From: Actinomadura graeca
GTDB lineage: Bacteria > Actinomycetota > Actinomycetes > Streptosporangiales > Streptosporangiaceae
Assembly (NCBI RefSeq): GCF_019175365.1
Contig: NZ_CP059572.1
Location: 7,812,001-7,876,000 of the forward strand
Reading direction: 5' to 3'
Length of the DNA stretch: 64,000 bases
A program made the translations under genes and the position numbers. Below the pieces are notes generated by a model. That model ran no database searches and was not told the origin of the DNA. It saw only the letters and a program-made list of their open reading frames with translations. Position 1 is the stretch's first letter. The number at the start of each line of letters is the position of its first letter. Shown here piece after piece: positions 1 through 64,000 of this stretch.

Positions 1-1
1 C

Positions 2-634
2 GCCGAGCACGACCCCGCCGTCGCCGAGCTCCAGCGCCGCTACCTCGCCCGCGAGGGCTTCGACGTCGAGATCGAACCCGACCCCGCCCGCGCCCCCGCC
101 GCCGCCGCGAAGACCCGTCCCGACGCGGTCGTCCTCGACCTGTCCACCACCGCCCTGCCCGCCGACCTCTACCACCGCGTCGCCGACGCCGCCGCGCCCG
201 CCCCCGTCATCGCCGTCACCGCCCCCCTCGACCCCGCCGCCCTCCGCGCCCTCGGCGACCACCACGTCGAACGCCCCTTCGCCCCCCGCGTCCTCATCAC
301 CGCCGTCGCCGAGGCCCTCCGCCGCACCGGCCCCCCCGAGCCCCCCGGCCTCCTCCACGCGGGCCAGGTCGCCCTCGACACCCACGGCCGCTCCGCCACC
401 ATCGGCGACCGCAAGATCGCCCTCACCGTCACCGAGTTCGACCTGCTCGAATTCCTGATGGGCAACCCCGGCCGCGTCTTCACCCGCGAACAGCTCCTCG
501 ACGCCGCCTGGGGCCCCGGCGCCGGCGCAGGCAGCCGCACCGTGGACGTCCACGTCGCCCAGCTCCGCGCCAAACTGGGCAAGGCCAGCCCCATCCGCAC
601 AGTCCGAGGAGTCGGCTACGTGCTGGACGGTTAG
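2..634 (+). CDS. OmpR/PhoB-family response regulator, 5' end missing
   Basis: The left edge cuts off the first residues, and the frame ends at TAG 632-634. The first 110 residues are a CheY-like receiver with the phospho-acceptor context DAVVLDLS. The last 95 are a winged-helix DNA-binding domain with the usual LTVTEFDLLEFLM, REQLLDAAWG and TVDVHVAQLRAKLG signatures, ending RTVRGVGYVLDG. The receiver is atypical: the acidic pair reads EH rather than ED/DD, and the invariant Lys before PF is Arg (VERPF). It may therefore signal weakly or without phosphorylation. No partner kinase is visible, and the start lies outside the window. Confidence 0.9.
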   Translation, partial: AEHDPAVAELQRRYLAREGFDVEIEPDPARAPAAAAKTRPDAVVLDLSTTALPADLYHRVADAAAPAPVIAVTAPLDPAALRALGDHHVERPFAPRVLITAVAEALRRTGPPEPPGLLHAGQVALDTHGRSATIGDRKIALTVTEFDLLEFLMGNPGRVFTREQLLDAAWGPGAGAGSRTVDVHVAQLRAKLGKASPIRTVRGVGYVLDG

Positions 635-652
635 CTGGGGGCTGGTTCTCAT

Positions 653-853
653 TGGGGGGCGCCCCCCATACCCCCCGGCTGCGCGGCACGGGTCGCCTCC
701 ATTGCGCTCGCTCCGCTCGCTTCGTTGCGGGGACGCGGCGTGCCGGGGGAGGCCCGCTGCGCTCGCTGGCGCTCGCTCCGCGTGCCTCCTGAAACCGGTG
801 ATTGAGGCTCAACCTGCCGGGGTTGAGGCTCAAGCTGCTGTGGTCGGGGTTCG
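653..853. repeat. Left arm of imperfect long inverted repeat
   Basis: This stretch recurs in inverted orientation at 1284-1500. Two blocks are near-perfect: 677-703 against 1447-1473 (27/27) and 753-787 against 1364-1398 (34/35). The block is built of GCTCGCT-like iterations and contains no convincing gene. The only gene between the arms is the DUF2752 gene. Confidence 0.8.
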
Positions 854-884
854 GAGATCGTTGGGGGTCCTCTACGGTTGAGGG

Positions 885-1292
885 GTGACGCTTGCGTCTT
901 TGCGGGGGTTGTGGCGGCAGGGGGTCGTGCTGGGCGGGGTCGCGGCCGGGGTGCTGGTCGTCGCCAAGGTGGATCCCAATGAGCCCGGCCACTATCCCGG
1001 GTGCCCGTTCCTGTTCTTGACCGGGTACTACTGCCCGGGGTGCGGGGCCACGCGGCTGGTCCACGCGCTCGCACACGGGGACGTCGGGACGGCGTTCGGT
1101 TTCAACCCGGTGGTCTTCCTGCTCCTGCCCGTGTTCGGGTACTTGTACGTCCGGTGGACGGTCCTGGCGGCGCGGGGCCGGCCGATGCAGTCACAGCTGC
1201 TCCGGCCGGTGGCGGCCTATGGGCTCGTCGGTGTCCTGCTCGTCTTCTGGATCGTGCGCAACCTCCCCTTCGGGCAGGCGCTGGCCCCCTGA
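885..1292 (+). CDS. DUF2752 small membrane protein
   Basis: This 135-residue protein has the DUF2752 hallmark: a hydrophobic lead-in, then GYYCPGCGATR (about residues 46-56) and HALAHGDVGTAFGFNP. Three or four membrane segments are apparent (about 8-25, 73-90, 107-125). The GTG start at 885 gives a full-length family member. The family's function is unknown; the CPGCG pair suggests a metal or redox site. In related actinomycetes I recall a DUF2752 gene near trpC, which fits the position here. It sits exactly between two long inverted repeats, so it may have moved or inverted as a cassette. Confidence 0.8.
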   Translation: MTLASLRGLWRQGVVLGGVAAGVLVVAKVDPNEPGHYPGCPFLFLTGYYCPGCGATRLVHALAHGDVGTAFGFNPVVFLLLPVFGYLYVRWTVLAARGRPMQSQLLRPVAAYGLVGVLLVFWIVRNLPFGQALAP

Positions 1293-1500
1293 AGATCGAA
1301 CCTCCACCACGACGGCTTGAACCTCGACCACGGGGTTCGAACCCCGGCCACCGGTTACGGGACAGGCACGCGGAGCGAGCGCAAGCGAGCGCAGCGGGCA
1401 TGCCCGGCGCGCCGCGTCCCCGCAATGGAGCGAGTGCAGCGAGCGGAATGGAGGCGACCCGTGCCGCGCAGCCGGGGGTCTGGGCGTCGCCCCCCAGGAA
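1284..1500. repeat. Right arm of imperfect long inverted repeat
   Basis: Read on the minus strand, this segment repeats 653-853, including a perfect 27-bp block (1447-1473) and a 34/35 block (1364-1398). The arms start close to each end of the DUF2752 gene. A short open frame across this stretch (1317-1562) is only the translated repeat. No transposase or target-site duplication is evident. Confidence 0.8.
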
Positions 1501-1580
1501 AACAGGGTCGGCCCTCCAAACGAAATCCGCTGCGGCTACGATCGGTGCACGGAACGACCTGAAATAGGGGGCCTATCACC

Positions 1581-2387
1581 TTGAGCGTGCTGGACGAGAT
1601 CATCGAGGGCGTCCGGGCCGATCTCGCGGACAGGCAGCGAGAGGTCCCGCTCGACGCACTCAAGGAGAAGGCGGCGGCCGCTCCGGCTCCGCGGGACGCG
1701 CTCGGCGCGTTGCGGGGGCAGGGGGTGTCGGTCATCGCCGAGGTCAAGCGCAGCAGCCCGTCCAAGGGGGCGCTCGCCGCCATCGCCGACCCGGCGGCGC
1801 TGGCCCGTGACTACGAGGCCGGTGGCGCGCGGGTCATCAGCGTGCTGACCGAGCGGCGCCGATTCGGGGGGAGCCTGGACGATCTGGCCGAGGTGCGCGC
1901 CAACGTCGAGGTCTCCGTCCTGCGCAAGGACTTCATCGTCACCTCCTACCAGCTGTGGGAGGCACGCGCGTACGGCGCGGACATGGCGCTGCTGATCGTC
2001 GCCGCGCTGGAGCAGGACGCGCTGGTGTCGCTGGTGGAGCGCGCCGAGTCGATCGGGCTGCTGCCGCTGGTCGAGGTGCACACCGAGGAGGAGGCGGCGC
2101 GCGCGGTGGACGCGGGCGCCAGGGTGATCGGCGTGAACGCGCGTGACCTGCGGACGCTCCAGGTCGACCGCGGGGTGTTCGCGCGGGTCGCGCCGCTGAT
2201 CCCCAAGGACGTCGTCAAGATCGCCGAGTCGGGGGTGCGGGGGCCGCACGACCTGCTCGCCTACGCCTCCAGCGGCGCCGACGCGGTGCTGGTGGGGGAG
2301 AGCCTGGTGATCGGCAAGGACCCGCGGGCCGCCGTCGCCGACCTTGTCGCCGCGGGCGCGCATCCGGCCCTGAGGCAGGGAAGTTGA
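1581..2387 (+). CDS. trpC: Indole-3-glycerol phosphate synthase
   Basis: This TIM-barrel enzyme of tryptophan synthesis converts CdRP to indole-3-glycerol phosphate in the cytoplasm. The 268 residues match the family length. The signature [13 protein letters not shown] (residues 51-63, catalytic K56) is present, followed by VLRKDFIV, the acid-bearing [16 protein letters not shown] and [11 protein letters not shown] (phosphate binding). The start is TTG at 1581, preceded by AGGGGG about 10 nt upstream; the N-terminus [19 protein letters not shown] is typical. It leads trpB and trpA in the same direction. trpE is not upstream here. Confidence 0.97.
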
Positions 2388-2446
2388 CGGCCGTGCCGGT
2401 GGAGCCGCTGCGGGAGCGATGGCGGGCCCATCCCATTTCCCGCTGA
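2384..2446 (+). CDS. Candidate Trp leader peptide between trpC and trpB
   Basis: A 20-codon frame starts at a TTG overlapping the trpC stop (a GTG start at 2393 is also possible) and ends TGA 2444-2446, 39 nt before trpB. The product ends [10 protein letters not shown]. Actinobacterial trp leader peptides, as I recall them, end in WWWTAHPAAH, so the W-x-AHP ending is suggestive although only one Trp is present. It could mediate translational coupling or attenuation of trpBA. It could equally be chance open sequence in a 98-bp gap. Confidence 0.3.
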
Positions 2447-2485
2447 CCGGATCGGCCCCTACCTTCGACAGGACGCGTTTCTCCC

Positions 2486-3703
2486 ATGACCATCGATACC
2501 TCTGCCGTGCCCGATGAGACGGGCCACTTCGGCCCGTTCGGCGGGCGGTTCGCCCCCGAGGCGCTCATGGCGGCGCTGGACGAGCTCACCCGCGAGTTCG
2601 AGACCGCCAAGCGCGACCCCGGCTTCGTCGCCGAGCTGGACGGCCTGCTCGCCGGGTACGCGGGCCGCCCGAGCCTGCTGACCGAGGCCCGGCGCTTCTC
2701 CGAGCACGCCGGGGCCCGGGTGCTGCTCAAGCGCGAGGACCTCAACCACACCGGCTCCCACAAGATCAACAACGTGCTGGGGCAGGCGCTGCTGACCCGG
2801 CGGATGGGCAAGTCCCGGGTCATCGCCGAGACGGGGGCGGGCCAGCACGGCGTCGCCACCGCCACGGCGGCGGCGCTGCTCGGGCTTGAGTGCACCGTCT
2901 ACATGGGCGAGGTCGACACCGAGCGGCAGGCCCTCAACGTCGCCCGCATGCGGATGCTCGGCGCCGAGGTCGTCCCCGTGCGGACCGGCAGCCGGACGCT
3001 CAAGGACGCGTGCAACGAGGCGTTCCGCGACTGGGTCGCCAGCGTCGGGCACACCCACTACTGCATCGGCTCGGTCATGGGCCCGCACCCGTTCCCGATG
3101 ATGGTCCGCGACTTCCAGCGGATCATCGGCGAGGAGGCGCGGCGGCAGTGCCTGGAGCTGACCGGCGCCCTCCCCGACGCCGTCGTCGCGTGCGTCGGCG
3201 GCGGGTCCAACGCGATCGGCGCGTTCCACGCGTTCGTCCCGGACGAGTCCGTCCGGCTGTACGGGTTCGAGGCGGGCGGGGACGGCGTGGACACCGGCCG
3301 GCACGCCGCGACCCTCGTCGGCGGTTCCCTCGGCGTGATCCACGGCATGCGCACCTACCTGCTCCAGGACGACGACGGGCAGACCCAGGAGACGCATTCG
3401 ATCTCGGCGGGGCTCGACTATCCCGGTGTCGGCCCCGAGCATTCGTGGCTGCGCGACTCCGGCCGGGCCGAGTACCGGGAGATCACCGACGCGGAGGCGA
3501 TGGAGGCGTTCGCGCTGCTGTGCCGGACGGAGGGGATCATCCCCGCGATCGAGTCGGCGCACGCGCTCGCGGGAGCGCTCAAGGTCGGCGCGGAGCTCGG
3601 CCCGGACGCCACCGTCGTGGTGTGCCTGTCGGGGCGGGGCGACAAGGACATGCACACGGCCGCCGGCTTCTTCGGCCTGGTGCCGGAAGGAGCGGGCGAG
3701 TGA
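2486..3703 (+). CDS. trpB: Tryptophan synthase beta chain
   Basis: This PLP enzyme condenses indole with serine in the alpha2-beta2 complex with TrpA. The protein has 405 residues, as usual. The PLP lysine is K93 in [17 protein letters not shown] (about 115-122) binds the serine carboxylate, and [10 protein letters not shown] binds the PLP phosphate. The ATG at 2486 gives the typical [15 protein letters not shown]-terminus. The stop overlaps the trpA start by the GTGA quartet at 3700-3703, implying translational coupling. Confidence 0.98.
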
Positions 3704-4512
3704 GCGTCCGCAGCGCCTACGACAAGGCCCGCGCCGAGGACCGCGCGGCGCTCGTCGGATACCTGCCCGCCGGTTTCCCCACCTTCGACGGCGCCGTCGA
3801 GGCCGCGAAGGCCATGGTGGACGCGGGCTGCGACGTCATCGAGATCGGCCTGCCCTACACCGACCCGATGATGGACGGGCCCACCATCCAGGACGCCGTG
3901 CACCAGGCGCTCGTCGGCGGCGTCCGCGTCGCCGACGTGTTCCGCACGGTCGAGGCCGTCGCCGCCACCGGCGCGCCGACGCTGGTGATGACCTACTGGA
4001 ACCCCGTCGACCACTACGGCGTGGACGCCTTCGCCCGCGACCTCGCCTCCGCGGGCGGCACCGGGCTGATCACGCCCGACCTGACGCCGGAGGAGGGCGG
4101 CGCGTGGCTTGAGGCGTCCGACGGGCACGGCCTCGACCGGGTGTTCCTCGTCGCGCTCAGCTCCACCGACGAGCGCATCGAGACGATCACCGGCGCGTGC
4201 CGCGGGTTCGTCTACGCGGCGTCGCTGATGGGCGTGACCGGTGCCCGCAACGCCCTCGACACCGGCGCGCCGCGGCTCGTGGAGCGCACCCGGGAGATCA
4301 TCGCCCGGAGCGGCGCGGAACTGCCGGTCGGCCTCGGCCTCGGCGTCGGCAACGGCGCCCAGGCCGCGGAGGTCGCCGGGTTCGCCGACGGCGTCATCGT
4401 CGGCTCGGCGTACATCCGGCGGCTCCTGGACGCGCCCGACCTCGCCTCCGGCGTGGCCGGGGTCCGCGCGCTCACCGAGGAACTCGCCGCCGGGGTCCGC
4501 AAGGGCCGCTGA
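3700..4512 (+). CDS. trpA: Tryptophan synthase alpha chain
   Basis: TrpA cleaves indole-3-glycerol phosphate to indole and glyceraldehyde-3-phosphate, passing indole to TrpB. It is a 270-residue TIM barrel. The catalytic acids are E48 and D59 within [19 protein letters not shown]. Phosphate-binding glycine loops are near the end (GLGVGNGAQ and [10 protein letters not shown]). The GTG start at 3700 overlaps the trpB stop. No terminator-like hairpin is obvious after it. Confidence 0.98.
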
Positions 4513-4564
4513 GAGGGTTTTACGTCCGTCCGGGAACTCGCCGCGGCCCCTACCAGGTTGTTGC

Positions 4565-4592
4565 TTGTGACGCCCGCGCTCTCCCGTAGGGT
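4565..4592 (+). promoter_or_regulatory. Possible promoter for the VKOR gene
   Basis: TTGTGA (4565-4570) and TAGGGT (4587-4592) are separated by 16 bp and lie about 43 bp before the start at 4635. This resembles the actinobacterial housekeeping sigma pattern. It would separate the redox genes from the trp operon. Confidence 0.4.
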
Positions 4593-4634
4593 GTGTTCGC
4601 CGAAGCAGCGAGGCGGGCTCCCGGAAGGATCGTG

Positions 4635-5126
4635 ATGACGCAAGAGATGACGGCCGGGGAGCGGGACGGGACGGCGCCCGGCCCGTCCCGGCCCCTCTGG
4701 TTCCAGGCCGTGGCCTGGCTGCTGACGATCATCGGGTTCGGGATCTCGGTCTACCTGACGATCTCGCACTACGACGAGGGCACGCTGGTGTGCTCGGCGT
4801 CCGGGACCGTGGACTGCCACGCCGTCACCACCAGCAAGTACTCGACGCTCGCCGGGATCCCGATGCCGCTGCTCGGCCTGGCGTTCTTCGTCGCGTTCGC
4901 GGCGCTGATCAGCCCCTGGGCGCTGCGGTCGCCGTGGCCGCAACTGCGGTGGGCGCGGCTCGCGGCCGTGTCCGCCGGCGTGCTGATGGTCGTGTACCTG
5001 GTCACCGTCGAACTGGCGATCCTGCACAAGATCTGCCTGTGGTGCACCGGGGTGCACGCCGTCACCGTGCTCCTGTTCTTCCTGGTCCTGTTCGACGAAT
5101 TCCAGCGGATCGGTCACGTCGACTAA
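4635..5126 (+). CDS. Vitamin K epoxide reductase (VKOR) family membrane protein
   Basis: Bacterial VKOR homologues reoxidise DsbA-type proteins and pass electrons to menaquinone. The 163-residue protein has four or five membrane helices. The active-site pair is CLWC near residue 136 and the loop pair is in CSASGTVDC (about 53-61), so all four cysteines of the family are present. ATG 4635 was chosen because GGAAGG at 4623-4628 is well spaced; an upstream in-frame start at 4593 overlaps the presumed promoter. Two DsbA-like genes follow, its likely partners in envelope disulfide formation. Confidence 0.9.
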   Translation: MTQEMTAGERDGTAPGPSRPLWFQAVAWLLTIIGFGISVYLTISHYDEGTLVCSASGTVDCHAVTTSKYSTLAGIPMPLLGLAFFVAFAALISPWALRSPWPQLRWARLAAVSAGVLMVVYLVTVELAILHKICLWCTGVHAVTVLLFFLVLFDEFQRIGHVD

Positions 5127-5184
5127 TCTCGCCGGAACCCGCGCCGCGCGGCAGTCGCGGCCCCCACCCATAGGAGATCGACCC

Positions 5185-5961
5185 ATGAGCAAGGCCGCAC
5201 GAGAGCGGTCCGCGCGGGAGCGCCTGGCCGCCGAGCGCAAGCGGCAGGCCGCGCGGCAGAAGCAGCGGCGGCTGCTCGCCATCGTCGTCGGTTCGGTGGT
5301 CGCCGTCGCGGTGATCGTCGTCGCGGTCGTCATCGTGATGGACCAGCGCGACAAGAACGGCCGCGCCGAGGTCCACCAGGGCGCGGTCGCCCCGCTCAGC
5401 CGCGACGCCGACGGCTCCATCGTGATGGCCAAGCCGGGCGTGACCAAACCGGTGCTGGAGATCTTCGAGGACTTCCAGTGCCCCATCTGCAAGCAGTTCG
5501 AGGAGAGCAGCGGCAAGACCGTCCTGCAGCTGGCCGCCGAGGGCAAGGTCAAGGTCGTCTACCGGCCGTTCCACCTGTTCGGCCAGCAGAAGGACCCGGT
5601 CAAGATCAACTCGCTGCGCTCGGCGGAGGCCGCGCTGTGCGTGCCCGCCGACAAGTGGATCTCCTACCACGACGCGCTCTTCAAGTTCCAGCCCGCCGAG
5701 GGCTCCAAGGGCTTCTCGCCCGACGACCTCGTCAAGTGGGGCAAGGACGTCGGTGTCACCGACCCGAACTTCGAGAAGTGCGTCCGGGACGAGCAGAAGA
5801 AGCCCCAGGTCGACGCGATGACCAAGTACGCCCTGGAGACCCGCAAGGTCGAGGGCACCCCGACCGTCTTCCTGGACGGCAAGCCCCTCGACCTGCAGAG
5901 CCAGCTCATGAACGGTGACGCCCTCAAGGCGGCCGTCGCCGCCGCGGGCGGAGGCAAGTGA
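5185..5961 (+). CDS. DsbA-family thiol oxidoreductase, membrane-anchored
   Basis: The product has 258 residues: a basic cytoplasmic head, one TM helix (about 33-53), then an extracellular thioredoxin-fold domain with the active site FEDFQCPICKQF (CPIC). A cis-Pro region VEGTPTVFLDG lies near residue 218. It probably introduces disulfides into secreted proteins and is reoxidised by the VKOR protein encoded just upstream. The start has a good AGGAG ribosome site (5172-5176). A strong hairpin follows the gene. Confidence 0.92.
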   Translation: MSKAARERSARERLAAERKRQAARQKQRRLLAIVVGSVVAVAVIVVAVVIVMDQRDKNGRAEVHQGAVAPLSRDADGSIVMAKPGVTKPVLEIFEDFQCPICKQFEESSGKTVLQLAAEGKVKVVYRPFHLFGQQKDPVKINSLRSAEAALCVPADKWISYHDALFKFQPAEGSKGFSPDDLVKWGKDVGVTDPNFEKCVRDEQKKPQVDAMTKYALETRKVEGTPTVFLDGKPLDLQSQLMNGDALKAAVAAAGGGK

Positions 5962-5992
5962 CGCGCTGAGGTCCGTTCGCTCCAGCGTCGCC

Positions 5993-6026
5993 GCGCCGCG
6001 CCGTCCCACCCGGGACGGCGCGGCGC
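5993..6026 (+). terminator. GC-rich hairpin after first DsbA gene
   Basis: A 15-bp perfect stem (5993-6007 with 6012-6026) and a 4-nt loop lie 32 nt after the stop. There is no T-run, as is common for actinobacterial terminators. It may end or attenuate transcription before the second paralogue. Confidence 0.6.
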
Positions 6027-6093
6027 CGCCGTTCCGGGGGCCCGTGCTCGTACGCTGCGTAGCGAACCGATGACGGGCCGAAACGAGGGACCG

Positions 6094-6900
6094 ATGAGCA
6101 AGGCCGAAGGCAAGGAGAGCGCGCGCCACCGGCTCGCGGACGGCGGGGCGCGGGCGGCGGCGCGGGGGCGGCGCAGGCGCGCGCTGGTGGTCGTCGCCGG
6201 GACGGTGGCCGTCGCCGCCGCCGCGGTCGCCGCCGTCGTGATCGTGGTCGGCGGGCGGGAGGGCACGGCGATCGGGGACTACGAGGGCGCCCTCGCACCA
6301 GCCGTCCGGCAGTCCGACGGATCGATCGCGATGGCGCAGCCCGGGGTCACCGGCCCCGTCCTGGAACTGTACGAGGACTTCCAGTGCCCGGCCTGCCTGG
6401 CGCTGGAGGAACGGCAGGGCGGCACGCTCAAGGAACTCGCCGCGCAGGGCAAGGCCAAAGTCGTCTACCGGCCGTTCCAGCTCTTCCAGCAGGACCCGCT
6501 GATGTCCAACTCCCGGCGGGCCGCGAACGCCGCCGCGTGCGCCCCCGCGGACCGGTGGGTCGAGTACCACGACACCCTCTACGCCCACCAGCCCGACGAG
6601 GGCGACACCGGCTTCACCAACCCGGAGCTGATCACGTGGGCGGGGGAGTCCGGCATCACCGGCGCCGACTTCGCCGACTGCGTCAACGGGGCCGAGCGGA
6701 TGGAGACGGTCGAACAGGTCACCGCGCACGCGGGGAAGGCCGGGGTCAACTCGACCCCGTACCTGGCGCTGGACGGCAGGAAGGCCGGAGACGACGTCCT
6801 CGGCTCGCCGGACGCGCTCCGCGAGGCCGTCGCGGAGGCCGGGACGGGCGCGCCGGATTCCCGCGGCGGGAGTGCCACGGGGACCGCCGTGACGCGGTAA
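6094..6900 (+). CDS. Second DsbA-family thiol oxidoreductase
   Basis: This paralogue of the preceding gene has 268 residues from ATG 6094. It has a basic head, a TM helix (about 29-49) and a thioredoxin domain with YEDFQCPACLALEE (CPAC instead of CPIC) and a cis-Pro site VNSTPYLALDG. ATG 6094 follows GAGGGA and gives the same MSKA start as the paralogue; an in-frame ATG at 6070 is less likely. The different CxxC dipeptide implies a different redox potential, perhaps one oxidase and one isomerase or reductase-like role. That is inference. Confidence 0.9.
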   Translation: MSKAEGKESARHRLADGGARAAARGRRRRALVVVAGTVAVAAAAVAAVVIVVGGREGTAIGDYEGALAPAVRQSDGSIAMAQPGVTGPVLELYEDFQCPACLALEERQGGTLKELAAQGKAKVVYRPFQLFQQDPLMSNSRRAANAAACAPADRWVEYHDTLYAHQPDEGDTGFTNPELITWAGESGITGADFADCVNGAERMETVEQVTAHAGKAGVNSTPYLALDGRKAGDDVLGSPDALREAVAEAGTGAPDSRGGSATGTAVTR

Positions 6901-6911
6901 CGTTCACGCCC

Positions 6912-8204
6912 ATGCAGCCGCTCGCCTCCATCCCGAGTCCCTCGCAGGGCGTCTGGCACCTCGGGCCCCTCCCGATCCGCGCCTACGCCATCATGATCAT
7001 CCTTGGCATCGTCGTCGCCGTGTGGCTCGGCGAGCGGCGCTGGGCCGCCAAGGGCGGCACGCCCGGGGTGATCGTCGACGTGGCGGTGTGGGCGGTCCCG
7101 TTCGGCCTGGTCGGCGGGCGCCTGTACCACGTCATCACCGACTACCAGCGCTACTTCGGTGACGACGGTGACCCGGTCAGGGCGCTGAAGATCTGGGAGG
7201 GCGGCCTCGGCATCTGGGGCGCCGTCCTGCTGGGCGCGGTCGGCGCGGTCATCGGCTGCCGCCGCCGCGGCATCTCGGTGCTGGCCCTCGGCGACGCGGT
7301 GGCGCCCGGGATCGCGCTCGGGCAGGCCATCGGCCGCTGGGGCAACTACTGGAACCAGGAGCTGTACGGGCGCCCGCTCGACGCCTTCTGGGCCCTGGAG
7401 ATCGACCGGGACCAGCGGCCGCGGCTGTCCGGCGACGGCCTCGCCCCCCTCGACCCGAAGTACGCCGACGTCGCGACCTACCACCCGGCGTTCCTGTACG
7501 AGTCGCTGTGGTGCGTCGGCGTCACGATCTTGGTGATCTGGGCCGACCGCCGGTACGGGCTCACCCACGGCCGCGCGTTCGCCCTGTACGTCGCCGCCTA
7601 CACGGTGGGCCGGTTCTGGATCGAGGCGCTGCGCATCGACGACGCCCACCACTTCCTCGGCATGCGGCTGAACGACTGGACGTCGATCGTCGTCTTCCTC
7701 GGCGCCGTCGCCTACCTCTACCTGGCCCGCGGCAAGACCGGCGTGGAGAACGTCGGCCAGGTCCCCGCGGACGGCCCGTCCGGCACGGCGGCCGGCCCGG
7801 AGCCGGAGAAGGCCGAGAAGGACCAGGACGACGAGGGCGGCCAGGAGGGCGAGGAGGCCGGGAAGGACGAGGCGGAGCAGGAGCCGTTCGAGAAGCCGGA
7901 TCCGGACGAGACCGAGACCGAGCGCCCCGAAGCGCAGCAGGCCGGGGCCGGGGCCGGGGAGCCCGAGGCCACCGAGCCCGAGCCCAAGGCCGCTCTGCCC
8001 GAGCCGGAGCCCGAGCCCGAGTCCGCGCAGCCCGAGCCCGGGGGGCCCGGGGAGTCCGAGACGGGCGCCGCCGTGGGCACCGAGGACGAGGACGCGGCCC
8101 CCGAGGGCACCGCCGGGTCGCGGACCGGGGATGATGAGGGCGATGACGCCCCCGGCGCGTCCGGCGGCGCGGGGAAGGGAGAGCCCGTCAAAGACGGGAA
8201 GTAG
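6912..8204 (+). CDS. lgt: Prolipoprotein diacylglyceryl transferase with long acidic tail
   Basis: Lgt moves diacylglycerol from phosphatidylglycerol to the lipobox cysteine of prolipoproteins in the membrane. From ATG 6912 the protein has 430 residues. The first 280 form the seven-helix enzyme, with the IPSPSQGVWHLGPLPIRAYA N-terminus, GGRLYHVI, the signature GRWGNYWNQELYGRP and HPAFLYESLW. About 150 residues beyond the usual end are Glu/Pro/Ala-rich (EPEPEPE-type repeats) and probably disordered and cytoplasmic. The window has client lipoproteins (LivJ, EhuB, 27722-28264). The start lies 11 nt after the preceding stop. Confidence 0.97.
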   Translation: MQPLASIPSPSQGVWHLGPLPIRAYAIMIILGIVVAVWLGERRWAAKGGTPGVIVDVAVWAVPFGLVGGRLYHVITDYQRYFGDDGDPVRALKIWEGGLGIWGAVLLGAVGAVIGCRRRGISVLALGDAVAPGIALGQAIGRWGNYWNQELYGRPLDAFWALEIDRDQRPRLSGDGLAPLDPKYADVATYHPAFLYESLWCVGVTILVIWADRRYGLTHGRAFALYVAAYTVGRFWIEALRIDDAHHFLGMRLNDWTSIVVFLGAVAYLYLARGKTGVENVGQVPADGPSGTAAGPEPEKAEKDQDDEGGQEGEEAGKDEAEQEPFEKPDPDETETERPEAQQAGAGAGEPEATEPEPKAALPEPEPEPESAQPEPGGPGESETGAAVGTEDEDAAPEGTAGSRTGDDEGDDAPGASGGAGKGEPVKDGK

Positions 8205-8216
8205 GAAGCGGCAGAG

Positions 8217-8921
8217 GTGTCCGGGACGAGCGAGCACCACCACGAGCACCGCGATGTGAGCGGCGGGTGGCTGCGGCCCGCGGTGTTCGGCGCGATGGAC
8301 GGCCTGGTGTCCAACTTCGCGCTGATCGCGGGGATCGCCGGCGGGCACGCGAGCCAGAAGGTCGTCCTGCTGGCGGGCCTGGCCGGGCTCGCGGCGGGCG
8401 CGTTCTCGATGGCGGCGGGGGAGTACGTCTCCGTCGCGTCCCAGAGCGAGCTGGCGGCGGCCGAGATCGAGGTGGAGCGGCTGGAGCTGGCCCGCCACCC
8501 CGCGGCCGAGGAGCGCGAGCTCGCCGAGGTCTTCGAGGCGCGCGGCGTCGACCCCGCGACGGCCGCGGAGGTCGCGCGGCAGCTGTCCCGCGACCCCGAC
8601 GAGGCGCTGGAGGTGCACACCCGTGAGGAGCTCGGGGTGACCCCGGGCGACCTGCCCTCACCGGTCCTCGCGGCGGTCTCGTCGTTCCTGTCGTTCGGCG
8701 TGGGCGCGCTGCTGCCGGTGCTGCCGTACCTGCTGGGCGGCGCCAGCCTGTGGCCCGCGGCGGCGGTCGCGGCGGTCGGGCTGTTCTGCGCGGGGGCGCT
8801 GGTGTCGCGGGTGACCACCCGCGCCTGGTGGTACGGCGGGCTCCGGCAGCTGGCGTTCGGCGCCGCCGCGGCCGCGATCACCTACGGCGTCGGCGCGCTC
8901 ATCGGCGGTAACGGCGTCTGA
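8217..8921 (+). CDS. VIT1/CCC1-family iron or manganese transporter
   Basis: This 234-residue membrane protein has the VIT1 layout: helix 1 with GAMDGLVSNFALIAGIAGG, helix 2 with GAFSMAAGEYVSVASQSE, a charged cytoplasmic segment rich in Glu and His (about 80-135), and three more helices after residue 145. The N-terminal HHHEHRD stretch may bind metal. Family members export or compartmentalise Fe2+/Mn2+. The GTG start at 8217 is 12 nt past the lgt stop, so co-transcription is likely. Confidence 0.9.
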   Translation: MSGTSEHHHEHRDVSGGWLRPAVFGAMDGLVSNFALIAGIAGGHASQKVVLLAGLAGLAAGAFSMAAGEYVSVASQSELAAAEIEVERLELARHPAAEERELAEVFEARGVDPATAAEVARQLSRDPDEALEVHTREELGVTPGDLPSPVLAAVSSFLSFGVGALLPVLPYLLGGASLWPAAAVAAVGLFCAGALVSRVTTRAWWYGGLRQLAFGAAAAAITYGVGALIGGNGV

Positions 8922-8991
8922 CCCTCGATGAACCCGGATGAAACGCCCTTTTGGCCACGCGGGGGCCCGCGGGACCGCTAAGCTCCGGGAC

Positions 8992-9789
8992 GTGATCGAG
9001 GCTCGTGACTCAGGTTCCCCAGGGGCCGCGCCCGAAGGCGGGCGGGACTTCTGGCCCGCCGACAGGCCGGAGACCGGCCGCAAACGCCCGAACCCCAAGA
9101 TCCTCTACGGCGGGGCCGCCCTGGTGGCCGTCGTGGTGGCCGCGGTCGCGGCCATGGTGCTGCTGGGCGGCGGGGACGGCGGGAGCGCCCCGAAGAACGT
9201 CCTCCCGACGGCCTACACCCCCGACTTCAGCGGCGAGGGCTTCACCCGGATCGCCTCGCGGGACGCCGACAAGCGGCCCGTCACCGAGGCCGAGGCGCTC
9301 GGCGGGGACGCCAAGAGCCTCACCTCCGGCAAGTACACCTTCACCCTGGCGGCCTCGAACCTCACGGGCGACTGCAAGAGCGTGACGTGGGGCGCCCGGC
9401 TCCAGGGCGACCTCGCCAAGTACGGCTGCTCGCAGGTCCTGCGCGGCGCGTACGTGAGCTCCGACAAGAAGTACGTCGGCCAGTTCATCGTGGTCAACCT
9501 CGCGAGCGAGGAGGGCGTCAAGCAGGTCCAGCGCGACCTCGACAAGGCCACCGGCGCGGGCTGGGTGCGGCCTCTGAACGCGCCCGGCGTCCCGGCGTTC
9601 GGCGCCGGGTTCAGCGCCGCCTACGCCAAGACCTACGGCCACTACGCCGTCATCACCTGGGTCGAGCGGGCCGGGGGCGTCCAGCCAGCCTCGCTGAACG
9701 AGATGATCGACGTGAGCCTGGTGATCGAGAAGCCCGCCGACTTCGTGTGGGGACGCCTCGACCTCGCCGGCGGCGGGCAGCGGCGGTGA
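8992..9789 (+). CDS. Membrane-anchored protein of unknown function, paralogue 1
   Basis: I do not recognise a named family. From GTG 8992 the protein has 265 residues: about 30 polar cytoplasmic residues, one TM helix (about 37-57), then an extracellular domain. That domain contains a cysteine pair (CKSVTWGARLQGDLAKYGC) and an aromatic-rich end (GHYAVITWVERAGG). TAAGCT lies 7 nt before the GTG, suggesting a leaderless transcript; an ATG at 8938 is an alternative. The next gene is a diverged copy with the same cysteine spacing. Confidence 0.75.
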   Translation: MIEARDSGSPGAAPEGGRDFWPADRPETGRKRPNPKILYGGAALVAVVVAAVAAMVLLGGGDGGSAPKNVLPTAYTPDFSGEGFTRIASRDADKRPVTEAEALGGDAKSLTSGKYTFTLAASNLTGDCKSVTWGARLQGDLAKYGCSQVLRGAYVSSDKKYVGQFIVVNLASEEGVKQVQRDLDKATGAGWVRPLNAPGVPAFGAGFSAAYAKTYGHYAVITWVERAGGVQPASLNEMIDVSLVIEKPADFVWGRLDLAGGGQRR

Positions 9790-9841
9790 CCGATGCGCGC
9801 GGGGGCGTGCCACCCGCCCCCGGCGGGTAGTCTGCCCCGTC

Positions 9842-10885
9842 GTGGATCCCGATGACCCCCGCCGCGGACGCGGCCCCCGCCGAGCCCCGGTGAGCCGATC
9901 CGGCCGGGGACGGGCCGCCCCCCGCCGGAACCCGGGACGGGCCCCCGGCCGGGCCCCTTCCCCGCGCGACGGCCTCCCGGAGGCCACCTACCCCGACCTC
10001 CCGCACACCCCGCGGCCGTCCGCCAAGGGAACGAAGCGCCCTGGCGGGCGCGGCTCCGCGGTGGGGCGGAACGAGCCACGCGGCCGTGGCGCCGCACCCG
10101 TCCCGGACGGCGGGCCCGAACCCCGGCGGCGGACCAGGGCGCCTGGCCCGAGGGCCTACTTCTGGGCGGCCGGGGCGCTCATCGCCGTCGGGGCCGCCGC
10201 GACCGGCGGCGCCGTCCTGCTCCGGGACGGTGACGACCCGGTCGCCCGGCGCGCCCCCGCCGCGGTCCTGGGCGCCGCCGCGAGCAGCGGCCCCTCGCCC
10301 GCCTCCTACTCCAGCTCGCCCACGTCCGCGGCGTACGCGGGCATCGCCCAGCGGACCGCCGACCCCGCGCCGCTGACGGCCGGTGAGGCGTTCCCGTCCT
10401 CCGCGGAGAGGACGACCGTGCCCGGCGGCGTCTCCCTGACGCTGCGCGCCAGGCGGGTGGACGGCGACTGCACCGCCGCCGTGTGGGGCGCGACCGTCGC
10501 CGGGGACCTGAGGCGCGGCGGGTGCACGCAGGCCGTCCGGGGCATCTACTCCGACACCCGGCGCGGCTACGGGCTGGCCGTCGCGGTGTTCAACCTGGCC
10601 GGCTCGGCGGACGCCGACCGCTTCGTCGATCTCCTGGACCGCACCCGCGGCGGCGGCTTCGTCCGCCCCCTGGAGGCCCCGGCGCCGCTCGCCTCGTTCG
10701 GCCGGGACTTCGGGATGGCGCGCGGCCTGGCCATGGGCCACTTCGCCGTCGTCTCCTGGGCGCAGCGCCTGGACGGCACGGGCGACGAGCGGGACGAGAC
10801 GCTGCTGTCGCTGCTGATCGAGGGCGGCAAGGCCCCGGCGGTGCTCGGCCGCGCGGCACGCGCCTCAGGCCGCCCCTCGTCCTGA
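9842..10885 (+). CDS. Membrane-anchored protein of unknown function, paralogue 2
   Basis: The 347-residue protein starts at GTG 9842, and TAGTCT 7 nt upstream suggests a leaderless mRNA. A long Arg/Pro-rich cytoplasmic head (about 1-100) leads to one TM helix (about 108-128) and a Ser/Pro linker. The extracellular domain is clearly homologous to the previous gene: CTAAVWGATVAGDLRRGGC, then RGIYSDTRRGY, GGGFVRPLEAP and GHFAVVSWAQ. The tandem arrangement implies duplication. The two conserved cysteines probably form a disulfide, which fits the redox genes nearby. Function unknown. Confidence 0.75.
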   Translation: MDPDDPRRGRGPRRAPVSRSGRGRAAPRRNPGRAPGRAPSPRDGLPEATYPDLPHTPRPSAKGTKRPGGRGSAVGRNEPRGRGAAPVPDGGPEPRRRTRAPGPRAYFWAAGALIAVGAAATGGAVLLRDGDDPVARRAPAAVLGAAASSGPSPASYSSSPTSAAYAGIAQRTADPAPLTAGEAFPSSAERTTVPGGVSLTLRARRVDGDCTAAVWGATVAGDLRRGGCTQAVRGIYSDTRRGYGLAVAVFNLAGSADADRFVDLLDRTRGGGFVRPLEAPAPLASFGRDFGMARGLAMGHFAVVSWAQRLDGTGDERDETLLSLLIEGGKAPAVLGRAARASGRPSS

Positions 10886-11010
10886 GGGCCCGGCGCGGGC
10901 ACCGGCCGGCCGGGAAATGAGCACATGTCCGTCCCCACAAGGTAAACATCGCCCTCCGGTGATGATCCTCACCAGGTCAGCGGCCGGGTGCCCTCGGCGC
11001 CGCCCGGTAC

Positions 11011-11026
11011 CATGGTCTAAACCACT
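11011..11026 (+). promoter_or_regulatory. DasR-type operator (dre-like) upstream of gltB
   Basis: TGGTCTAAACCA (11013-11024) matches the GntR-family DasR core TGGTCTAGACCA at 11 of 12 positions, and the following CT also matches the extended site. It lies about 170 bp before gltB. The rest of the 307-bp gap (10886-11192) shows no other feature I can name; a GGAGG ribosome site is at 11184-11188. Confidence 0.55.
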
Positions 11027-11192
11027 GGGAGATGACGCACAGCCGATCGCCGCGGATGAGTTTCGCGATCCGGTGCACACGGGCATGATCCCGGCAGTGA
11101 TGTAATGTCATCTCACCGCAGCAGGGCCAACGTCGTCCCGGACTGCACTGACATCGACGCAGTGACACGACACGACGACGACGGGAGGGTTG

Positions 11193-15776
<4,584 letters not shown>

Positions 15777-15789
15777 GAGGGGGATTCCC

Positions 15790-17253
<1,464 letters not shown>

Positions 17254-17282
17254 GCGAGGGCCTGGGCGGCGGTGTGATCGAC

Positions 17283-17310
17283 GGCCCCGGAGGCGCCCGC
17301 CTCCGGGGCC
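17283..17310 (+). terminator. gltBD terminator hairpin
   Basis: GGCCCCGGAGGCG (17283-17295) pairs perfectly with 17298-17310 across a 2-nt gap, giving about 12 usable base pairs. There is no T-run. It lies 29 nt after gltD. Confidence 0.75.
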
Positions 17311-17504
17311 CGCACCTTCCGGATGATCTTGGTGCTGGTCACGGGCCGGCCGGGTGACACGCCGGTCCGGCGTGCCCGCCCTTGTGCTCCCCCGGGCGGT
17401 CGGCTACGTTCGGCGACGCGACGGCCGGTCGCCGGCCGTCCGCCGTGCGGACCGCGCCGCCGGCCGGCCGCGGAGTCTCCCGCACCCCGCACGCGGGACA
17501 TCAG

Positions 17505-17539
17505 GGGCCCGGCCACCCACCGCTGGGGTGGCCGGGCCC
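17505..17539. other. Second perfect hairpin in the gltD-17618 gap
   Basis: Arms 17505-17518 and 17526-17539 are a perfect 14-bp inverted repeat with a 7-nt loop. It could be a backup terminator or an operator. The rest of the 364-bp gap (17254-17617) is GC-rich with no believable gene. Confidence 0.5.
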
Positions 17540-17617
17540 GCCCGCGTCCACGGCCGCCCGCGCGCGTGTCCGTTTCCTACAAGACCGCTGCTCCACGCCC
17601 GTCCTAGCGTTGGGCGC

Positions 17618-18496
17618 ATGAGAGTCCTGCGAGAAACCGGCCTGGCCCGCGCCGAGGAGTTCATGCGGCTCAACGGCCGTCTCATAGACCGCCGTCTCTT
17701 CGCGCTGCACTTCCGCGGAGGACCGGCGGCGCCCGTCCTCGCCGCCCTCAGGGGGTACGAGAACCCGGACGGGGGATACGGCCACGCGCTCGAACCCGAC
17801 CTGCGGGGCGAGGGCAGCCAGCCCGTTCCCGCGCAGCACGCGCTGGAGTTCATCGACCAGGCCGGTGCGAACGACGACCCGGCCGTCACCCGCATCGGCG
17901 ACTACCTGGCGTCCATCACGGGCGACGACGGGGGAGTGCCGTTCGTCCTGCCGTCCGTGCGGGAGACCCCGCACGCGCCGTGGTGGCAGACCCCCGACGA
18001 CCCGCCGGGCAACATCAATCCCACCGCGACGCTCGCCGGGATGCTCTACCGCGCCGGGTCCGCCCACCCGTGGCTCGGCCCCGCGACCGCGTTCTGCTGG
18101 CGGTACCTGGAGGGCGCGGCCGCCGAACCCGGCCCCTACGACGTCCTGGCGGTCCTCTCCTTCCTCGACCACGTCCCCGACCGGGACCGCGCCGAGGCCG
18201 CGTTCGCCCGGCACCGTGACGCGCTCGCCGCGCCCGCCGTCTCCGGCCCGTCCGGCGAGGAGGACCGGCCCACCCCGCTCGACCTCGCCCCGGCACCGGG
18301 CGGCCTCGGCCGGCGCCTGTTCACCGACGACGTCGTCGACGCGCACCTGGACGCCCTGATCGAGGCGCAGGGCGAGGACGGCGGCTGGGACGTCGGCTTC
18401 CTCATCTGGACGCCCATCACCCGCCCCGAATGGCGCGGCCGCACGACCGTCGAACGGCTCAGGACGCTCCGGGCCTACGGGCGGCTCAAGCCCTGA
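17618..18496 (+). CDS. Prenyltransferase/squalene-cyclase-like toroid protein
   Basis: The 292-residue protein has alpha/alpha-toroid repeats of the terpene-cyclase/prenyltransferase type, visible as ALRGYENPDGGYGHALEPDL, YLASITGDDGGVPF and ALIEAQGEDGGWDVGF. There is no DxDD or other catalytic motif of true cyclases, so an enzymatic role is unproven. TAGCGT is 7 nt before ATG 17618, suggesting a leaderless transcript; an in-frame upstream extension to 17354 runs through hairpin DNA and is rejected. It is monocistronic, with the next gene convergent. Confidence 0.7.
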   Translation: MRVLRETGLARAEEFMRLNGRLIDRRLFALHFRGGPAAPVLAALRGYENPDGGYGHALEPDLRGEGSQPVPAQHALEFIDQAGANDDPAVTRIGDYLASITGDDGGVPFVLPSVRETPHAPWWQTPDDPPGNINPTATLAGMLYRAGSAHPWLGPATAFCWRYLEGAAAEPGPYDVLAVLSFLDHVPDRDRAEAAFARHRDALAAPAVSGPSGEEDRPTPLDLAPAPGGLGRRLFTDDVVDAHLDALIEAQGEDGGWDVGFLIWTPITRPEWRGRTTVERLRTLRAYGRLKP

Positions 18497-18550
18497 CCGC
18501 GCGTCCCCGGGCCGCGCCCCGGGTACCGCCGGCCCGCCACGGGGCATGGC

Positions 18551-19279
18551 TCACAGGAGGCCGCGGATGGGCTCGCCCGCGAGGTCGCGGACCTCATGGG
18601 CGAGGTGCGCCTGGTCGGCGTAGCCCGCGGCGAGCGCCACGTCCGCGAGGGGCCGCCCGGCGCGGGCCAGCCGCAGCGCCCGCTGGAAGCGCAGCACGCG
18701 CTGGAGCGTCTTCGGCCCGTACCCGAACGCCGCCAGCGACCGGCGCCTGAGCTGCCGCTCGCCGAGCCCGAGGGCGTCGGAGACCGCGCGGACCGAGGAC
18801 CGCGCGAGGCCGCTCACCACGGCCGGCACCAGCGGGTCCGAGGGCGCGGCCCGCGCCGCGCGCGCCGTCACCCCGGCGACCAGGACGCCGGGCCGCGCGT
18901 CCGGCACGGCCGCCGCCACCTCGGCGGCGAGCCGGTCGGCGTCGGCGCCCCACACCTCGCGCAGCGGGAGCCGCCCGTCCCGGACGGCGTCGGCGGGCAC
19001 GCCCAGCACCGGCGGCGCCAGGCCCGGCGCGAACCGCACCGCCACCACCGCGTCGCCGGGACGCATCGCGGCCGGCATCGGGCCGGTGTCGGGTCCCGCC
19101 AGCAGGATCCCCGCGTCCGACCAGATCAGGTCGACGCACCCGTCCGGCAGGACGCGCTGCACGAAGGGCGCGGCGTCCGGCGGCAGCGCGGCCGTCCAGG
19201 AGCACACGAGCCCGCTCCGGCGCGGGGCCGGCAGCTCGCGGTAGCCGGTGGGGTTCACATATCCCTGCATATCACCCAT
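18551..19279 (-). CDS. AraC-family transcription regulator
   Basis: The protein has 242 residues from ATG 19279 (or 19270). The N-terminal half (VLPDGCVDLIWSDAGILLAGPDTGP) is the sensor typical of the DUF6597-type AraC group. The C-terminal half has two helix-turn-helix motifs: the recognition region LGLGERQLRRRSLAAFGYGPK, then FQRALRLARAGRPLADVALAAGYADQAHLAHEVR. A longer frame up to 19660 merely mirrors the DJ-1 gene. It is divergent from the DJ-1/PfpI gene with a 39-bp gap, so it probably controls that gene. Confidence 0.88.
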   Translation of the reverse strand: MGDMQGYVNPTGYRELPAPRRSGLVCSWTAALPPDAAPFVQRVLPDGCVDLIWSDAGILLAGPDTGPMPAAMRPGDAVVAVRFAPGLAPPVLGVPADAVRDGRLPLREVWGADADRLAAEVAAAVPDARPGVLVAGVTARAARAAPSDPLVPAVVSGLARSSVRAVSDALGLGERQLRRRSLAAFGYGPKTLQRVLRFQRALRLARAGRPLADVALAAGYADQAHLAHEVRDLAGEPIRGLL

Positions 19280-19318
19280 ATCCCTGGGCAAGGGCCCTAG
19301 GAGAGAACGGAGGATCCC

Positions 19319-19873
19319 ATGTCGACAGCACTGCAGGGCAAGACGATCGCCTTCCTCTGCGCGCCCGAGGGCACCGAGCAGGTCGAGCTGACCGAGCCGT
19401 GGAAGGCCGTGGAGGGCGCGGGAGGACGTCCCCGGCTGGTCTCCACCCAGTCCGGGCGCATCCAGGCGTTCGACCATCTGGACAAGGGCGACACCTTCCC
19501 GGTCGACACGACCGTGGACGTCTCCGGCCACGAGGAGTTCGACGCGCTCGTGCTGCCCGGCGGCGTCGCCAACCCCGACTTCCTCCGGACCGAGCCGGGG
19601 GCCGTCGCGTTCGCCAGGTCGTTCTTCGACGCGGGCAAGCCCGTCGCGGCGATCTGCCACGCCCCGTGGACGCTCATCGAGGCGGACGTGGTGCGGGGCC
19701 GCACCATGACGTCCTGGCCGAGCCTCCGGACGGACCTGCTCAACGCGGGTGCCACCTGGGTGGACGAGGAGGTGAAGGTTTGCCGATCCGGGCCCAACGT
19801 CCTCGTGACGAGCCGGCGGCCGGACGACCTCAAGGCGTTCGGCCGGGCGGCGATCGAGGCGTTCACGGGCTGA
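19319..19873 (+). CDS. DJ-1/PfpI family protein (glyoxalase/deglycase-like)
   Basis: This 184-residue class I glutamine-amidotransferase-like protein has the nucleophile elbow AICHAPWTLIEAD (Cys about residue 113), a conserved early Glu (CAPEGTEQVE) and the C-terminal VTSRRPDDLKAF. Members act as proteases, glyoxalase III or stress-linked deglycases; the sequence does not decide between these. GGAGG 6 nt upstream supports ATG 19319. The divergent AraC gene is its likely regulator. Confidence 0.9.
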   Translation: MSTALQGKTIAFLCAPEGTEQVELTEPWKAVEGAGGRPRLVSTQSGRIQAFDHLDKGDTFPVDTTVDVSGHEEFDALVLPGGVANPDFLRTEPGAVAFARSFFDAGKPVAAICHAPWTLIEADVVRGRTMTSWPSLRTDLLNAGATWVDEEVKVCRSGPNVLVTSRRPDDLKAFGRAAIEAFTG

Positions 19874-19884
19874 TCGGCCACATG

Positions 19885-19909
19885 TGGTCTAGACCTCTGA
19901 GCTAGACCA
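19885..19909 (+). promoter_or_regulatory. Two adjacent DasR-type operators upstream of pyk
   Basis: TGGTCTAGACCT (19885-19896) matches the DasR core at 11/12 and TGAGCTAGACCA (19898-19909) at 10/12. Their centres are 13 bp apart. They lie 66-91 bp before the pyk start, inside the 102-bp gap after the DJ-1 gene. DasR represses genes of GlcNAc use and linked glycolysis in streptomycetes. Confidence 0.65.
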
Positions 19910-19975
19910 ATCCGCGCAGGGGAGACCACCACATCCTGCACGAATATCCGTACCGGCGGGTAACTAAGTACCGTT

Positions 19976-21415
19976 GTGCACGTGACCCGTCGAGCGAAGA
20001 TCGTCAGCACCATCGGACCCGCCTGCTCCAGCGTCGAGCAGATCAACGCCCTCGTCGAGGCCGGCGTCGACGTCGCCCGGCTCAACATGAGCCATGGCGA
20101 GCACGCCGTCCACGAGGAGGTCTACCACCGGATCCGGGCCGCGGCCGAGGCCACCGGACGCGGCGTCGGCATCCTCGCCGACCTGCAGGGCCCCAAGATC
20201 CGCATCGGCCGGTTCCCGGACGGTCCCGTCCGCCTCACCCTCGGCGACGAGTTCACCATCACCACCGAGGCCGTCCCCGGGAGCCGCCGCGAGGTCTCCA
20301 CGACCTACCAGGGCCTGCCGGGCGACGTGACCCCGGGCGACACCGTCCTCATCGACGACGGCAGGGTCGCCCTGCAGGTCGAGGAGGTGGACGGGCCCCG
20401 CGTGCGCACCACCGTCACCGTCGGGGGCATGGTCTCCGACAACAAGGGACTGAACCTGCCGGGCGTGCCCGTCAGCGTCCCCGCGCTGACCGAGAAGGAC
20501 GAGGCCGACCTGCGCTGGGCGCTGCGCCTCGGCGTCGACCTGGTCGCCCTCTCCTTCGTGCGCACCCCCGCCGACGCCGACATCTGCTATCAGATCATGG
20601 AGGAGGAGGGCGTCCGCGTCCCCCTCATCGGGAAGATCGAGAAGCCGCAGGCCGTCGAGCGGCTCCCCGAGATCGTCGCCGCCTTCGACGGCATCATGGT
20701 GGCGCGCGGCGACCTCGGCGTCGAGCTGCCGCTGGAGCAGGTCCCGATCGTGCAGAAGCGCGCCATCGAGCTGTGCCGCGAGAAGGCCCGCCCGGTCATC
20801 GTCGCGACCCAGATGCTCGAGTCGATGATCTCCGCGCCCCGGCCCACCCGCGCCGAGACCTCCGACGTCGCCAACGCCGTCTTCGAGGGCGCCGACGCCG
20901 TGATGCTGTCGGGCGAGACGAGCGTCGGCCAGTACCCCATCGAGTCCGTGCTGACGATGAGCCGCATCGTCAGCACGGCGGAGCAGGCCTCGCTGCAGGC
21001 CACCCACACCCTCGACCGCATCCCCGAGACGGTCGGCGGCGCCATCGCCCGGGCCGCGGCGGAGGTCGGCGCGACGGTCGGCGCCGAGGCGCTCGTGGCG
21101 TTCACGATGTCGGGCGAGACCGCCCGGCGGCTGTCGCGCTACCGGTCCCCGATCCCGCTGCTCGCCTTCACCTCCGTGCCCGCCGTCCGCGGGCGGCTGG
21201 CGCACGTGTGGGGCGTGGAGACCTTCATCGTCCCGCAGGTCGACCACACCGACGACATGGTGGCCCAGGTCGAGCAGGCGCTGCTGGAGATCGGACGCTG
21301 CCAGAAGGGCGACCGCGTGGTCGTCGTGGCGGGCTCGCCCCCCGGCACCCCCGGCTCCACCAACGCGCTGCGCGTCCACAACATCGGGGACACCATCTCG
21401 ATGGCCGCCCCCTGA
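19976..21415 (+). CDS. pyk: Pyruvate kinase
   Basis: Last step of glycolysis: PEP + ADP to pyruvate + ATP. The product has 479 residues. Visible are RRAKIVSTIGPA at the N-terminus, NMSHGEH (substrate Arg/Asn region), the beta-barrel B domain (about 70-165), LIGKIEKPQAVERL with the catalytic Lys, MVARGDLGVELPLEQVP and VATQMLESMI. The C-terminal regulatory domain has FTMSGETARRLSRYR. TAAGTA (19965-19970) just before GTG 19976 suggests leaderless initiation; GTG 19982 is an alternative. The DasR-type sites upstream suggest control by amino-sugar status. Confidence 0.97.
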   Translation: MHVTRRAKIVSTIGPACSSVEQINALVEAGVDVARLNMSHGEHAVHEEVYHRIRAAAEATGRGVGILADLQGPKIRIGRFPDGPVRLTLGDEFTITTEAVPGSRREVSTTYQGLPGDVTPGDTVLIDDGRVALQVEEVDGPRVRTTVTVGGMVSDNKGLNLPGVPVSVPALTEKDEADLRWALRLGVDLVALSFVRTPADADICYQIMEEEGVRVPLIGKIEKPQAVERLPEIVAAFDGIMVARGDLGVELPLEQVPIVQKRAIELCREKARPVIVATQMLESMISAPRPTRAETSDVANAVFEGADAVMLSGETSVGQYPIESVLTMSRIVSTAEQASLQATHTLDRIPETVGGAIARAAAEVGATVGAEALVAFTMSGETARRLSRYRSPIPLLAFTSVPAVRGRLAHVWGVETFIVPQVDHTDDMVAQVEQALLEIGRCQKGDRVVVVAGSPPGTPGSTNALRVHNIGDTISMAAP

Positions 21416-21480
21416 TCCGGGCGGCCCCGCCGGTCGCGCGGCGATCACCGGGCGGTCTCGTTTGCACGTCGCTCCGGGAG

Positions 21481-21499
21481 ACCCGCCGGCCGGGCGGGT
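21481..21499. terminator. Possible bidirectional hairpin between pyk and the tRNA
   Basis: ACCCGCC (21481-21487) pairs with GGCGGGT (21493-21499) over a 5-nt loop. It could serve both the plus-strand pyk and the minus-strand tRNA. It is short, so evidence is weak. Confidence 0.35.
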
Positions 21500-21555
21500 C
21501 GCCGCGGCCGCCTCGGGAACGGGCGGGCACGGGGGAGGGGAAGGCGATGACGGGG

Positions 21556-21628
21556 TGCCCCGAGTGGGATTCGAACCCACACTAAACGGTGTTTGAGACC
21601 GCTTCCTCTGCCATTGGGATATCGGGGC
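21556..21628 (-). tRNA. tRNA with CAA anticodon (Leu), short variable loop
   Basis: A 73-nt cloverleaf. The 7-bp acceptor stem is perfect (GCCCCGA with TCGGGGC), with discriminator A and no encoded CCA. The anticodon stem GCGGT/ACCGT encloses loop CTCAAAC, giving anticodon CAA. The T-arm is GTGGG-TTCGAAT-CCCAC. The variable loop is only 5 nt (TTAGT), whereas leucine tRNAs normally carry a long variable arm. The D-stem is weak (TCC/GGA). Identity by anticodon is Leu; charging identity is uncertain. Confidence 0.85.
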
Positions 21629-21631
21629 CTA

Positions 21632-21650
21632 TGTCCGATCAAATCGGACA
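21632..21650. promoter_or_regulatory. Perfect 8-bp inverted repeat beside the tRNA 5' end
   Basis: TGTCCGAT-CAA-ATCGGACA lies 3 bp upstream of the tRNA on its strand and 81 bp before the response-regulator start. It could be an operator or a precursor-RNA hairpin. Confidence 0.4.
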
Positions 21651-21730
21651 CCATGGCCATATCGCGCGGGCGGGAGCCCCGGGGCGCCCTGCCGCAGACC
21701 AGCGTAGCGGGTCCCGGTAGGCTCGTGCGC

Positions 21731-22342
21731 GTGGAGACCGCTCGGCGAGTAGTGATCGCGGAAGACGAGGCCCTGATCCGGCTGGACCTCAAGGAGATGC
21801 TCCAGGAGGACGGCTACGACGTCGTGGGCGAGGCGGGCGACGGCGAGACCGCCGTGCGGCTGGCCGGCGACCTCAAGCCGGACCTCGTCATCCTGGACGT
21901 GAAGATGCCCGTCCTGGACGGCATCTCCGCCGCCGAGAGGATCTCGGCCGACCGGATCGCCCCCGTCGTGATCCTCACCGCGTTCTCCCAGCGCGAGCTC
22001 GTCCAGCGGGCCACCGACGCGGGCGCGATGGCCTACCTCGTCAAGCCGTTCACCAAGACCGATCTCGCGCCCGCGATCGAGATGGCCCTCAGCCGCTACA
22101 CCGAGCTGCGCGCGCTGGAGTCGGAGGTCGCCGGCCTCCAGGACCGGCTGGAGACCCGCAAGCTCGTGGACCGCGCCAAGGGCCTCCTCCAGGAGGCCAA
22201 CGGGTGGACCGAGCCCGAGGCGTTCCGCTGGATCCAGAAGACCTCCATGGACCGCAGGCTCACCATGCGCGCCGTCGCCGAGGCCGTCGTCGCCGGCGCC
22301 ACGGGCGGGGCGCCCGGAGGGGACGGGCCCGCCGCGGGCTGA
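21731..22342 (+). CDS. ANTAR-domain response regulator
   Basis: The 203-residue protein has a receiver domain (VVIAEDEALIRLDL, phospho-acceptor D56 in LVILDVKMP, Thr in VILTAFS and YLVKPF) followed by an ANTAR RNA-binding domain (about 135-190: LVDRAKGLLQEANGWTEPEAFRWIQKTSMD). ANTAR regulators act as antiterminators by binding paired hairpins in leader RNA. GTG 21731 was chosen because TAGGCT (21718-21723) is 7 nt upstream and because the longer frame would run through the tRNA gene. No cognate kinase is adjacent. Confidence 0.93.
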   Translation: METARRVVIAEDEALIRLDLKEMLQEDGYDVVGEAGDGETAVRLAGDLKPDLVILDVKMPVLDGISAAERISADRIAPVVILTAFSQRELVQRATDAGAMAYLVKPFTKTDLAPAIEMALSRYTELRALESEVAGLQDRLETRKLVDRAKGLLQEANGWTEPEAFRWIQKTSMDRRLTMRAVAEAVVAGATGGAPGGDGPAAG

Positions 22343-22483
22343 CCTCCCTTGTCACAGCGTGCCTGATCCTCCCCTGTCACCCTTTGTGTCACGGGGGTCT
22401 CAGGCGGGCACCGTGCGCGATGGGTTCCCCTCGCACTCCGTAATCGTCGCTGGCAATGCCATATATCCGATGAGCACGACGGA

Positions 22484-22499
22484 GTAACGAACGAGTAAC
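22484..22499 (+). promoter_or_regulatory. Possible GlnR-like half-sites upstream of livJ
   Basis: GTAAC-n6-GTAAC resembles the GlnR box (GTnAC-n6-GAAAC), with one mismatch in the second half. It lies in the 305-bp gap before livJ. The same gap has three TGTCAC copies (22351-22391), which may be another regulator's sites. Confidence 0.3.
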
Positions 22500-22647
22500 C
22501 CTTCTATGCGGGGGTGCTGATCTGGGTGTGCCTCACGGTGTACGACATAGCTGGTCCCCGAGTGACCGATTCCTCCACCAGAGGTCGGCGTCGGGGCATG
22601 ACTCGTACCCGATCCCCTCCCGGATCCGGATGGAAAGGTTGGGCACC

Positions 22648-23808
22648 TTGCGGCGCAATAAGATGAGGGTGACCGGCGCGGTGGCGGTGAGCGCGGTGCT
22701 CGCGCTCGGTGCCGTGTCGTGCAGCGACGACGATGGCGGCTCCGGCGGAGACGGGGTCACGATCGGGTTCATGGGCGACCTGACCGGCGAGAACTCGGGC
22801 CTGGTGGTCCCGCCCTACCAGGGCGCGAAACTGGCGGTCGACCAGTACAACGCCACGAACCCCAAGGTCAAGATCACCCTCAAGAAGTACGACAGCCAGG
22901 GCAAGCCGGAGCAGGCCACCACCCTCGTGCAGGGCGCGATCAAGCAGGACAAGATCGTCGGCCTGATCGGTCCCGCGTTCTCGGGTGAGTCCCAGGCGGT
23001 CAACCCGATCCTCAACGAGGCCAAGGTGCCGAGCGTGACGCCGTCGGCGACGCAGATCACGCTCGCGGAGAAGGGCTGGACGTACTGGCACCGCGTGGTG
23101 GCCGACGACGCCGTGCAGAGCGCCGGCGCCGGGCAGTTCCTCGCGAACGCGGGCGTCAAGAAGCTCTTCACCGTCTCCGACAACCAGGACTACGGCAAGG
23201 GGCTCGCGGACGCCGTCGGAAAGGCCGTCCCGGGTGCCCAGGTCAAGAGCGACGCCGTCAACGACAAGGCGGCGGACTACTCCTCGACCGTCAACCAGAT
23301 CAACCAGTTCAAGCCCGACGCGGTCTACTTCGGCGGCTACTACGCGGTCGCGGGACGGTTGTTCAAGCAATTGCGCGAGGGCGGCTACAAGGGCAAGATG
23401 ATGTCGGGCGACGGGTCCCTCGCGGCCGGCCTGATCGAGGGCGCGGGCCAGCAGAACGCCCAGGGCGCCCTGCTCAGCTGCGGCTGCCTCATCGACGCCG
23501 CGGGCAAGACGAACGAGAAGGCCAAGAAGTTCGCCGCCGACTACAAGGCGAAGTACGGGTCCGAGGTCGCGATCTACTCGACCGAGGGCTTCGACGCGGC
23601 GTCGGCCTTCATCGAGGCGCTCAAGGCCGGCAAGACCTCGACCGAGGACATCAACGGATTCCTCAAGACGCTGAGCTTCGAGGGCGTCGGCAAGCCGATC
23701 AAGTTCGACGAACACGGCGAGCTGGCGGCGCAGGACATCTTCATCTACGAGGTGAAGGGCAACACGCTGCCGCTGCTCGGGAACAGCAAGGAGGCCAAGG
23801 TCTCGTAA
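22648..23808 (+). CDS. livJ: Branched-chain amino acid ABC transporter, substrate-binding lipoprotein
   Basis: This Leu/Ile/Val-type type-I periplasmic-binding-fold lipoprotein is anchored outside the membrane. From TTG 22648 it has 386 residues: a basic n-region (RRNKMR), a hydrophobic core and a lipobox ending AVSC near residue 24. The mature domain begins VTIGFMGDLTGENSG. AAAGG 9 nt before the TTG supports this start; ATG 22630 or 22663 are alternatives. A CGC motif (SCGCLIDA) adds two extra cysteines. It leads the livHMGF genes but is separated from them by a terminator-like hairpin. Confidence 0.93.
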   Translation: MRRNKMRVTGAVAVSAVLALGAVSCSDDDGGSGGDGVTIGFMGDLTGENSGLVVPPYQGAKLAVDQYNATNPKVKITLKKYDSQGKPEQATTLVQGAIKQDKIVGLIGPAFSGESQAVNPILNEAKVPSVTPSATQITLAEKGWTYWHRVVADDAVQSAGAGQFLANAGVKKLFTVSDNQDYGKGLADAVGKAVPGAQVKSDAVNDKAADYSSTVNQINQFKPDAVYFGGYYAVAGRLFKQLREGGYKGKMMSGDGSLAAGLIEGAGQQNAQGALLSCGCLIDAAGKTNEKAKKFAADYKAKYGSEVAIYSTEGFDAASAFIEALKAGKTSTEDINGFLKTLSFEGVGKPIKFDEHGELAAQDIFIYEVKGNTLPLLGNSKEAKVS

Positions 23809-23862
23809 GGCGTCACCCCGCCTTACCGACCGTCCCCCGCTCCGGGGGCCACTGATGGAGCG

Positions 23863-23896
23863 GGAGCGGGAGCGCTACAGCGCTCCCGCTCCTTTT
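23863..23896 (+). terminator. Rho-independent terminator between livJ and livH
   Basis: A 14-bp perfect inverted repeat (23863-23876 with 23879-23892) is followed by TTTT. This is the clearest classical terminator in the window. Placed inside the operon, it probably lets livJ be made in excess over the membrane components. Confidence 0.85.
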
Positions 23897-23913
23897 ACCA
23901 AAGGCGACCAAAG

Positions 23914-24879
23914 GTGCTCGACGACTTCATCAATCAATTCTGGCCGTCGACCATCGACGGGCTGTCCCTGGGCGCTATCTACGCGCTCGTGGCGCTCGGC
24001 TACACGATGGTCTACGGCGTCCTGAGGCTGATCAACTTCGCCCATGCCGACATCTTCATGGTCGGCACCTTCGCCGCGCTGTGGACCGTGCGGACCGCGG
24101 GCTTCGACCAGGTGGGCGGGATCGCGCTGATCGGCGCGGTCGTGCTGATGGCGGTCGTGGCCGGCGCGGTGTCCGGCGGCGGCGCGATGCTGCTGGAGGT
24201 GGCGGCCTACCGCCCTCTGCGCAAACGCGGGGCGTCCCGGCTGGCGGCACTGATCTCGGCGATCGGCGCGTCCATCTTCATCCAGCAGCTCTTCGGCACC
24301 GTGATCATCCACAAGGTGTTCGGCACCTCCAAGGAGGGCGGCAAGCTCGACGTCAACGAGCACTTCAAGAAGCTCACCAACGTGGTGGACGCGGGGCCGA
24401 TCCAGATCAGCAACGACAAGCTGATCGTGTTCCTCGGCGCCGTCCTGATGATGATCGCGCTCGACCAGTTCGTGAACCGGACGAAGCTCGGCCGCGGCAT
24501 CCGCTCCACCGCCCAGGACCCGGAGACCGCGGTGCTCATGGGCGTGAACATCGACCGTGTCGTCACGGTGACGTTCCTGGTGGGCGGCATCATGGCGGGC
24601 GTCGCCGCGGCCCTGTACATGGTGCGCTTCGAGACCACCAACTACTTCGTCGGGTTCCTGCTCGGCATCAAGGCGTTCACGGCGGCGGTCCTCGGCGGGA
24701 TCGGCAACATCCGCGGCGCCCTCGCGGGCGGCTTCCTCCTCGGGCTGCTGGAGACCTACGGCTCCAGCCTGTTCGGCTCGGGCTGGAGGGACGTCGTCGC
24801 GTTCTCCATCCTCATCCTCGTCCTGATGTTCCGTCCCACCGGCATCCTCGGTGAGTCCCTCCAGCAGGCGCGCGCATGA
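23914..24879 (+). CDS. livH: Branched-chain amino acid ABC transporter permease
   Basis: The 321-residue LivH-type permease has about eight membrane helices. The start is GLSLGAIYALVALGYTMVYGVLRLINFAHADIFM, the family's hallmark N-terminus. Near the end is the coupling region FTAAVLGGIGNIRGALAGG, which contacts the ATPases. GTG 23914 has AAAGG 9 nt upstream. An inserted hydrophilic loop at about residues 133-165 (KEGGKLDVNEHFKKL) is extracellular by topology. The stop overlaps livM by ATGA. Confidence 0.96.
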   Translation: MLDDFINQFWPSTIDGLSLGAIYALVALGYTMVYGVLRLINFAHADIFMVGTFAALWTVRTAGFDQVGGIALIGAVVLMAVVAGAVSGGGAMLLEVAAYRPLRKRGASRLAALISAIGASIFIQQLFGTVIIHKVFGTSKEGGKLDVNEHFKKLTNVVDAGPIQISNDKLIVFLGAVLMMIALDQFVNRTKLGRGIRSTAQDPETAVLMGVNIDRVVTVTFLVGGIMAGVAAALYMVRFETTNYFVGFLLGIKAFTAAVLGGIGNIRGALAGGFLLGLLETYGSSLFGSGWRDVVAFSILILVLMFRPTGILGESLQQARA

Positions 24880-26021
24880 GCCCCTCGAAGAACGGAAAGG
24901 GGCGCTCGCCCGCCCTCTCGCTCGACGCCGTGCGCGACCGCTGGGCCGAGGCGCCCGGCTGGGCGCGCTGGGCCGTCTACCTCCTGGTCATCGTCGCGGG
25001 GATCTTCCTGCCGAGCCAGCCGGTCGGGAACCTCATGGCCCCGAGCGGCAGCGACTGGCCGACGATGCTCAGCGACCAGATCGCCGTGTACGTGCTCCTG
25101 GCGCTCGGCCTGAACGTGGTGGTCGGCATGGCCGGCCTCCTCGACCTCGGGTACGTCGCCTTCTACGCGGTCGGCGGCTACACGATCGCCATCTTCGCCA
25201 CCAAGTACGACTGGACGTTCTGGGAGACGCTCGTCCTCGCGATCGCCTTCTCCGCGCTCGCCGGGGTCCTGCTCGGCGCGCCGACGCTGCGGCTGCGCGG
25301 CGACTATCTCGCGATCGTCACGCTCGGCTTCGGTGAGATCGTCAAGACGACCGCCCAGAACAGCTCCTACGTCAACGGCCCGCGCGGCGTGCAGGGGATC
25401 CCGCACCCGCCGACGCTGTCGGAGTTCGAGGTCATGGGCGTGCAGCCGCTGAAGTACGGGCTGCTGGACTCGCGGCCGTACTACTACCTGCTGCTCGCCT
25501 TCATCATCCTGACGATCATCTTCGTCCGGCGGCTCGACAAGTCCCGGGTCGGCCGGGCGTGGGCCTCGATCCGCGAGGACGAGGACGCCGCCGAGCTGAT
25601 GGGCGTCCCCACGTTCAAGTTCAAGCTCGCGGCCTTCGCGATCGGCGCGGCGATCGGCGGCAGCGGCGGCGTCGTGTTCGCCGCGAAGCAGACGTCGATC
25701 AACCCGGAGAACTTCACGTTCCTGGTGTCGGCGCTGATCCTCGCCGGGGTGGTGCTGGGCGGCTCGGGCAACATCCCGGGCGTGATGCTCGGCGCGTTCC
25801 TGGTGGCGTGGCTGCCCGAGCGGTTCCGGTTCATGCAGGACTACCGGATGCTGATCTTCGGTGCCGCGCTGGTGGTCATGATGATCTTCCGTCCGGAGGG
25901 CCTGTGGCCGTCCCGCCGCCGCAAGGCCGAGCTGGCCGAGGGCACCGGCGGGATGGGCAGCATGGGAGCCGAGGTCGCGGGGCCGGGACAGTCCGCCGCC
26001 GCCGCGGAGGTGGGCAAGTGA
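24876..26021 (+). CDS. livM: Branched-chain amino acid ABC transporter permease
   Basis: The 381-residue LivM-type permease pairs with LivH to form the channel. Motifs are ALGLNVVVGMAGLLDLGYVAFYAVGGY (about 76-102), LRLRGDYLAIVTLGFGEIVK and ILAGVVLGGSGNIPGVMLGA. The last 35 residues are a Gly/Ala-rich cytoplasmic tail. ATG 24876 overlaps the livH stop, and its own stop overlaps the livG GTG, so the genes are translationally coupled. Confidence 0.96.
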   Translation: MSPSKNGKGRSPALSLDAVRDRWAEAPGWARWAVYLLVIVAGIFLPSQPVGNLMAPSGSDWPTMLSDQIAVYVLLALGLNVVVGMAGLLDLGYVAFYAVGGYTIAIFATKYDWTFWETLVLAIAFSALAGVLLGAPTLRLRGDYLAIVTLGFGEIVKTTAQNSSYVNGPRGVQGIPHPPTLSEFEVMGVQPLKYGLLDSRPYYYLLLAFIILTIIFVRRLDKSRVGRAWASIREDEDAAELMGVPTFKFKLAAFAIGAAIGGSGGVVFAAKQTSINPENFTFLVSALILAGVVLGGSGNIPGVMLGAFLVAWLPERFRFMQDYRMLIFGAALVVMMIFRPEGLWPSRRRKAELAEGTGGMGSMGAEVAGPGQSAAAAEVGK

Positions 26022-26809
26022 GCGGGACGAGCGAGCGGACCCCGGTGCTGGAGCTGCGTGAGGTCGTCATGCGCTTCGGCGGCGTCGTCGCGCTCAACAA
26101 GGTCGAGATCACGGTCGGCGAGGGCGAGATCTTCGCGCTGATCGGCCCGAACGGGGCCGGGAAGACCACGGTGTTCAACGTGACCACCGGCGTCTACCGG
26201 CCGACCGAGGGCCAGGTGGTGTTCGACGGCCGGCGGATCGACGGCAAGAAGCGCTACGCCGTCACCAAGCTGGGCGTCGCCCGCACCTTCCAGAACGTGC
26301 GGCTGTTCCACAACATGACCGCCCTGGAGAACGTCCTGGTGGGCACCGACGCCCACCACCGGACGGGTCTCGCCGGCGCGTCGCTCGGCCTGCCGTGGCA
26401 CCGGCGCGAGGAGCGCCAGGGCCGCGAGCGGGCCCGGGAACTGCTGGAGCTGGTCGGCATCCCGCACCGCTCGGGGGAGGCCGCCAAGAACCTCCCCTAC
26501 GGCGACCAGCGGCGGCTGGAGATCGCGCGGGCGCTCGGCACGGGCCCGAAGCTGCTGCTGCTGGACGAGCCGGCGGCCGGCATGAACCCGGCGGAGAAGG
26601 TCGCGCTCCAGGAGCTGATCCGCAAGATCCGTGACACGGGCGTGACGGTGCTGCTCATCGAGCACGACATGAGCCTGGTCATGGGCATCAGCGACCGGAT
26701 CGCGGTACTGGACTTCGGCCAGAAGATCGCCGACGGGCTGCCGGCCGAGGTGCAGAACGACCCGCGGGTCATCGAGGCGTATCTGGGGGCTCCGGCCGAT
26801 GCTTCTTGA
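26018..26809 (+). CDS. livG: Branched-chain amino acid ABC transporter ATP-binding protein
   Basis: The 263-residue ATPase powers LivHM. The Walker A is GPNGAGKTT (about residue 44), followed by the LivG-type GVARTFQNVRLFHNMTALENVLVG. The signature loop is a variant, NLPYGDQRRLEIARAL (YGDQR rather than LSGGQ), which is normal for LivG. The Walker B is LLLLDEPAAGMNP, and the His switch is in IEHDM. GTG 26018 overlaps the livM stop. The 3' end overlaps livF by 11 bp. Confidence 0.96.
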   Translation: MSGTSERTPVLELREVVMRFGGVVALNKVEITVGEGEIFALIGPNGAGKTTVFNVTTGVYRPTEGQVVFDGRRIDGKKRYAVTKLGVARTFQNVRLFHNMTALENVLVGTDAHHRTGLAGASLGLPWHRREERQGRERARELLELVGIPHRSGEAAKNLPYGDQRRLEIARALGTGPKLLLLDEPAAGMNPAEKVALQELIRKIRDTGVTVLLIEHDMSLVMGISDRIAVLDFGQKIADGLPAEVQNDPRVIEAYLGAPADAS

Positions 26810-27650
26810 GATCGAGGACATCCACGTCCACTACGGCAAGATCGCGGCGCTCAAGGGCATCACCGCCTCCGTCGGCCAGGGCGAGATCGTCACGCTGATC
26901 GGCGCGAACGGCGCCGGGAAGACGACCACGCTGAAGACGATCTCGGGGCTGCGGCCGCTCACGTCCGGGGCGATCCGCTTCGACGGCGCCGACATCAGCG
27001 CCATGCGGGGCCACAAGCGGGTCCTCGCGGGGATCGGGCAGGCACCGGAGGGCCGGGGGATCTTCCCCGGCATGACGGTGGAGGAGAACCTCCAGATGGG
27101 CGCCTACGCCCGCAAGGACGACCCCTCCAAGGAGCTCGCCGAGGTCTACGAGCTGTTCCCGCGGCTCGCCGAGCGCAAGTCGCAGGCCGGCGGCACGATG
27201 TCCGGCGGCGAGCAGCAGATGCTCGCGATCGGCCGGGCGCTGATGGCCAAGCCGAAGGTGCTCCTGCTGGACGAGCCGTCCATGGGCCTCGCGCCCATGC
27301 TCGTCCAGCAGATCTTCACGATCATCCAGGAGATCAACCGGCGCGGCGTCACCGTCCTGCTCGTCGAGCAGAACGCCCAGCAGGCCCTCCAGATCGCGCA
27401 CCGCGCGTACGTGCTGGAGACCGGCAGGGTCGTGAAGTCGGCGCCCGCCGCCGACCTGCTGGACGACCCGGAGGTCCGCGCCGCCTACCTCGGCGGCGAC
27501 CTCGGCGCCGCCGCGGCGGGGGGCGGCACGGCCCCGCCGGACGACGGCGCCGGACCGCCGGAGGACGCCCCGCTGGACGCCCCCGGCCCCGGTGACACCC
27601 GGCCGGACGGCACGCCCACCGGTGACACGGGCAAGGATCCCGCCGGGTAG
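26799..27650 (+). CDS. livF: Branched-chain amino acid ABC transporter ATP-binding protein
   Basis: This is the second ATPase of the Liv system, 283 residues. The core (1-232) has Walker A GANGAGKTT, the Q-loop region GIGQAPEGRGIFPGMTVEENL, signature MSGGEQQMLAIGRAL, Walker B VLLLDEPSMGL and the H-loop in LLVEQNAQ (Gln replaces His, as usual for LivF). A Pro/Gly/Asp-rich tail of about 45 residues (PPDDGAGPPEDAPLDAPGPG) extends beyond the normal end and is probably disordered. The gene ends 20 nt before a strong hairpin. Confidence 0.96.
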   Translation: MLLEIEDIHVHYGKIAALKGITASVGQGEIVTLIGANGAGKTTTLKTISGLRPLTSGAIRFDGADISAMRGHKRVLAGIGQAPEGRGIFPGMTVEENLQMGAYARKDDPSKELAEVYELFPRLAERKSQAGGTMSGGEQQMLAIGRALMAKPKVLLLDEPSMGLAPMLVQQIFTIIQEINRRGVTVLLVEQNAQQALQIAHRAYVLETGRVVKSAPAADLLDDPEVRAAYLGGDLGAAAAGGGTAPPDDGAGPPEDAPLDAPGPGDTRPDGTPTGDTGKDPAG

Positions 27651-27670
27651 GACGGCGAGTCCGCTTCCAG

Positions 27671-27709
27671 GCGCCCGCCGGGTCCGGTCCGTCCGGACCC
27701 GGCGGGCGC
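27671..27709. terminator. Bidirectional terminator between livF and the lipoprotein gene
   Basis: A perfect 17-bp inverted repeat (27671-27687 with 27693-27709) and a 5-nt loop sit between two convergent genes. It probably serves both. Confidence 0.8.
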
Positions 27710-27721
27710 TCCGCGTTCCGG

Positions 27722-28264
27722 TCAGGGGAGCGGGATCTCGGCCGGGTCCGGTTGGCCGACCGCGCCCACCGGCGGTGAGCCGTAGAGGCGGACGGCCTTG
27801 GTCCGCGCGCCGCGCGGCACGTCGAACCACACGTCGAACTCGCAGCGCATCGCCGCGCCCACCGACAGCCGCTCGGGCTGCCGCTTGATCATCGTGGCGT
27901 TGACGTCCGGCTCGTGGACCGCGCCGTCGGTGGTGACGAGGCGCTGCTTCCAGGTGTCGAAGACCTGGATGTCGCGGCCCGTGTTCTCCGCGATCAGCCG
28001 GATCCGGGTGAAGGTGCCATGCGCCCCCATGGCGGCGTGGGTGCCCATCACCTCGGTGATCCCCTCGCGGAACCCGATGACCGTGAACCGCATGTCGGCG
28101 CTGCGCCCCGCCTTGCCCTCCGTGGCGATCTCCGATTCGCGCGCCCTCTCGGACGGGATCCGGTAGCCGGGGCGGGCGTCGCCGTCCCCGGAGCCGGAGC
28201 AGCCCGCCAGCGCGGCGGCGGAGAGGACGAGTGCCGCGCCCGCGAGGACGGAACGTGGAGGCAT
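27722..28264 (-). CDS. Lipoprotein with immunoglobulin-like DUF4352-type domain
   Basis: The 180-residue exported lipoprotein has signal peptide MPPRSVLAGAALVLSAAALAGC with the lipobox LAGC. The mature part (about 60-175) has the beta-sandwich pattern of DUF4352/MPT63-like proteins: MRFTVIGFREG, FTRIRLIAENTGRDIQVFDTWKQRLVTTDG and FDVWFDVPRGA. Such domains are often extracellular or bind partners; no enzyme motif is seen. A longer frame upstream (to 28471) runs through an inverted-repeat region and is rejected. Confidence 0.8.
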   Translation of the reverse strand: MPPRSVLAGAALVLSAAALAGCSGSGDGDARPGYRIPSERARESEIATEGKAGRSADMRFTVIGFREGITEVMGTHAAMGAHGTFTRIRLIAENTGRDIQVFDTWKQRLVTTDGAVHEPDVNATMIKRQPERLSVGAAMRCEFDVWFDVPRGARTKAVRLYGSPPVGAVGQPDPAEIPLP

Positions 28265-28388
28265 GAGGGGAACGTACGGCCGGAGCCCGGTCCGGGTGAA
28301 CGCCCCGGGGGAGATCGCAACCCAACCGCGACCACCGACGCGCTCTTGCCGGTGTCGCGGGGCCGCGGCCTCCCCGGACACGTGCTGA

Positions 28389-28457
28389 CCCGGGATCACC
28401 TTTGGGGCCGTACGAACCTTCCCCGGGCGCGTACGTTGTCTACTCGGTGATCCCGGG
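28389..28457. other. Nested inverted repeats upstream of the lipoprotein gene
   Basis: Outer arms CCCGGGATCACC (28389-28400) and GGTGATCCCGGG (28446-28457) are perfectly complementary. Inside them lie two CGTACG palindromes (28409-28414 and 28430-28435). The element sits in the 243-bp gap between two minus-strand genes. Confidence 0.5.
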
Positions 28458-28507
28458 CCGTTCCGATCCACGCTACAGACCCCGGGCGGTGCATCGCAAA
28501 GAAAAGC

Positions 28508-28945
28508 TCAGGGACGGTCGCGGAGCATGCAGGTGAGCCGCGCGGTGCAGACCCGCCTGTCCTGCTCGTCGGTGATCACGATCTCGTAGGTGGCCAGCGT
28601 CCGCCCGCCGTGCACGCGCGTCGCGACGCCCGTCACGTATCCGCCGGTCACCGACCGGTGGTGCGTCGCGTTGATCTCGATGCCGACCGCGATCCGCCCC
28701 GGGCCGGCGTGCAGCGCCGCACCCGCCGAGCCGAGCGACTCCGCCAGGACGCAGGACGCGCCGCCGTGCAGCAGCCCGTACGGCTGCGTGTTCCCGTTCA
28801 CGGGCATGCGGCCCACGACCCGCTCCGGCGTCCCCTCCACGTACTCGACGCCCATGGACCGCGCCAAGTCGCCGTGCGCGTCGTCCGTGCCGGAGAAGAT
28901 CTCCGCCAGCGGTTCCCGCGCCGGCCCGTCACCGGTGTCGCCCAC
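28508..28945 (-). CDS. PaaI-type hotdog-fold thioesterase
   Basis: The 145-residue acyl-CoA thioesterase has the hotdog signature MPVNGNTQPYGLLHGGASCVLAESLGS (LHGG with a downstream Glu), then GIEINATHHRSVTGGYVTGVA. The substrate is probably an aromatic or short-chain acyl-CoA; the sequence does not tell. GTG 28945 is only 46 bp from the divergent polA start, so the two share a promoter region. A thioesterase beside polA is a common actinobacterial pairing. Confidence 0.92.
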   Translation of the reverse strand: MGDTGDGPAREPLAEIFSGTDDAHGDLARSMGVEYVEGTPERVVGRMPVNGNTQPYGLLHGGASCVLAESLGSAGAALHAGPGRIAVGIEINATHHRSVTGGYVTGVATRVHGGRTLATYEIVITDEQDRRVCTARLTCMLRDRP

Positions 28946-28990
28946 TCAAGCCTCCGCAAATCTGTCCCACGCGCAGACTAGAGTCCTGGT

Positions 28991-31681
28991 GTGGCGAAGA
29001 CAGCATCGACCCCTGGCAAGCGCGACCGGCTCCTCCTGCTCGACGGGCATTCCCTGGCCTACCGCGCGTTCTTCGCGCTGCCCGTGGAGAACTTCTCCAC
29101 CACCGACGGGCAGCCCACCAACGCCGTGTACGGCTTCACGTCCATGCTCATCAACGTCTTGCGCGACGAGCAGCCCACCCACATCGCGGTGGCGTTCGAC
29201 CGCTCCGAGCCGACGTTCCGGCACGAGCAGTACGTCGAGTACAAGGCGGGCCGCCAGAAGACGCCCGACGAGTTCCGCAGCCAGGTCAGCCTGATCTTCG
29301 AGGTGCTGGACGCCCTGCGCATCCCGCGGCTGTCGGTCGCGGGCTACGAGGCCGACGACATCATCGCCACGCTGTCGGTCCAGGCGACCGCGGCCGGCCT
29401 CCAGACGCTGATCGTCACCGGCGACCGGGACGCGTTCCAGCTCGTCAACGACGACGTCACGATCCTGTACCCCGTGCGGGGCGTCTCCGAGCTGGCGCGC
29501 ATGGACCCGGCCGCCGTCGAGGCCAAGTACGGCGTGCCGCCCGAGCGGTACCGCGAGCTGGCCGCGCTGGTGGGGGAGAGCAGCGACAACCTGCCCGGCG
29601 TGCCCGGCGTCGGCCCGAAGACCGCCGCGAAATGGCTCGTCAAGTACGGCGACCTCGACACCCTCGTCGCCCGCGTCGACGAGATCAAGGGCAAGGCGGG
29701 CGACAACCTGCGCGAGCACCTCGCCGGCGTCCTGCGCAACCAGCAGATCAACAAGCTCGACACCGAGGTCGGCCTGGAGCTGACGCCGCCGCAGCTCGCC
29801 ATGGGCCAGTGGGACCGCGAGGAGATCCACACCCTCTTCGACTCGCTGCAGTTCCGGGTCCTGCGCGAACGCCTGTACTCCACCATCTCCGCCGCCGAGC
29901 CCGAGGCCGACGAGGGCTTCGAGGTCGACCTGGAGGCGCTGGAGCCCGGGGCGCTCGGCTCCTGGCTGGAGGCCGGCTCCGGCGACCGGCTCGGCATCGC
30001 CGTCACCGGCGCCTGGGGCCGCGGCACCGGCGAGCTGACCGCCATCGCCCTCGCGTCCAAGAAGGGCCCCGCCGTCCACCTGGACCCGGCCGGGCTCATC
30101 GAGGACGACGAGCGGGCCCTGGCCGCCTACCTCGCCGACACGGCGCGCCCCAAGGCGATCCACGAGGCCAAGGGGCCGATGCTCGCCTTCGCCGCCCGCG
30201 GCATGACCCTGGACGGCGTCACCAGCGACACCGCCCTCGCCGCCTACCTCGCCCTGCCCGGCCAGCGCACGTTCGACCTGTCCGACCTCGTCCTGCGCTA
30301 CCTGCACCGCGAGCTGCGCAACGAGACCGAGGACTCCGGCCAGCTCACCCTCGACGGCTCCGGCGAGGAGGAGGCCGCCGAGGCCCTCGCCGTCCGCGCC
30401 CGCGCCGTCGCCGAGCTGGCCGACGTCCTGGACGCCGACCTCGACAAGCGCGGCGCCACCCGCCTCCTCCACGAGGTCGAGCTGCCCCTCGTCGGCGTGC
30501 TCGCCGCCATGGAGCGCGCCGGCATCGCCGTCGACGCCGACCACCTCGCCGGCCTCTCCGCCTCCCTGGGCGGCCAGGTCAAGGAGCAGGAGCAGCGCGC
30601 CCACGACGCCGTCGGCCACGAGTTCAACCTCGGCTCCCCCAAGCAGGTGCAGCAGGTCCTCTTCGACGAGCTGAACCTCCCCAAGACCAAGCGCACCAAG
30701 ACCGGCTACACCACCGACTCCGAGGCGCTCACCACCCTCCTGGAGAAGGACGGCCACCCCGTCCTGGAGCACATCCTGCGCTGGCGGGAGGTCGCCAAGC
30801 TCAAGAGCATCGTCGACTCCCTCATCCCCATGGCCGACGACGCCGGGCGCATCCACACCACCTTCAACCAGATGGTCGCCGCCACCGGCCGCCTCTCCTC
30901 CACCGACCCCAACCTGCAGAACATCCCGATCCGCACGGCCGAGGGCCGCCAGATCCGGGAGGCGTTCGTCGTCGGCGCCCCCTTCGAGTCGCTCCTGACC
31001 GCCGACTACTCGCAGATCGAACTGCGCATCATGGCCCACCTGTCCGAGGACGAGGCGCTCCTGGAGGCGTTCGGCTCCGGCGCCGACTTCCACACCATCA
31101 CCGCCTCCCGCGTCTTCGGGCTGCCGCCCGACCAGATCGACTCCGAACTGCGCGCCCGCATCAAGGCGATGAACTACGGCCTCGCCTACGGCCTCTCCGC
31201 GTACGGCCTGTCCCAGCAGCTGCGGATCTCCCCCGACGAGGCGCGCGGCCTCATGGAGGAGTACTTCCAGCAGTTCGGCGGCGTCCGCGACTACCTGCGC
31301 GACGTCGTCGCCAAAGCGCGCCAGGACGGCTACACCGAGACCATCCTCGGCCGCCGCCGCTACCTGCCCGACCTGAACTCCGACAACCGCCAGCGCCGCG
31401 AGATGGCCGAGCGGATGGCCCTCAACGCCCCCATCCAGGGCTCCGCCGCCGACATCATCAAGGTCGCCAGCCTCAACGTCGACCGCGCCCTCCGCGCCGC
31501 CGCCCTGGAATCCCGCATGCTCCTCCAGGTCCACGACGAACTCGTCTTCGAGGTCGCCGCCGGAGAACTGGACGCGCTGAAGACCCTCGTCCGCAAGGAG
31601 ATGGCGGGCGCCTACGAACTGCGCGCCCCCCTGGGCGTCTCCATGGGCACCGGCCGCACCTGGCAAGACGCTGCTCATTAA
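28991..31681 (+). CDS. polA: DNA polymerase I
   Basis: This repair and Okazaki-fragment polymerase has 896 residues. The N-terminal 5'-3' exonuclease (about 12-305) has LLLLDGHSLAYRAFFAL, GYEADDIIATL and the helix-hairpin-helix GVPGVGPKTAAKWL. The middle domain (about 320-500) has the fold of a 3'-5' exonuclease but lacks the canonical DxE motif, so proofreading is probably absent. The polymerase domain has motif A DYSQIELRIMAHLSED, motif B KAMNYGLAYGLSAYGL and motif C LQVHDELVFE. TAGAGT (28979-28984) 6 nt before GTG 28991 suggests a leaderless mRNA. Confidence 0.98.
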   Translation: MAKTASTPGKRDRLLLLDGHSLAYRAFFALPVENFSTTDGQPTNAVYGFTSMLINVLRDEQPTHIAVAFDRSEPTFRHEQYVEYKAGRQKTPDEFRSQVSLIFEVLDALRIPRLSVAGYEADDIIATLSVQATAAGLQTLIVTGDRDAFQLVNDDVTILYPVRGVSELARMDPAAVEAKYGVPPERYRELAALVGESSDNLPGVPGVGPKTAAKWLVKYGDLDTLVARVDEIKGKAGDNLREHLAGVLRNQQINKLDTEVGLELTPPQLAMGQWDREEIHTLFDSLQFRVLRERLYSTISAAEPEADEGFEVDLEALEPGALGSWLEAGSGDRLGIAVTGAWGRGTGELTAIALASKKGPAVHLDPAGLIEDDERALAAYLADTARPKAIHEAKGPMLAFAARGMTLDGVTSDTALAAYLALPGQRTFDLSDLVLRYLHRELRNETEDSGQLTLDGSGEEEAAEALAVRARAVAELADVLDADLDKRGATRLLHEVELPLVGVLAAMERAGIAVDADHLAGLSASLGGQVKEQEQRAHDAVGHEFNLGSPKQVQQVLFDELNLPKTKRTKTGYTTDSEALTTLLEKDGHPVLEHILRWREVAKLKSIVDSLIPMADDAGRIHTTFNQMVAATGRLSSTDPNLQNIPIRTAEGRQIREAFVVGAPFESLLTADYSQIELRIMAHLSEDEALLEAFGSGADFHTITASRVFGLPPDQIDSELRARIKAMNYGLAYGLSAYGLSQQLRISPDEARGLMEEYFQQFGGVRDYLRDVVAKARQDGYTETILGRRRYLPDLNSDNRQRREMAERMALNAPIQGSAADIIKVASLNVDRALRAAALESRMLLQVHDELVFEVAAGELDALKTLVRKEMAGAYELRAPLGVSMGTGRTWQDAAH

Positions 31682-31737
31682 ATGCAATCCCGGCCCAGGG
31701 TCCTCGCCTGGCGGCTCGGACCCTGACCGTGCTTGGG

Positions 31738-31818
31738 GCGAGCGCGTCATCGCTTCGCGATCAGCCCGCGTGAGGCTCGCCTTCGGCTTTGCCTCACGCG
31801 GGCTGGTAGCGCGCTCGC
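31738..31818. other. Compound three-way-junction hairpin downstream of polA
   Basis: A 9-bp outer stem GCGAGCGCG/CGCGCTCGC (31738-31746 with 31810-31818) encloses two hairpins. The first is ATCGC-TTC-GCGAT (49-61 of that block). The second is a perfect 15-bp stem (31762-31776 with 31791-31805) whose loop contains GCC-TTC-GGC. It starts 57 nt after polA. It may be an elaborate terminator, a structured RNA or a REP-like element. Confidence 0.55.
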
Positions 31819-31870
31819 GTGCCACTTGAGGTCTCCCCGCACCTGAAGGCGGCTTCTCCCGCCTGGGCGT

Positions 31871-31991
31871 GCGCTCTGCGGCTCGTCTCCGCGTTGCTGG
31901 TGTGGCCTGCGCGGCGGTCAGCTCTCCACTGATACGGCTCACGCATTCGCTTCCGCCTCGCCCCGCTGGAGGCGCGCTCTGCGGCTCGTCT
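31871..31991. repeat. 18-bp direct repeat pair
   Basis: GCGCTCTGCGGCTCGTCT occurs at 31871-31888 and again at 31974-31991, 103 bp apart, in the 666-bp gap after polA. No coding sense. Confidence 0.7.
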
Positions 31992-32040
31992 TCGGGTCGT
32001 GGGGCGCTCGCGTGGGCTCTTGGGTGACTTCTTTGTGAAC

Positions 32041-32230
32041 TTCCTGGCGTGCTCTGGTCTGCAGGAGTGTTCGGTCGGGTTGTTTGGCTGATTTGTGCGT
32101 TTTGGTGGTGTGGGGGGATTTTCGGGTTCTTGTTTGTCTGGTTTGTTCTTTTTGGGGCGGGGGGATCCGGGGTTTCGGGTGTGGGGAAGGTGGGGTTTTA
32201 CCGGGGGCTTTTTGGACTTGAGCGGATGCG
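32041..32230. other. Strongly G+T-rich, strand-asymmetric stretch
   Basis: By eye nearly nine of ten bases on the plus strand are G or T, with A and C rare (32101-32160 has almost no A). The GC content is lower than elsewhere. A 110-codon open frame through it (32049-32381) is rich in W, F, G and V only because of this composition. No ribosome site, so I do not call a gene. Confidence 0.75.
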
Positions 32231-32347
32231 GGGCGGCGTGGGGGTGGTGCGTGGGGATCGGACGGGTAAGCGAGTAGGTGTCCGTGGATGTCCGGGGCGC
32301 CGTACGCTGTCCCCTGGTCCTGTTCGGGTCGACCGGCGGGAGGAACG

Positions 32348-33466
32348 ATGCCTCTCCTTCACAAGATCGCTGGAGTCGTGATCGTCTGCGCCGTGATCCT
32401 GGGGCTGGCCCTGCCCGCGGAGCGGCGGGGGAGGGACAGGGGGGCCACCGCGACCCAGGCCGGAGCGGCCTCCCGGGCGACGCCGCCCGCGCGCGCCGGG
32501 CCCGGGGCGGGCGCCCCGGCGCCGCCGGGGCAGGGAGGCGCCGCGCGGCCCGTCACGCGGCCGATCGCGGCGGCGGCGCCCGCCGCGGTGGCGGCCAAGG
32601 CCAACGAGCTCGGCCAGGTGCCGGTGCTGATGTACCACCGGATCATGAAGAAGGCCGAGCTGTCCCTCGACCGGACGGGCAAGGAGCTCTACGACGAGCT
32701 GACCCGGCTCGCCAAGGGCGGGTACGTCCCCGTGACGGCCGCGGAGTTCGTAGCCGGGCGGATCGACATTCCGGCGGGGAGGCATCCGGTGGTGCTGACG
32801 TTCGACGACAGCACGCCCGGCCATTTCGCCCTCGACCCGCAGGGCAATCCGCTGCCGGAGACGGCGGTCGCGATCATCCAGCGGGTGGCCCGGGAGAACC
32901 CCGGGTTCCGCCCGGTGGCGACGTTCTACCTGAACAAGGACCTGTTCCAGCTCACCGGCGCCCAGGCGGCGGCGGGCCTGCGGTGGCTCGCCGAGCACGG
33001 GTTCGAGCTGGGCAACCACACCTCGACGCATCCCGACCTCTCCGGCATGTCCGAGAAGGCGGTGCGCGCGGAGATCGGCGGCATGGAGGACCAGATCGTC
33101 GGGATCACCGGCGCGCACACGACGACGCTGGCCTACCCGTTCGGGTCCGCGCCCCGCAAGAAGGCGTGGGCGCAGAGGCAGGACGGGCGCTACGGGTTCA
33201 GGGGGATCTTCCTGGCCGGGTGGAAGCCGTCGGAGTCCCCGTTCGACGGCTCGTTCGACCGGTGGGCGATCAACCGGGTGCGGTCCGAGGGCAAGATCGA
33301 GGAGAACGACTGCACGCGGTTCTGCTCCACCGCCTGGCTGGAGCATCTGGACAAGAACCCGGCGGAGCGGTACACCTCTGACGGTGATCCGAATACGATC
33401 ACGTTTCCGAAGACCTCGGAGGACCGGCTGGCCAAGGAGTACAGGGACTGGGGGCGGCTCTACTAG
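32348..33466 (+). CDS. Secreted polysaccharide deacetylase (NodB-type)
   Basis: The protein has 372 residues. A TM/signal segment at about 6-21 is followed by a Pro/Ala-rich linker (about 35-85) and a NodB domain. The catalytic Asp pair is in VLTFDDSTPGHF (about 151-162), the metal His pair in LGNHTSTHPDLS (about 220-231, HxxxH), and AYPFGSAP follows. The substrate is probably peptidoglycan or another cell-wall N-acetylated glycan. AGGA 5 nt before ATG 32348 fixes the start; the in-frame ATG at 32288 lacks one. Confidence 0.9.
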   Translation: MPLLHKIAGVVIVCAVILGLALPAERRGRDRGATATQAGAASRATPPARAGPGAGAPAPPGQGGAARPVTRPIAAAAPAAVAAKANELGQVPVLMYHRIMKKAELSLDRTGKELYDELTRLAKGGYVPVTAAEFVAGRIDIPAGRHPVVLTFDDSTPGHFALDPQGNPLPETAVAIIQRVARENPGFRPVATFYLNKDLFQLTGAQAAAGLRWLAEHGFELGNHTSTHPDLSGMSEKAVRAEIGGMEDQIVGITGAHTTTLAYPFGSAPRKKAWAQRQDGRYGFRGIFLAGWKPSESPFDGSFDRWAINRVRSEGKIEENDCTRFCSTAWLEHLDKNPAERYTSDGDPNTITFPKTSEDRLAKEYRDWGRLY

Positions 33467-33486
33467 CCGGACGCGCCGGTACCGGA

Positions 33487-33515
33487 TTGACCACGAGAGA
33501 TTGGTCCCATATCCT
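33487..33515 (+). promoter_or_regulatory. Housekeeping promoter of rpsA
   Basis: TTGACC (33487-33492), a 17-bp spacer and TATCCT (33510-33515) form a near-consensus principal-sigma promoter. It leaves an untranslated leader of about 180 nt before rpsA, long enough for the S1 autoregulation known in other bacteria. Confidence 0.7.
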
Positions 33516-33703
33516 GATCGCTGCGCTGTGGGCCTGCGCGCGCTTCGGACGGAGCAGGCTCGCGCTCGGTCAGGTCGGCGACTTCGGTTCGGTTCTTCGA
33601 CGCGGCTCCGCCCGCGTCTCCTTCCGGTCCTCGGCAGGGCGGATAACGGCCCTCCGCGCATAACCCATACGACTACCATGTCCGTACCGGAGCCAGCCGA
33701 CAC

Positions 33704-35197
33704 ATGACGAGCAGCACCGAGGCCACCTCGACCACCCCGCAGGTAGCGGTCAACGACATCGGGTCAGAGGAAGCCTTCCTCGCCGCGATCGACGAGACCA
33801 TCAAGTACTTCAACGACGGCGACATTGTCGAGGGCACTGTCGTCAAGGTCGATCGTGACGAGGTCCTCCTCGACATCGGCTACAAGACCGAGGGCGTCAT
33901 CCCCTCGCGCGAGCTGTCCATCAAGCACGACGTCGACCCCAACGAGGTCGTCGCCGTCGGGGATCACGTCGAGGCCCTCGTCCTCCAGAAGGAGGACAAG
34001 GAGGGCCGGCTGATCCTGTCCAAGAAGCGCGCCCAGTACGAGCGCGCCTGGGGCACGATCGAAAAGATCAAGGACGAGGACGGCATCGTCACCGGTACCG
34101 TCATCGAGGTCGTCAAGGGCGGCCTCATCCTGGACATCGGACTGCGGGGCTTCCTGCCCGCCTCCCTCGTGGAGATGCGCCGCGTGCGCGACCTGCAGCC
34201 CTACGTCGGCCGCGAGCTCGAAGCCAAGATCATCGAGCTGGACAAGAACCGCAACAACGTGGTCCTGTCCCGCCGCGCCTGGCTGGAGCAGACGCAGAGC
34301 GAGGTCCGCCAGACCTTCCTCAACACGCTGCAGAAGGGCCAGGTCCGCAAGGGCGTCGTGTCCTCGATCGTCAACTTCGGCGCGTTCGTCGACCTCGGCG
34401 GCGTGGACGGGCTGGTGCACGTCTCCGAGCTGTCCTGGAAGCACATCGACCACCCCTCCGAGGTCGTCGAGGTCGGCCAGGAGGTCACGGTCGAGGTCCT
34501 GGACGTCGACATGGAGCGCGAGCGCGTCTCCCTGTCGCTCAAGGCGACCCAGGAAGACCCGTGGCAGCAGTTCGCCCGCACCCACCAGATCGGCCAGGTC
34601 GTGCCGGGCCGCGTCACCAAGCTGGTGCCGTTCGGCGCGTTCGTCCGGGTCGAGGAGGGCATCGAGGGCCTGGTCCACATCTCCGAGCTGGCCGAGCGCC
34701 ACGTCGAGATCCCCGAGCAGGTCGTGCAGGTCGGCGACGAGATCTTCGTGAAGATCATCGACATCGACCTCGACCGGCGCCGCATCAGCCTGTCGCTCAA
34801 GCAGGCCAACGAGGGCGCCGCCAGCATCGAGGAAGAGGACTTCGACCCGACGCTGTACGGCATGCCCGCCGAGTACGACGACCAGGGCAACTACAAGTAC
34901 CCCGAGGGCTTCGACGCCGACACCGGCGAGTGGCTGGAGGGCTTCGACGAGCAGCGCGAGACCTGGGAGCGGCAGTACGCCGAGGCCCGCGCCCGCTTCG
35001 ACGCCCACCGCAAGCAGATCGAAGAGGCCCGCAAGGCCGAGGCGGAGGCCGACACGGCCCCCGCGGGCGGCGGCGGCGGAGGAGGCGGCGGCGAGACGTC
35101 CTACTCCGGCGGCGGCGAGAGCGAGTCGACCGGTGGCGCGCTGGCCACCGACGAGGCGCTCGCGGCCCTGCGGGAGAAGCTGTCCGGCGGTCAGTGA
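33704..35197 (+). CDS. rpsA: Small-subunit ribosomal protein S1
   Basis: S1 binds mRNA at the 30S subunit. The 497-residue protein has four S1/OB domains (about 38-107, 122-188, 209-277, 295-364). Recurrent motifs are GTVVKVDRDEVLLDIGYK, VVSSIVNFGAFVDLGGVDGLVHVSE and VTKLVPFGAFVRVEEGIEGLVHISE. The shorter actinobacterial S1 ends in an acidic and then Gly-rich tail (eight Gly in a row, then SYSGGGESES). No clear Shine-Dalgarno precedes ATG 33704, as is usual for rpsA. Confidence 0.97.
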   Translation: MTSSTEATSTTPQVAVNDIGSEEAFLAAIDETIKYFNDGDIVEGTVVKVDRDEVLLDIGYKTEGVIPSRELSIKHDVDPNEVVAVGDHVEALVLQKEDKEGRLILSKKRAQYERAWGTIEKIKDEDGIVTGTVIEVVKGGLILDIGLRGFLPASLVEMRRVRDLQPYVGRELEAKIIELDKNRNNVVLSRRAWLEQTQSEVRQTFLNTLQKGQVRKGVVSSIVNFGAFVDLGGVDGLVHVSELSWKHIDHPSEVVEVGQEVTVEVLDVDMERERVSLSLKATQEDPWQQFARTHQIGQVVPGRVTKLVPFGAFVRVEEGIEGLVHISELAERHVEIPEQVVQVGDEIFVKIIDIDLDRRRISLSLKQANEGAASIEEEDFDPTLYGMPAEYDDQGNYKYPEGFDADTGEWLEGFDEQRETWERQYAEARARFDAHRKQIEEARKAEAEADTAPAGGGGGGGGGETSYSGGGESESTGGALATDEALAALREKLSGGQ

Positions 35198-35232
35198 CCC
35201 GTCACCGCCCACCGGCGCGCCGATGACATCCT

Positions 35233-35280
35233 GGCCACGGCCGGAGCACGATCTTCAGGGATCGCGCTCCGGCCGTGGCC
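35233..35280 (+). terminator. rpsA terminator hairpin
   Basis: GGCCACGGCCGGAGC (35233-35247) pairs perfectly with 35266-35280, and the loop contains an inner CGATC/GATCG pairing. It is followed by TTT after GG. It lies 35 nt after rpsA. Confidence 0.75.
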
Positions 35281-35415
35281 GGTTTCACGCGCGGAACCAC
35301 CCGCCGGGGCAATAGAGTCCCCCTGCGGCGCGCTCGCGCCGCCGCGGTGGTCCCCCGGAGCCGCGGGAACCGCCGTCACCCGTAGGTCCGCTCGTCCCCG
35401 GGAGCACTCGTTCAA

Positions 35416-37365
35416 TTGGCCAGCACAGACGTAGGCACCAAGACCGGCGGCCCGGCCGCGGCCGGACCCTCGATCGTCCCGCAGGGGCCCGCCCGCCTCG
35501 CGCTGATCGCGATCACGGTCGCGGTGCTGGCGCAGACCCTGCGCTTCTCGCTGCCCCAGCTCGACCACTTCGCCGACGGCACCGGAACGGCCGTCGCCGC
35601 GCTGGCGGTACTGGCCGTCTACCTCGCCGGCTTCGCGGCGCCGGCGATCCGGCGCGCCGCCGGGCCCCGCGGACTGCTGCTCGCCGGGGTCGGCGGCCTG
35701 TTCGCGGTGCGGCTGCTCGCCCAGGCCATCGGCCCGCAGACCTGGCTGGCGTTCGCCGGCACCGCCATCGGCATGATCGCGGTGGCGGCGCTGTTCGAGG
35801 GCGCGCGCGGGCTGTCGGGCGTCGGCTTCGCCACCGCCACCGTCGCGGGCCTCTCCGCGGACTCGGCCGTCCGGATGTGCTTCGCCACCTGGGACCCGGT
35901 GTGGCGGCAGGGGGTCGCGCCGTGGCTGCCCTGCCTGGCGTTCGTCGGCCTCGGCGCCGCCGCCGTCTACCGTGAGATCGCCTCCGGCCCCGTCACCGCG
36001 CCCGGCATCTCCTGGCGGGACGCCCTGGGCGCGGCGGCGATCGGGCCGTTCCTGGCGTTGCAGGTGCTGGTGCTGTCCAGCCCGGCGTTCGTGGCGTCCT
36101 CCGGCTGGCGGTCGCTGACCGCCGCGCACGTGGTCGTGGTCGTGGGGCAGGGCCTCGCCCTCGCGTTCCTCGCCTCCGGCCTCGCCGTCCGGGCCGTGCC
36201 CGGCGGGGTGTGCGTGCTCGGCGGCACCCTGCTCGGCGTCGGCGCGGGGGCGGTCGCCGGGACCTACGCCGTGTCCGGTATCGAGGTCGTCCCCATCGTG
36301 ATCGTCGGGCAGGTGCTGTCGGCGTGGCTGCTGGCCGTGGCGTGCCGGGCGCCGCTGCGCCGCGCCGGAGCGGGCGGCCCGGTCTGGCGGATCGACGTCG
36401 GCGCCGCCCTCGGCGGCCTGCTCGTCGCGCTGATCCTCGTCCCGTACCAGGTCAGCGCCGTCTCGCCGCTGCCGTTCCCCAACAACGTGCTGCCGGGCCT
36501 CGCCGGGATCCTGCTGGGCGCGCTCGCCGCCGCCGCGGCGGCCCGCGGCGGGCCGCTGCCGGCCCGGGCGCCGCTGCGCGCGCTGACCGCCGGCGCCGCC
36601 GCGCTGCTCCTGCTGGCCGGCACCCTGATCTTCACCGTGGCCGCGCCGGACGGGACCGCCAAGGCCGGGCCCGTCCCCGGCCAGGTGCGGCTGCTCAGCT
36701 ACAACATCCACGACTCGGTCAACCAGGACGGGCGGCTCGACCCGGAGGGCGTCGCCCGCACCATCGAGGCGCAGCGCGCCCAGGTCGTCCTGCTGCAGGA
36801 GGCGAGCCGCGGGTCGCTGCTGTCGGGCACCACCGACGTCGGGGTGTGGCTGTCGCGCCGCCTCGGCATGAAGCTGATCTGGGGCCCGGCCGCCGACGGC
36901 CAGTTCGGCAACGCGATCCTCACCTCCCTGCCGGTCCGCTCGTCCGGGACGGGACGGATGGCCAAGGGCGACTGGTCGCAGATCCGCGGCTACGTGTGGG
37001 CGCGCCTCGCCGTCGGGCCGACCACCATGGACGTGTGGTCCACCCACCTGGAGGGCGGCGGCGACCAGGCCGACGAGCGGGCCCGCGAGGTGTCCGCGCT
37101 CGTCCGCGCCTGGGGCGGCGCCCCCCGCACCGTCATCGGCGGGGACTTCAACGCCGAACCCGGCAGCCCCGAGCTCGGCGGCCTGGTGGACACCGACCTG
37201 CGCAGCGCCGCCCTCGGCGCCGACACCCCCCCGACGACGTCCGACGGGCGCCGCGTCGACCAGGTCCTCGGCTCCGACGGGCTGATGTTCACCGACTACG
37301 ACGTGCCGCGATCGGACGCGTCCGACCACTATCCCGTAGCGGTGACCGTCCGGATCGGGCGGTGA
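35416..37365 (+). CDS. Multi-pass membrane protein fused to endonuclease/exonuclease/phosphatase domain
   Basis: The 649-residue protein has about eleven hydrophobic helices in residues 25-415. An EEP (DNase I/sphingomyelinase fold) domain follows at about 424-649. EEP catalytic motifs are intact: SYNIHD, LLQEAS (Glu about 461), VWSTHLEGGG, IGGDFNAEP (about 574-582) and SDHYPV (about 634). The substrate is unknown; related fusions could hydrolyse phospholipids, phosphoinositide-like lipids or extracellular nucleic acid. TTG 35416 is the best start. TAGAGT at 35313 is a possible -10 element about 100 bp upstream. Confidence 0.85.
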   Translation: MASTDVGTKTGGPAAAGPSIVPQGPARLALIAITVAVLAQTLRFSLPQLDHFADGTGTAVAALAVLAVYLAGFAAPAIRRAAGPRGLLLAGVGGLFAVRLLAQAIGPQTWLAFAGTAIGMIAVAALFEGARGLSGVGFATATVAGLSADSAVRMCFATWDPVWRQGVAPWLPCLAFVGLGAAAVYREIASGPVTAPGISWRDALGAAAIGPFLALQVLVLSSPAFVASSGWRSLTAAHVVVVVGQGLALAFLASGLAVRAVPGGVCVLGGTLLGVGAGAVAGTYAVSGIEVVPIVIVGQVLSAWLLAVACRAPLRRAGAGGPVWRIDVGAALGGLLVALILVPYQVSAVSPLPFPNNVLPGLAGILLGALAAAAAARGGPLPARAPLRALTAGAAALLLLAGTLIFTVAAPDGTAKAGPVPGQVRLLSYNIHDSVNQDGRLDPEGVARTIEAQRAQVVLLQEASRGSLLSGTTDVGVWLSRRLGMKLIWGPAADGQFGNAILTSLPVRSSGTGRMAKGDWSQIRGYVWARLAVGPTTMDVWSTHLEGGGDQADERAREVSALVRAWGGAPRTVIGGDFNAEPGSPELGGLVDTDLRSAALGADTPPTTSDGRRVDQVLGSDGLMFTDYDVPRSDASDHYPVAVTVRIGR

Positions 37366-37402
37366 GGGGACCGGGACGGCGGACGGCACTAGGGTCGGGC
37401 GC

Positions 37403-37894
37403 ATGAGCGAACCGACCGTCGCCGTCGCGCGGGCCGCCCCGCCGGACGCGGGCGAACTGCTGACCGTCCAGCGCGCCGCCTACGTCGCCGAGGCGCAGCT
37501 GTACGGCGACCCGTTCATCCCGCCGCTCGTCGAGTCCCTCGACCAGCTCGGCAAGGTCCTCGCCGGTGACGCGGTCGTGCTGAAGGCGACCCTGGACGGG
37601 CGGCTCGTCGGCGCCGTCCGCGCCCAGTTCAGCGACCACACCTGCCTCGTCGGACGGCTCGTCGTCGTCCCCGACATGCAGGGCCGCGGCCTCGGCGCCC
37701 TCCTCATGCGGGCGCTCGAAGAGGAGATCACCGGCCGCGCCGACGCGTGCGTGCTGTTCACCGGCCACCTCAGCGAGTCGAACCTGCGGCTGTACAGGCG
37801 CCTCGGCTACACCGAGACCCACCGCGAGCGCGTCGCCGCGCACCTGACCCTCGTCCACATGCGCAAGTCCCTCGTCCCGGCCGGGACGGTGTGA
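37403..37894 (+). CDS. GNAT-family N-acetyltransferase
   Basis: The 163-residue single GNAT domain has the acetyl-CoA loop LVVVPDMQGRGLGALLMRALEEE (about 93-115) and the C-terminal NLRLYRRLGYTETH. TAGGGT (37390-37395) 7 nt before ATG 37403 suggests a leaderless mRNA. The substrate cannot be inferred. It lies 37 bp after the EEP gene and 16 bp before coaE. Confidence 0.9.
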   Translation: MSEPTVAVARAAPPDAGELLTVQRAAYVAEAQLYGDPFIPPLVESLDQLGKVLAGDAVVLKATLDGRLVGAVRAQFSDHTCLVGRLVVVPDMQGRGLGALLMRALEEEITGRADACVLFTGHLSESNLRLYRRLGYTETHRERVAAHLTLVHMRKSLVPAGTV

Positions 37895-37910
37895 GGCTTA
37901 GGGTGAACCC

Positions 37911-38504
37911 GTGCTGAAAGTGGGACTCACCGGCGGGATCGGATCGGGCAAGAGCGAGGTGTCGGCGCTGCTGGCCGGGCACGGCGCCGTGGTCATCGAC
38001 GCCGACCGGATCGCCCGCGAGGTCGTCGAGCCCGGCACGCCCGGCCTCGCCGCCGTCGCCGCCGAGTTCGGCGAGGGCGTGCTGCTGCCGTCGGGGGCGC
38101 TCGACCGGGCGAAGGTCGGCTCGATCGTGTTCGCCGACCCCGAGCGGCTCAAGGCGCTGAACGCGATCGTCCACCCGCTGGTGGGGGAGCGGACGCGGGA
38201 GCTGATGGACGCCGCGCCCCCGGACGCCGTCGTCGTCTACGACGTCCCCCTCCTCGCCGAGAACGGCCTCGCCTCCATGTACGACGAGGTCGTGGTCGTC
38301 GAGGCGCCCGAGGAGACGCGGCTGCGCCGCCTGGCGTCCCGGCGGGGCATGACCGAGGAGGACGCCCGCGCCCGCATGGCGAACCAGGCCACCTCCGAGG
38401 AGCGCCGTGCCATCGCCACCCGCGTCATCGACAACTCCGGCACCCTGGACGACCTCAAGGCCCAGGTCGACGCCCTCTGGAAGGCCCTCACCGCCCGCGG
38501 ATGA
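37911..38504 (+). CDS. coaE: Dephospho-CoA kinase
   Basis: Last step of CoA synthesis: phosphorylation of the ribose 3'-OH of dephospho-CoA. The 197-residue protein has P-loop [13 protein letters not shown] (about 5-17), [13 protein letters not shown], the CoA-domain [13 protein letters not shown] and the LID arginines in [14 protein letters not shown] 37911 is preceded by TTAGGGT, suggesting leaderless translation. In Mycobacterium coaE lies next to uvrB; here an 11-kb block separates them. Confidence 0.97.
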
Positions 38505-38551
38505 CGTGTCGCGGGACGAGCCTGGGGCCGGAGACGCAGGCGCCGGCCTTG

Positions 38552-41500
38552 TCAGAAACTGCTTTCCATGGGGATCTGGCGGACCTCGGGAAGGTAGGTG
38601 TCGAGCTCGCCGGGTTCGAAGCGGCACATGCCGACGGCGTACCAGAACTCGGCGGTCGCGTCGCCCTCCCACTTGTAGCGGCCGTCGGGCGCGAGCGCGG
38701 CCCAGCCCCCGGCGAGTCCGAGGAGGGTCGCGCGCCGCTCGGGGGCGGACGGCCCGGCGACGTCCCAGAGGATGACGGCGCCGTCGTCGCCCGCGGTGGC
38801 GAGGAGGGCGCCGTCGGGGCTGAAGGCCGCGGACCAGACACGGCGGGTGTGGCCGGTGAGGGTGTGCAGGAGGGCACCGGTGGACGGGTCCCACAGCCGC
38901 ACCGCCATGTCGTCGCCGGCGCTGGCCAGCATGGTGCCGGACGGGTGGAACGCGGCCGTCCAGAGGCGGCCGGCGTGACCGGTGAGGACGTGCAGCGTCG
39001 CCCCCGTGCCGGGGTTCCAGAGCCGGACGGTGCCGTCGTTGCTGCTGCTGGCGAGGACGCCGCCGGACGGGGAGAACACCACCCGGTAGACGCGGGCGGT
39101 GTGGCCGCGGAGGGTGGCGGTGAGGGCGCCGGTCCCGGTGTCCCAGAGCCGGACGAGCCCGTCGTCGCAGCCCGTGGCGACGAGCGCGCCGGACGGGTGG
39201 AAGTCGATCGAGCGGACGCGGCCCTTGTGGGCGGCGAGGTTGACGATCTCCCGGCCGGTCGTCCAGTACCAGAGGCGGACGCTGTCGTCGTCGTTGGCGG
39301 TGGCGAGGACGTCGCCCTCGGGCGCGAACGCCTGCGCCCACACGTGGTCGGTCTCGACGTTCAGCTCGCGTTCGAACGCGCCTGTCCCGGCCTGCCACAG
39401 GTGGACGCCGCCGTCGTTGGTGGCGGTGGCGAGCTGGGAGTCGCGGGTGTTGAACAGCGCGGAGGTGAGGTTGTCGGCGACGCCGCGCAGCTCGCGGACG
39501 AGCCGTCCCGAGCGCGGGTCCCACAGCCGGACGAGGCCGTCGTTGCCGCTGGAGGCCAGCAGCCCGCCGTCGGGGCTGAACGCGACCCCGGTGACGCGGC
39601 GGCCGTGGCCGCGCAGCACGACGCGGCACTGCCCGGTCCCGGCGTCCCACAGCCGGGCGGTGCCGTCGTTGCTGCTGGTGGCGAGCTGCGCGCCGTCCGG
39701 GCGGAACGCGAACGGCCAGACGGCGCCGCGGTGCCCGGCGAGTTCGAGGCGCTGCCGCCCGGTCTCGTGGTCCCACAGCCGGACGGACCCGGCGCCGTCG
39801 GCGGTGGCGAGGCGGCTCCCGTCGGGGCTGAAGGCGGCCTGGTAGATGGCGCCGCCGTGCCCGGTGAGGGTGGCGCGGTGGACGCCGTCCTCCCACAGGC
39901 GCACGGACGCGTCGGTGTCGCCGGTGACGAGGAGGCGCCCGCCCGGGTGGAAGGCGATGGCGTAGACGCGTCCGGTGTGGCCGAGCAGCTCCTGCCGGAT
40001 CTCGCCGGTGCGGATGTCCCAGAGCCGGACGACGCCCGCCTCGTCCCCGGCGGCCAGCAGCGACCCGCCGGGGTGGAACACGGCGCGGAAGACGGCGCCG
40101 CGGTGGCCGGTCAGTTCGCGGCGGAGGGCGCCGGTGGCGAGGTCGAACACGCGGAGCGTCCCGCCCGCGTCGCCGGTGACCATCAGCGTTCCGGCGGGGT
40201 CGAAGACGGCCGTGTAGACGGGCGGGGTGTGGCCGCGCAGCTCGTGCAGGGGGGCGCCGGTGGCGGCGTCCCAGACGCGGATCGTCCCGTCGGCGGCGCC
40301 TGCGGCGACCAGGCCGGGGCCACCGGCGACGACGGGCCAGACGCCCTCGGGGTGCACGTCGAGGGCGTGCGCGCAATCCCCGGTGGCGAGGTCCCAGATG
40401 CGGACGGTGCCGTCGGCGGAGCCGCTGGCGAGCAGGTTGCCGTCGGCGTCGAACGCCACGGCGTAGGCGCGGTCGCGGTGTCCCTGGAGGGTGCGGATGG
40501 GCACTCCGGTGACCGCGTCGCAGATGAGGACGCCGCCGTCCTCGCTGCCGACGGCCAGGACGGATCCGCCGGGGCTGTAGGCGAGCGGCTGGGGGAGGCG
40601 GCTCGTCTGGAAGTGGAAGCCGTAGGGGACGCCGACCGCCGCGGGCGCGACCTGGATCTCGACGGGACGGCCCGGCGCGATCGCGGCCTCGCGCAGCTCG
40701 GGCGCCGCGGCGATCCGGCTCGGGAGCGCGGCGTCGACGAGCGCGGCGCGCGTCCAGCGGCTCCCCTCGACGGCGACGTCGCGGAGGTCGGCGCGGGCGA
40801 GCCGGGCGCGGGACAGGTCGGCGCCGCGCAGGTCGGCGCCCGTGAGCCGCGCCTCGTCGAGGCGGGCGCCGGCGAGGGAGGCGTCGCGCAGCACGGCCCG
40901 CGACAGGTTCGCGCCGACGAGCTGCGCGTCGGTGAGGTCGGCGCCGGTCAGGTCGACCTCCTGCAGGTCGCGGTAGGAGAGGTCCTCGCCCTGGAGGCGG
41001 GCGCCGCGCAGGTCGGTGTGGGCGGGGGTGCGCAGCCGCGTGGTGATCCGGATGGCGTTCGCGCGGGCGACGTCGCCGGCGCCAGGGTCGGCGAGCACCC
41101 CGTCCGCCCATTCCTGGCAGGCGCGGGTGTCGGCGAGGTCGCACAGGAAGTCGACGGTGAGCTGCGTCAGCGCGCGCCGCGCGAGCGCCGCCGGCGCGCC
41201 GGAACCGCGGAACGCGCCGGCGATGTGCCGGGCGACGAGCCATTCCATGACGGACGTGTGGATGAAGCCGAACAGGCCCTCGTTCGTCCGGACGAGCAGG
41301 CTCCCGGCGCCGACGGCGTGCGTCACCTGGTGGGGGGACAGGCGCCCGTCGGCGAGGCCGGTGAGGGCGTCGGCGACGTCGGTGAGCTCGGCCAGGCGCA
41401 GGAACTGCTCGTCGCCCTCCCACAGCCGCAGCGCGAGCGTGCCGACCGCCTCCCACATGTCCTCCTCCCGCAGCCCGGACGGGCCGCCCGCGGGCCGGAC

Positions 41501-44434
41501 CCGCTCGGCCTCGTGCGCCAGCCAGGACGACAGGATCTCCTGGTAGAGGTCGGCGGGGCTGACCGCGCGGCGGGCCTGCGCGACGGCGCGGAGCCGCTCC
41601 TCGGGCAGGTCGGCGATGAAGCTGAGCATCCGCGGGTTGGGCGCGAGGGCCAGCAGCTCCTCGACGCCCGACAGCAGGCCGAGCCGGTCGTCGGCGGCCT
41701 GCTCGTCGCCATACCGGTTCACCAGGTACGAGCGGACCTGCGCGGGCGTGAACTCCTCCAGCCCGAGCACGCGCCGGTGCGGCAGCACGCCGACCTTCTC
41801 GCCGAGCGCGGTCAGCACCTGCGCCTGCGACTTGAAGTGCTGGGTGCGGCTCGCCACGACGATCTTCGCCTTGTCCTGGGCGGCGCGCAGCAGCGTGTCG
41901 AGGTGGTCGGCGGCCTGGTCGTAGGTCACCCGGGTGACGAGCTCGTCGAACCCGTCGAACAGCAGGACGATGCGGCCCTGCCGCAGCATGTAGTGGAACG
42001 CCTTGAGGTCGATGAGCTCCTCGCCGTGGTTCGCGAGGTGCGCGGCGACCAGGCCGTCCACCGAGTGGGCCTTGTCGAGGGCGCGCAGCTCGATGAGGAT
42101 CGGGACGACGTGCGGCAGCTCCCCGGGGATCCGGCGGGCCAGCTCCCGCAGCGAGAACGTCTTGCCGCGCCCGAAGTCGCCGAGCAGCAGCAGGAACCGG
42201 CCGTGGTCGGCGGCCAGCAGCCGCAGCATCTCGCCGACGACGTCGTCATGGACCTCGCCGCCGTCGCCGGGGTCCGCGGCGTCGTCGGCGTCGGACGGGC
42301 CCGCCGGCCGGAACCGGTCCAGCTCCCGGTAGCGCTGCGGGACGTACAGCGACGGCGGGTACAGGTCGCCGGCCGACAGCCGGCCCGTCTGCGCGGTGAC
42401 GTACTCCGACAGGTCGAGGAGCCCCTGGAACTCGGTGAGGCTGCGCACCCGGATGCCCCGCCGGAGCGCGTCGTCGCGCAGGGACCGGGCCGGGGCCGGG
42501 CCGAGGTAGACGAGTTCCGACCCGTGGTCGGCGCCGTCGGCGTGCACGTGCCGGACGAACGCGTCCACGTCGTCCCCGGTGACCTGGCCGACGTGCGCGC
42601 CGATCCGGTACTGCCGGACGAAGCCGTCCTCCATGTGGGTGAGCAGCAGGTGCGGCGGGTCGGTCCGCCCGTCGGCGCGGGGCGGGGGGACGACGCGCCG
42701 GATCGTGGCGCGCTCGAAGCGTGTCTCGCACGCCTCGGTCAACCGGTCCAGCAGCCGCTCGGTCGGGCCGGGGGCCGGGTCGGCGCCGGCGGCCCCGGCA
42801 CCGGCCTCCGGCCCGGCGCCGAGCTGGGGCGCGGGTCCCGCGGGCGGTGCCTGACCTCGTGGCGGGGGGAACGCTCCGCCCGCGTCCGCCCAGGCCACGC
42901 CGAGACGCTCGGGCCCGCGCCGCGCCGCGTCCTCGGGCACCCACCGCTCCAGGCCGTCCCGCCGCAGCACGACGATCTGGTGGCGGCCCGGCCCCAGCGC
43001 GGGGACGCACGGGACGCCGGATCCGAGCAGCGGCATCGCGCGCAGCTCCGACTCCGCGCCCTGGAAGAACGCGTGGACGTGCCCGCTCAGCAGCGTCTCG
43101 ACGGTCTCGGGGTCGCGCAGCGCGCCCGGCTCGCCGGCGACGGGCGTGTGCTCGACGGCGCCGAGCCGCAGCCACCCCTCGTCCTCGAAGTGCCGCAGCC
43201 GCTCGTTGAACCACGCCGCCTGCGCCTGCCCGATCCGGCCGTGGCGGTCCTCCGGGCGGTGGGTCTGCGGCAGGGTGGAGTTGAGCCCGGCCACGACGAC
43301 CTTCAGGTCGGCGACGGGGAACAGGGTCCAGGGCTGGGCGCTGTCGAAGATGAGCGAGTCCAGCCCCTGGTAGAACTCCTTGAACAGGCCCGCGAAGTGC
43401 CGCCACTTCGGCCAGTAGGGCGGCTGCGGCTCGATGTCGTCGGCCTCGCAGCTGGAGAAGTACGCCTGGCAGGCCGCCCGCGTCACGTCGTGGGTGCCCG
43501 GGACGGCGATGACGCGCTGCGCCTCCAGGCCCAGCAGCGCCCGCAGGCTCGTCAGGAACGACAGCGCCTCGGTGAACTCCTTGCGGCTGCCGGAGTGGGT
43601 GAGGTTGCCGGTGACCACCAGCAGGTCGGGACGCGGGACGCCGGAGTCGGCCAGCCGCGTCACGTCGCTCCAGATGCGGTCCTGCAGCTCCGCGGCCGTG
43701 GTCGGCTCGCCGGGCTCGGCCAGCGTCCGCCCGAAGCGGGGCCCGGAGACGTGCAGGACGCTCACGTGCTCGCGCTCCAGGTCCGGGGAGCCCTCGCGGG
43801 CGGGGAACGCGGGAGCGGCCACGGGGGCGCGGCGGACGGGCCGTTCCCCGGCCGGGTCCGGCAGCCCGCCCCCGCCGTTCCCCCCCGTTCCGCCGCCGTT
43901 CCCGCCGCCCTCGACGTGGCCGACGAGCGGGGCGCGGTCCGCGCGGCCGGGGCCCCCGCCGGGGAAGCCTGGGCCGTTCACCGGCCGCGCGTGGCCCGCC
44001 AGGGCCTCCTGGATGCGCCGCATCAGCAGGCCGCGCGCCTCGTCCGGGTCGTCCACCCCCACCAGGTCCACGTAGGTGATCGTGGACAGCAGGCCGTCGA
44101 TCGGGCAGTCCTCGATCCGGACCGTGACCAGCTTGCGCGCCGGGTCGTCGGGGTCGGCGCGCAGCGCCGCCATCCACTCCAGCCGCCCGTACCGCGACCT
44201 GAGGTAGTTGCTCGACAGGACCGCCACGACGGCCTTCGCCTCCGACAGGCCCCGGTCCATGAAGTCGATGAAGTTGGTGCCGGGCACGAAGTCCCACGCC
44301 TGCATCATCGTCCGGTGCCCGGCGGCCTCCAGCTGCCACGCGATCCAGGACGCCCACCGTTCGTCCGCGGGCGAGTAGCTGATGAAGAAGTCGGTCGGGC
44401 GCTCCTGCCGGGTGTGGTCGCCGGGGGGTGTCAT
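38552..44434 (-). CDS. TIR / pseudo-phosphoesterase / NACHT / pentapeptide / WD40 STAND protein
   Basis: The 1960-residue protein reads, in order, as follows. TIR domain (14-148): FFISYSPADERWASWIAW, AWDFVPGTNF and the probable NADase Glu E86 in SRYGRLEW. Gly-rich linker (152-215). Calcineurin-like domain (about 223-490) with lost metal ligands. Unassigned alpha/beta domain (about 560-690). NACHT ATPase with Walker A GDFGRGKT (752-759), Walker B LLFDGFDE (D827) and sensor ASRTQHF. Pentapeptide repeats (1139-1240: ADLTDAQLVGANLSRAVLRD). Fifteen WD40 repeats (about 1270-1925). End: DGRYKWEGDATAEFWYAVG. It is soluble, with no TM. I infer ligand-triggered oligomerisation activating TIR, as in bacterial antiphage STANDs. 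It lies convergent to coaE and divergent from a permease gene. Confidence 0.93.
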   Translation of the reverse strand: MTPPGDHTRQERPTDFFISYSPADERWASWIAWQLEAAGHRTMMQAWDFVPGTNFIDFMDRGLSEAKAVVAVLSSNYLRSRYGRLEWMAALRADPDDPARKLVTVRIEDCPIDGLLSTITYVDLVGVDDPDEARGLLMRRIQEALAGHARPVNGPGFPGGGPGRADRAPLVGHVEGGGNGGGTGGNGGGGLPDPAGERPVRRAPVAAPAFPAREGSPDLEREHVSVLHVSGPRFGRTLAEPGEPTTAAELQDRIWSDVTRLADSGVPRPDLLVVTGNLTHSGSRKEFTEALSFLTSLRALLGLEAQRVIAVPGTHDVTRAACQAYFSSCEADDIEPQPPYWPKWRHFAGLFKEFYQGLDSLIFDSAQPWTLFPVADLKVVVAGLNSTLPQTHRPEDRHGRIGQAQAAWFNERLRHFEDEGWLRLGAVEHTPVAGEPGALRDPETVETLLSGHVHAFFQGAESELRAMPLLGSGVPCVPALGPGRHQIVVLRRDGLERWVPEDAARRGPERLGVAWADAGGAFPPPRGQAPPAGPAPQLGAGPEAGAGAAGADPAPGPTERLLDRLTEACETRFERATIRRVVPPPRADGRTDPPHLLLTHMEDGFVRQYRIGAHVGQVTGDDVDAFVRHVHADGADHGSELVYLGPAPARSLRDDALRRGIRVRSLTEFQGLLDLSEYVTAQTGRLSAGDLYPPSLYVPQRYRELDRFRPAGPSDADDAADPGDGGEVHDDVVGEMLRLLAADHGRFLLLLGDFGRGKTFSLRELARRIPGELPHVVPILIELRALDKAHSVDGLVAAHLANHGEELIDLKAFHYMLRQGRIVLLFDGFDELVTRVTYDQAADHLDTLLRAAQDKAKIVVASRTQHFKSQAQVLTALGEKVGVLPHRRVLGLEEFTPAQVRSYLVNRYGDEQAADDRLGLLSGVEELLALAPNPRMLSFIADLPEERLRAVAQARRAVSPADLYQEILSSWLAHEAERVRPAGGPSGLREEDMWEAVGTLALRLWEGDEQFLRLAELTDVADALTGLADGRLSPHQVTHAVGAGSLLVRTNEGLFGFIHTSVMEWLVARHIAGAFRGSGAPAALARRALTQLTVDFLCDLADTRACQEWADGVLADPGAGDVARANAIRITTRLRTPAHTDLRGARLQGEDLSYRDLQEVDLTGADLTDAQLVGANLSRAVLRDASLAGARLDEARLTGADLRGADLSRARLARADLRDVAVEGSRWTRAALVDAALPSRIAAAPELREAAIAPGRPVEIQVAPAAVGVPYGFHFQTSRLPQPLAYSPGGSVLAVGSEDGGVLICDAVTGVPIRTLQGHRDRAYAVAFDADGNLLASGSADGTVRIWDLATGDCAHALDVHPEGVWPVVAGGPGLVAAGAADGTIRVWDAATGAPLHELRGHTPPVYTAVFDPAGTLMVTGDAGGTLRVFDLATGALRRELTGHRGAVFRAVFHPGGSLLAAGDEAGVVRLWDIRTGEIRQELLGHTGRVYAIAFHPGGRLLVTGDTDASVRLWEDGVHRATLTGHGGAIYQAAFSPDGSRLATADGAGSVRLWDHETGRQRLELAGHRGAVWPFAFRPDGAQLATSSNDGTARLWDAGTGQCRVVLRGHGRRVTGVAFSPDGGLLASSGNDGLVRLWDPRSGRLVRELRGVADNLTSALFNTRDSQLATATNDGGVHLWQAGTGAFERELNVETDHVWAQAFAPEGDVLATANDDDSVRLWYWTTGREIVNLAAHKGRVRSIDFHPSGALVATGCDDGLVRLWDTGTGALTATLRGHTARVYRVVFSPSGGVLASSSNDGTVRLWNPGTGATLHVLTGHAGRLWTAAFHPSGTMLASAGDDMAVRLWDPSTGALLHTLTGHTRRVWSAAFSPDGALLATAGDDGAVILWDVAGPSAPERRATLLGLAGGWAALAPDGRYKWEGDATAEFWYAVGMCRFEPGELDTYLPEVRQIPMESSF

Positions 44435-44499
44435 ACGGCAAGTATCGCGTGCCCCGGCCGCGAAGAGGGTGTGCCCGCTCCCTATGGGATCATGTCGCG

Positions 44500-45723
44500 G
44501 TGCCGTCCGCGAACGCCTCCCTCCGCAGGGCCGCCCGCTCGCTGGGCGCCCTGGACTGGGTGCGCGCCGGGGTGCTCGCGCTCGGGCTGGTGTTCGTCGC
44601 CACGGGACTGCTCCCGGCGGAGACCGCGCGGTCGAGCGTCGGGCGCATCGCGCCGCTCCTGCTCTTCCTGTTCAGCGTCATCGTGCTGGCGGAGCTGACC
44701 AAGGAGGCGGGGGTCTTCGACGCCATCGCCCAGCGGATGGCGCGCGCGGGACGCGGCAACTATGCGGCGCTGTTCCTGATGTGCGTGGCGTTCGCGTCCG
44801 TCATCACCGTGTTCCTGAACCTGGACACGACCGCCGTGCTGCTCACGCCGGTGATGCTGGCGCTGGCGGCGCGCGCGCGGATCGCGGCGCTCCCGCTCGC
44901 GATGACCACGGTGTGGCTCGCGAACACGGCGAGCCTGCTCCTGCCGGTGTCCAACCTGACCAACCTGCTCGCCGCCGACCGCGTCGCCCTGGAGACGCCC
45001 GCGTTCGCCGCCCGGATGTGGTTCCCGCAGGTGGCCGTCCTGGCGGTCACGATGGCGCTGCTGTGGGTGTTCTTCTGGCGGCGGGGGATGCGCGGGGCCG
45101 AGTCCTACGACCTGCCCGAGGTCGCCCCCGTGCGGGACAAGGTCCTGTTCTCCGCGACGGGCATCGCCTGCCTGCTGTTCATCGGGGCGATCCTCGCGGG
45201 CGTGCACACCGGCGTCCAGCTCGGCGTCGCGGCGGCGGTGGCCGCCGTCCTGGCCGTGGCCGCGTTCGCCGTGCGGGACCGGTCGGCGCTGCGGCCCGCC
45301 CTGATCCCCTGGCAGCTCATGGTGTTCGTGACGGGCCTGTTCCTGGTGGTGCCCACGCTCGAACGCTACGGGCTGGACGAGGTGATGCGCTCCCTCGTCG
45401 GCGGCGACGACGGTGTGGCGGGCGCGCTGAGGGCGGGCTTCGCCGGCGCGGGCCTGTCGAACGTCCTGAACAACCTGCCCGCCTACGTCGCGGGGGAGTC
45501 GGCCGTCCCCGTCTCCAACAGGGACCAGCTCCTCTCCCTGCTGATCGGGACGAACGTGGGCCCCGTCATCACGCCGTGGGGGTCGCTGGCCACGCTGCTG
45601 TGGTTCGAATGGTGCCGCCGGTGGGACGTGCGCGTGCCGATGCGCAAGTTCGTCCTGACCGGCACCGTGCTTGCCGTGCTGGGCTGCGCGGCCACGGTCG
45701 GCGCCCTCCTGGCGACGGGCTGA
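44500..45723 (+). CDS. ArsB/NhaD-superfamily ion permease
   Basis: The 407-residue protein has about eleven membrane helices. Signature regions are FLNLDTTAVLLTPVMLALAARA (about 106-127), NTASLLLPVSNLTNLLA (about 146-162) and the repeat-related GTNVGPVITPWGSLATLLWFEWC near residue 350. This matches ArsB-like arsenite permeases and related SLC13/NhaD transporters; no arsR or arsC gene is adjacent, so the substrate is open. GTG 44500 gives the first helix at about residue 15. It is divergent from the TIR-NACHT gene with a 65-bp gap. Confidence 0.87.
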   Translation: MPSANASLRRAARSLGALDWVRAGVLALGLVFVATGLLPAETARSSVGRIAPLLLFLFSVIVLAELTKEAGVFDAIAQRMARAGRGNYAALFLMCVAFASVITVFLNLDTTAVLLTPVMLALAARARIAALPLAMTTVWLANTASLLLPVSNLTNLLAADRVALETPAFAARMWFPQVAVLAVTMALLWVFFWRRGMRGAESYDLPEVAPVRDKVLFSATGIACLLFIGAILAGVHTGVQLGVAAAVAAVLAVAAFAVRDRSALRPALIPWQLMVFVTGLFLVVPTLERYGLDEVMRSLVGGDDGVAGALRAGFAGAGLSNVLNNLPAYVAGESAVPVSNRDQLLSLLIGTNVGPVITPWGSLATLLWFEWCRRWDVRVPMRKFVLTGTVLAVLGCAATVGALLATG

Positions 45724-45764
45724 GCAGCGACCCGCGGCCGTCCGGCGTTACCGGGTGCCGGGTA

Positions 45765-46694
45765 TCACCGGGCGAGGGGGGTGCGGCGGGTGCGGCCGTC
45801 CCCGCCCGCGCCGCCGACCTCGCCCAGGACCGCGCCGGTCGTCTCCAGCAGGCGGTCCAGCAGCTCCGGCCGGGCCGCCACGAACCCCAGCTCCGACGGC
45901 GTGCGGTCGATGCCCAGCTCGTAGGGGCGTCCGTCCAGGCGGCGCAGCTCCACGCCCGCCTCGGCGGCCAGCAGCGCGCCGGGGGGCAGGTCCACGATCT
46001 CGGGCAGGTACCCGGCGATCCCGTCGATGTCACCGCGCGCCAGCATCACCCACGCCACCAGCGGCGCCCACAGCTGGAGCATCCGCGAGCAGCGCATCTC
46101 CAGCGCCGAGCGGAGCGCGAACGCCACGTGATCGTCGGACCTGACCTGGTGCCCCTGCGTCCAGGCCAGCACCGGGTTCCTCTCCCGCCCCGGACGCGGG
46201 CGCACCGCGAGCGTCAGCGGTGAGCCGTCCGGGCCCAGCGCACCCTCACCGCGCACCGCCGACCACGTCCGTCCCGACACCGGGTCGTGGACGACCCCCA
46301 AGACGGGGACGGCGCGCGCGCACAACGCGAGACCGACCGCGTACACCGGCATCCCGATCGCGACGTTGTTGGTGCCGTCCAGCGGATCGACCAGCCACAC
46401 CAGGTCCTTGCCCGACCCGTCCGCGTCCGCGGCCCCGTCGAGCACCCCCGACTCCTCGGCGATGATCCGGTGCCCCGGGTACGCGGCGCGCAGCCGTCCC
46501 AGGATCAGCTCCTCGGCGGCGGTGTCCAGGGCGGTCACCACGTCCCCGCCGTCGCCCTTGGGGCGGGCCTCCACGGGACCGCCCGTCCCGGCCCGGAGCA
46601 GGGCCCCGGCGGCCTCCGCGGCGCCGACCGCCACCCGCCGGGCCTCGGCGAGATCGACCGGAGGGGCCGGTGACGGGGAGCCGGATCTCATCAT
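45765..46694 (-). CDS. Inositol monophosphatase family protein
   Basis: This 309-residue Mg2+-dependent phosphatase has GGDVVTALDTAAEE, the metal Glu in HRIIAEESG and the core motif VWLVDPLDGTNNVAIG (D-P-L-D-G-T). It lacks the full second signature: the canonical WDxAAG is replaced by LWAPLVAWVMLARGDIDGI (no WD.AG), so its substrate may differ from inositol phosphate. Candidates are inositol-1-phosphate, histidinol phosphate, PAP or fructose bisphosphate. Start at ATG 46694; a second ATG follows directly. Confidence 0.85.
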   Translation of the reverse strand: MMRSGSPSPAPPVDLAEARRVAVGAAEAAGALLRAGTGGPVEARPKGDGGDVVTALDTAAEELILGRLRAAYPGHRIIAEESGVLDGAADADGSGKDLVWLVDPLDGTNNVAIGMPVYAVGLALCARAVPVLGVVHDPVSGRTWSAVRGEGALGPDGSPLTLAVRPRPGRERNPVLAWTQGHQVRSDDHVAFALRSALEMRCSRMLQLWAPLVAWVMLARGDIDGIAGYLPEIVDLPPGALLAAEAGVELRRLDGRPYELGIDRTPSELGFVAARPELLDRLLETTGAVLGEVGGAGGDGRTRRTPLAR

Positions 46695-46721
46695 GGCCTC
46701 TCCAGGGATGTCCGGCGCGCC

Positions 46722-47477
46722 CTACCGGCGCGCCGAGCGGTGACGCCGCGGGTGCGGGACGGACGGTCGGGGCCCGCCGGGCGGGTCCGGGGACGGGTCG
46801 GCGGCCGGGGGGCCGCCCTCGGGCGGATGCGCGTCGGCGATGCGGCGCGCCGACCGCCGGAGCGCGCGCACGGCCTCACCGGGGTCGGACCGAGAACGAT
46901 GCACCCGATGGGACGCGATGTCCAGCGGGCCCAGCGAGAGGTCGCCGCCCCCGGGCGTCTGGCGGCCGAGCGCGACGGTCGCCGCGTCCTGACCGTCCTC
47001 GATGAGCGTGCTGTGGAACACGCCCGCCGGGAGGGTGTAGGACTCCCCGGTCCGGTGGGTGGTGGAAGGGCCGGGGGAGCAGTGCACGGCCCGGCCGGTG
47101 GCCCTGAGCTCGTCCACGTCGCCCCGGCTGACCACCTCGAAGACCTGCCGCGCCGCGCCGTCCGGGCCGTCGTGCACGTCCATCCGGACGTTCCGCACCG
47201 TCCCGTACAGGACGAAGCTGATCAGATCCCAGCTGTGGCAGTGCACGGACGAGGTCGTCGACGGGGCCGGCTCCACCTCCGGCGTCCAGATGTGCAGGCA
47301 CACCCCGTAGTCGCCGGTCCGCTCCACGGGAAGGCACAGGAATCCCAGCGGATGGCGGACGGCCGGGACGGGGGATTCCCCCGCGGCGACCTCCTCCAGG
47401 ACCCGGCGCGCCCAGGGCGGCAGCGTGCGCGCCGCGGTCCCGGCGCCGATCTCCCCGCGGATCTCCTCGTACCTCAT
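46722..47477 (-). CDS. Cupin-fold protein of unknown function
   Basis: The 251-residue protein has a central cupin-like barrel: VCLHIWTPEVEP, VHCHSWDLISFVLYGTVRN (HxH with a following G, as in cupin motif 1) and a second motif around HRTGESYTLPAGVFHSTLIED. The C-terminal 45 residues are Arg/Pro-rich and disordered. It may bind a metal and act on a small molecule. It lies directly after the two-TM protein on the same strand with a 44-bp gap, so the two are probably one operon. ATG 47477 is chosen; the frame runs on upstream without a fitting start. Confidence 0.65.
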   Translation of the reverse strand: MRYEEIRGEIGAGTAARTLPPWARRVLEEVAAGESPVPAVRHPLGFLCLPVERTGDYGVCLHIWTPEVEPAPSTTSSVHCHSWDLISFVLYGTVRNVRMDVHDGPDGAARQVFEVVSRGDVDELRATGRAVHCSPGPSTTHRTGESYTLPAGVFHSTLIEDGQDAATVALGRQTPGGGDLSLGPLDIASHRVHRSRSDPGEAVRALRRSARRIADAHPPEGGPPAADPSPDPPGGPRPSVPHPRRHRSARR

Positions 47478-47521
47478 CGCCCGCAATCGCTCGCAATCGA
47501 TCGCTGCCGCACTCGGCGGTC

Positions 47522-48535
47522 TCACTCGTACGGGTCCTTGGCCCGCAGCGCCTTCCTGATGATCTCGATGACGTCCCGGTCGGTGTAGCCCTGGGCGAGG
47601 TCGATGCCGATCACCTTGAAGAGCTCGCGGACCTCCTCGACGGTGGGCTCGTCGTCCAGCGGCGCCAGCCTCGCCTGCTCGACCGGGACGCGCCGCGCCT
47701 GGTCCAGGCTGGTCTGCAGCTCGGCGCTCACCCAGCTGTAGTAGAACTTCGTGCTGTCGATGACCAGCGCCTCGCCGCGCGGGTCGTCGCGCGTGACGAC
47801 CACCCGCGACGACGACAGGTCGTAGCGCAGCGTCGTCATCGTCCGCGCCAGGCCGATGTCGATGTCGAGCATCCCGAACCGCTGCTTGTGCCAGCAGGCC
47901 GCCAGCAGCGTGGCGTACGCCTCCTTGCGGGTGCGCTCCACCGTCCACGGCTCGCCGGTGGCGTCCGGGCCGTCGGCCACCGAGCGGCGGTGCCGCGCGT
48001 ACGCCTCGCAGACCTCCACGTCCGTCGGGTCGATGATCTCCAGGCGGAACAGCAGCGTCCGCCGCTCCCGGCGGGCCGCCGCCACGCACTCGGGCAGCGT
48101 CTTGGCGCGGATATAGGTCCCGGTGCCGCCCTTGAAGAACCAGCGGTCGGTGTCGCGGCGCGCCTCCGCCAGGACGTGCGCCACCTGCGCGCCGCCGATG
48201 ACGCGGACGACGGTGGTCTCGTCCAGGGCTCGCTTGGTGTCGGACAGGACGCCCTCGAACGCCTCGATGTGGGTCAGCTTGCCGCTCAGGTCGTCCAGCG
48301 TGGCCGACGAGGCCCGCAGGGTGTCGCGCACCTCCGCCTCCACGGGGATGCGCCGCCCCCGGTCGCGCAGCACCGACGTCGCCAGCAGGCCGATGACGGC
48401 GAGGATCGCGCTGTTGGTGACGTCGTCCTCGTGCGGCAGGTCCACCCCGACGCCGAGCACCGCGACGGCGATGGCCAGGACCAGCGCGATGAAGGCGTCG
48501 GCGTTCTTCCCGAGCCAGGTGGCGAAACGGGTCAT
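47522..48535 (-). CDS. Two-TM protein with conserved cytoplasmic domain, unknown function
   Basis: I do not recognise a named family. The 337-residue protein has two N-terminal TM helices (about 13-31 and 40-57) separated by a short acidic loop, then a coiled segment (SATLDDLSGKLTHIEAFEGVL). A soluble domain (about 105-250) follows with WFFKGGTGTYIRAKTLPEC, FRLEIIDPTDVEVCEAYA and AACWHKQRFGMLDIDIGLA, and a helical end. No HKD or nucleotide-binding motif is seen. Two TMs plus a sensor-like domain resembles membrane effectors of immune systems, but that is speculation. Co-directional with the cupin gene. Confidence 0.7.
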   Translation of the reverse strand: MTRFATWLGKNADAFIALVLAIAVAVLGVGVDLPHEDDVTNSAILAVIGLLATSVLRDRGRRIPVEAEVRDTLRASSATLDDLSGKLTHIEAFEGVLSDTKRALDETTVVRVIGGAQVAHVLAEARRDTDRWFFKGGTGTYIRAKTLPECVAAARRERRTLLFRLEIIDPTDVEVCEAYARHRRSVADGPDATGEPWTVERTRKEAYATLLAACWHKQRFGMLDIDIGLARTMTTLRYDLSSSRVVVTRDDPRGEALVIDSTKFYYSWVSAELQTSLDQARRVPVEQARLAPLDDEPTVEEVRELFKVIGIDLAQGYTDRDVIEIIRKALRAKDPYE

Positions 48536-48736
48536 TGTATGCGGTTACCCCAGTCCTTGTCGGCGCCGTCATCGTAACCACAGCACCGGGAAGGCGGCCA
48601 CCGTGCGCAAGCCCCTGCAGGTCAGGCGTTCCGGGCTCCCCGGGACGACCTGGGGCGGGCCGGGCGCGGGGTGCCGCGCATCACCTTCTTTTCCCAAAAC
48701 GACCTTGGTCCCCGCCCTGCCCATAGACTCGGTCGC

Positions 48737-49891
48737 ATGCAGCTGCGGGGCTGGTGGTCGGCGGCGTGGCCGGCGCGGCGTTCACGCGCGCTCGACATCA
48801 CCCTCGCGGTGTCGCTGGCGACCGTGGACGGCATCGCCCTGTGGTTCGCCGACCAAAAGTTCTGGCTTCCGCCGCCCGTCGTGTCGGCGTGCAGCGTGAT
48901 CATGGGCCTGGCGCTGGTCTTCCGCCGCCGCCACCCGGTCCGGCTCACCGTCTTCGCGATGGCCTTCGCGACCGTCACGGGCGCGGGCATGTTCACCGGG
49001 CTCGTCATCCTCTACTCGCTGGCCGCCTACGCCCCGTCCCGGCGCACCGCGTGGGGGCTGGCGGCGATCGGGTTCGCGGTCGCCCTCGCGTTCCCGGGGC
49101 CCACCGCGAGCGACCAGCCGCTCCTGGCCCAGGTCGTCTTCGGCGTCGCCTTCACCGCCGTCCCCGTCCTCCTGGGCCTCTATATGGGGGCGCGCAAGCA
49201 ACTGCTCGCTTCCCTCCAGGAGAGGGCGGCGCGGCTGGAGCGCGAACAGCACCTCCTCGCGGAGCGCGCGCGGGGCGAGGAACGTACCCGCATCGCCCGC
49301 GAGATGCACGACGTGGTCGCCAACCGCATCAGCGTCATGGTCGTCCACGCGGGCGCGCTCCGGGCCATCGCCGTCCGCGACCCCGCCCGCGCCGCCGAGA
49401 CCGCGGGGGTGATCGGCGACATGGGCCGCCAGGCGCTGGAGGAGCTCCGCCACGTCATCGGCGTGCTGCGGCAGGGCGAGGAGGCACTGCCGCAGGAGGC
49501 GGTGACCCTCGCCCACGTCCGCGAGCTCGTCGGCCAGTCCGGCGCCGCCGGGCTCCGCGTCGACCTGGCGATCCGCGGCGAGGAGCGTCCCATGCCCACC
49601 GCCGTCGGGCGGACGGTCTACCGGCTCGTCCAGGAGGCCCTCACCAACGTGCACAAGCACGCGGGCGCCGCCGACACCCGGATCGACCTCGGGCTCCTCC
49701 CCGAGGCCGTCGAGGTCGAGATCGCCAACTGCGCCCCCACCGCCCCGCCCGACCACGGCCTGCCGAGCGGCGGCAACGGCCTGGTGGGCCTGCGCGAGCG
49801 GGTCACCGCCCTCGGCGGCAGCTTCGAGGCCGGGCCGGGCGCCGACGGCGGCTACGCGGTCCGCGCGCGGCTCCCGCTTCCCGCCTCCTGA
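48737..49891 (+). CDS. Sensor histidine kinase, NarL/DesK type, orphan
   Basis: The 384-residue protein has four to five TM helices in residues 20-150 and a short coiled coil ([19 protein letters not shown]). The HisKA_3 dimerisation box is [24 protein letters not shown] (phospho-His in REMHD), and an HATPase_c domain has [18 protein letters not shown] (N-box) and [17 protein letters not shown] (G-boxes). TAGACT 7 nt before ATG 48737 suggests a leaderless mRNA. No response regulator is adjacent, which is unusual for this family. uvrB follows 80 bp downstream. Confidence 0.93.
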
Positions 49892-49971
49892 CCTGCGGAA
49901 ATATTGGGGCGTCCGCGATTGTCGTAGTCCCTGCATACAGTGGGGGAGTAGCCAGAGGAGGGGGAGCCGGC

Positions 49972-52089
<2,118 letters not shown>

Positions 52090-52223
52090 CCACGCCCGCG
52101 ACGGCCGCCCACACGACGTCCGCGGCCGCAGGGAAGCGGTCCTCCAAGGCAAGCCGACAGCCAACGCGCAACCCCGCGCAACCCACGCCCGTCTCCCGCG
52201 CGCGGAGGCCGCCGAACCGCCGC

Positions 52224-52572
52224 ACACCGTGTTCCCGGGTCCCCGGCTCTCCGCGTCCCCGCGTCCCCGCGTCTCCCGGGTACACCGTGTTCCCGGGTCC
52301 CCGGCTCTCCGCGTCCCCGCGTCCCCGCGTCTCCCGGGTACACCGTGTTCCCGGGTCCCCGGGTCTCCGAGTCCCGGCTCTCTGGTTCTCCGGCTCTCTG
52401 GGTCCCCGGGTCTTCGCGTCTCCGGATCCCCGCGTTCTCACGCTCCCGCGTCCCCAGGTCCTCGGAGTCCCCAGACTCTTCGCGTCTCCGGGTTCCCGGG
52501 TTCTCGGGTCTCCGCGTTCTCGGGAGCCGGGGTCTCTGGGAGCCTCGGTCTCCGGGGTTCGTGGGTCTGGGG
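52224..52572. repeat. 58-bp tandem repeat plus degenerate C-rich tract
   Basis: A 58-bp unit beginning ACACCGTGTTCCCGGG starts at 52224, 52282 and 52340 (two full copies and a partial third). It is built from 8-bp TCCCCGCG-like subunits. The following 200 bp consist of degenerate GTCTCCGGGTTC-like words up to the end of the next gene. The 483-bp gap after uvrB holds nothing else; open frames here are translated repeat. Confidence 0.85.
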
Positions 52573-53406
52573 TCAGGTGAACGCGACGATGGACCACGTG
52601 CGGGCGGCGCGGTAGCCGAGCCGGCGGTATACGCCGTTGCTCGTCGTGTTCGCGGCGTCGGCGAACAGGACCACGTCGTTCGCGCCGTCCCGCAGGGCCG
52701 AGGCCGTGACGGCGGCGGTCACGGCGGCGCCGTACCCCCGGCGGCGCCACCGCGCGGGCGTGTAGACCGGCGCGACCCGTGCCACGCCCGCCGCCGCCCG
52801 CGTCCGCCCGGCCATGGCCACGGAGGTCCCGTCCACCTCCCACAGGAGGAGTCCGCCGTATCCGAGCTTGTCGTCGATCGCCGCCGAGGCCGGGCCGCCG
52901 GGCTCGCCCGTGTCCGCGGTGAAGGCCGCGTACCAGTCGATCAGCAGTCCGCGGTCGGGGCCGTACGCGACGCGCGCGGCGCCCCGGGGCATCGGGTCCG
53001 GGTGCCGGAGGCGGTCCAGCCGGTACAGGGACATCCGTCTACGCACCGTGGCCGTGGCGCCCGTGCGCCGCGCCCACGCGTCCGCGAAGCCCTCCGCGGT
53101 CGGCTCGCCCGCGTTGACCGCCGTCAAGGACACGCCGCGCGAGCGCAGCTCCTCAGCCAGTTCGCGGGCGGCCCGAACCGCCAGCGCGCTGAGCAGCAAG
53201 GGACGTGTCCCGGTGAGCACGAACGCCCCGCCGGTGCCCGCCCCCTCCGACCACCAGCCGAACTTCACCGCAGGGCCGTCCCGGCCGCTGGTGCGAAGGC
53301 TCCCGAGCACGGTGAGCAGCACCGTGTTGCCAATGGGGTCCTCACGCAGGAACGTCTCCGCGCCCGCGGCGAACTCCTCGGCGTCGTCCGTCAGCGTCCA
53401 GCCCAT
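52573..53406 (-). CDS. GNAT-family N-acetyltransferase (tandem type)
   Basis: The 277-residue protein looks like two GNAT halves. The N-terminal half is degenerate. The C-terminal half (about 150-277) has VARVAPVYTPARWRRRGYGAAVTAAVTASALRDG (acetyl-CoA loop RRRGYG) and NTTSNGVYRRLGYRAARTW. The substrate is unknown. Its 3' end abuts the degenerate repeat tract, so the last codons may have been altered by the repeats, although the protein ends normally for the family (WSIVAFT). Confidence 0.88.
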   Translation of the reverse strand: MGWTLTDDAEEFAAGAETFLREDPIGNTVLLTVLGSLRTSGRDGPAVKFGWWSEGAGTGGAFVLTGTRPLLLSALAVRAARELAEELRSRGVSLTAVNAGEPTAEGFADAWARRTGATATVRRRMSLYRLDRLRHPDPMPRGAARVAYGPDRGLLIDWYAAFTADTGEPGGPASAAIDDKLGYGGLLLWEVDGTSVAMAGRTRAAAGVARVAPVYTPARWRRRGYGAAVTAAVTASALRDGANDVVLFADAANTTSNGVYRRLGYRAARTWSIVAFT

Positions 53407-53457
53407 CCCCCATGATGGGAGTCCGCTTCTTGTGGCCGCATCCTGTTTTCCGCCGTG

Positions 53458-54357
53458 TCACGGCCTCAGCTTGAAGAAGGCCGCGTTGCGCTCCTCGTGG
53501 TAGGCGAGATCGTCCTCGTCGTGCTGGACGCCGCGCCGCCTGGCGAGCTCGAAGTAGGCGGCCTCCCGGCGCAGCCGGTGCCGGATGAGCTGGGCCACGG
53601 TCTCGTCGTCCATGGGGCCCGCGGTGCCGCCCGCCCGGTGGTAGTCGGCGACGAAGCGGCGCCGCTGCTCCTGCGTCCCGGCGGGCGCGTCCGTCCATTC
53701 CAGGGCCGCCGCGGCGACCTCGTATTCGGGGGCCGCGACGAAGCACTCGTCCCAGTCCAGGACGGCGACGAGGCGGCCGCCGCGGGCGAGGGTGTTGGCG
53801 GAGTAGTAGTCGCCGTGGACGACCTGCCGCGCGGTCCCCCGGCCGTGGAAGGCCGCCAGCCACCGGTCGAGGGCGGGGTCGGCGAGCCCCGGCACGTCCT
53901 CGGGCGGCTTGCCGTCCATGCCGGTCGCCGCGAAGGACGCCGCCGGGCGCGGCGGGGGGCGGTACGACGCCAGCGCGCGGTGCAGCCGGGCGAGGACTCC
54001 GGCGGCCAGCGTCCGCATGCCGGGATCGTCCTCGTCGGGCCACTCGCCCTCGACGTGCGGCCACAGCGACAGGGGGCGGCCGTCCACCCGGACGACCGTG
54101 GCGCCGTCCCGGGCGCGCAGCGGCGCCACGGCCTCGGGCATCCGCGCCGCCGCGTGCGCGGCGACCGCGTGGCACCACTCGGTCTCGGCCTCGCCCCGCC
54201 AGGCGGGGCTGACGCGCACCACCACGTCGCCGAGGCGGTAGGCGGCCGACTCCTCGCCGCCGAACAGGCGCTCGGCGGGGCCGCCCGCCGGGTGGCCCCA
54301 CGACCGCCGGACCGCCTCCCGCATCGGGCCGGTCAGCGGGGTCTCGGCGTAGATCAT
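53458..54357 (-). CDS. APH-family phosphotransferase
   Basis: The 299-residue protein has an aminoglycoside-phosphotransferase/homoserine-kinase-II fold. The catalytic loop is VVHGDYYSANTLARGGRLVAVLDWDE (Brenner HGDYxxxN and the DxD metal site as LDWDE). The N-lobe has AYRLGDVVVRVSP. It may phosphorylate a small amine, sugar or antibiotic; family members include resistance enzymes and housekeeping kinases, and the sequence does not decide. It lies 51 bp downstream of the GNAT gene on the same strand. Confidence 0.87.
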   Translation of the reverse strand: MIYAETPLTGPMREAVRRSWGHPAGGPAERLFGGEESAAYRLGDVVVRVSPAWRGEAETEWCHAVAAHAAARMPEAVAPLRARDGATVVRVDGRPLSLWPHVEGEWPDEDDPGMRTLAAGVLARLHRALASYRPPPRPAASFAATGMDGKPPEDVPGLADPALDRWLAAFHGRGTARQVVHGDYYSANTLARGGRLVAVLDWDECFVAAPEYEVAAAALEWTDAPAGTQEQRRRFVADYHRAGGTAGPMDDETVAQLIRHRLRREAAYFELARRRGVQHDEDDLAYHEERNAAFFKLRP

Positions 54358-54712
54358 GCGGCTCCTTCTCTTGCGGGTCCACCGATCGGCGGACGGGACG
54401 TCCAGCCGGTCGCCGCCGCGGCGCGGCGGGGTCCGGCAGCATCGTCACCAGGAAGAGTCTTCCTGTACGCGCCGCCCGGTGGAGCGCGGGGGCACCCCGG
54501 AGCGTCATCAACGGTCGGTTCCTGCGCTCATGTTCTGCCTCGGCGCGGGCGACGCGATGGCGGGCAGATGCACCTGCTGCGCGTCTCCCCGCTCTCGGCG
54601 TTGGCGACCGCATTCACGCGGTGGTGCGGCGGGGCACGGGACGTCGCCCTGCCGGTGACGGCGCCGCCCTGACGGCCTCGGAGGGACCGGCGCGGGGTCC
54701 TACGATCGCGGT
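54358..54712. other. Intergenic, nothing recognised
   Basis: This 355-bp gap lies between two divergent genes. The right end holds TACGAT (54701-54706), the probable -10 of the downstream GNAT gene. I see no gene, hairpin or repeat worth calling in the rest. Confidence 0.6.
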
Positions 54713-55210
54713 ATGGAGCACGAGGTGCGCCTGGCGGGCCCTGCGGATTTCGCGGACCTGCCGGCGATCGAGGATTCGGCGGACCCGATGTTCGCCCCGC
54801 TCGGGATCGTCTTCCCGCCGGGGCCGACCGTCGTCGAGCAGCTGACCGGCACGGACGCGGAGATCCTCGTGGCCGGGGACCCGCCGGTGGGGTTCGCCGC
54901 CGTCGGGCGGGTGGACGGCGCCGCGCACCTGGAGCAGATCTCGGTGCGGGGCGATCTGGTGGGCCGGGGGATCGGCGTCCGGCTGCTGAAAGCCGTCCTG
55001 GACCGCGCGGCGGCCGCCGGGTCGCCGGGCGTCAGCCTGCTGACGTTCCGGGACGTCCCCTGGAACGGGCCCTGGTACGCCCGGCACGGATTCGCCGAGC
55101 TCCCCGAGGAGCGCTGGGGGCCGGGTCTGCGTGCCCACTGGGACGCCGAGATCGAGGCGGGCCTGCACGACCTCGGCCCGCGCGTCGTGATGTGGGCGCC
55201 GTCCGCCTGA
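54713..55210 (+). CDS. GNAT-family N-acetyltransferase
   Basis: The 165-residue single GNAT domain has ISVRGDLVGRGIGVRLLKAVLDRA (acetyl-CoA loop VGRGIG, about 79-102) and PWYARHGFAELPEERWGPGLRAHW near the end. The ELPE-GPGLR pattern is common in actinobacterial small-molecule acetyltransferases. TACGAT lies 7 nt upstream of ATG 54713, suggesting leaderless translation. The substrate is unknown. Confidence 0.9.
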   Translation: MEHEVRLAGPADFADLPAIEDSADPMFAPLGIVFPPGPTVVEQLTGTDAEILVAGDPPVGFAAVGRVDGAAHLEQISVRGDLVGRGIGVRLLKAVLDRAAAAGSPGVSLLTFRDVPWNGPWYARHGFAELPEERWGPGLRAHWDAEIEAGLHDLGPRVVMWAPSA

Positions 55211-55357
55211 GCGCCTCCGGCCGGGCGCCCTCCGCGCGTATCGTGGGCCCGTGGGACGCGGCTGACCCCGCCCGTGTCCCTGAAATAAATCTACAACGTA
55301 AAGGCGGGAACCCGTGGCGCCCCGCGGACGTCTGCCCGATGGAGCCGAAGGAGAGCG

Positions 55358-56407
55358 ATGACGAGCCCGGGGTCGTGGGTGCGATGGGTGCGGGGCCGTC
55401 TCGGCGAGCGGGGTCTCGCCGTCGCGGCGATGGCGGGGCTGCTGGCGCTCGGGGGCGTGCCCCTGGTGGCGCTGCCCGCCGTCCGGTGCGAGGTGTTCGG
55501 CGGCGGCTGCCGTGAACCCCGGCCTGAGGAGGTGCGCGCCGATCCGGTGTCGGCGCCCGGGAAGGGCCTCACCCCCGTCGAGGCCGCGACGTGGGGGTCC
55601 TACGTCGCGCTCGGCGACTCCTACTCCGCCGGTGTCGGCGCCGAAGCGTCCATCGCCGACCAGAACCCCCTTGAGCGCTGCCACCGGACGTCCAAGGCGT
55701 ACTACCACGAGGTCTCCAAGGCGTTCGCCTTCCCGAAGGGCTCCGCGTTCTGGGCGTGCTCCGGGGCCACCACCGCGGACGTGCGGGACGGCCGGCACGG
55801 CGAGCCCTCGCAGCTCGGGCGGATCGGCGCCGACACGAGCCTCGTCACGATGAGCGTCGGGGGCAACGACATCGGCTTCTCCAAGGTCGTCGCCGGGTGC
55901 GTGGTGAAGCTCCCGTGGAGCGGTAGCTGCACCCGGCAGGGCGGTGACATCGCCGGGAAAATGTCGGATCTGCGCCGCAACCTGCCCGCGCTGATCGCCG
56001 AGGTGCACGCCCGCGCGCCGCGCGCCCGGATCGTGCTGATGGGCTACCCGAAGGCGTTCTCCGAGGTCAAGGGCACGAGCGGCGACAACATCAGCGTGAC
56101 CGAGCAGCAGTGGCTGAACGCGCGCGCCTACGACCTGGGCCAGCTCGTCCGGCAGGCCGCCGCCGAGGCGGACGCGCGGATCGCCGCCCGGCGCGGGCAG
56201 GGCAGCGTCGAGTTCGTCGACGCCTACAGCGCCTTCGCCGGACACGAGGTGGGCAGCTCCGACCCGTACATGAACGGCCTGACGCTGAACCTGTCGGCAT
56301 TCCAGGCCGAGGCGCGCAGCTACCACCCGACCGTGAACGGCCAGCACGCCCTCGCCGGCCTGTTCATCGAGCAGATCAAGAAGGGCCCCGGCCGCCGGCT
56401 CTCCTAG
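55358..56407 (+). CDS. Secreted SGNH/GDSL-family lipase or esterase
   Basis: The 349-residue protein has an N-terminal signal/TM segment (about 21-42). The SGNH blocks are YVALGDSYSAGVGAE (nucleophile Ser), MSVGGNDIGFSKV (Gly/Asn oxyanion block) and a C-terminal D-x-x-H near YHPTVNGQHALA. Six cysteines in the mature part suggest disulfides, as in the Streptomyces SGNH lipases. ATG 55358 has GGAGAG 6-7 nt upstream. The stop overlaps that of the convergent TetR gene. Confidence 0.92.
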   Translation: MTSPGSWVRWVRGRLGERGLAVAAMAGLLALGGVPLVALPAVRCEVFGGGCREPRPEEVRADPVSAPGKGLTPVEAATWGSYVALGDSYSAGVGAEASIADQNPLERCHRTSKAYYHEVSKAFAFPKGSAFWACSGATTADVRDGRHGEPSQLGRIGADTSLVTMSVGGNDIGFSKVVAGCVVKLPWSGSCTRQGGDIAGKMSDLRRNLPALIAEVHARAPRARIVLMGYPKAFSEVKGTSGDNISVTEQQWLNARAYDLGQLVRQAAAEADARIAARRGQGSVEFVDAYSAFAGHEVGSSDPYMNGLTLNLSAFQAEARSYHPTVNGQHALAGLFIEQIKKGPGRRLS

Positions 56408-56994
56408 CGGGGCCGGGTCTCCTCGCGGGGGAGCGCCCGCTCCACGGCCTCGCCGACGAGCCGCCGCACGTCCTCCTCGGCGAACACCCCCGGCAGGGTG
56501 AGGTGCTCGACGATCAGCCAGTTCAGCGCGAGGTACAGGAGCCGGACCGAGGTGGCGTCACCGGGCATCCCCGACGCCAGGTGCCGCGCGACGTTCTCCT
56601 CCACGTCCTCCCGCACCCGCTCGGTCAGGACGGCGCGGAGCTCCGGACGCCGGGTCGCCTCCAGCCGCAGCTCCAGCAGCGCGAGGTAGCCCGTCCGGTA
56701 CGCCGAGATCCTCCCGACCGCGTCGCGGAGCAGCGCGGTGACCTGGGCGACGTCGCGGGGCCCCTCCGCCATCCCGCCGAGCGTCGCCGCGTCCGGCTGG
56801 AGCCGCTCGTAGATCCGCCCGCCCGCCTGCGTGAACAGGTCGTCCCGTCGGGCGAAGTAGTTGGAGGCCGTGCCGATGGGCACCCCGGCCTCCGCGTCGA
56901 CCGCGCGGAACGTCAGCCCGCGGGCACCCTCCCTGGCCAGCACCTCGATCGCGGCGTCCACCAGGGCCGCCCTGCGCTCGGCGTTCTTGCGCAC
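56404..56994 (-). CDS. TetR-family transcription repressor
   Basis: The 196-residue protein has an N-terminal helix-turn-helix, ALVDAAIEVLAREGARGLTFRAVDAEAGVPIGTASNYFARRDDLF, and a helical ligand-binding domain. GTG 56994 is preferred, giving the usual short arm VRKNAERR; an ATG at 57027 would place coding sequence over the operator. It is divergent from the RibD-like gene (57064), and palindromes in the gap are its likely binding site. The stop overlaps the end of the lipase gene. Confidence 0.9.
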   Translation of the reverse strand: MRKNAERRAALVDAAIEVLAREGARGLTFRAVDAEAGVPIGTASNYFARRDDLFTQAGGRIYERLQPDAATLGGMAEGPRDVAQVTALLRDAVGRISAYRTGYLALLELRLEATRRPELRAVLTERVREDVEENVARHLASGMPGDATSVRLLYLALNWLIVEHLTLPGVFAEEDVRRLVGEAVERALPREETRPR

Positions 56995-57011
56995 TTGACA
57001 CCACTCCGCTT

Positions 57012-57054
57012 GTAGTACTACGTTCAAACCACTTCAAGTAGAGTACTATAAACG
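57012..57054. promoter_or_regulatory. TetR operator region
   Basis: GTAGTACTAC (57012-57021) is a perfect 10-bp palindrome. A second site around AGTACT (57042-57047, GAGTACTA context) shares the core. The pair sits in the 69-bp divergent gap between the TetR gene and the RibD-like gene, over both predicted promoters. Confidence 0.55.
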
Positions 57055-57063
57055 GAGTCGATA

Positions 57064-57639
57064 ATGCGCGCGCTCGTCTATTACGTCGGGATCAGTCTTG
57101 ACGGTTACATCGCCGGTCCCGGCGGGGAGATCGACTTCTATCCCGTCAGCGACCAGATGATGCGCTGGATCACCGAGAGCTACCCGGAGACCCTCCCCAC
57201 GCACATCCGCTCCAAGCTCGGCCTTGAGGACGCGCCGAACCGGCGGTTCGACACCCTCGTCATGGGCCTCGGCACCTACCGGCCCGCCCTTGACATCGGC
57301 GTGACCAGCCCGTACGCGCACGTCCGCCAGTACGTCGCGTCCACGACGCTGCCGGAGATCGCCGATCCCGCCGTGACGCTCGTCCGCGACCCCCTCGGCC
57401 TGGTCCGCTCCCTCAAGGCCGCGGACGGTGACGGCGACATCTGGCTCGCCGGTGGCGGCCGGCTCGCCGCGTCCCTGCTGCCCGAGATCGACGAGCTGAT
57501 CATCAAGACCTACCCGGTGGTCGCCGGCGCCGGCGTCCCCGTCTTCGCGGGCGGGTTCGGGCCGGCCCCGTTCACCCCCACGGCCCGCGAGGAGTTCGAC
57601 AACGGCACCCAGGTCACCTGGCTCGCCCGCACCGGCTGA
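57064..57639 (+). CDS. Dihydrofolate-reductase-like (RibD C-terminal) family protein
   Basis: The 191-residue protein has the RibD C-terminal/DHFR fold: MRALVYYVGISLDGYIAGPGGEIDFY at the start, FDTLVMGLGTY, DIWLAGGGRLAASLL (NADPH site) and IDELIIKTYPVVAGAGVPVF. Many family members are reductases of unknown small substrates. It is regulated, presumably, by the adjacent divergent TetR protein, which would respond to the substrate. Confidence 0.9.
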   Translation: MRALVYYVGISLDGYIAGPGGEIDFYPVSDQMMRWITESYPETLPTHIRSKLGLEDAPNRRFDTLVMGLGTYRPALDIGVTSPYAHVRQYVASTTLPEIADPAVTLVRDPLGLVRSLKAADGDGDIWLAGGGRLAASLLPEIDELIIKTYPVVAGAGVPVFAGGFGPAPFTPTAREEFDNGTQVTWLARTG

Positions 57640-57649
57640 GCCCGGGATC

Positions 57650-57681
57650 GCCCGCGTCCCCGGGGCGACGGGGACACGGGC
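57650..57681. terminator. Bidirectional hairpin between RibD-like gene and ehuA
   Basis: GCCCGCGTCCCC (57650-57661) pairs with 57670-57681 with one mismatch (C/A) over an 8-nt loop. It is placed between convergent genes. Confidence 0.6.
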
Positions 57682-57706
57682 GACGCTCGGGTCGGGCCGG
57701 GAGCCG

Positions 57707-58514
<808 letters not shown>

Positions 58515-58528
<14 letters not shown>

Positions 58529-59168
58529 AACGCCTCTCCAGGCGGCGGACGAGGATCGAGGAAATGACGCTGACCACGATGAACAGGACGCCCACCATGG
58601 TCATCGGCTCCAGGTACTCGAAGGTCCTGGACCCGATGGACTGCGCGGTGCTGAGCAGCTCGGTGACGCCGATCGCCAGCAGCAGCGGCGAGTCCTTGAA
58701 CATCGCGATCAGGTAGTTGCCGAGCGTCGGGATCACCTTGCGGACCGCCTGCGGCAGCACGACGTCCAGCCACACCCGCGACCTCGGCAGGTTCAGCGCG
58801 GTCGCCGCCTCCCACTGCCCGCGCGGGACGTCGGAGATGCCCGCCCGGTACACCTCGGCCGTGTAGGTCGAGTAGTGCACCCCCAGGGTGATCACCCCGG
58901 CGGTCAGCGACGAGAGCGTCACCCCCCACACGGGCATGACGTAGTAGACGAAGAACAGCTGCGGGATCAGCGGGGTGCAGCGGATGAACTCGGTGACCCA
59001 CCGCACCGCCTGCCGGACGAGGACGTTGGGCGTGCGGCGCAGCAGCGTCCACACCAGGCCGAGCAGCACGGCGATCACGTAGCCGAGCAGCGTCGCGACG
59101 ACGGTGTAGCGCAGGCCCCTCAGCAGGTCGGGGATGATGTCGCCGGTGTAATGCCAGTCCCATTCCAT
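58515..59168 (-). CDS. ehuD: Ectoine/hydroxyectoine ABC transporter permease
   Basis: The 217-residue HisM-type permease has five membrane helices. The coupling segment RGQWEAATALNLPRSRVWLDVVLPQAVRKVIP (EAA motif) contacts the ATPase. The N-terminus WDWHYTGDIIPDLLRGLRYTVVATLLGYV is typical. The ATG overlaps the ehuC stop by one base. It pairs with EhuC as a heterodimeric channel. Confidence 0.9.
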
Positions 59169-59887
59169 CAGCTGGACACCCCCGCTCCGGGCGCGCCCGC
59201 CGAGATCGTTCCCAGCGAGGGCTCACGGGAGGGGCGCCGCCCGAGCATCCGGTCGACGCGGCGCTCGGCGAGGCGGACGAACTGCTGCAGCACCTGCGCG
59301 ACGACGAAGTACAGGACGAGGACCACGGTGAACGCGGCGACGGTCTCGCCCGTGCTGCCCTGCAGATTCCTGGACACCTTGGTCAGGTCGACGAGGCCGA
59401 CCAGCGAGACGATCGCCGTCCCCTTCATCAGCTCGATGAGCAGGTTGCCGAACGGCGGCAGCATCAGCGCGAACCCCTGCGGGAGCAGCACCCGCCGCAG
59501 CCGCTGGAAGGGCGTGAAGTTCAGCGCGACCGTCGCCTCGTACTGCGCCCGCGGCACCGCCTTGATCGAGCCGCGGACCACCTCCGCGCCGTAGGCGCCG
59601 ACGTTCAGGCCGAGCGCGAGCACCGCCGCGACCATCGTCGAGGTGAGCTTGATGCCGACCAGGGGCAGCGCGTAGAAGAACCAGTACAGCAGGACGAGCG
59701 TCGCGGTTCCGCGGAAGAACTCCACGTAGATCCGGTTCAGCGCGCGGACCCCGCCGTGCCGCGAGGTGCCCGCCAGCCCGAAGACCAGCGCGAGCACCAG
59801 CGCCACGCCGCTGCCGTAGACGGTGAGCTGAAGGGTGAGCCACGCGCCCTTCAGCCACTGCTCGTAGCCGTCGAGGACCTCTGACAC
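59168..59887 (-). CDS. ehuC: Ectoine/hydroxyectoine ABC transporter permease
   Basis: The 239-residue HisQ-type permease has five membrane helices and the EAA motif RAQYEATVALNFTPFQRLRRVLLPQGFALMLP. YVEFFRGTATLVLLYWFFYALP is the helix-2 signature of polar-solute permeases. It lies 4 bp downstream of the ehuB stop and overlaps ehuD. The C-terminal 30 residues are an Arg/Ser/Pro-rich cytoplasmic tail. Confidence 0.9.
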   Translation of the reverse strand: MSEVLDGYEQWLKGAWLTLQLTVYGSGVALVLALVFGLAGTSRHGGVRALNRIYVEFFRGTATLVLLYWFFYALPLVGIKLTSTMVAAVLALGLNVGAYGAEVVRGSIKAVPRAQYEATVALNFTPFQRLRRVLLPQGFALMLPPFGNLLIELMKGTAIVSLVGLVDLTKVSRNLQGSTGETVAAFTVVLVLYFVVAQVLQQFVRLAERRVDRMLGRRPSREPSLGTISAGAPGAGVSS

Positions 59888-59891
59888 CCGA

Positions 59892-60785
59892 TCAACCCTT
59901 GCAGAACTTGGCGGCGGTGTCGTCCGGGGCGGGGATCTCGGCCTGGGTGAACCCGAACGGCTGGATGATCGGCAGCAGCCGGCCGCCCTTCTTCAGCTCG
60001 GCGAGCTTGCCGTTGAAGGCGTTCAGCAGCTCGGTGTCGGCCTTGCGGAACGCGAACGCGCCGGCGCCGAGCTGCTCCTTGCCGTCGATGACCGGCGTGA
60101 ACGGGGGGGTGACCTCGTACGGCTCGCCCTGGTGCTTGGACAGCAGGTCGGCCAGTGAGATGCGGGTCAGCCAGATGCAGTCGATGCGCCCGGACTTCAG
60201 TCCCTCGAAGGCGCTCGCCTGGTCGGGGAAGACCTTGACGTCGCCCTTCTTGACGCCGCTCTTCTCGGCGTACCCCTGCTCGACGGCGCCTTCCAGAACG
60301 CCGACCTTCGCGCCCTTCTTGCCGGGATCGTCCTGCTTCGTCAGCCCCTTGGGGTTGCCCTTGCGGACCATGAAGGCGCTCTTGGCCACGTACTCGGGGT
60401 CGGAGAACGCCACCGAGCCGCAGCGCTCGGGGGTGATGAACATCCCTGCCGCGATCACGTCGAACCGCTTGGCGTTGAGCCCGCCGATGAGGCCGGCGAA
60501 GTCGACCTGGACGCCCTCCACCTTGCCGATGCCGAGCTCCTTGAAGACCACCCGTGCGAGCTCGGGCGCCTCCCCGGTCAGCTTGCCCGACTTGTCGGTG
60601 TAGCCGTACGGGGCCTCGTTGGCGAAGCCGACCGTGATCTTGCCCGCGTCCTTGGCCTTCTGCAGCGAGCCGCCGCCCGACTTCTCCTCGTCCGGATCCG
60701 TCGTGGAGCAGCCCGCCGCGGCCAGCGGGACGGCGGCGGACAGCAGCACGGCGGTGCGGAGGAAGTCGCGTCTCGAGGAAGTCAT
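59892..60785 (-). CDS. ehuB: Ectoine/hydroxyectoine-binding lipoprotein
   Basis: The 297-residue solute-binding protein has a twin-arginine signal (SSRRDFLRTAVLLSAA) and lipobox AAGC at about residue 25, so it is probably exported folded through Tat and lipidated by Lgt. The mature domain (type II binding fold) starts ITVGFANEAPYGYTDKSGKLTGEAPELARVV, with GLIGGLNAKRFDVIAAGMFITPERC as the family's central signature. The gene lies after ectD across a 93-bp gap with a hairpin. Confidence 0.92.
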   Translation of the reverse strand: MTSSRRDFLRTAVLLSAAVPLAAAGCSTTDPDEEKSGGGSLQKAKDAGKITVGFANEAPYGYTDKSGKLTGEAPELARVVFKELGIGKVEGVQVDFAGLIGGLNAKRFDVIAAGMFITPERCGSVAFSDPEYVAKSAFMVRKGNPKGLTKQDDPGKKGAKVGVLEGAVEQGYAEKSGVKKGDVKVFPDQASAFEGLKSGRIDCIWLTRISLADLLSKHQGEPYEVTPPFTPVIDGKEQLGAGAFAFRKADTELLNAFNGKLAELKKGGRLLPIIQPFGFTQAEIPAPDDTAAKFCKG

Positions 60786-60810
60786 CGTTGAACTCCTGGA
60801 AGGTGCGCCA

Positions 60811-60848
60811 CCGCGCCCGAGGGGGGCCGGAGCCCCCCGCGGGCGCGG
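60811..60848 (-). terminator. Attenuating hairpin between ectD and ehuB
   Basis: A 9-bp stem, one mismatch, then a 7-bp stem (left arm 60811-60827, right arm 60832-60848) enclose a 4-nt loop. There is no T-run. It probably lowers transport-gene expression relative to ectABCD or ends part of the transcripts. Confidence 0.6.
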
Positions 60849-60878
60849 GGCCGATGGGTCGGGGTTATCGAATTGTTG

Positions 60879-61784
60879 TCAGGCGACCGGCGTGAAGTCG
60901 CGCGCCCCGATGAACGAGGGACGCGGCGCGGGCGCTGAGAACGGCTCGACGCACGTGTTCTCGACGCTGTTGAACACGATGAACACGTTGGAGCGGGGGA
61001 ACGGGGTGATGTTCCCATTCGAGCCGTGCATGCAGTTGCAGTCGAACATGGTCGCCGAGCCCGCCGGGCCCGTGAACAGCTCGATCCCGTGCTTGTCGGC
61101 CAGGATCGACAGGCTGTTGGGGTCGGGTGTGCCGATCTCCTGGCCGCGCAAGGACTCCTTGTAGTGGTCGGACGGGGTCTCCCCGACGCAGGCCACGAAC
61201 GTCTTGTGCGAGCCAGGCATGATCATTAGCCCGCCATTGTGCACGAAGTTCTCGGTGAGCGCGATGGAGATGCTCACCGCGCGCATACGCGGCATGCCGT
61301 CCTCGGCGTGCCAGGTCTCGAAGTCCGAGTGCCAGTAGAAGTCCTTGCCGGTGAACCCCGGCTTGTAGTTGACCCGGCTCTGGTGCACGTAGACCTCGGA
61401 GCCGAGGAGCTGCCGGGCCCGTCCGACGACGCGGGGGTCGCGGACGAGCGTGGCGAAGACCTCGCTGATCTTGTGGACCTCGAAGATGGAGCGGACCTCG
61501 TCCGACCCGCGCTCGGTGACGGTGCGCTCGTCGGCCAGGATCTCGGGGTCGGAGGCCAGCCGGCGCAGCTCGGCGCGGTAGTCCTCCACCTCCGCCGGCG
61601 CGAGCAGCTCCTGGACCGACAGATAGCCGTTCGCGTCGAACGAGTCGAGCGTGGCGGCGTCGATGGGGCCGTCCTGCGGGCCGCCGTACACGACCGGGTC
61701 CTGCCGGTACAGCAGCGCGGCCTCGGCGGCCTTGCGGGTGGGGTAGGCGTCGTCGATCGTCGGGTGGGACTCGATGATGCTCAT
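60879..61784 (-). CDS. ectD: Ectoine 5-hydroxylase
   Basis: EctD is an Fe(II)/2-oxoglutarate dioxygenase that turns ectoine into 5-hydroxyectoine. The 301-residue protein has the iron facial triad in FYWHSDFETWHAEDGMPRMRA (HxD) and a distal His in GSATMFDCNCMHGSNGNITPFPRSN. The family signature is the whole HSDFETWHAEDGMP stretch. The ATG overlaps the ectC stop by one base. The protein is cytoplasmic and full length. Confidence 0.97.
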   Translation of the reverse strand: MSIIESHPTIDDAYPTRKAAEAALLYRQDPVVYGGPQDGPIDAATLDSFDANGYLSVQELLAPAEVEDYRAELRRLASDPEILADERTVTERGSDEVRSIFEVHKISEVFATLVRDPRVVGRARQLLGSEVYVHQSRVNYKPGFTGKDFYWHSDFETWHAEDGMPRMRAVSISIALTENFVHNGGLMIMPGSHKTFVACVGETPSDHYKESLRGQEIGTPDPNSLSILADKHGIELFTGPAGSATMFDCNCMHGSNGNITPFPRSNVFIVFNSVENTCVEPFSAPAPRPSFIGARDFTPVA

Positions 61785-62179
61785 CAGGCGTCCTCCTCGG
61801 TGAGCAGCGGGTAGATGCCGTTCTCGTCATGGACCTCCCGGCCCGTGCAGGGCGGGTTGAAGACGCAGACGGTCCGCACGTCGGTGTGAGCACGCAGCGT
61901 GTGGTGCTCATGCCCGTCCAGCAGGTACATCACTCCGGGTTCGATGCGGTGCTTCTCGCCGGTCTCCTCATTGATCAGCTCCCCCTGACCGCCGATGCAG
62001 TACACGGCCTCCACATGGTTGGCGTACCACATCTTCGTCTCGGTGCCGGCGTACAGGATGGTCTCGTGCAGCGAGAACCCCACGCCCTCCTTGGCCAGGA
62101 CGAAACGGCGGCTGCACCAGGTCTCGGCCTGGACGTCGCGCTCGGTGCCGATGATCTCGTCAAGGGAACGAACGATCAT
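61784..62179 (-). CDS. ectC: Ectoine synthase
   Basis: EctC cyclises N-gamma-acetyl-diaminobutyrate to ectoine. The 131-residue cupin starts [21 protein letters not shown]. It has the metal and substrate residues of the family in [25 protein letters not shown] and [18 protein letters not shown]. The length is the usual one for the family. ATG 62179 follows GAGGAG; the longer frame to 62236 has no ribosome site. Confidence 0.97.
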
Positions 62180-62263
62180 GAATCTCCTCTTTCGCAGATG
62201 CCGGGCCGGTCTCTTGTGGGGGAACGACCCCCACACCCCTGAAACGGGCGGTTCCGGGGCAGG

Positions 62264-63526
62264 TCAGACCGAGACCGCCGTGCGGACGGCCTCGACCGAC
62301 TCCGCGATGATCTCCAGGCCGCGGCCGAGGTCGGCCTCGGTCGTGGTGAGCGGCGGCAGCAGCTTGACCACCTCGCTCTCCGGTCCCGAGGTCTCCATCA
62401 GCAGCCCGCGGTTGAACGCCTCCGCGCACACCTTCGGCGCCAGGTCGGCGTCCGACATGACCAGGCCCCAGGCCATGCCGCGGCCGCGGACCGAATCGAC
62501 GGCCCCGGCGTGCGCGAGCGCGATCTGGTCGAGCGCCGTCTCGATCTGCTGGCCCTTGGCGAGGGTCTGCTTCTCCAGCCCGGCGCCGGTCCAGAAGTCC
62601 TCCAGCGCGGCGACGGCGGTCACGAACGCGGGGTTGAAGCCGCGGAAGGTGCCGTTGTGCTCGCCGGGCTCCCACACGTCCAGCTCACGGCGCAGCAGAG
62701 TGATCGCGAACGGCAGCCCGTAGCCGCTCAGCGACTTGGACAGGCAGACGATGTCGGGGACGATCCCGGCGTCCTCGAAGCTGAAGAACGGACCGGTGCG
62801 GCCGCAGCCCATCTGCACGTCGTCGACGATGAGCAGGATGTCGTGCCGCCGGCACAGGTCCTGCAGGCCCCGCAGCCACTCGGCGGTGGCGACGTTGATG
62901 CCGCCCTCGCCCTGCACGGTCTCCACGATCACGGCGGCGGGCTTGTCCAGCCCGCTGCCGCTGTCCTCCAGCATCGTCTCGAACAGCAGGAAGTCGGGCG
63001 TCCGGCCGTCCAGGTAGTTGTCGTAGGGCATCGCGACGCCGTGCCCGAGCGGCACGCCCGCGCCGATCCGCTTCATCGAGTTCCCGGTGACCGCGAGCGC
63101 GCCGAGGGTCATGCCGTGGAAGGCGTTGGTGAAGCTCACGACCGTCTCACGGCCGGTGTACTTGCGCGCCAGCTTCAGCGCGGCCTCCACCGAGTGGTTG
63201 CCCGCCGGGCCAGGGAACTGCACCTTGTAGTCGAGACCGCGCGGGGCGAGCACGTAGTCGTTGAACCGTTCCAAGAAATCGCGTTTCGCGGCCGTGTACA
63301 TGTCCAGGCCGTGCACGACGGCGTCACCGGCGAGGTAGTCCATCAGCCGGCGTTTGAGCTGCGGGTGGTTGTGCCCGTAGTTGAGCGTCCCCGCACCGGC
63401 GAAGAAATCCAGGTAGGTGCGTCCGTTCTCATCGGTCATGTGACTGCCCCGGGCGGTCGTGAACACCGTGGGCCAGCCTCTGCAGTAGCCGCGGACTTCC
63501 GATTCCATACGGGCGAAAACGTCCAT
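62264..63526 (-). CDS. ectB: Diaminobutyrate-2-oxoglutarate aminotransferase
   Basis: EctB makes L-2,4-diaminobutyrate from aspartate semialdehyde, the first step of ectoine synthesis. The 420-residue class III PLP aminotransferase has VQFPGPAGNHSVEAALKLARKYTGR, FTNAFHGMTLGALAVTGN, the PLP Asp in LIVDDVQMGCGRTGPFFSFE and the Schiff-base Lys in PDIVCLSKSLSGYGLP. ATG 63526 is preceded by GGAGG. It sits 84 bp downstream of the ectA stop. Confidence 0.97.
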   Translation of the reverse strand: MDVFARMESEVRGYCRGWPTVFTTARGSHMTDENGRTYLDFFAGAGTLNYGHNHPQLKRRLMDYLAGDAVVHGLDMYTAAKRDFLERFNDYVLAPRGLDYKVQFPGPAGNHSVEAALKLARKYTGRETVVSFTNAFHGMTLGALAVTGNSMKRIGAGVPLGHGVAMPYDNYLDGRTPDFLLFETMLEDSGSGLDKPAAVIVETVQGEGGINVATAEWLRGLQDLCRRHDILLIVDDVQMGCGRTGPFFSFEDAGIVPDIVCLSKSLSGYGLPFAITLLRRELDVWEPGEHNGTFRGFNPAFVTAVAALEDFWTGAGLEKQTLAKGQQIETALDQIALAHAGAVDSVRGRGMAWGLVMSDADLAPKVCAEAFNRGLLMETSGPESEVVKLLPPLTTTEADLGRGLEIIAESVEAVRTAVSV

Positions 63527-63608
63527 GATCTGCCTCCGGCAGGTGTGGATGGGAGCGGGGTCTGTGCGGGGTCGGTGAGGGGCCGGGCCTGACGCCGCGG
63601 ACGCGCGG

Positions 63609-64000
63609 TCAGCCCGCGGCGGTGAGCGGCCCGATCCGAAAGAGGACCTCCGGCTCGTGTCCCTCTTCGGGGAAGTGCTCCGCCCCGAACAGCGGGCCGC
63701 GGACGAGGGCGCCGCCGTGGTCACGGGCGAACGACTCGAACATCGCGGCGGAGGCGGTGTTCCCCGGCGTCACGGTCGCCTCCATGAAGCGGTGCCCGCG
63801 GGGGACCAGCCGTGCGGCGAGCCGGTCCAGCATGCGCCGGGCCAGCCCCTGTCCGCGGTGGGCCTCGTCGACGGCGACCTGCCAGACGAAGAACGTGTCC
63901 GGGCTCGACGGCCGGACGTAGCCGGTGACGAACCCGCAGGGGACGCCGCCGTCACGCGCCACCACGGACGTCTCGGCGAAGTCGCGGCACCACAGCGCGT
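63609..64000 (-). CDS. ectA: L-2,4-diaminobutyrate acetyltransferase, 5' end outside the window
   Basis: Only the C-terminal 130 residues are present; the reading frame is open to the window edge. They show a GNAT acetyl-CoA domain: FVWQVAVDEAHRGQGLARRMLDRLA (loop RGQGLA), preceded by LWCRDFAETSVVARDGGVPCGFVTGYVRPSSPDTFF, the family's signature. EctA acetylates the gamma-amino group of diaminobutyrate. As the first ect gene, the operon promoter must lie to the right of the window. Confidence 0.95.
   Translation of the reverse strand, partial: ALWCRDFAETSVVARDGGVPCGFVTGYVRPSSPDTFFVWQVAVDEAHRGQGLARRMLDRLAARLVPRGHRFMEATVTPGNTASAAMFESFARDHGGALVRGPLFGAEHFPEEGHEPEVLFRIGPLTAAG

Follow-up and report, generated by a model that had tools for sequence, protein, structure and literature searches.

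The window analysed here, a stretch of 64,000 nucleotides from Actinomadura graeca, carries on its minus strand an open reading frame of 1960 codons, which runs from an ATG at 44434 to 38552. The giant gene, its domains and a short element upstream of its start are the following:

38552..44434, minus strand: whole gene, encoding a TIR-pseudoMPE-NA-iREase3-NACHT-pentapeptide-WD40 protein of 1960 aa (ORF, Pfam domains)
44441..44446, minus strand: conserved hexamer GATACT, −12 to −7 of the ATG (upstream alignment of loci)
44033..44389, minus strand: TIR domain, residues 16–134, with S74..Y77..S80..E86-W87 (TIR_2, E = 4.9e-36)
42881..43777, minus strand: apparent pseudo-metallophosphoesterase (MPE), residues 220–518 (Metallophos, PF00149)
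42410..42760, minus strand: NA-iREase3, a NACHT-associated inactive restriction-endonuclease fold, residues 559–675 (PF22739, E = 2.2e-38)
41720..42196, minus strand: NACHT ATPase, residues 747–905 (PF05729, E = 1.1e-9, 38.8 bits against a cut-off of 26.7)
40778..41002, minus strand: pentapeptide repeats, residues ~1145–1219 (PF00805, E = 5.4e-20)
38759..40585, minus strand: 15 WD40 repeats, residues 1284–1892 (WD40, E = 4.6e-130, and repeat-end motifs)

In the frame of this gene, the GC content by codon position is 77, 53 and 98%. An overlapping plus-strand ORF of 2065 aa (38501–44698) spans the entire giant gene and looks like a high-GC shadow; it was rejected as a gene on the basis of the GC frame and of the lack of any Pfam family at E ≤ 1. 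The start at 44434 is supported by the upstream alignment, because the hexamer RATACT ends 6 nt before the ATG in all 24 genus loci, window included (22 GATACT and 2 AATACT). In other genera, the hexamer was found at the exact position in 4 of 18 loci and one base off in 4 more; in L085 and L086, also from other genera, the start of the giant gene was not found in this comparison. The remaining intergenic region is poorly conserved, save for one further patch (CATGATCCCA or a close variant) by the presumed start of the divergent ArsB gene. The spacing between hexamer and ATG is that expected of a leaderless promoter, and we take −12 to −7 to be the position of its putative −10 box; we infer from the sequence that the giant gene is probably expressed from such a promoter.

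The original prediction, made from the letters alone, had listed a TIR domain, a calcineurin-like domain, a NACHT ATPase, pentapeptide repeats and 15 WD40 repeats, and this list was borne out by the Pfam profiles and by the repeat count (14 repeat ends by regular expression plus one, near residue 1425, by eye). The catalytic glutamate of TIR NADases lies in the motif S..Y..S.....E. E86, already pointed out as a plausible NADase residue, stands at this position, making the domain a predicted NADase; E86, Y77, S80 and W87 are each present in 121 of 121 aligned proteins (the query and 120 listed of 737 homologues). The TIR fold matches the TIR domains of MyD88 and SARM1, and residues 1–150 match only TIR_2 and TIR in Pfam at E ≤ 1, DUF4062 being absent. 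A low-complexity linker separates the TIR domain from the calcineurin-like fold. In the NACHT domain, Walker A (GDFGRGKT, residues 752–759) and Walker B (VLLFDGFDE, residues 823–831) are intact, as had been stated, and their columns are at least 90% conserved in the homologue alignment. The predicted model of residues 1230–1960 shows a mean pLDDT of 90.3 and 63 strands from model residue 55 on, and the WD40 part probably forms two propellers; this region resembles Apaf-1 by sequence (7.4e-57, over the WD40 part) and by fold. The STAND order of effector, NTPase and sensor is present as TIR, NACHT and pentapeptide plus WD40, and the architecture supports the division of roles that had been proposed for these parts.

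The block at residues 560–690, previously left unassigned, corresponds to Pfam NA-iREase3: residues 559–675 belong to this family with 132 bits against a cut-off of 27, the match being the single one in its own genome, with none in 14 control genomes. Here, TIR and the apparent pseudo-MPE stand upstream of it. The combination of domains had also been considered unusual and perhaps a distinct class. However, residues 1–720 match at least 737 proteins at E ≤ 1e-3 (a lower bound, with 7983 candidates scored), and 117 of the 120 listed homologues measure 1851–2047 aa; the exceptions P0063, P0095 and P0103 fall below this range, and the names of some others mark them as partial. Homologues of similar length come from Actinomadura, Spirillospora, Actinocorallia, Streptosporangium, Sphaerisporangium, Microbispora, Nonomuraea and others, and the nearest named relative among the matches listed is Actinomadura macra (90% over residues 1–720). 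Judged by homologue length, the architecture is widespread among relatives. This is a real, well-conserved protein of the already known kind of NACHT STAND receptors, that is, a variant of these rather than a new class.

The module between TIR and NA-iREase3 had been described as an extra phosphoesterase. It has a calcineurin-like fold, with an in-frame PF00149 match at E = 4.1e-6 and 27.8 bits against a cut-off of 21.5. Metallophosphoesterases bind their metals through the motifs D-x-H/Q, GDxxD, GNHD and GHxH. These are replaced, in register, by GPR, GNLT, GTHD (for GNHD) and QGA in the query, in which GPRFGR, with near-invariant arginines, stands where the metal Asp/His is expected. Active relatives carry SDxQFG/GDLAE/GNHD/HHN/HGH. 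The string SGHVH at 450–454 was tried as metal motif V and rejected, the true motif being aligned at 456–460, where active relatives read LLLHGH and the query AFFQGA. Among 149 TIR-bearing proteins, the first metal Asp survives in one and Asp231 and Asn314 never occur together, whereas, of the 54 proteins in which no TIR was detected, 29 keep Asp231, Asp277 and Asn314. The active-site residues are, hence, gone in nearly all TIR-bearing proteins, and the module appears to be a conserved, apparently dead pseudoenzyme rather than an additional enzyme. Rv0805 and CpdA, which we take to be class III cyclic-nucleotide phosphodiesterases, differ from it in this respect, the module having no metal ligands.

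A tree was built on 48 rows kept of 164 usable. All 20 TIR rows fell in one clade of 28 rows (SH-aLRT 98), together with 8 rows in which no TIR was detected (6 are called 'partial' by their source); taken at face value, these 8 rows mean that the TIR label needs 7 changes. In the sister clade, which includes P0155 and P0157, the Asp, Asp, Asn set is kept in 11 of 18 rows, and P0164, P0165, P0166 and P0169–P0172 are among those with dead or altered sites. A repeated, independent loss of the phosphoesterase site at each gain of a TIR was also considered; since the 20 TIR rows share a single clade, the association of TIR and dead site is essentially one event. A TIR-bearing relative, P0192, shows an intermediate site (SDLRFS, GDL, GDHD, HHN, HGG) and is possibly a snapshot of site decay. 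In other homologues (P0151, P0153, P0155, P0156, P0158, P0159 and P0161–P0163), Trypsin_2 precedes MPE-NA-iREase3-NACHT(-WD40) with an intact phosphoesterase site, and such chains may possibly hold two effectors. The proteins with a trypsin-like domain or an N-terminal MPE ahead of NA-iREase3-NACHT-WD40 (for example P0155, P0157 and P0183) share the MPE-iREase-NACHT core of the giant protein, but have intact metal motifs and no TIR.

The giant protein has a match in 50 of the 65 genomes sampled from the genus, in most of them a single one. Two complementary pieces on different contigs were found in G004, G013, G037 and G048, fragments in G054, and a weak second match in G046; in G064 (L069, G064:C1 6722000-6741000) the gene was matched as two overlapping pieces in different open frames, which suggests a frame break or a sequencing error. 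The match in G032 (L033) is a paralogue of 36% in a different place; this one and L092 are distant paralogues (36–41%), lying away from coaE and with the linked genes not in the stretch, and the order in L092 is MPE, iREase, NACHT, pentapeptide, WD40. In the family sample, 42 of 150 genomes match at E ≤ 0.001, 35 of them through close orthologues, each with an E of at most 2e-130, and the other 7 more weakly (E of 4.6e-75 or worse). Of the 197 genomes sampled across the class, 11 gave a match at E ≤ 1e-30, with 4 belonging to the gene's own family (own genome included) and 7 lying outside it; identities of at least 59% occur only within the family, and the 7 outside genomes reach 52% at best. 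The gene is dispensable and not universal, because no match at E ≤ 0.001 was obtained in 15 of the 65 genomes from the genus and in 108 of the 150 from the family.

The giant gene lies in a neighbourhood of polA, rpsA, coaE and uvrB, and its immediate surroundings are:

37911..38504, plus strand: coaE, left flank of the fixed site (PF01121)
44500..45723, plus strand: ArsB/CitMHS-type membrane transporter, divergent (PF02040, PF03600); the ORF opens at 44428 and the start is probably near 44500
45765..46694, minus strand: inositol-monophosphatase-family protein (InosP), linked in most loci (PF00459)
47522..48535, minus strand: linked two-helix membrane protein, 337 aa (hydropathy, alignment of 32)
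48671..49891, plus strand: histidine kinase (HK), flanking the block on the right (follows coaE as the next match in 14 of 15 empty loci)

The kinase is adjoined by uvrB, which lies within the ORF 48754–52089 (plus strand) from about residue 420; the listed GTG start of this ORF is probably far upstream of the true uvrB gene. An APH-family phosphotransferase (53458–54357, minus strand, PF01636) adjoins a GNAT acetyltransferase.

The order rpsA-EEP-GNAT-coaE-giant gene-ArsB-(InosP)-337-aa protein-HK was found, within the limits of each stretch, in 19 of 20 loci, the remaining one being the G032 paralogue; InosP is missing in L030–L032. L069–L072 agree with the order coaE-giant gene-ArsB (4 of 4), which therefore holds in all 23 intact orthologous loci of the genus (19 + 4); in L057 coaE stands beside the gene and then the contig ends. 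Sixteen genus genomes are without an orthologue, and in one of them (G022) the coaE match is also missing. In 14 of the 15 empty loci, the kinase directly follows coaE among the matched genes, with a gap of 41 to 1804 bp, while in one (L066, G032) ArsB is retained between the two. The ArsB orthologue is missing from 15 of the 16 genomes, where paralogues reach at most 38%. In other genera, ArsB adjoins the gene in 17 of 20 loci (L089 and L092 lack it, and L076 breaks off inside the gene) and coaE was seen in 16 of 20 locus stretches (none in L085, L086, L088 and L092); in L076 the kinase sits between coaE and the giant gene.

In a FastTree of five proteins, the genus genomes without an orthologue (13 of 16 placed) occupy six places. 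The simplest reading of these sequences would be about six separate losses of the giant gene, and losses are favoured over gains because most orthologues of other genera share the locus. The transporter and the phosphatase may be mere neighbours, ArsB being missing in L089 and InosP in L030–L032. Moreover, the four genes are neighbours that a single deletion would remove together, and their linkage and shared loss may mean no more than this.

The 337-aa protein has two N-terminal hydrophobic helices, as judged by hydropathy, and a strongly conserved remainder with an invariant GGTG...R..TLP in the alignment of 32 members. The protein itself had no Pfam match at E ≤ 10; its 32 members matched 25 Pfam families at E ≤ 1, none common to more than 4 of them. 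In the family sample (apparently the same 150 genomes for both tallies), all 35 genomes with a close orthologue of the giant gene carry it, against 8 of the 115 that lack one and none of the 7 whose only match is a weaker one; the co-occurrence gives a Fisher p of 8e-27, with genome relatedness ignored. No match was found in the 16 genus genomes without an orthologue (E ≤ 1e-10; 2 positive controls matched). In other genera, it lies within the stretch in 15 of 20 loci; contig ends truncate L076, L079 and L085, the gene of L084 sits immediately beyond the stretch, and L092 is the 41% paralogue without these neighbours. Homologues also occur in Micromonospora records. Where the giant gene is missing, the 337-aa protein stands beside coaE in L099–L101, beside ArsB and coaE in L104, and with InosP in L102, L103 and L106, while L105 shows none of these neighbours. 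The dependence is one-way: the giant gene comes with the 337-aa protein, not the reverse.

This partnership is compatible with a signalling TIR, whose NAD+-derived messenger would be sensed by the two-helix membrane protein, the actual killer; such a division of labour, between a messenger maker and a separate killer, is known from Thoeris. The constant company of the membrane protein and its build of two helices plus a conserved domain speak for it, but 8 of the 43 genomes that carry the partner lack the giant gene, the partner sometimes lying directly beside coaE, and Pfam recognised no messenger-binding domain in it. We regard a signalling role of this kind as improbable.

The dN/dS values of seven close pairs, calculated by Nei-Gojobori and to be taken as rough domain averages given third positions of 98% GC, were 0.02–0.15 for TIR, 0.08–0.23 for MPE, 0.05–0.29 for iREase, 0.17–0.30 for NACHT and 0.14–0.31 for WD40, compared to 0.14–0.46 for coaE. 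Every main domain is, on average, under purifying selection. Since the MPE values stay at 0.08–0.23 in all seven pairs, the dead domain appears to be under constraint. The WD40 averages do not indicate a hypervariable or diversifying sensor.

Purifying selection and a core locus would also suit a regulator of development or housekeeping in filamentous actinomycetes, acting in hyphal programmed death or as a scaffold, with no phage role and perhaps no NADase activity; the confinement of the closest relatives to the family points the same way. On the other hand, the invariant catalytic glutamate of the TIR argues for catalysis, and about six losses show dispensability, and we consider such a regulator distinctly unlikely.

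Antiphage defence had been the default reading of the original prediction. In its present form, it would describe an ordinary bNACHT/TIR-STAND protein that became chromosomally fixed: a phage product would bind the propellers and the TIR would deplete NAD+, leading to abortive infection. The architecture fits the tripartite scheme of bNACHT proteins as given in the excerpts of PMC12169576 (N-terminal effector, central NACHT, C-terminal sensor), repeated loss suits a costly defence gene, and there are weak NCBIfam matches to the anti-phage DS9_1 phosphoesterase (56.9 bits, cut-off 420) and to the EruA NACHT (30.6 bits, cut-off 1000). Against it stands the housekeeping locus, which is fixed, with one copy in most genomes. 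No phage record matched the giant gene, and the single matching 'plasmid' record is 11.85 Mb long; horizontal mobility was rejected on these grounds together with the fixed coaE site, and inheritance of the locus looks vertical. As for the enrichment of defence genes that the original prediction had expected around a defence gene, the neighbourhood is largely free of it: the neighbours are polA, rpsA, coaE and uvrB, and a PADLOC scan of 10 window proteins, with coaE, rpsA and GNAT left out, gave only a cross-match of DNA polymerase I. The giant protein itself had no full-length PADLOC match, bSEFIR included; 10 families matched at E ≤ 0.1, the best being bSEFIR with 31 bits over residues 14–78 only (positions 39–106 of 412). 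The WD40 part, moreover, has no average sign of diversification. Altogether, we judge antiphage defence to be somewhat unlikely.

The reading that we prefer, and to which we give about an even chance, is that of a resident, chromosomally fixed, NLR-like (Apaf-1-like) suicide switch that would cleave NAD+; a gated NADase on the Apaf-1/NLR plan is suggested because TIR, NACHT and WD40 occur together. The protein would be made from the leaderless promoter, and its two WD40 propellers would fold onto the NACHT ATPase and keep it inactive, as in Apaf-1. A conserved intracellular trigger would bind the propellers and the pentapeptide stem, whereupon NACHT would exchange nucleotide and oligomerise, the TIR domains would gather and E86 would cleave NAD+, stopping or killing the hyphal compartment. 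The two domains between TIR and NACHT, phosphoesterase and REase fold, both taken as inactive, would serve as spacer, coupling or ligand-sensing modules and not as effectors, and the two-helix membrane protein would be a likely partner, as anchor, restraint or sensor. The sequences directly show the anatomy, the state of the motifs, the fixed locus, the linkage and, on average, purifying selection; NAD+ cleavage, oligomerisation, autoinhibition, the trigger, the death outcome and the role of the partner are what we infer from this plan. A fuller version, to which we would attach only a small probability, joins these elements: a vertically inherited resident NLR whose ancestral phosphodiesterase effector died when the TIR was added ahead of it, its emptied pocket being re-lined by the GPRFGR arginines as a ligand-sensing or locking element, with the two-helix protein as obligate partner, forming an apoptosome-like module of filamentous actinomycetes.

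Several known systems resemble parts of this plan. The Apaf-1 apoptosome likewise has a STAND ATPase followed by WD40 propellers, but the giant protein carries a TIR rather than a CARD, extra internal domains, and NACHT where Apaf-1 has NB-ARC. The bNACHT and bacterial NLR-related antiphage proteins described in the excerpts of PMC12169576 share the tripartite plan; unlike them, the giant protein carries a TIR as its putative effector, encloses two apparently inactive enzyme folds, probably has two propellers and sits at a fixed core locus. A gated NADase plan is proposed for animal TEP1/NWD1 in the excerpts of PMC13174449, with a TIR-like NADase beside NACHT with WD40 propellers in TEP1/NWD1; the TIR-like domain of these proteins and of the Swarozyc NADases is DUF4062, whereas the giant protein has TIR_2 in its place and differs in the internal module. 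PMC10907252, as excerpted, describes DGR-diversified NACHT sensors of multicellular bacteria, one of them with a cAMP-phosphodiesterase domain, which, like the giant protein, joins a metallophosphoesterase and NACHT in a single chain; there, a C-lectin sensor is made hypervariable by a retroelement, while the WD40 part here is conserved, with no such signal. TIR and calcineurin-like effectors in the conflict systems of multicellular bacteria appear in excerpts of PMC7159879 and PMC8195603. Roles beyond plain defence have a precedent, because an NLR-like system is required for the release of gene transfer agents according to PMC13236601. In the limited collection of partial texts searched, no description of this architecture or locus was found.

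Bacterial NLR-like proteins are discussed mostly as accessory antiphage genes. In this family, an NLR-like gene, whose plan resembles that of animal and plant cell-death receptors, keeps one site, from coaE to the kinase-uvrB side, across much of the family, in a fixed chromosomal place and not in a mobile defence island. What is surprising is the combination of an apparently dead phosphoesterase under constraint, a fixed core locus and a one-way tie to a membrane protein lacking a recognised family. Natural controls are available in those relatives whose phosphoesterase is intact and in which no TIR was detected. The finding opens the questions of how an effector domain turns into a regulatory pseudoenzyme, and of whether resident cell-death receptors akin to the apoptosome exist in bacteria.
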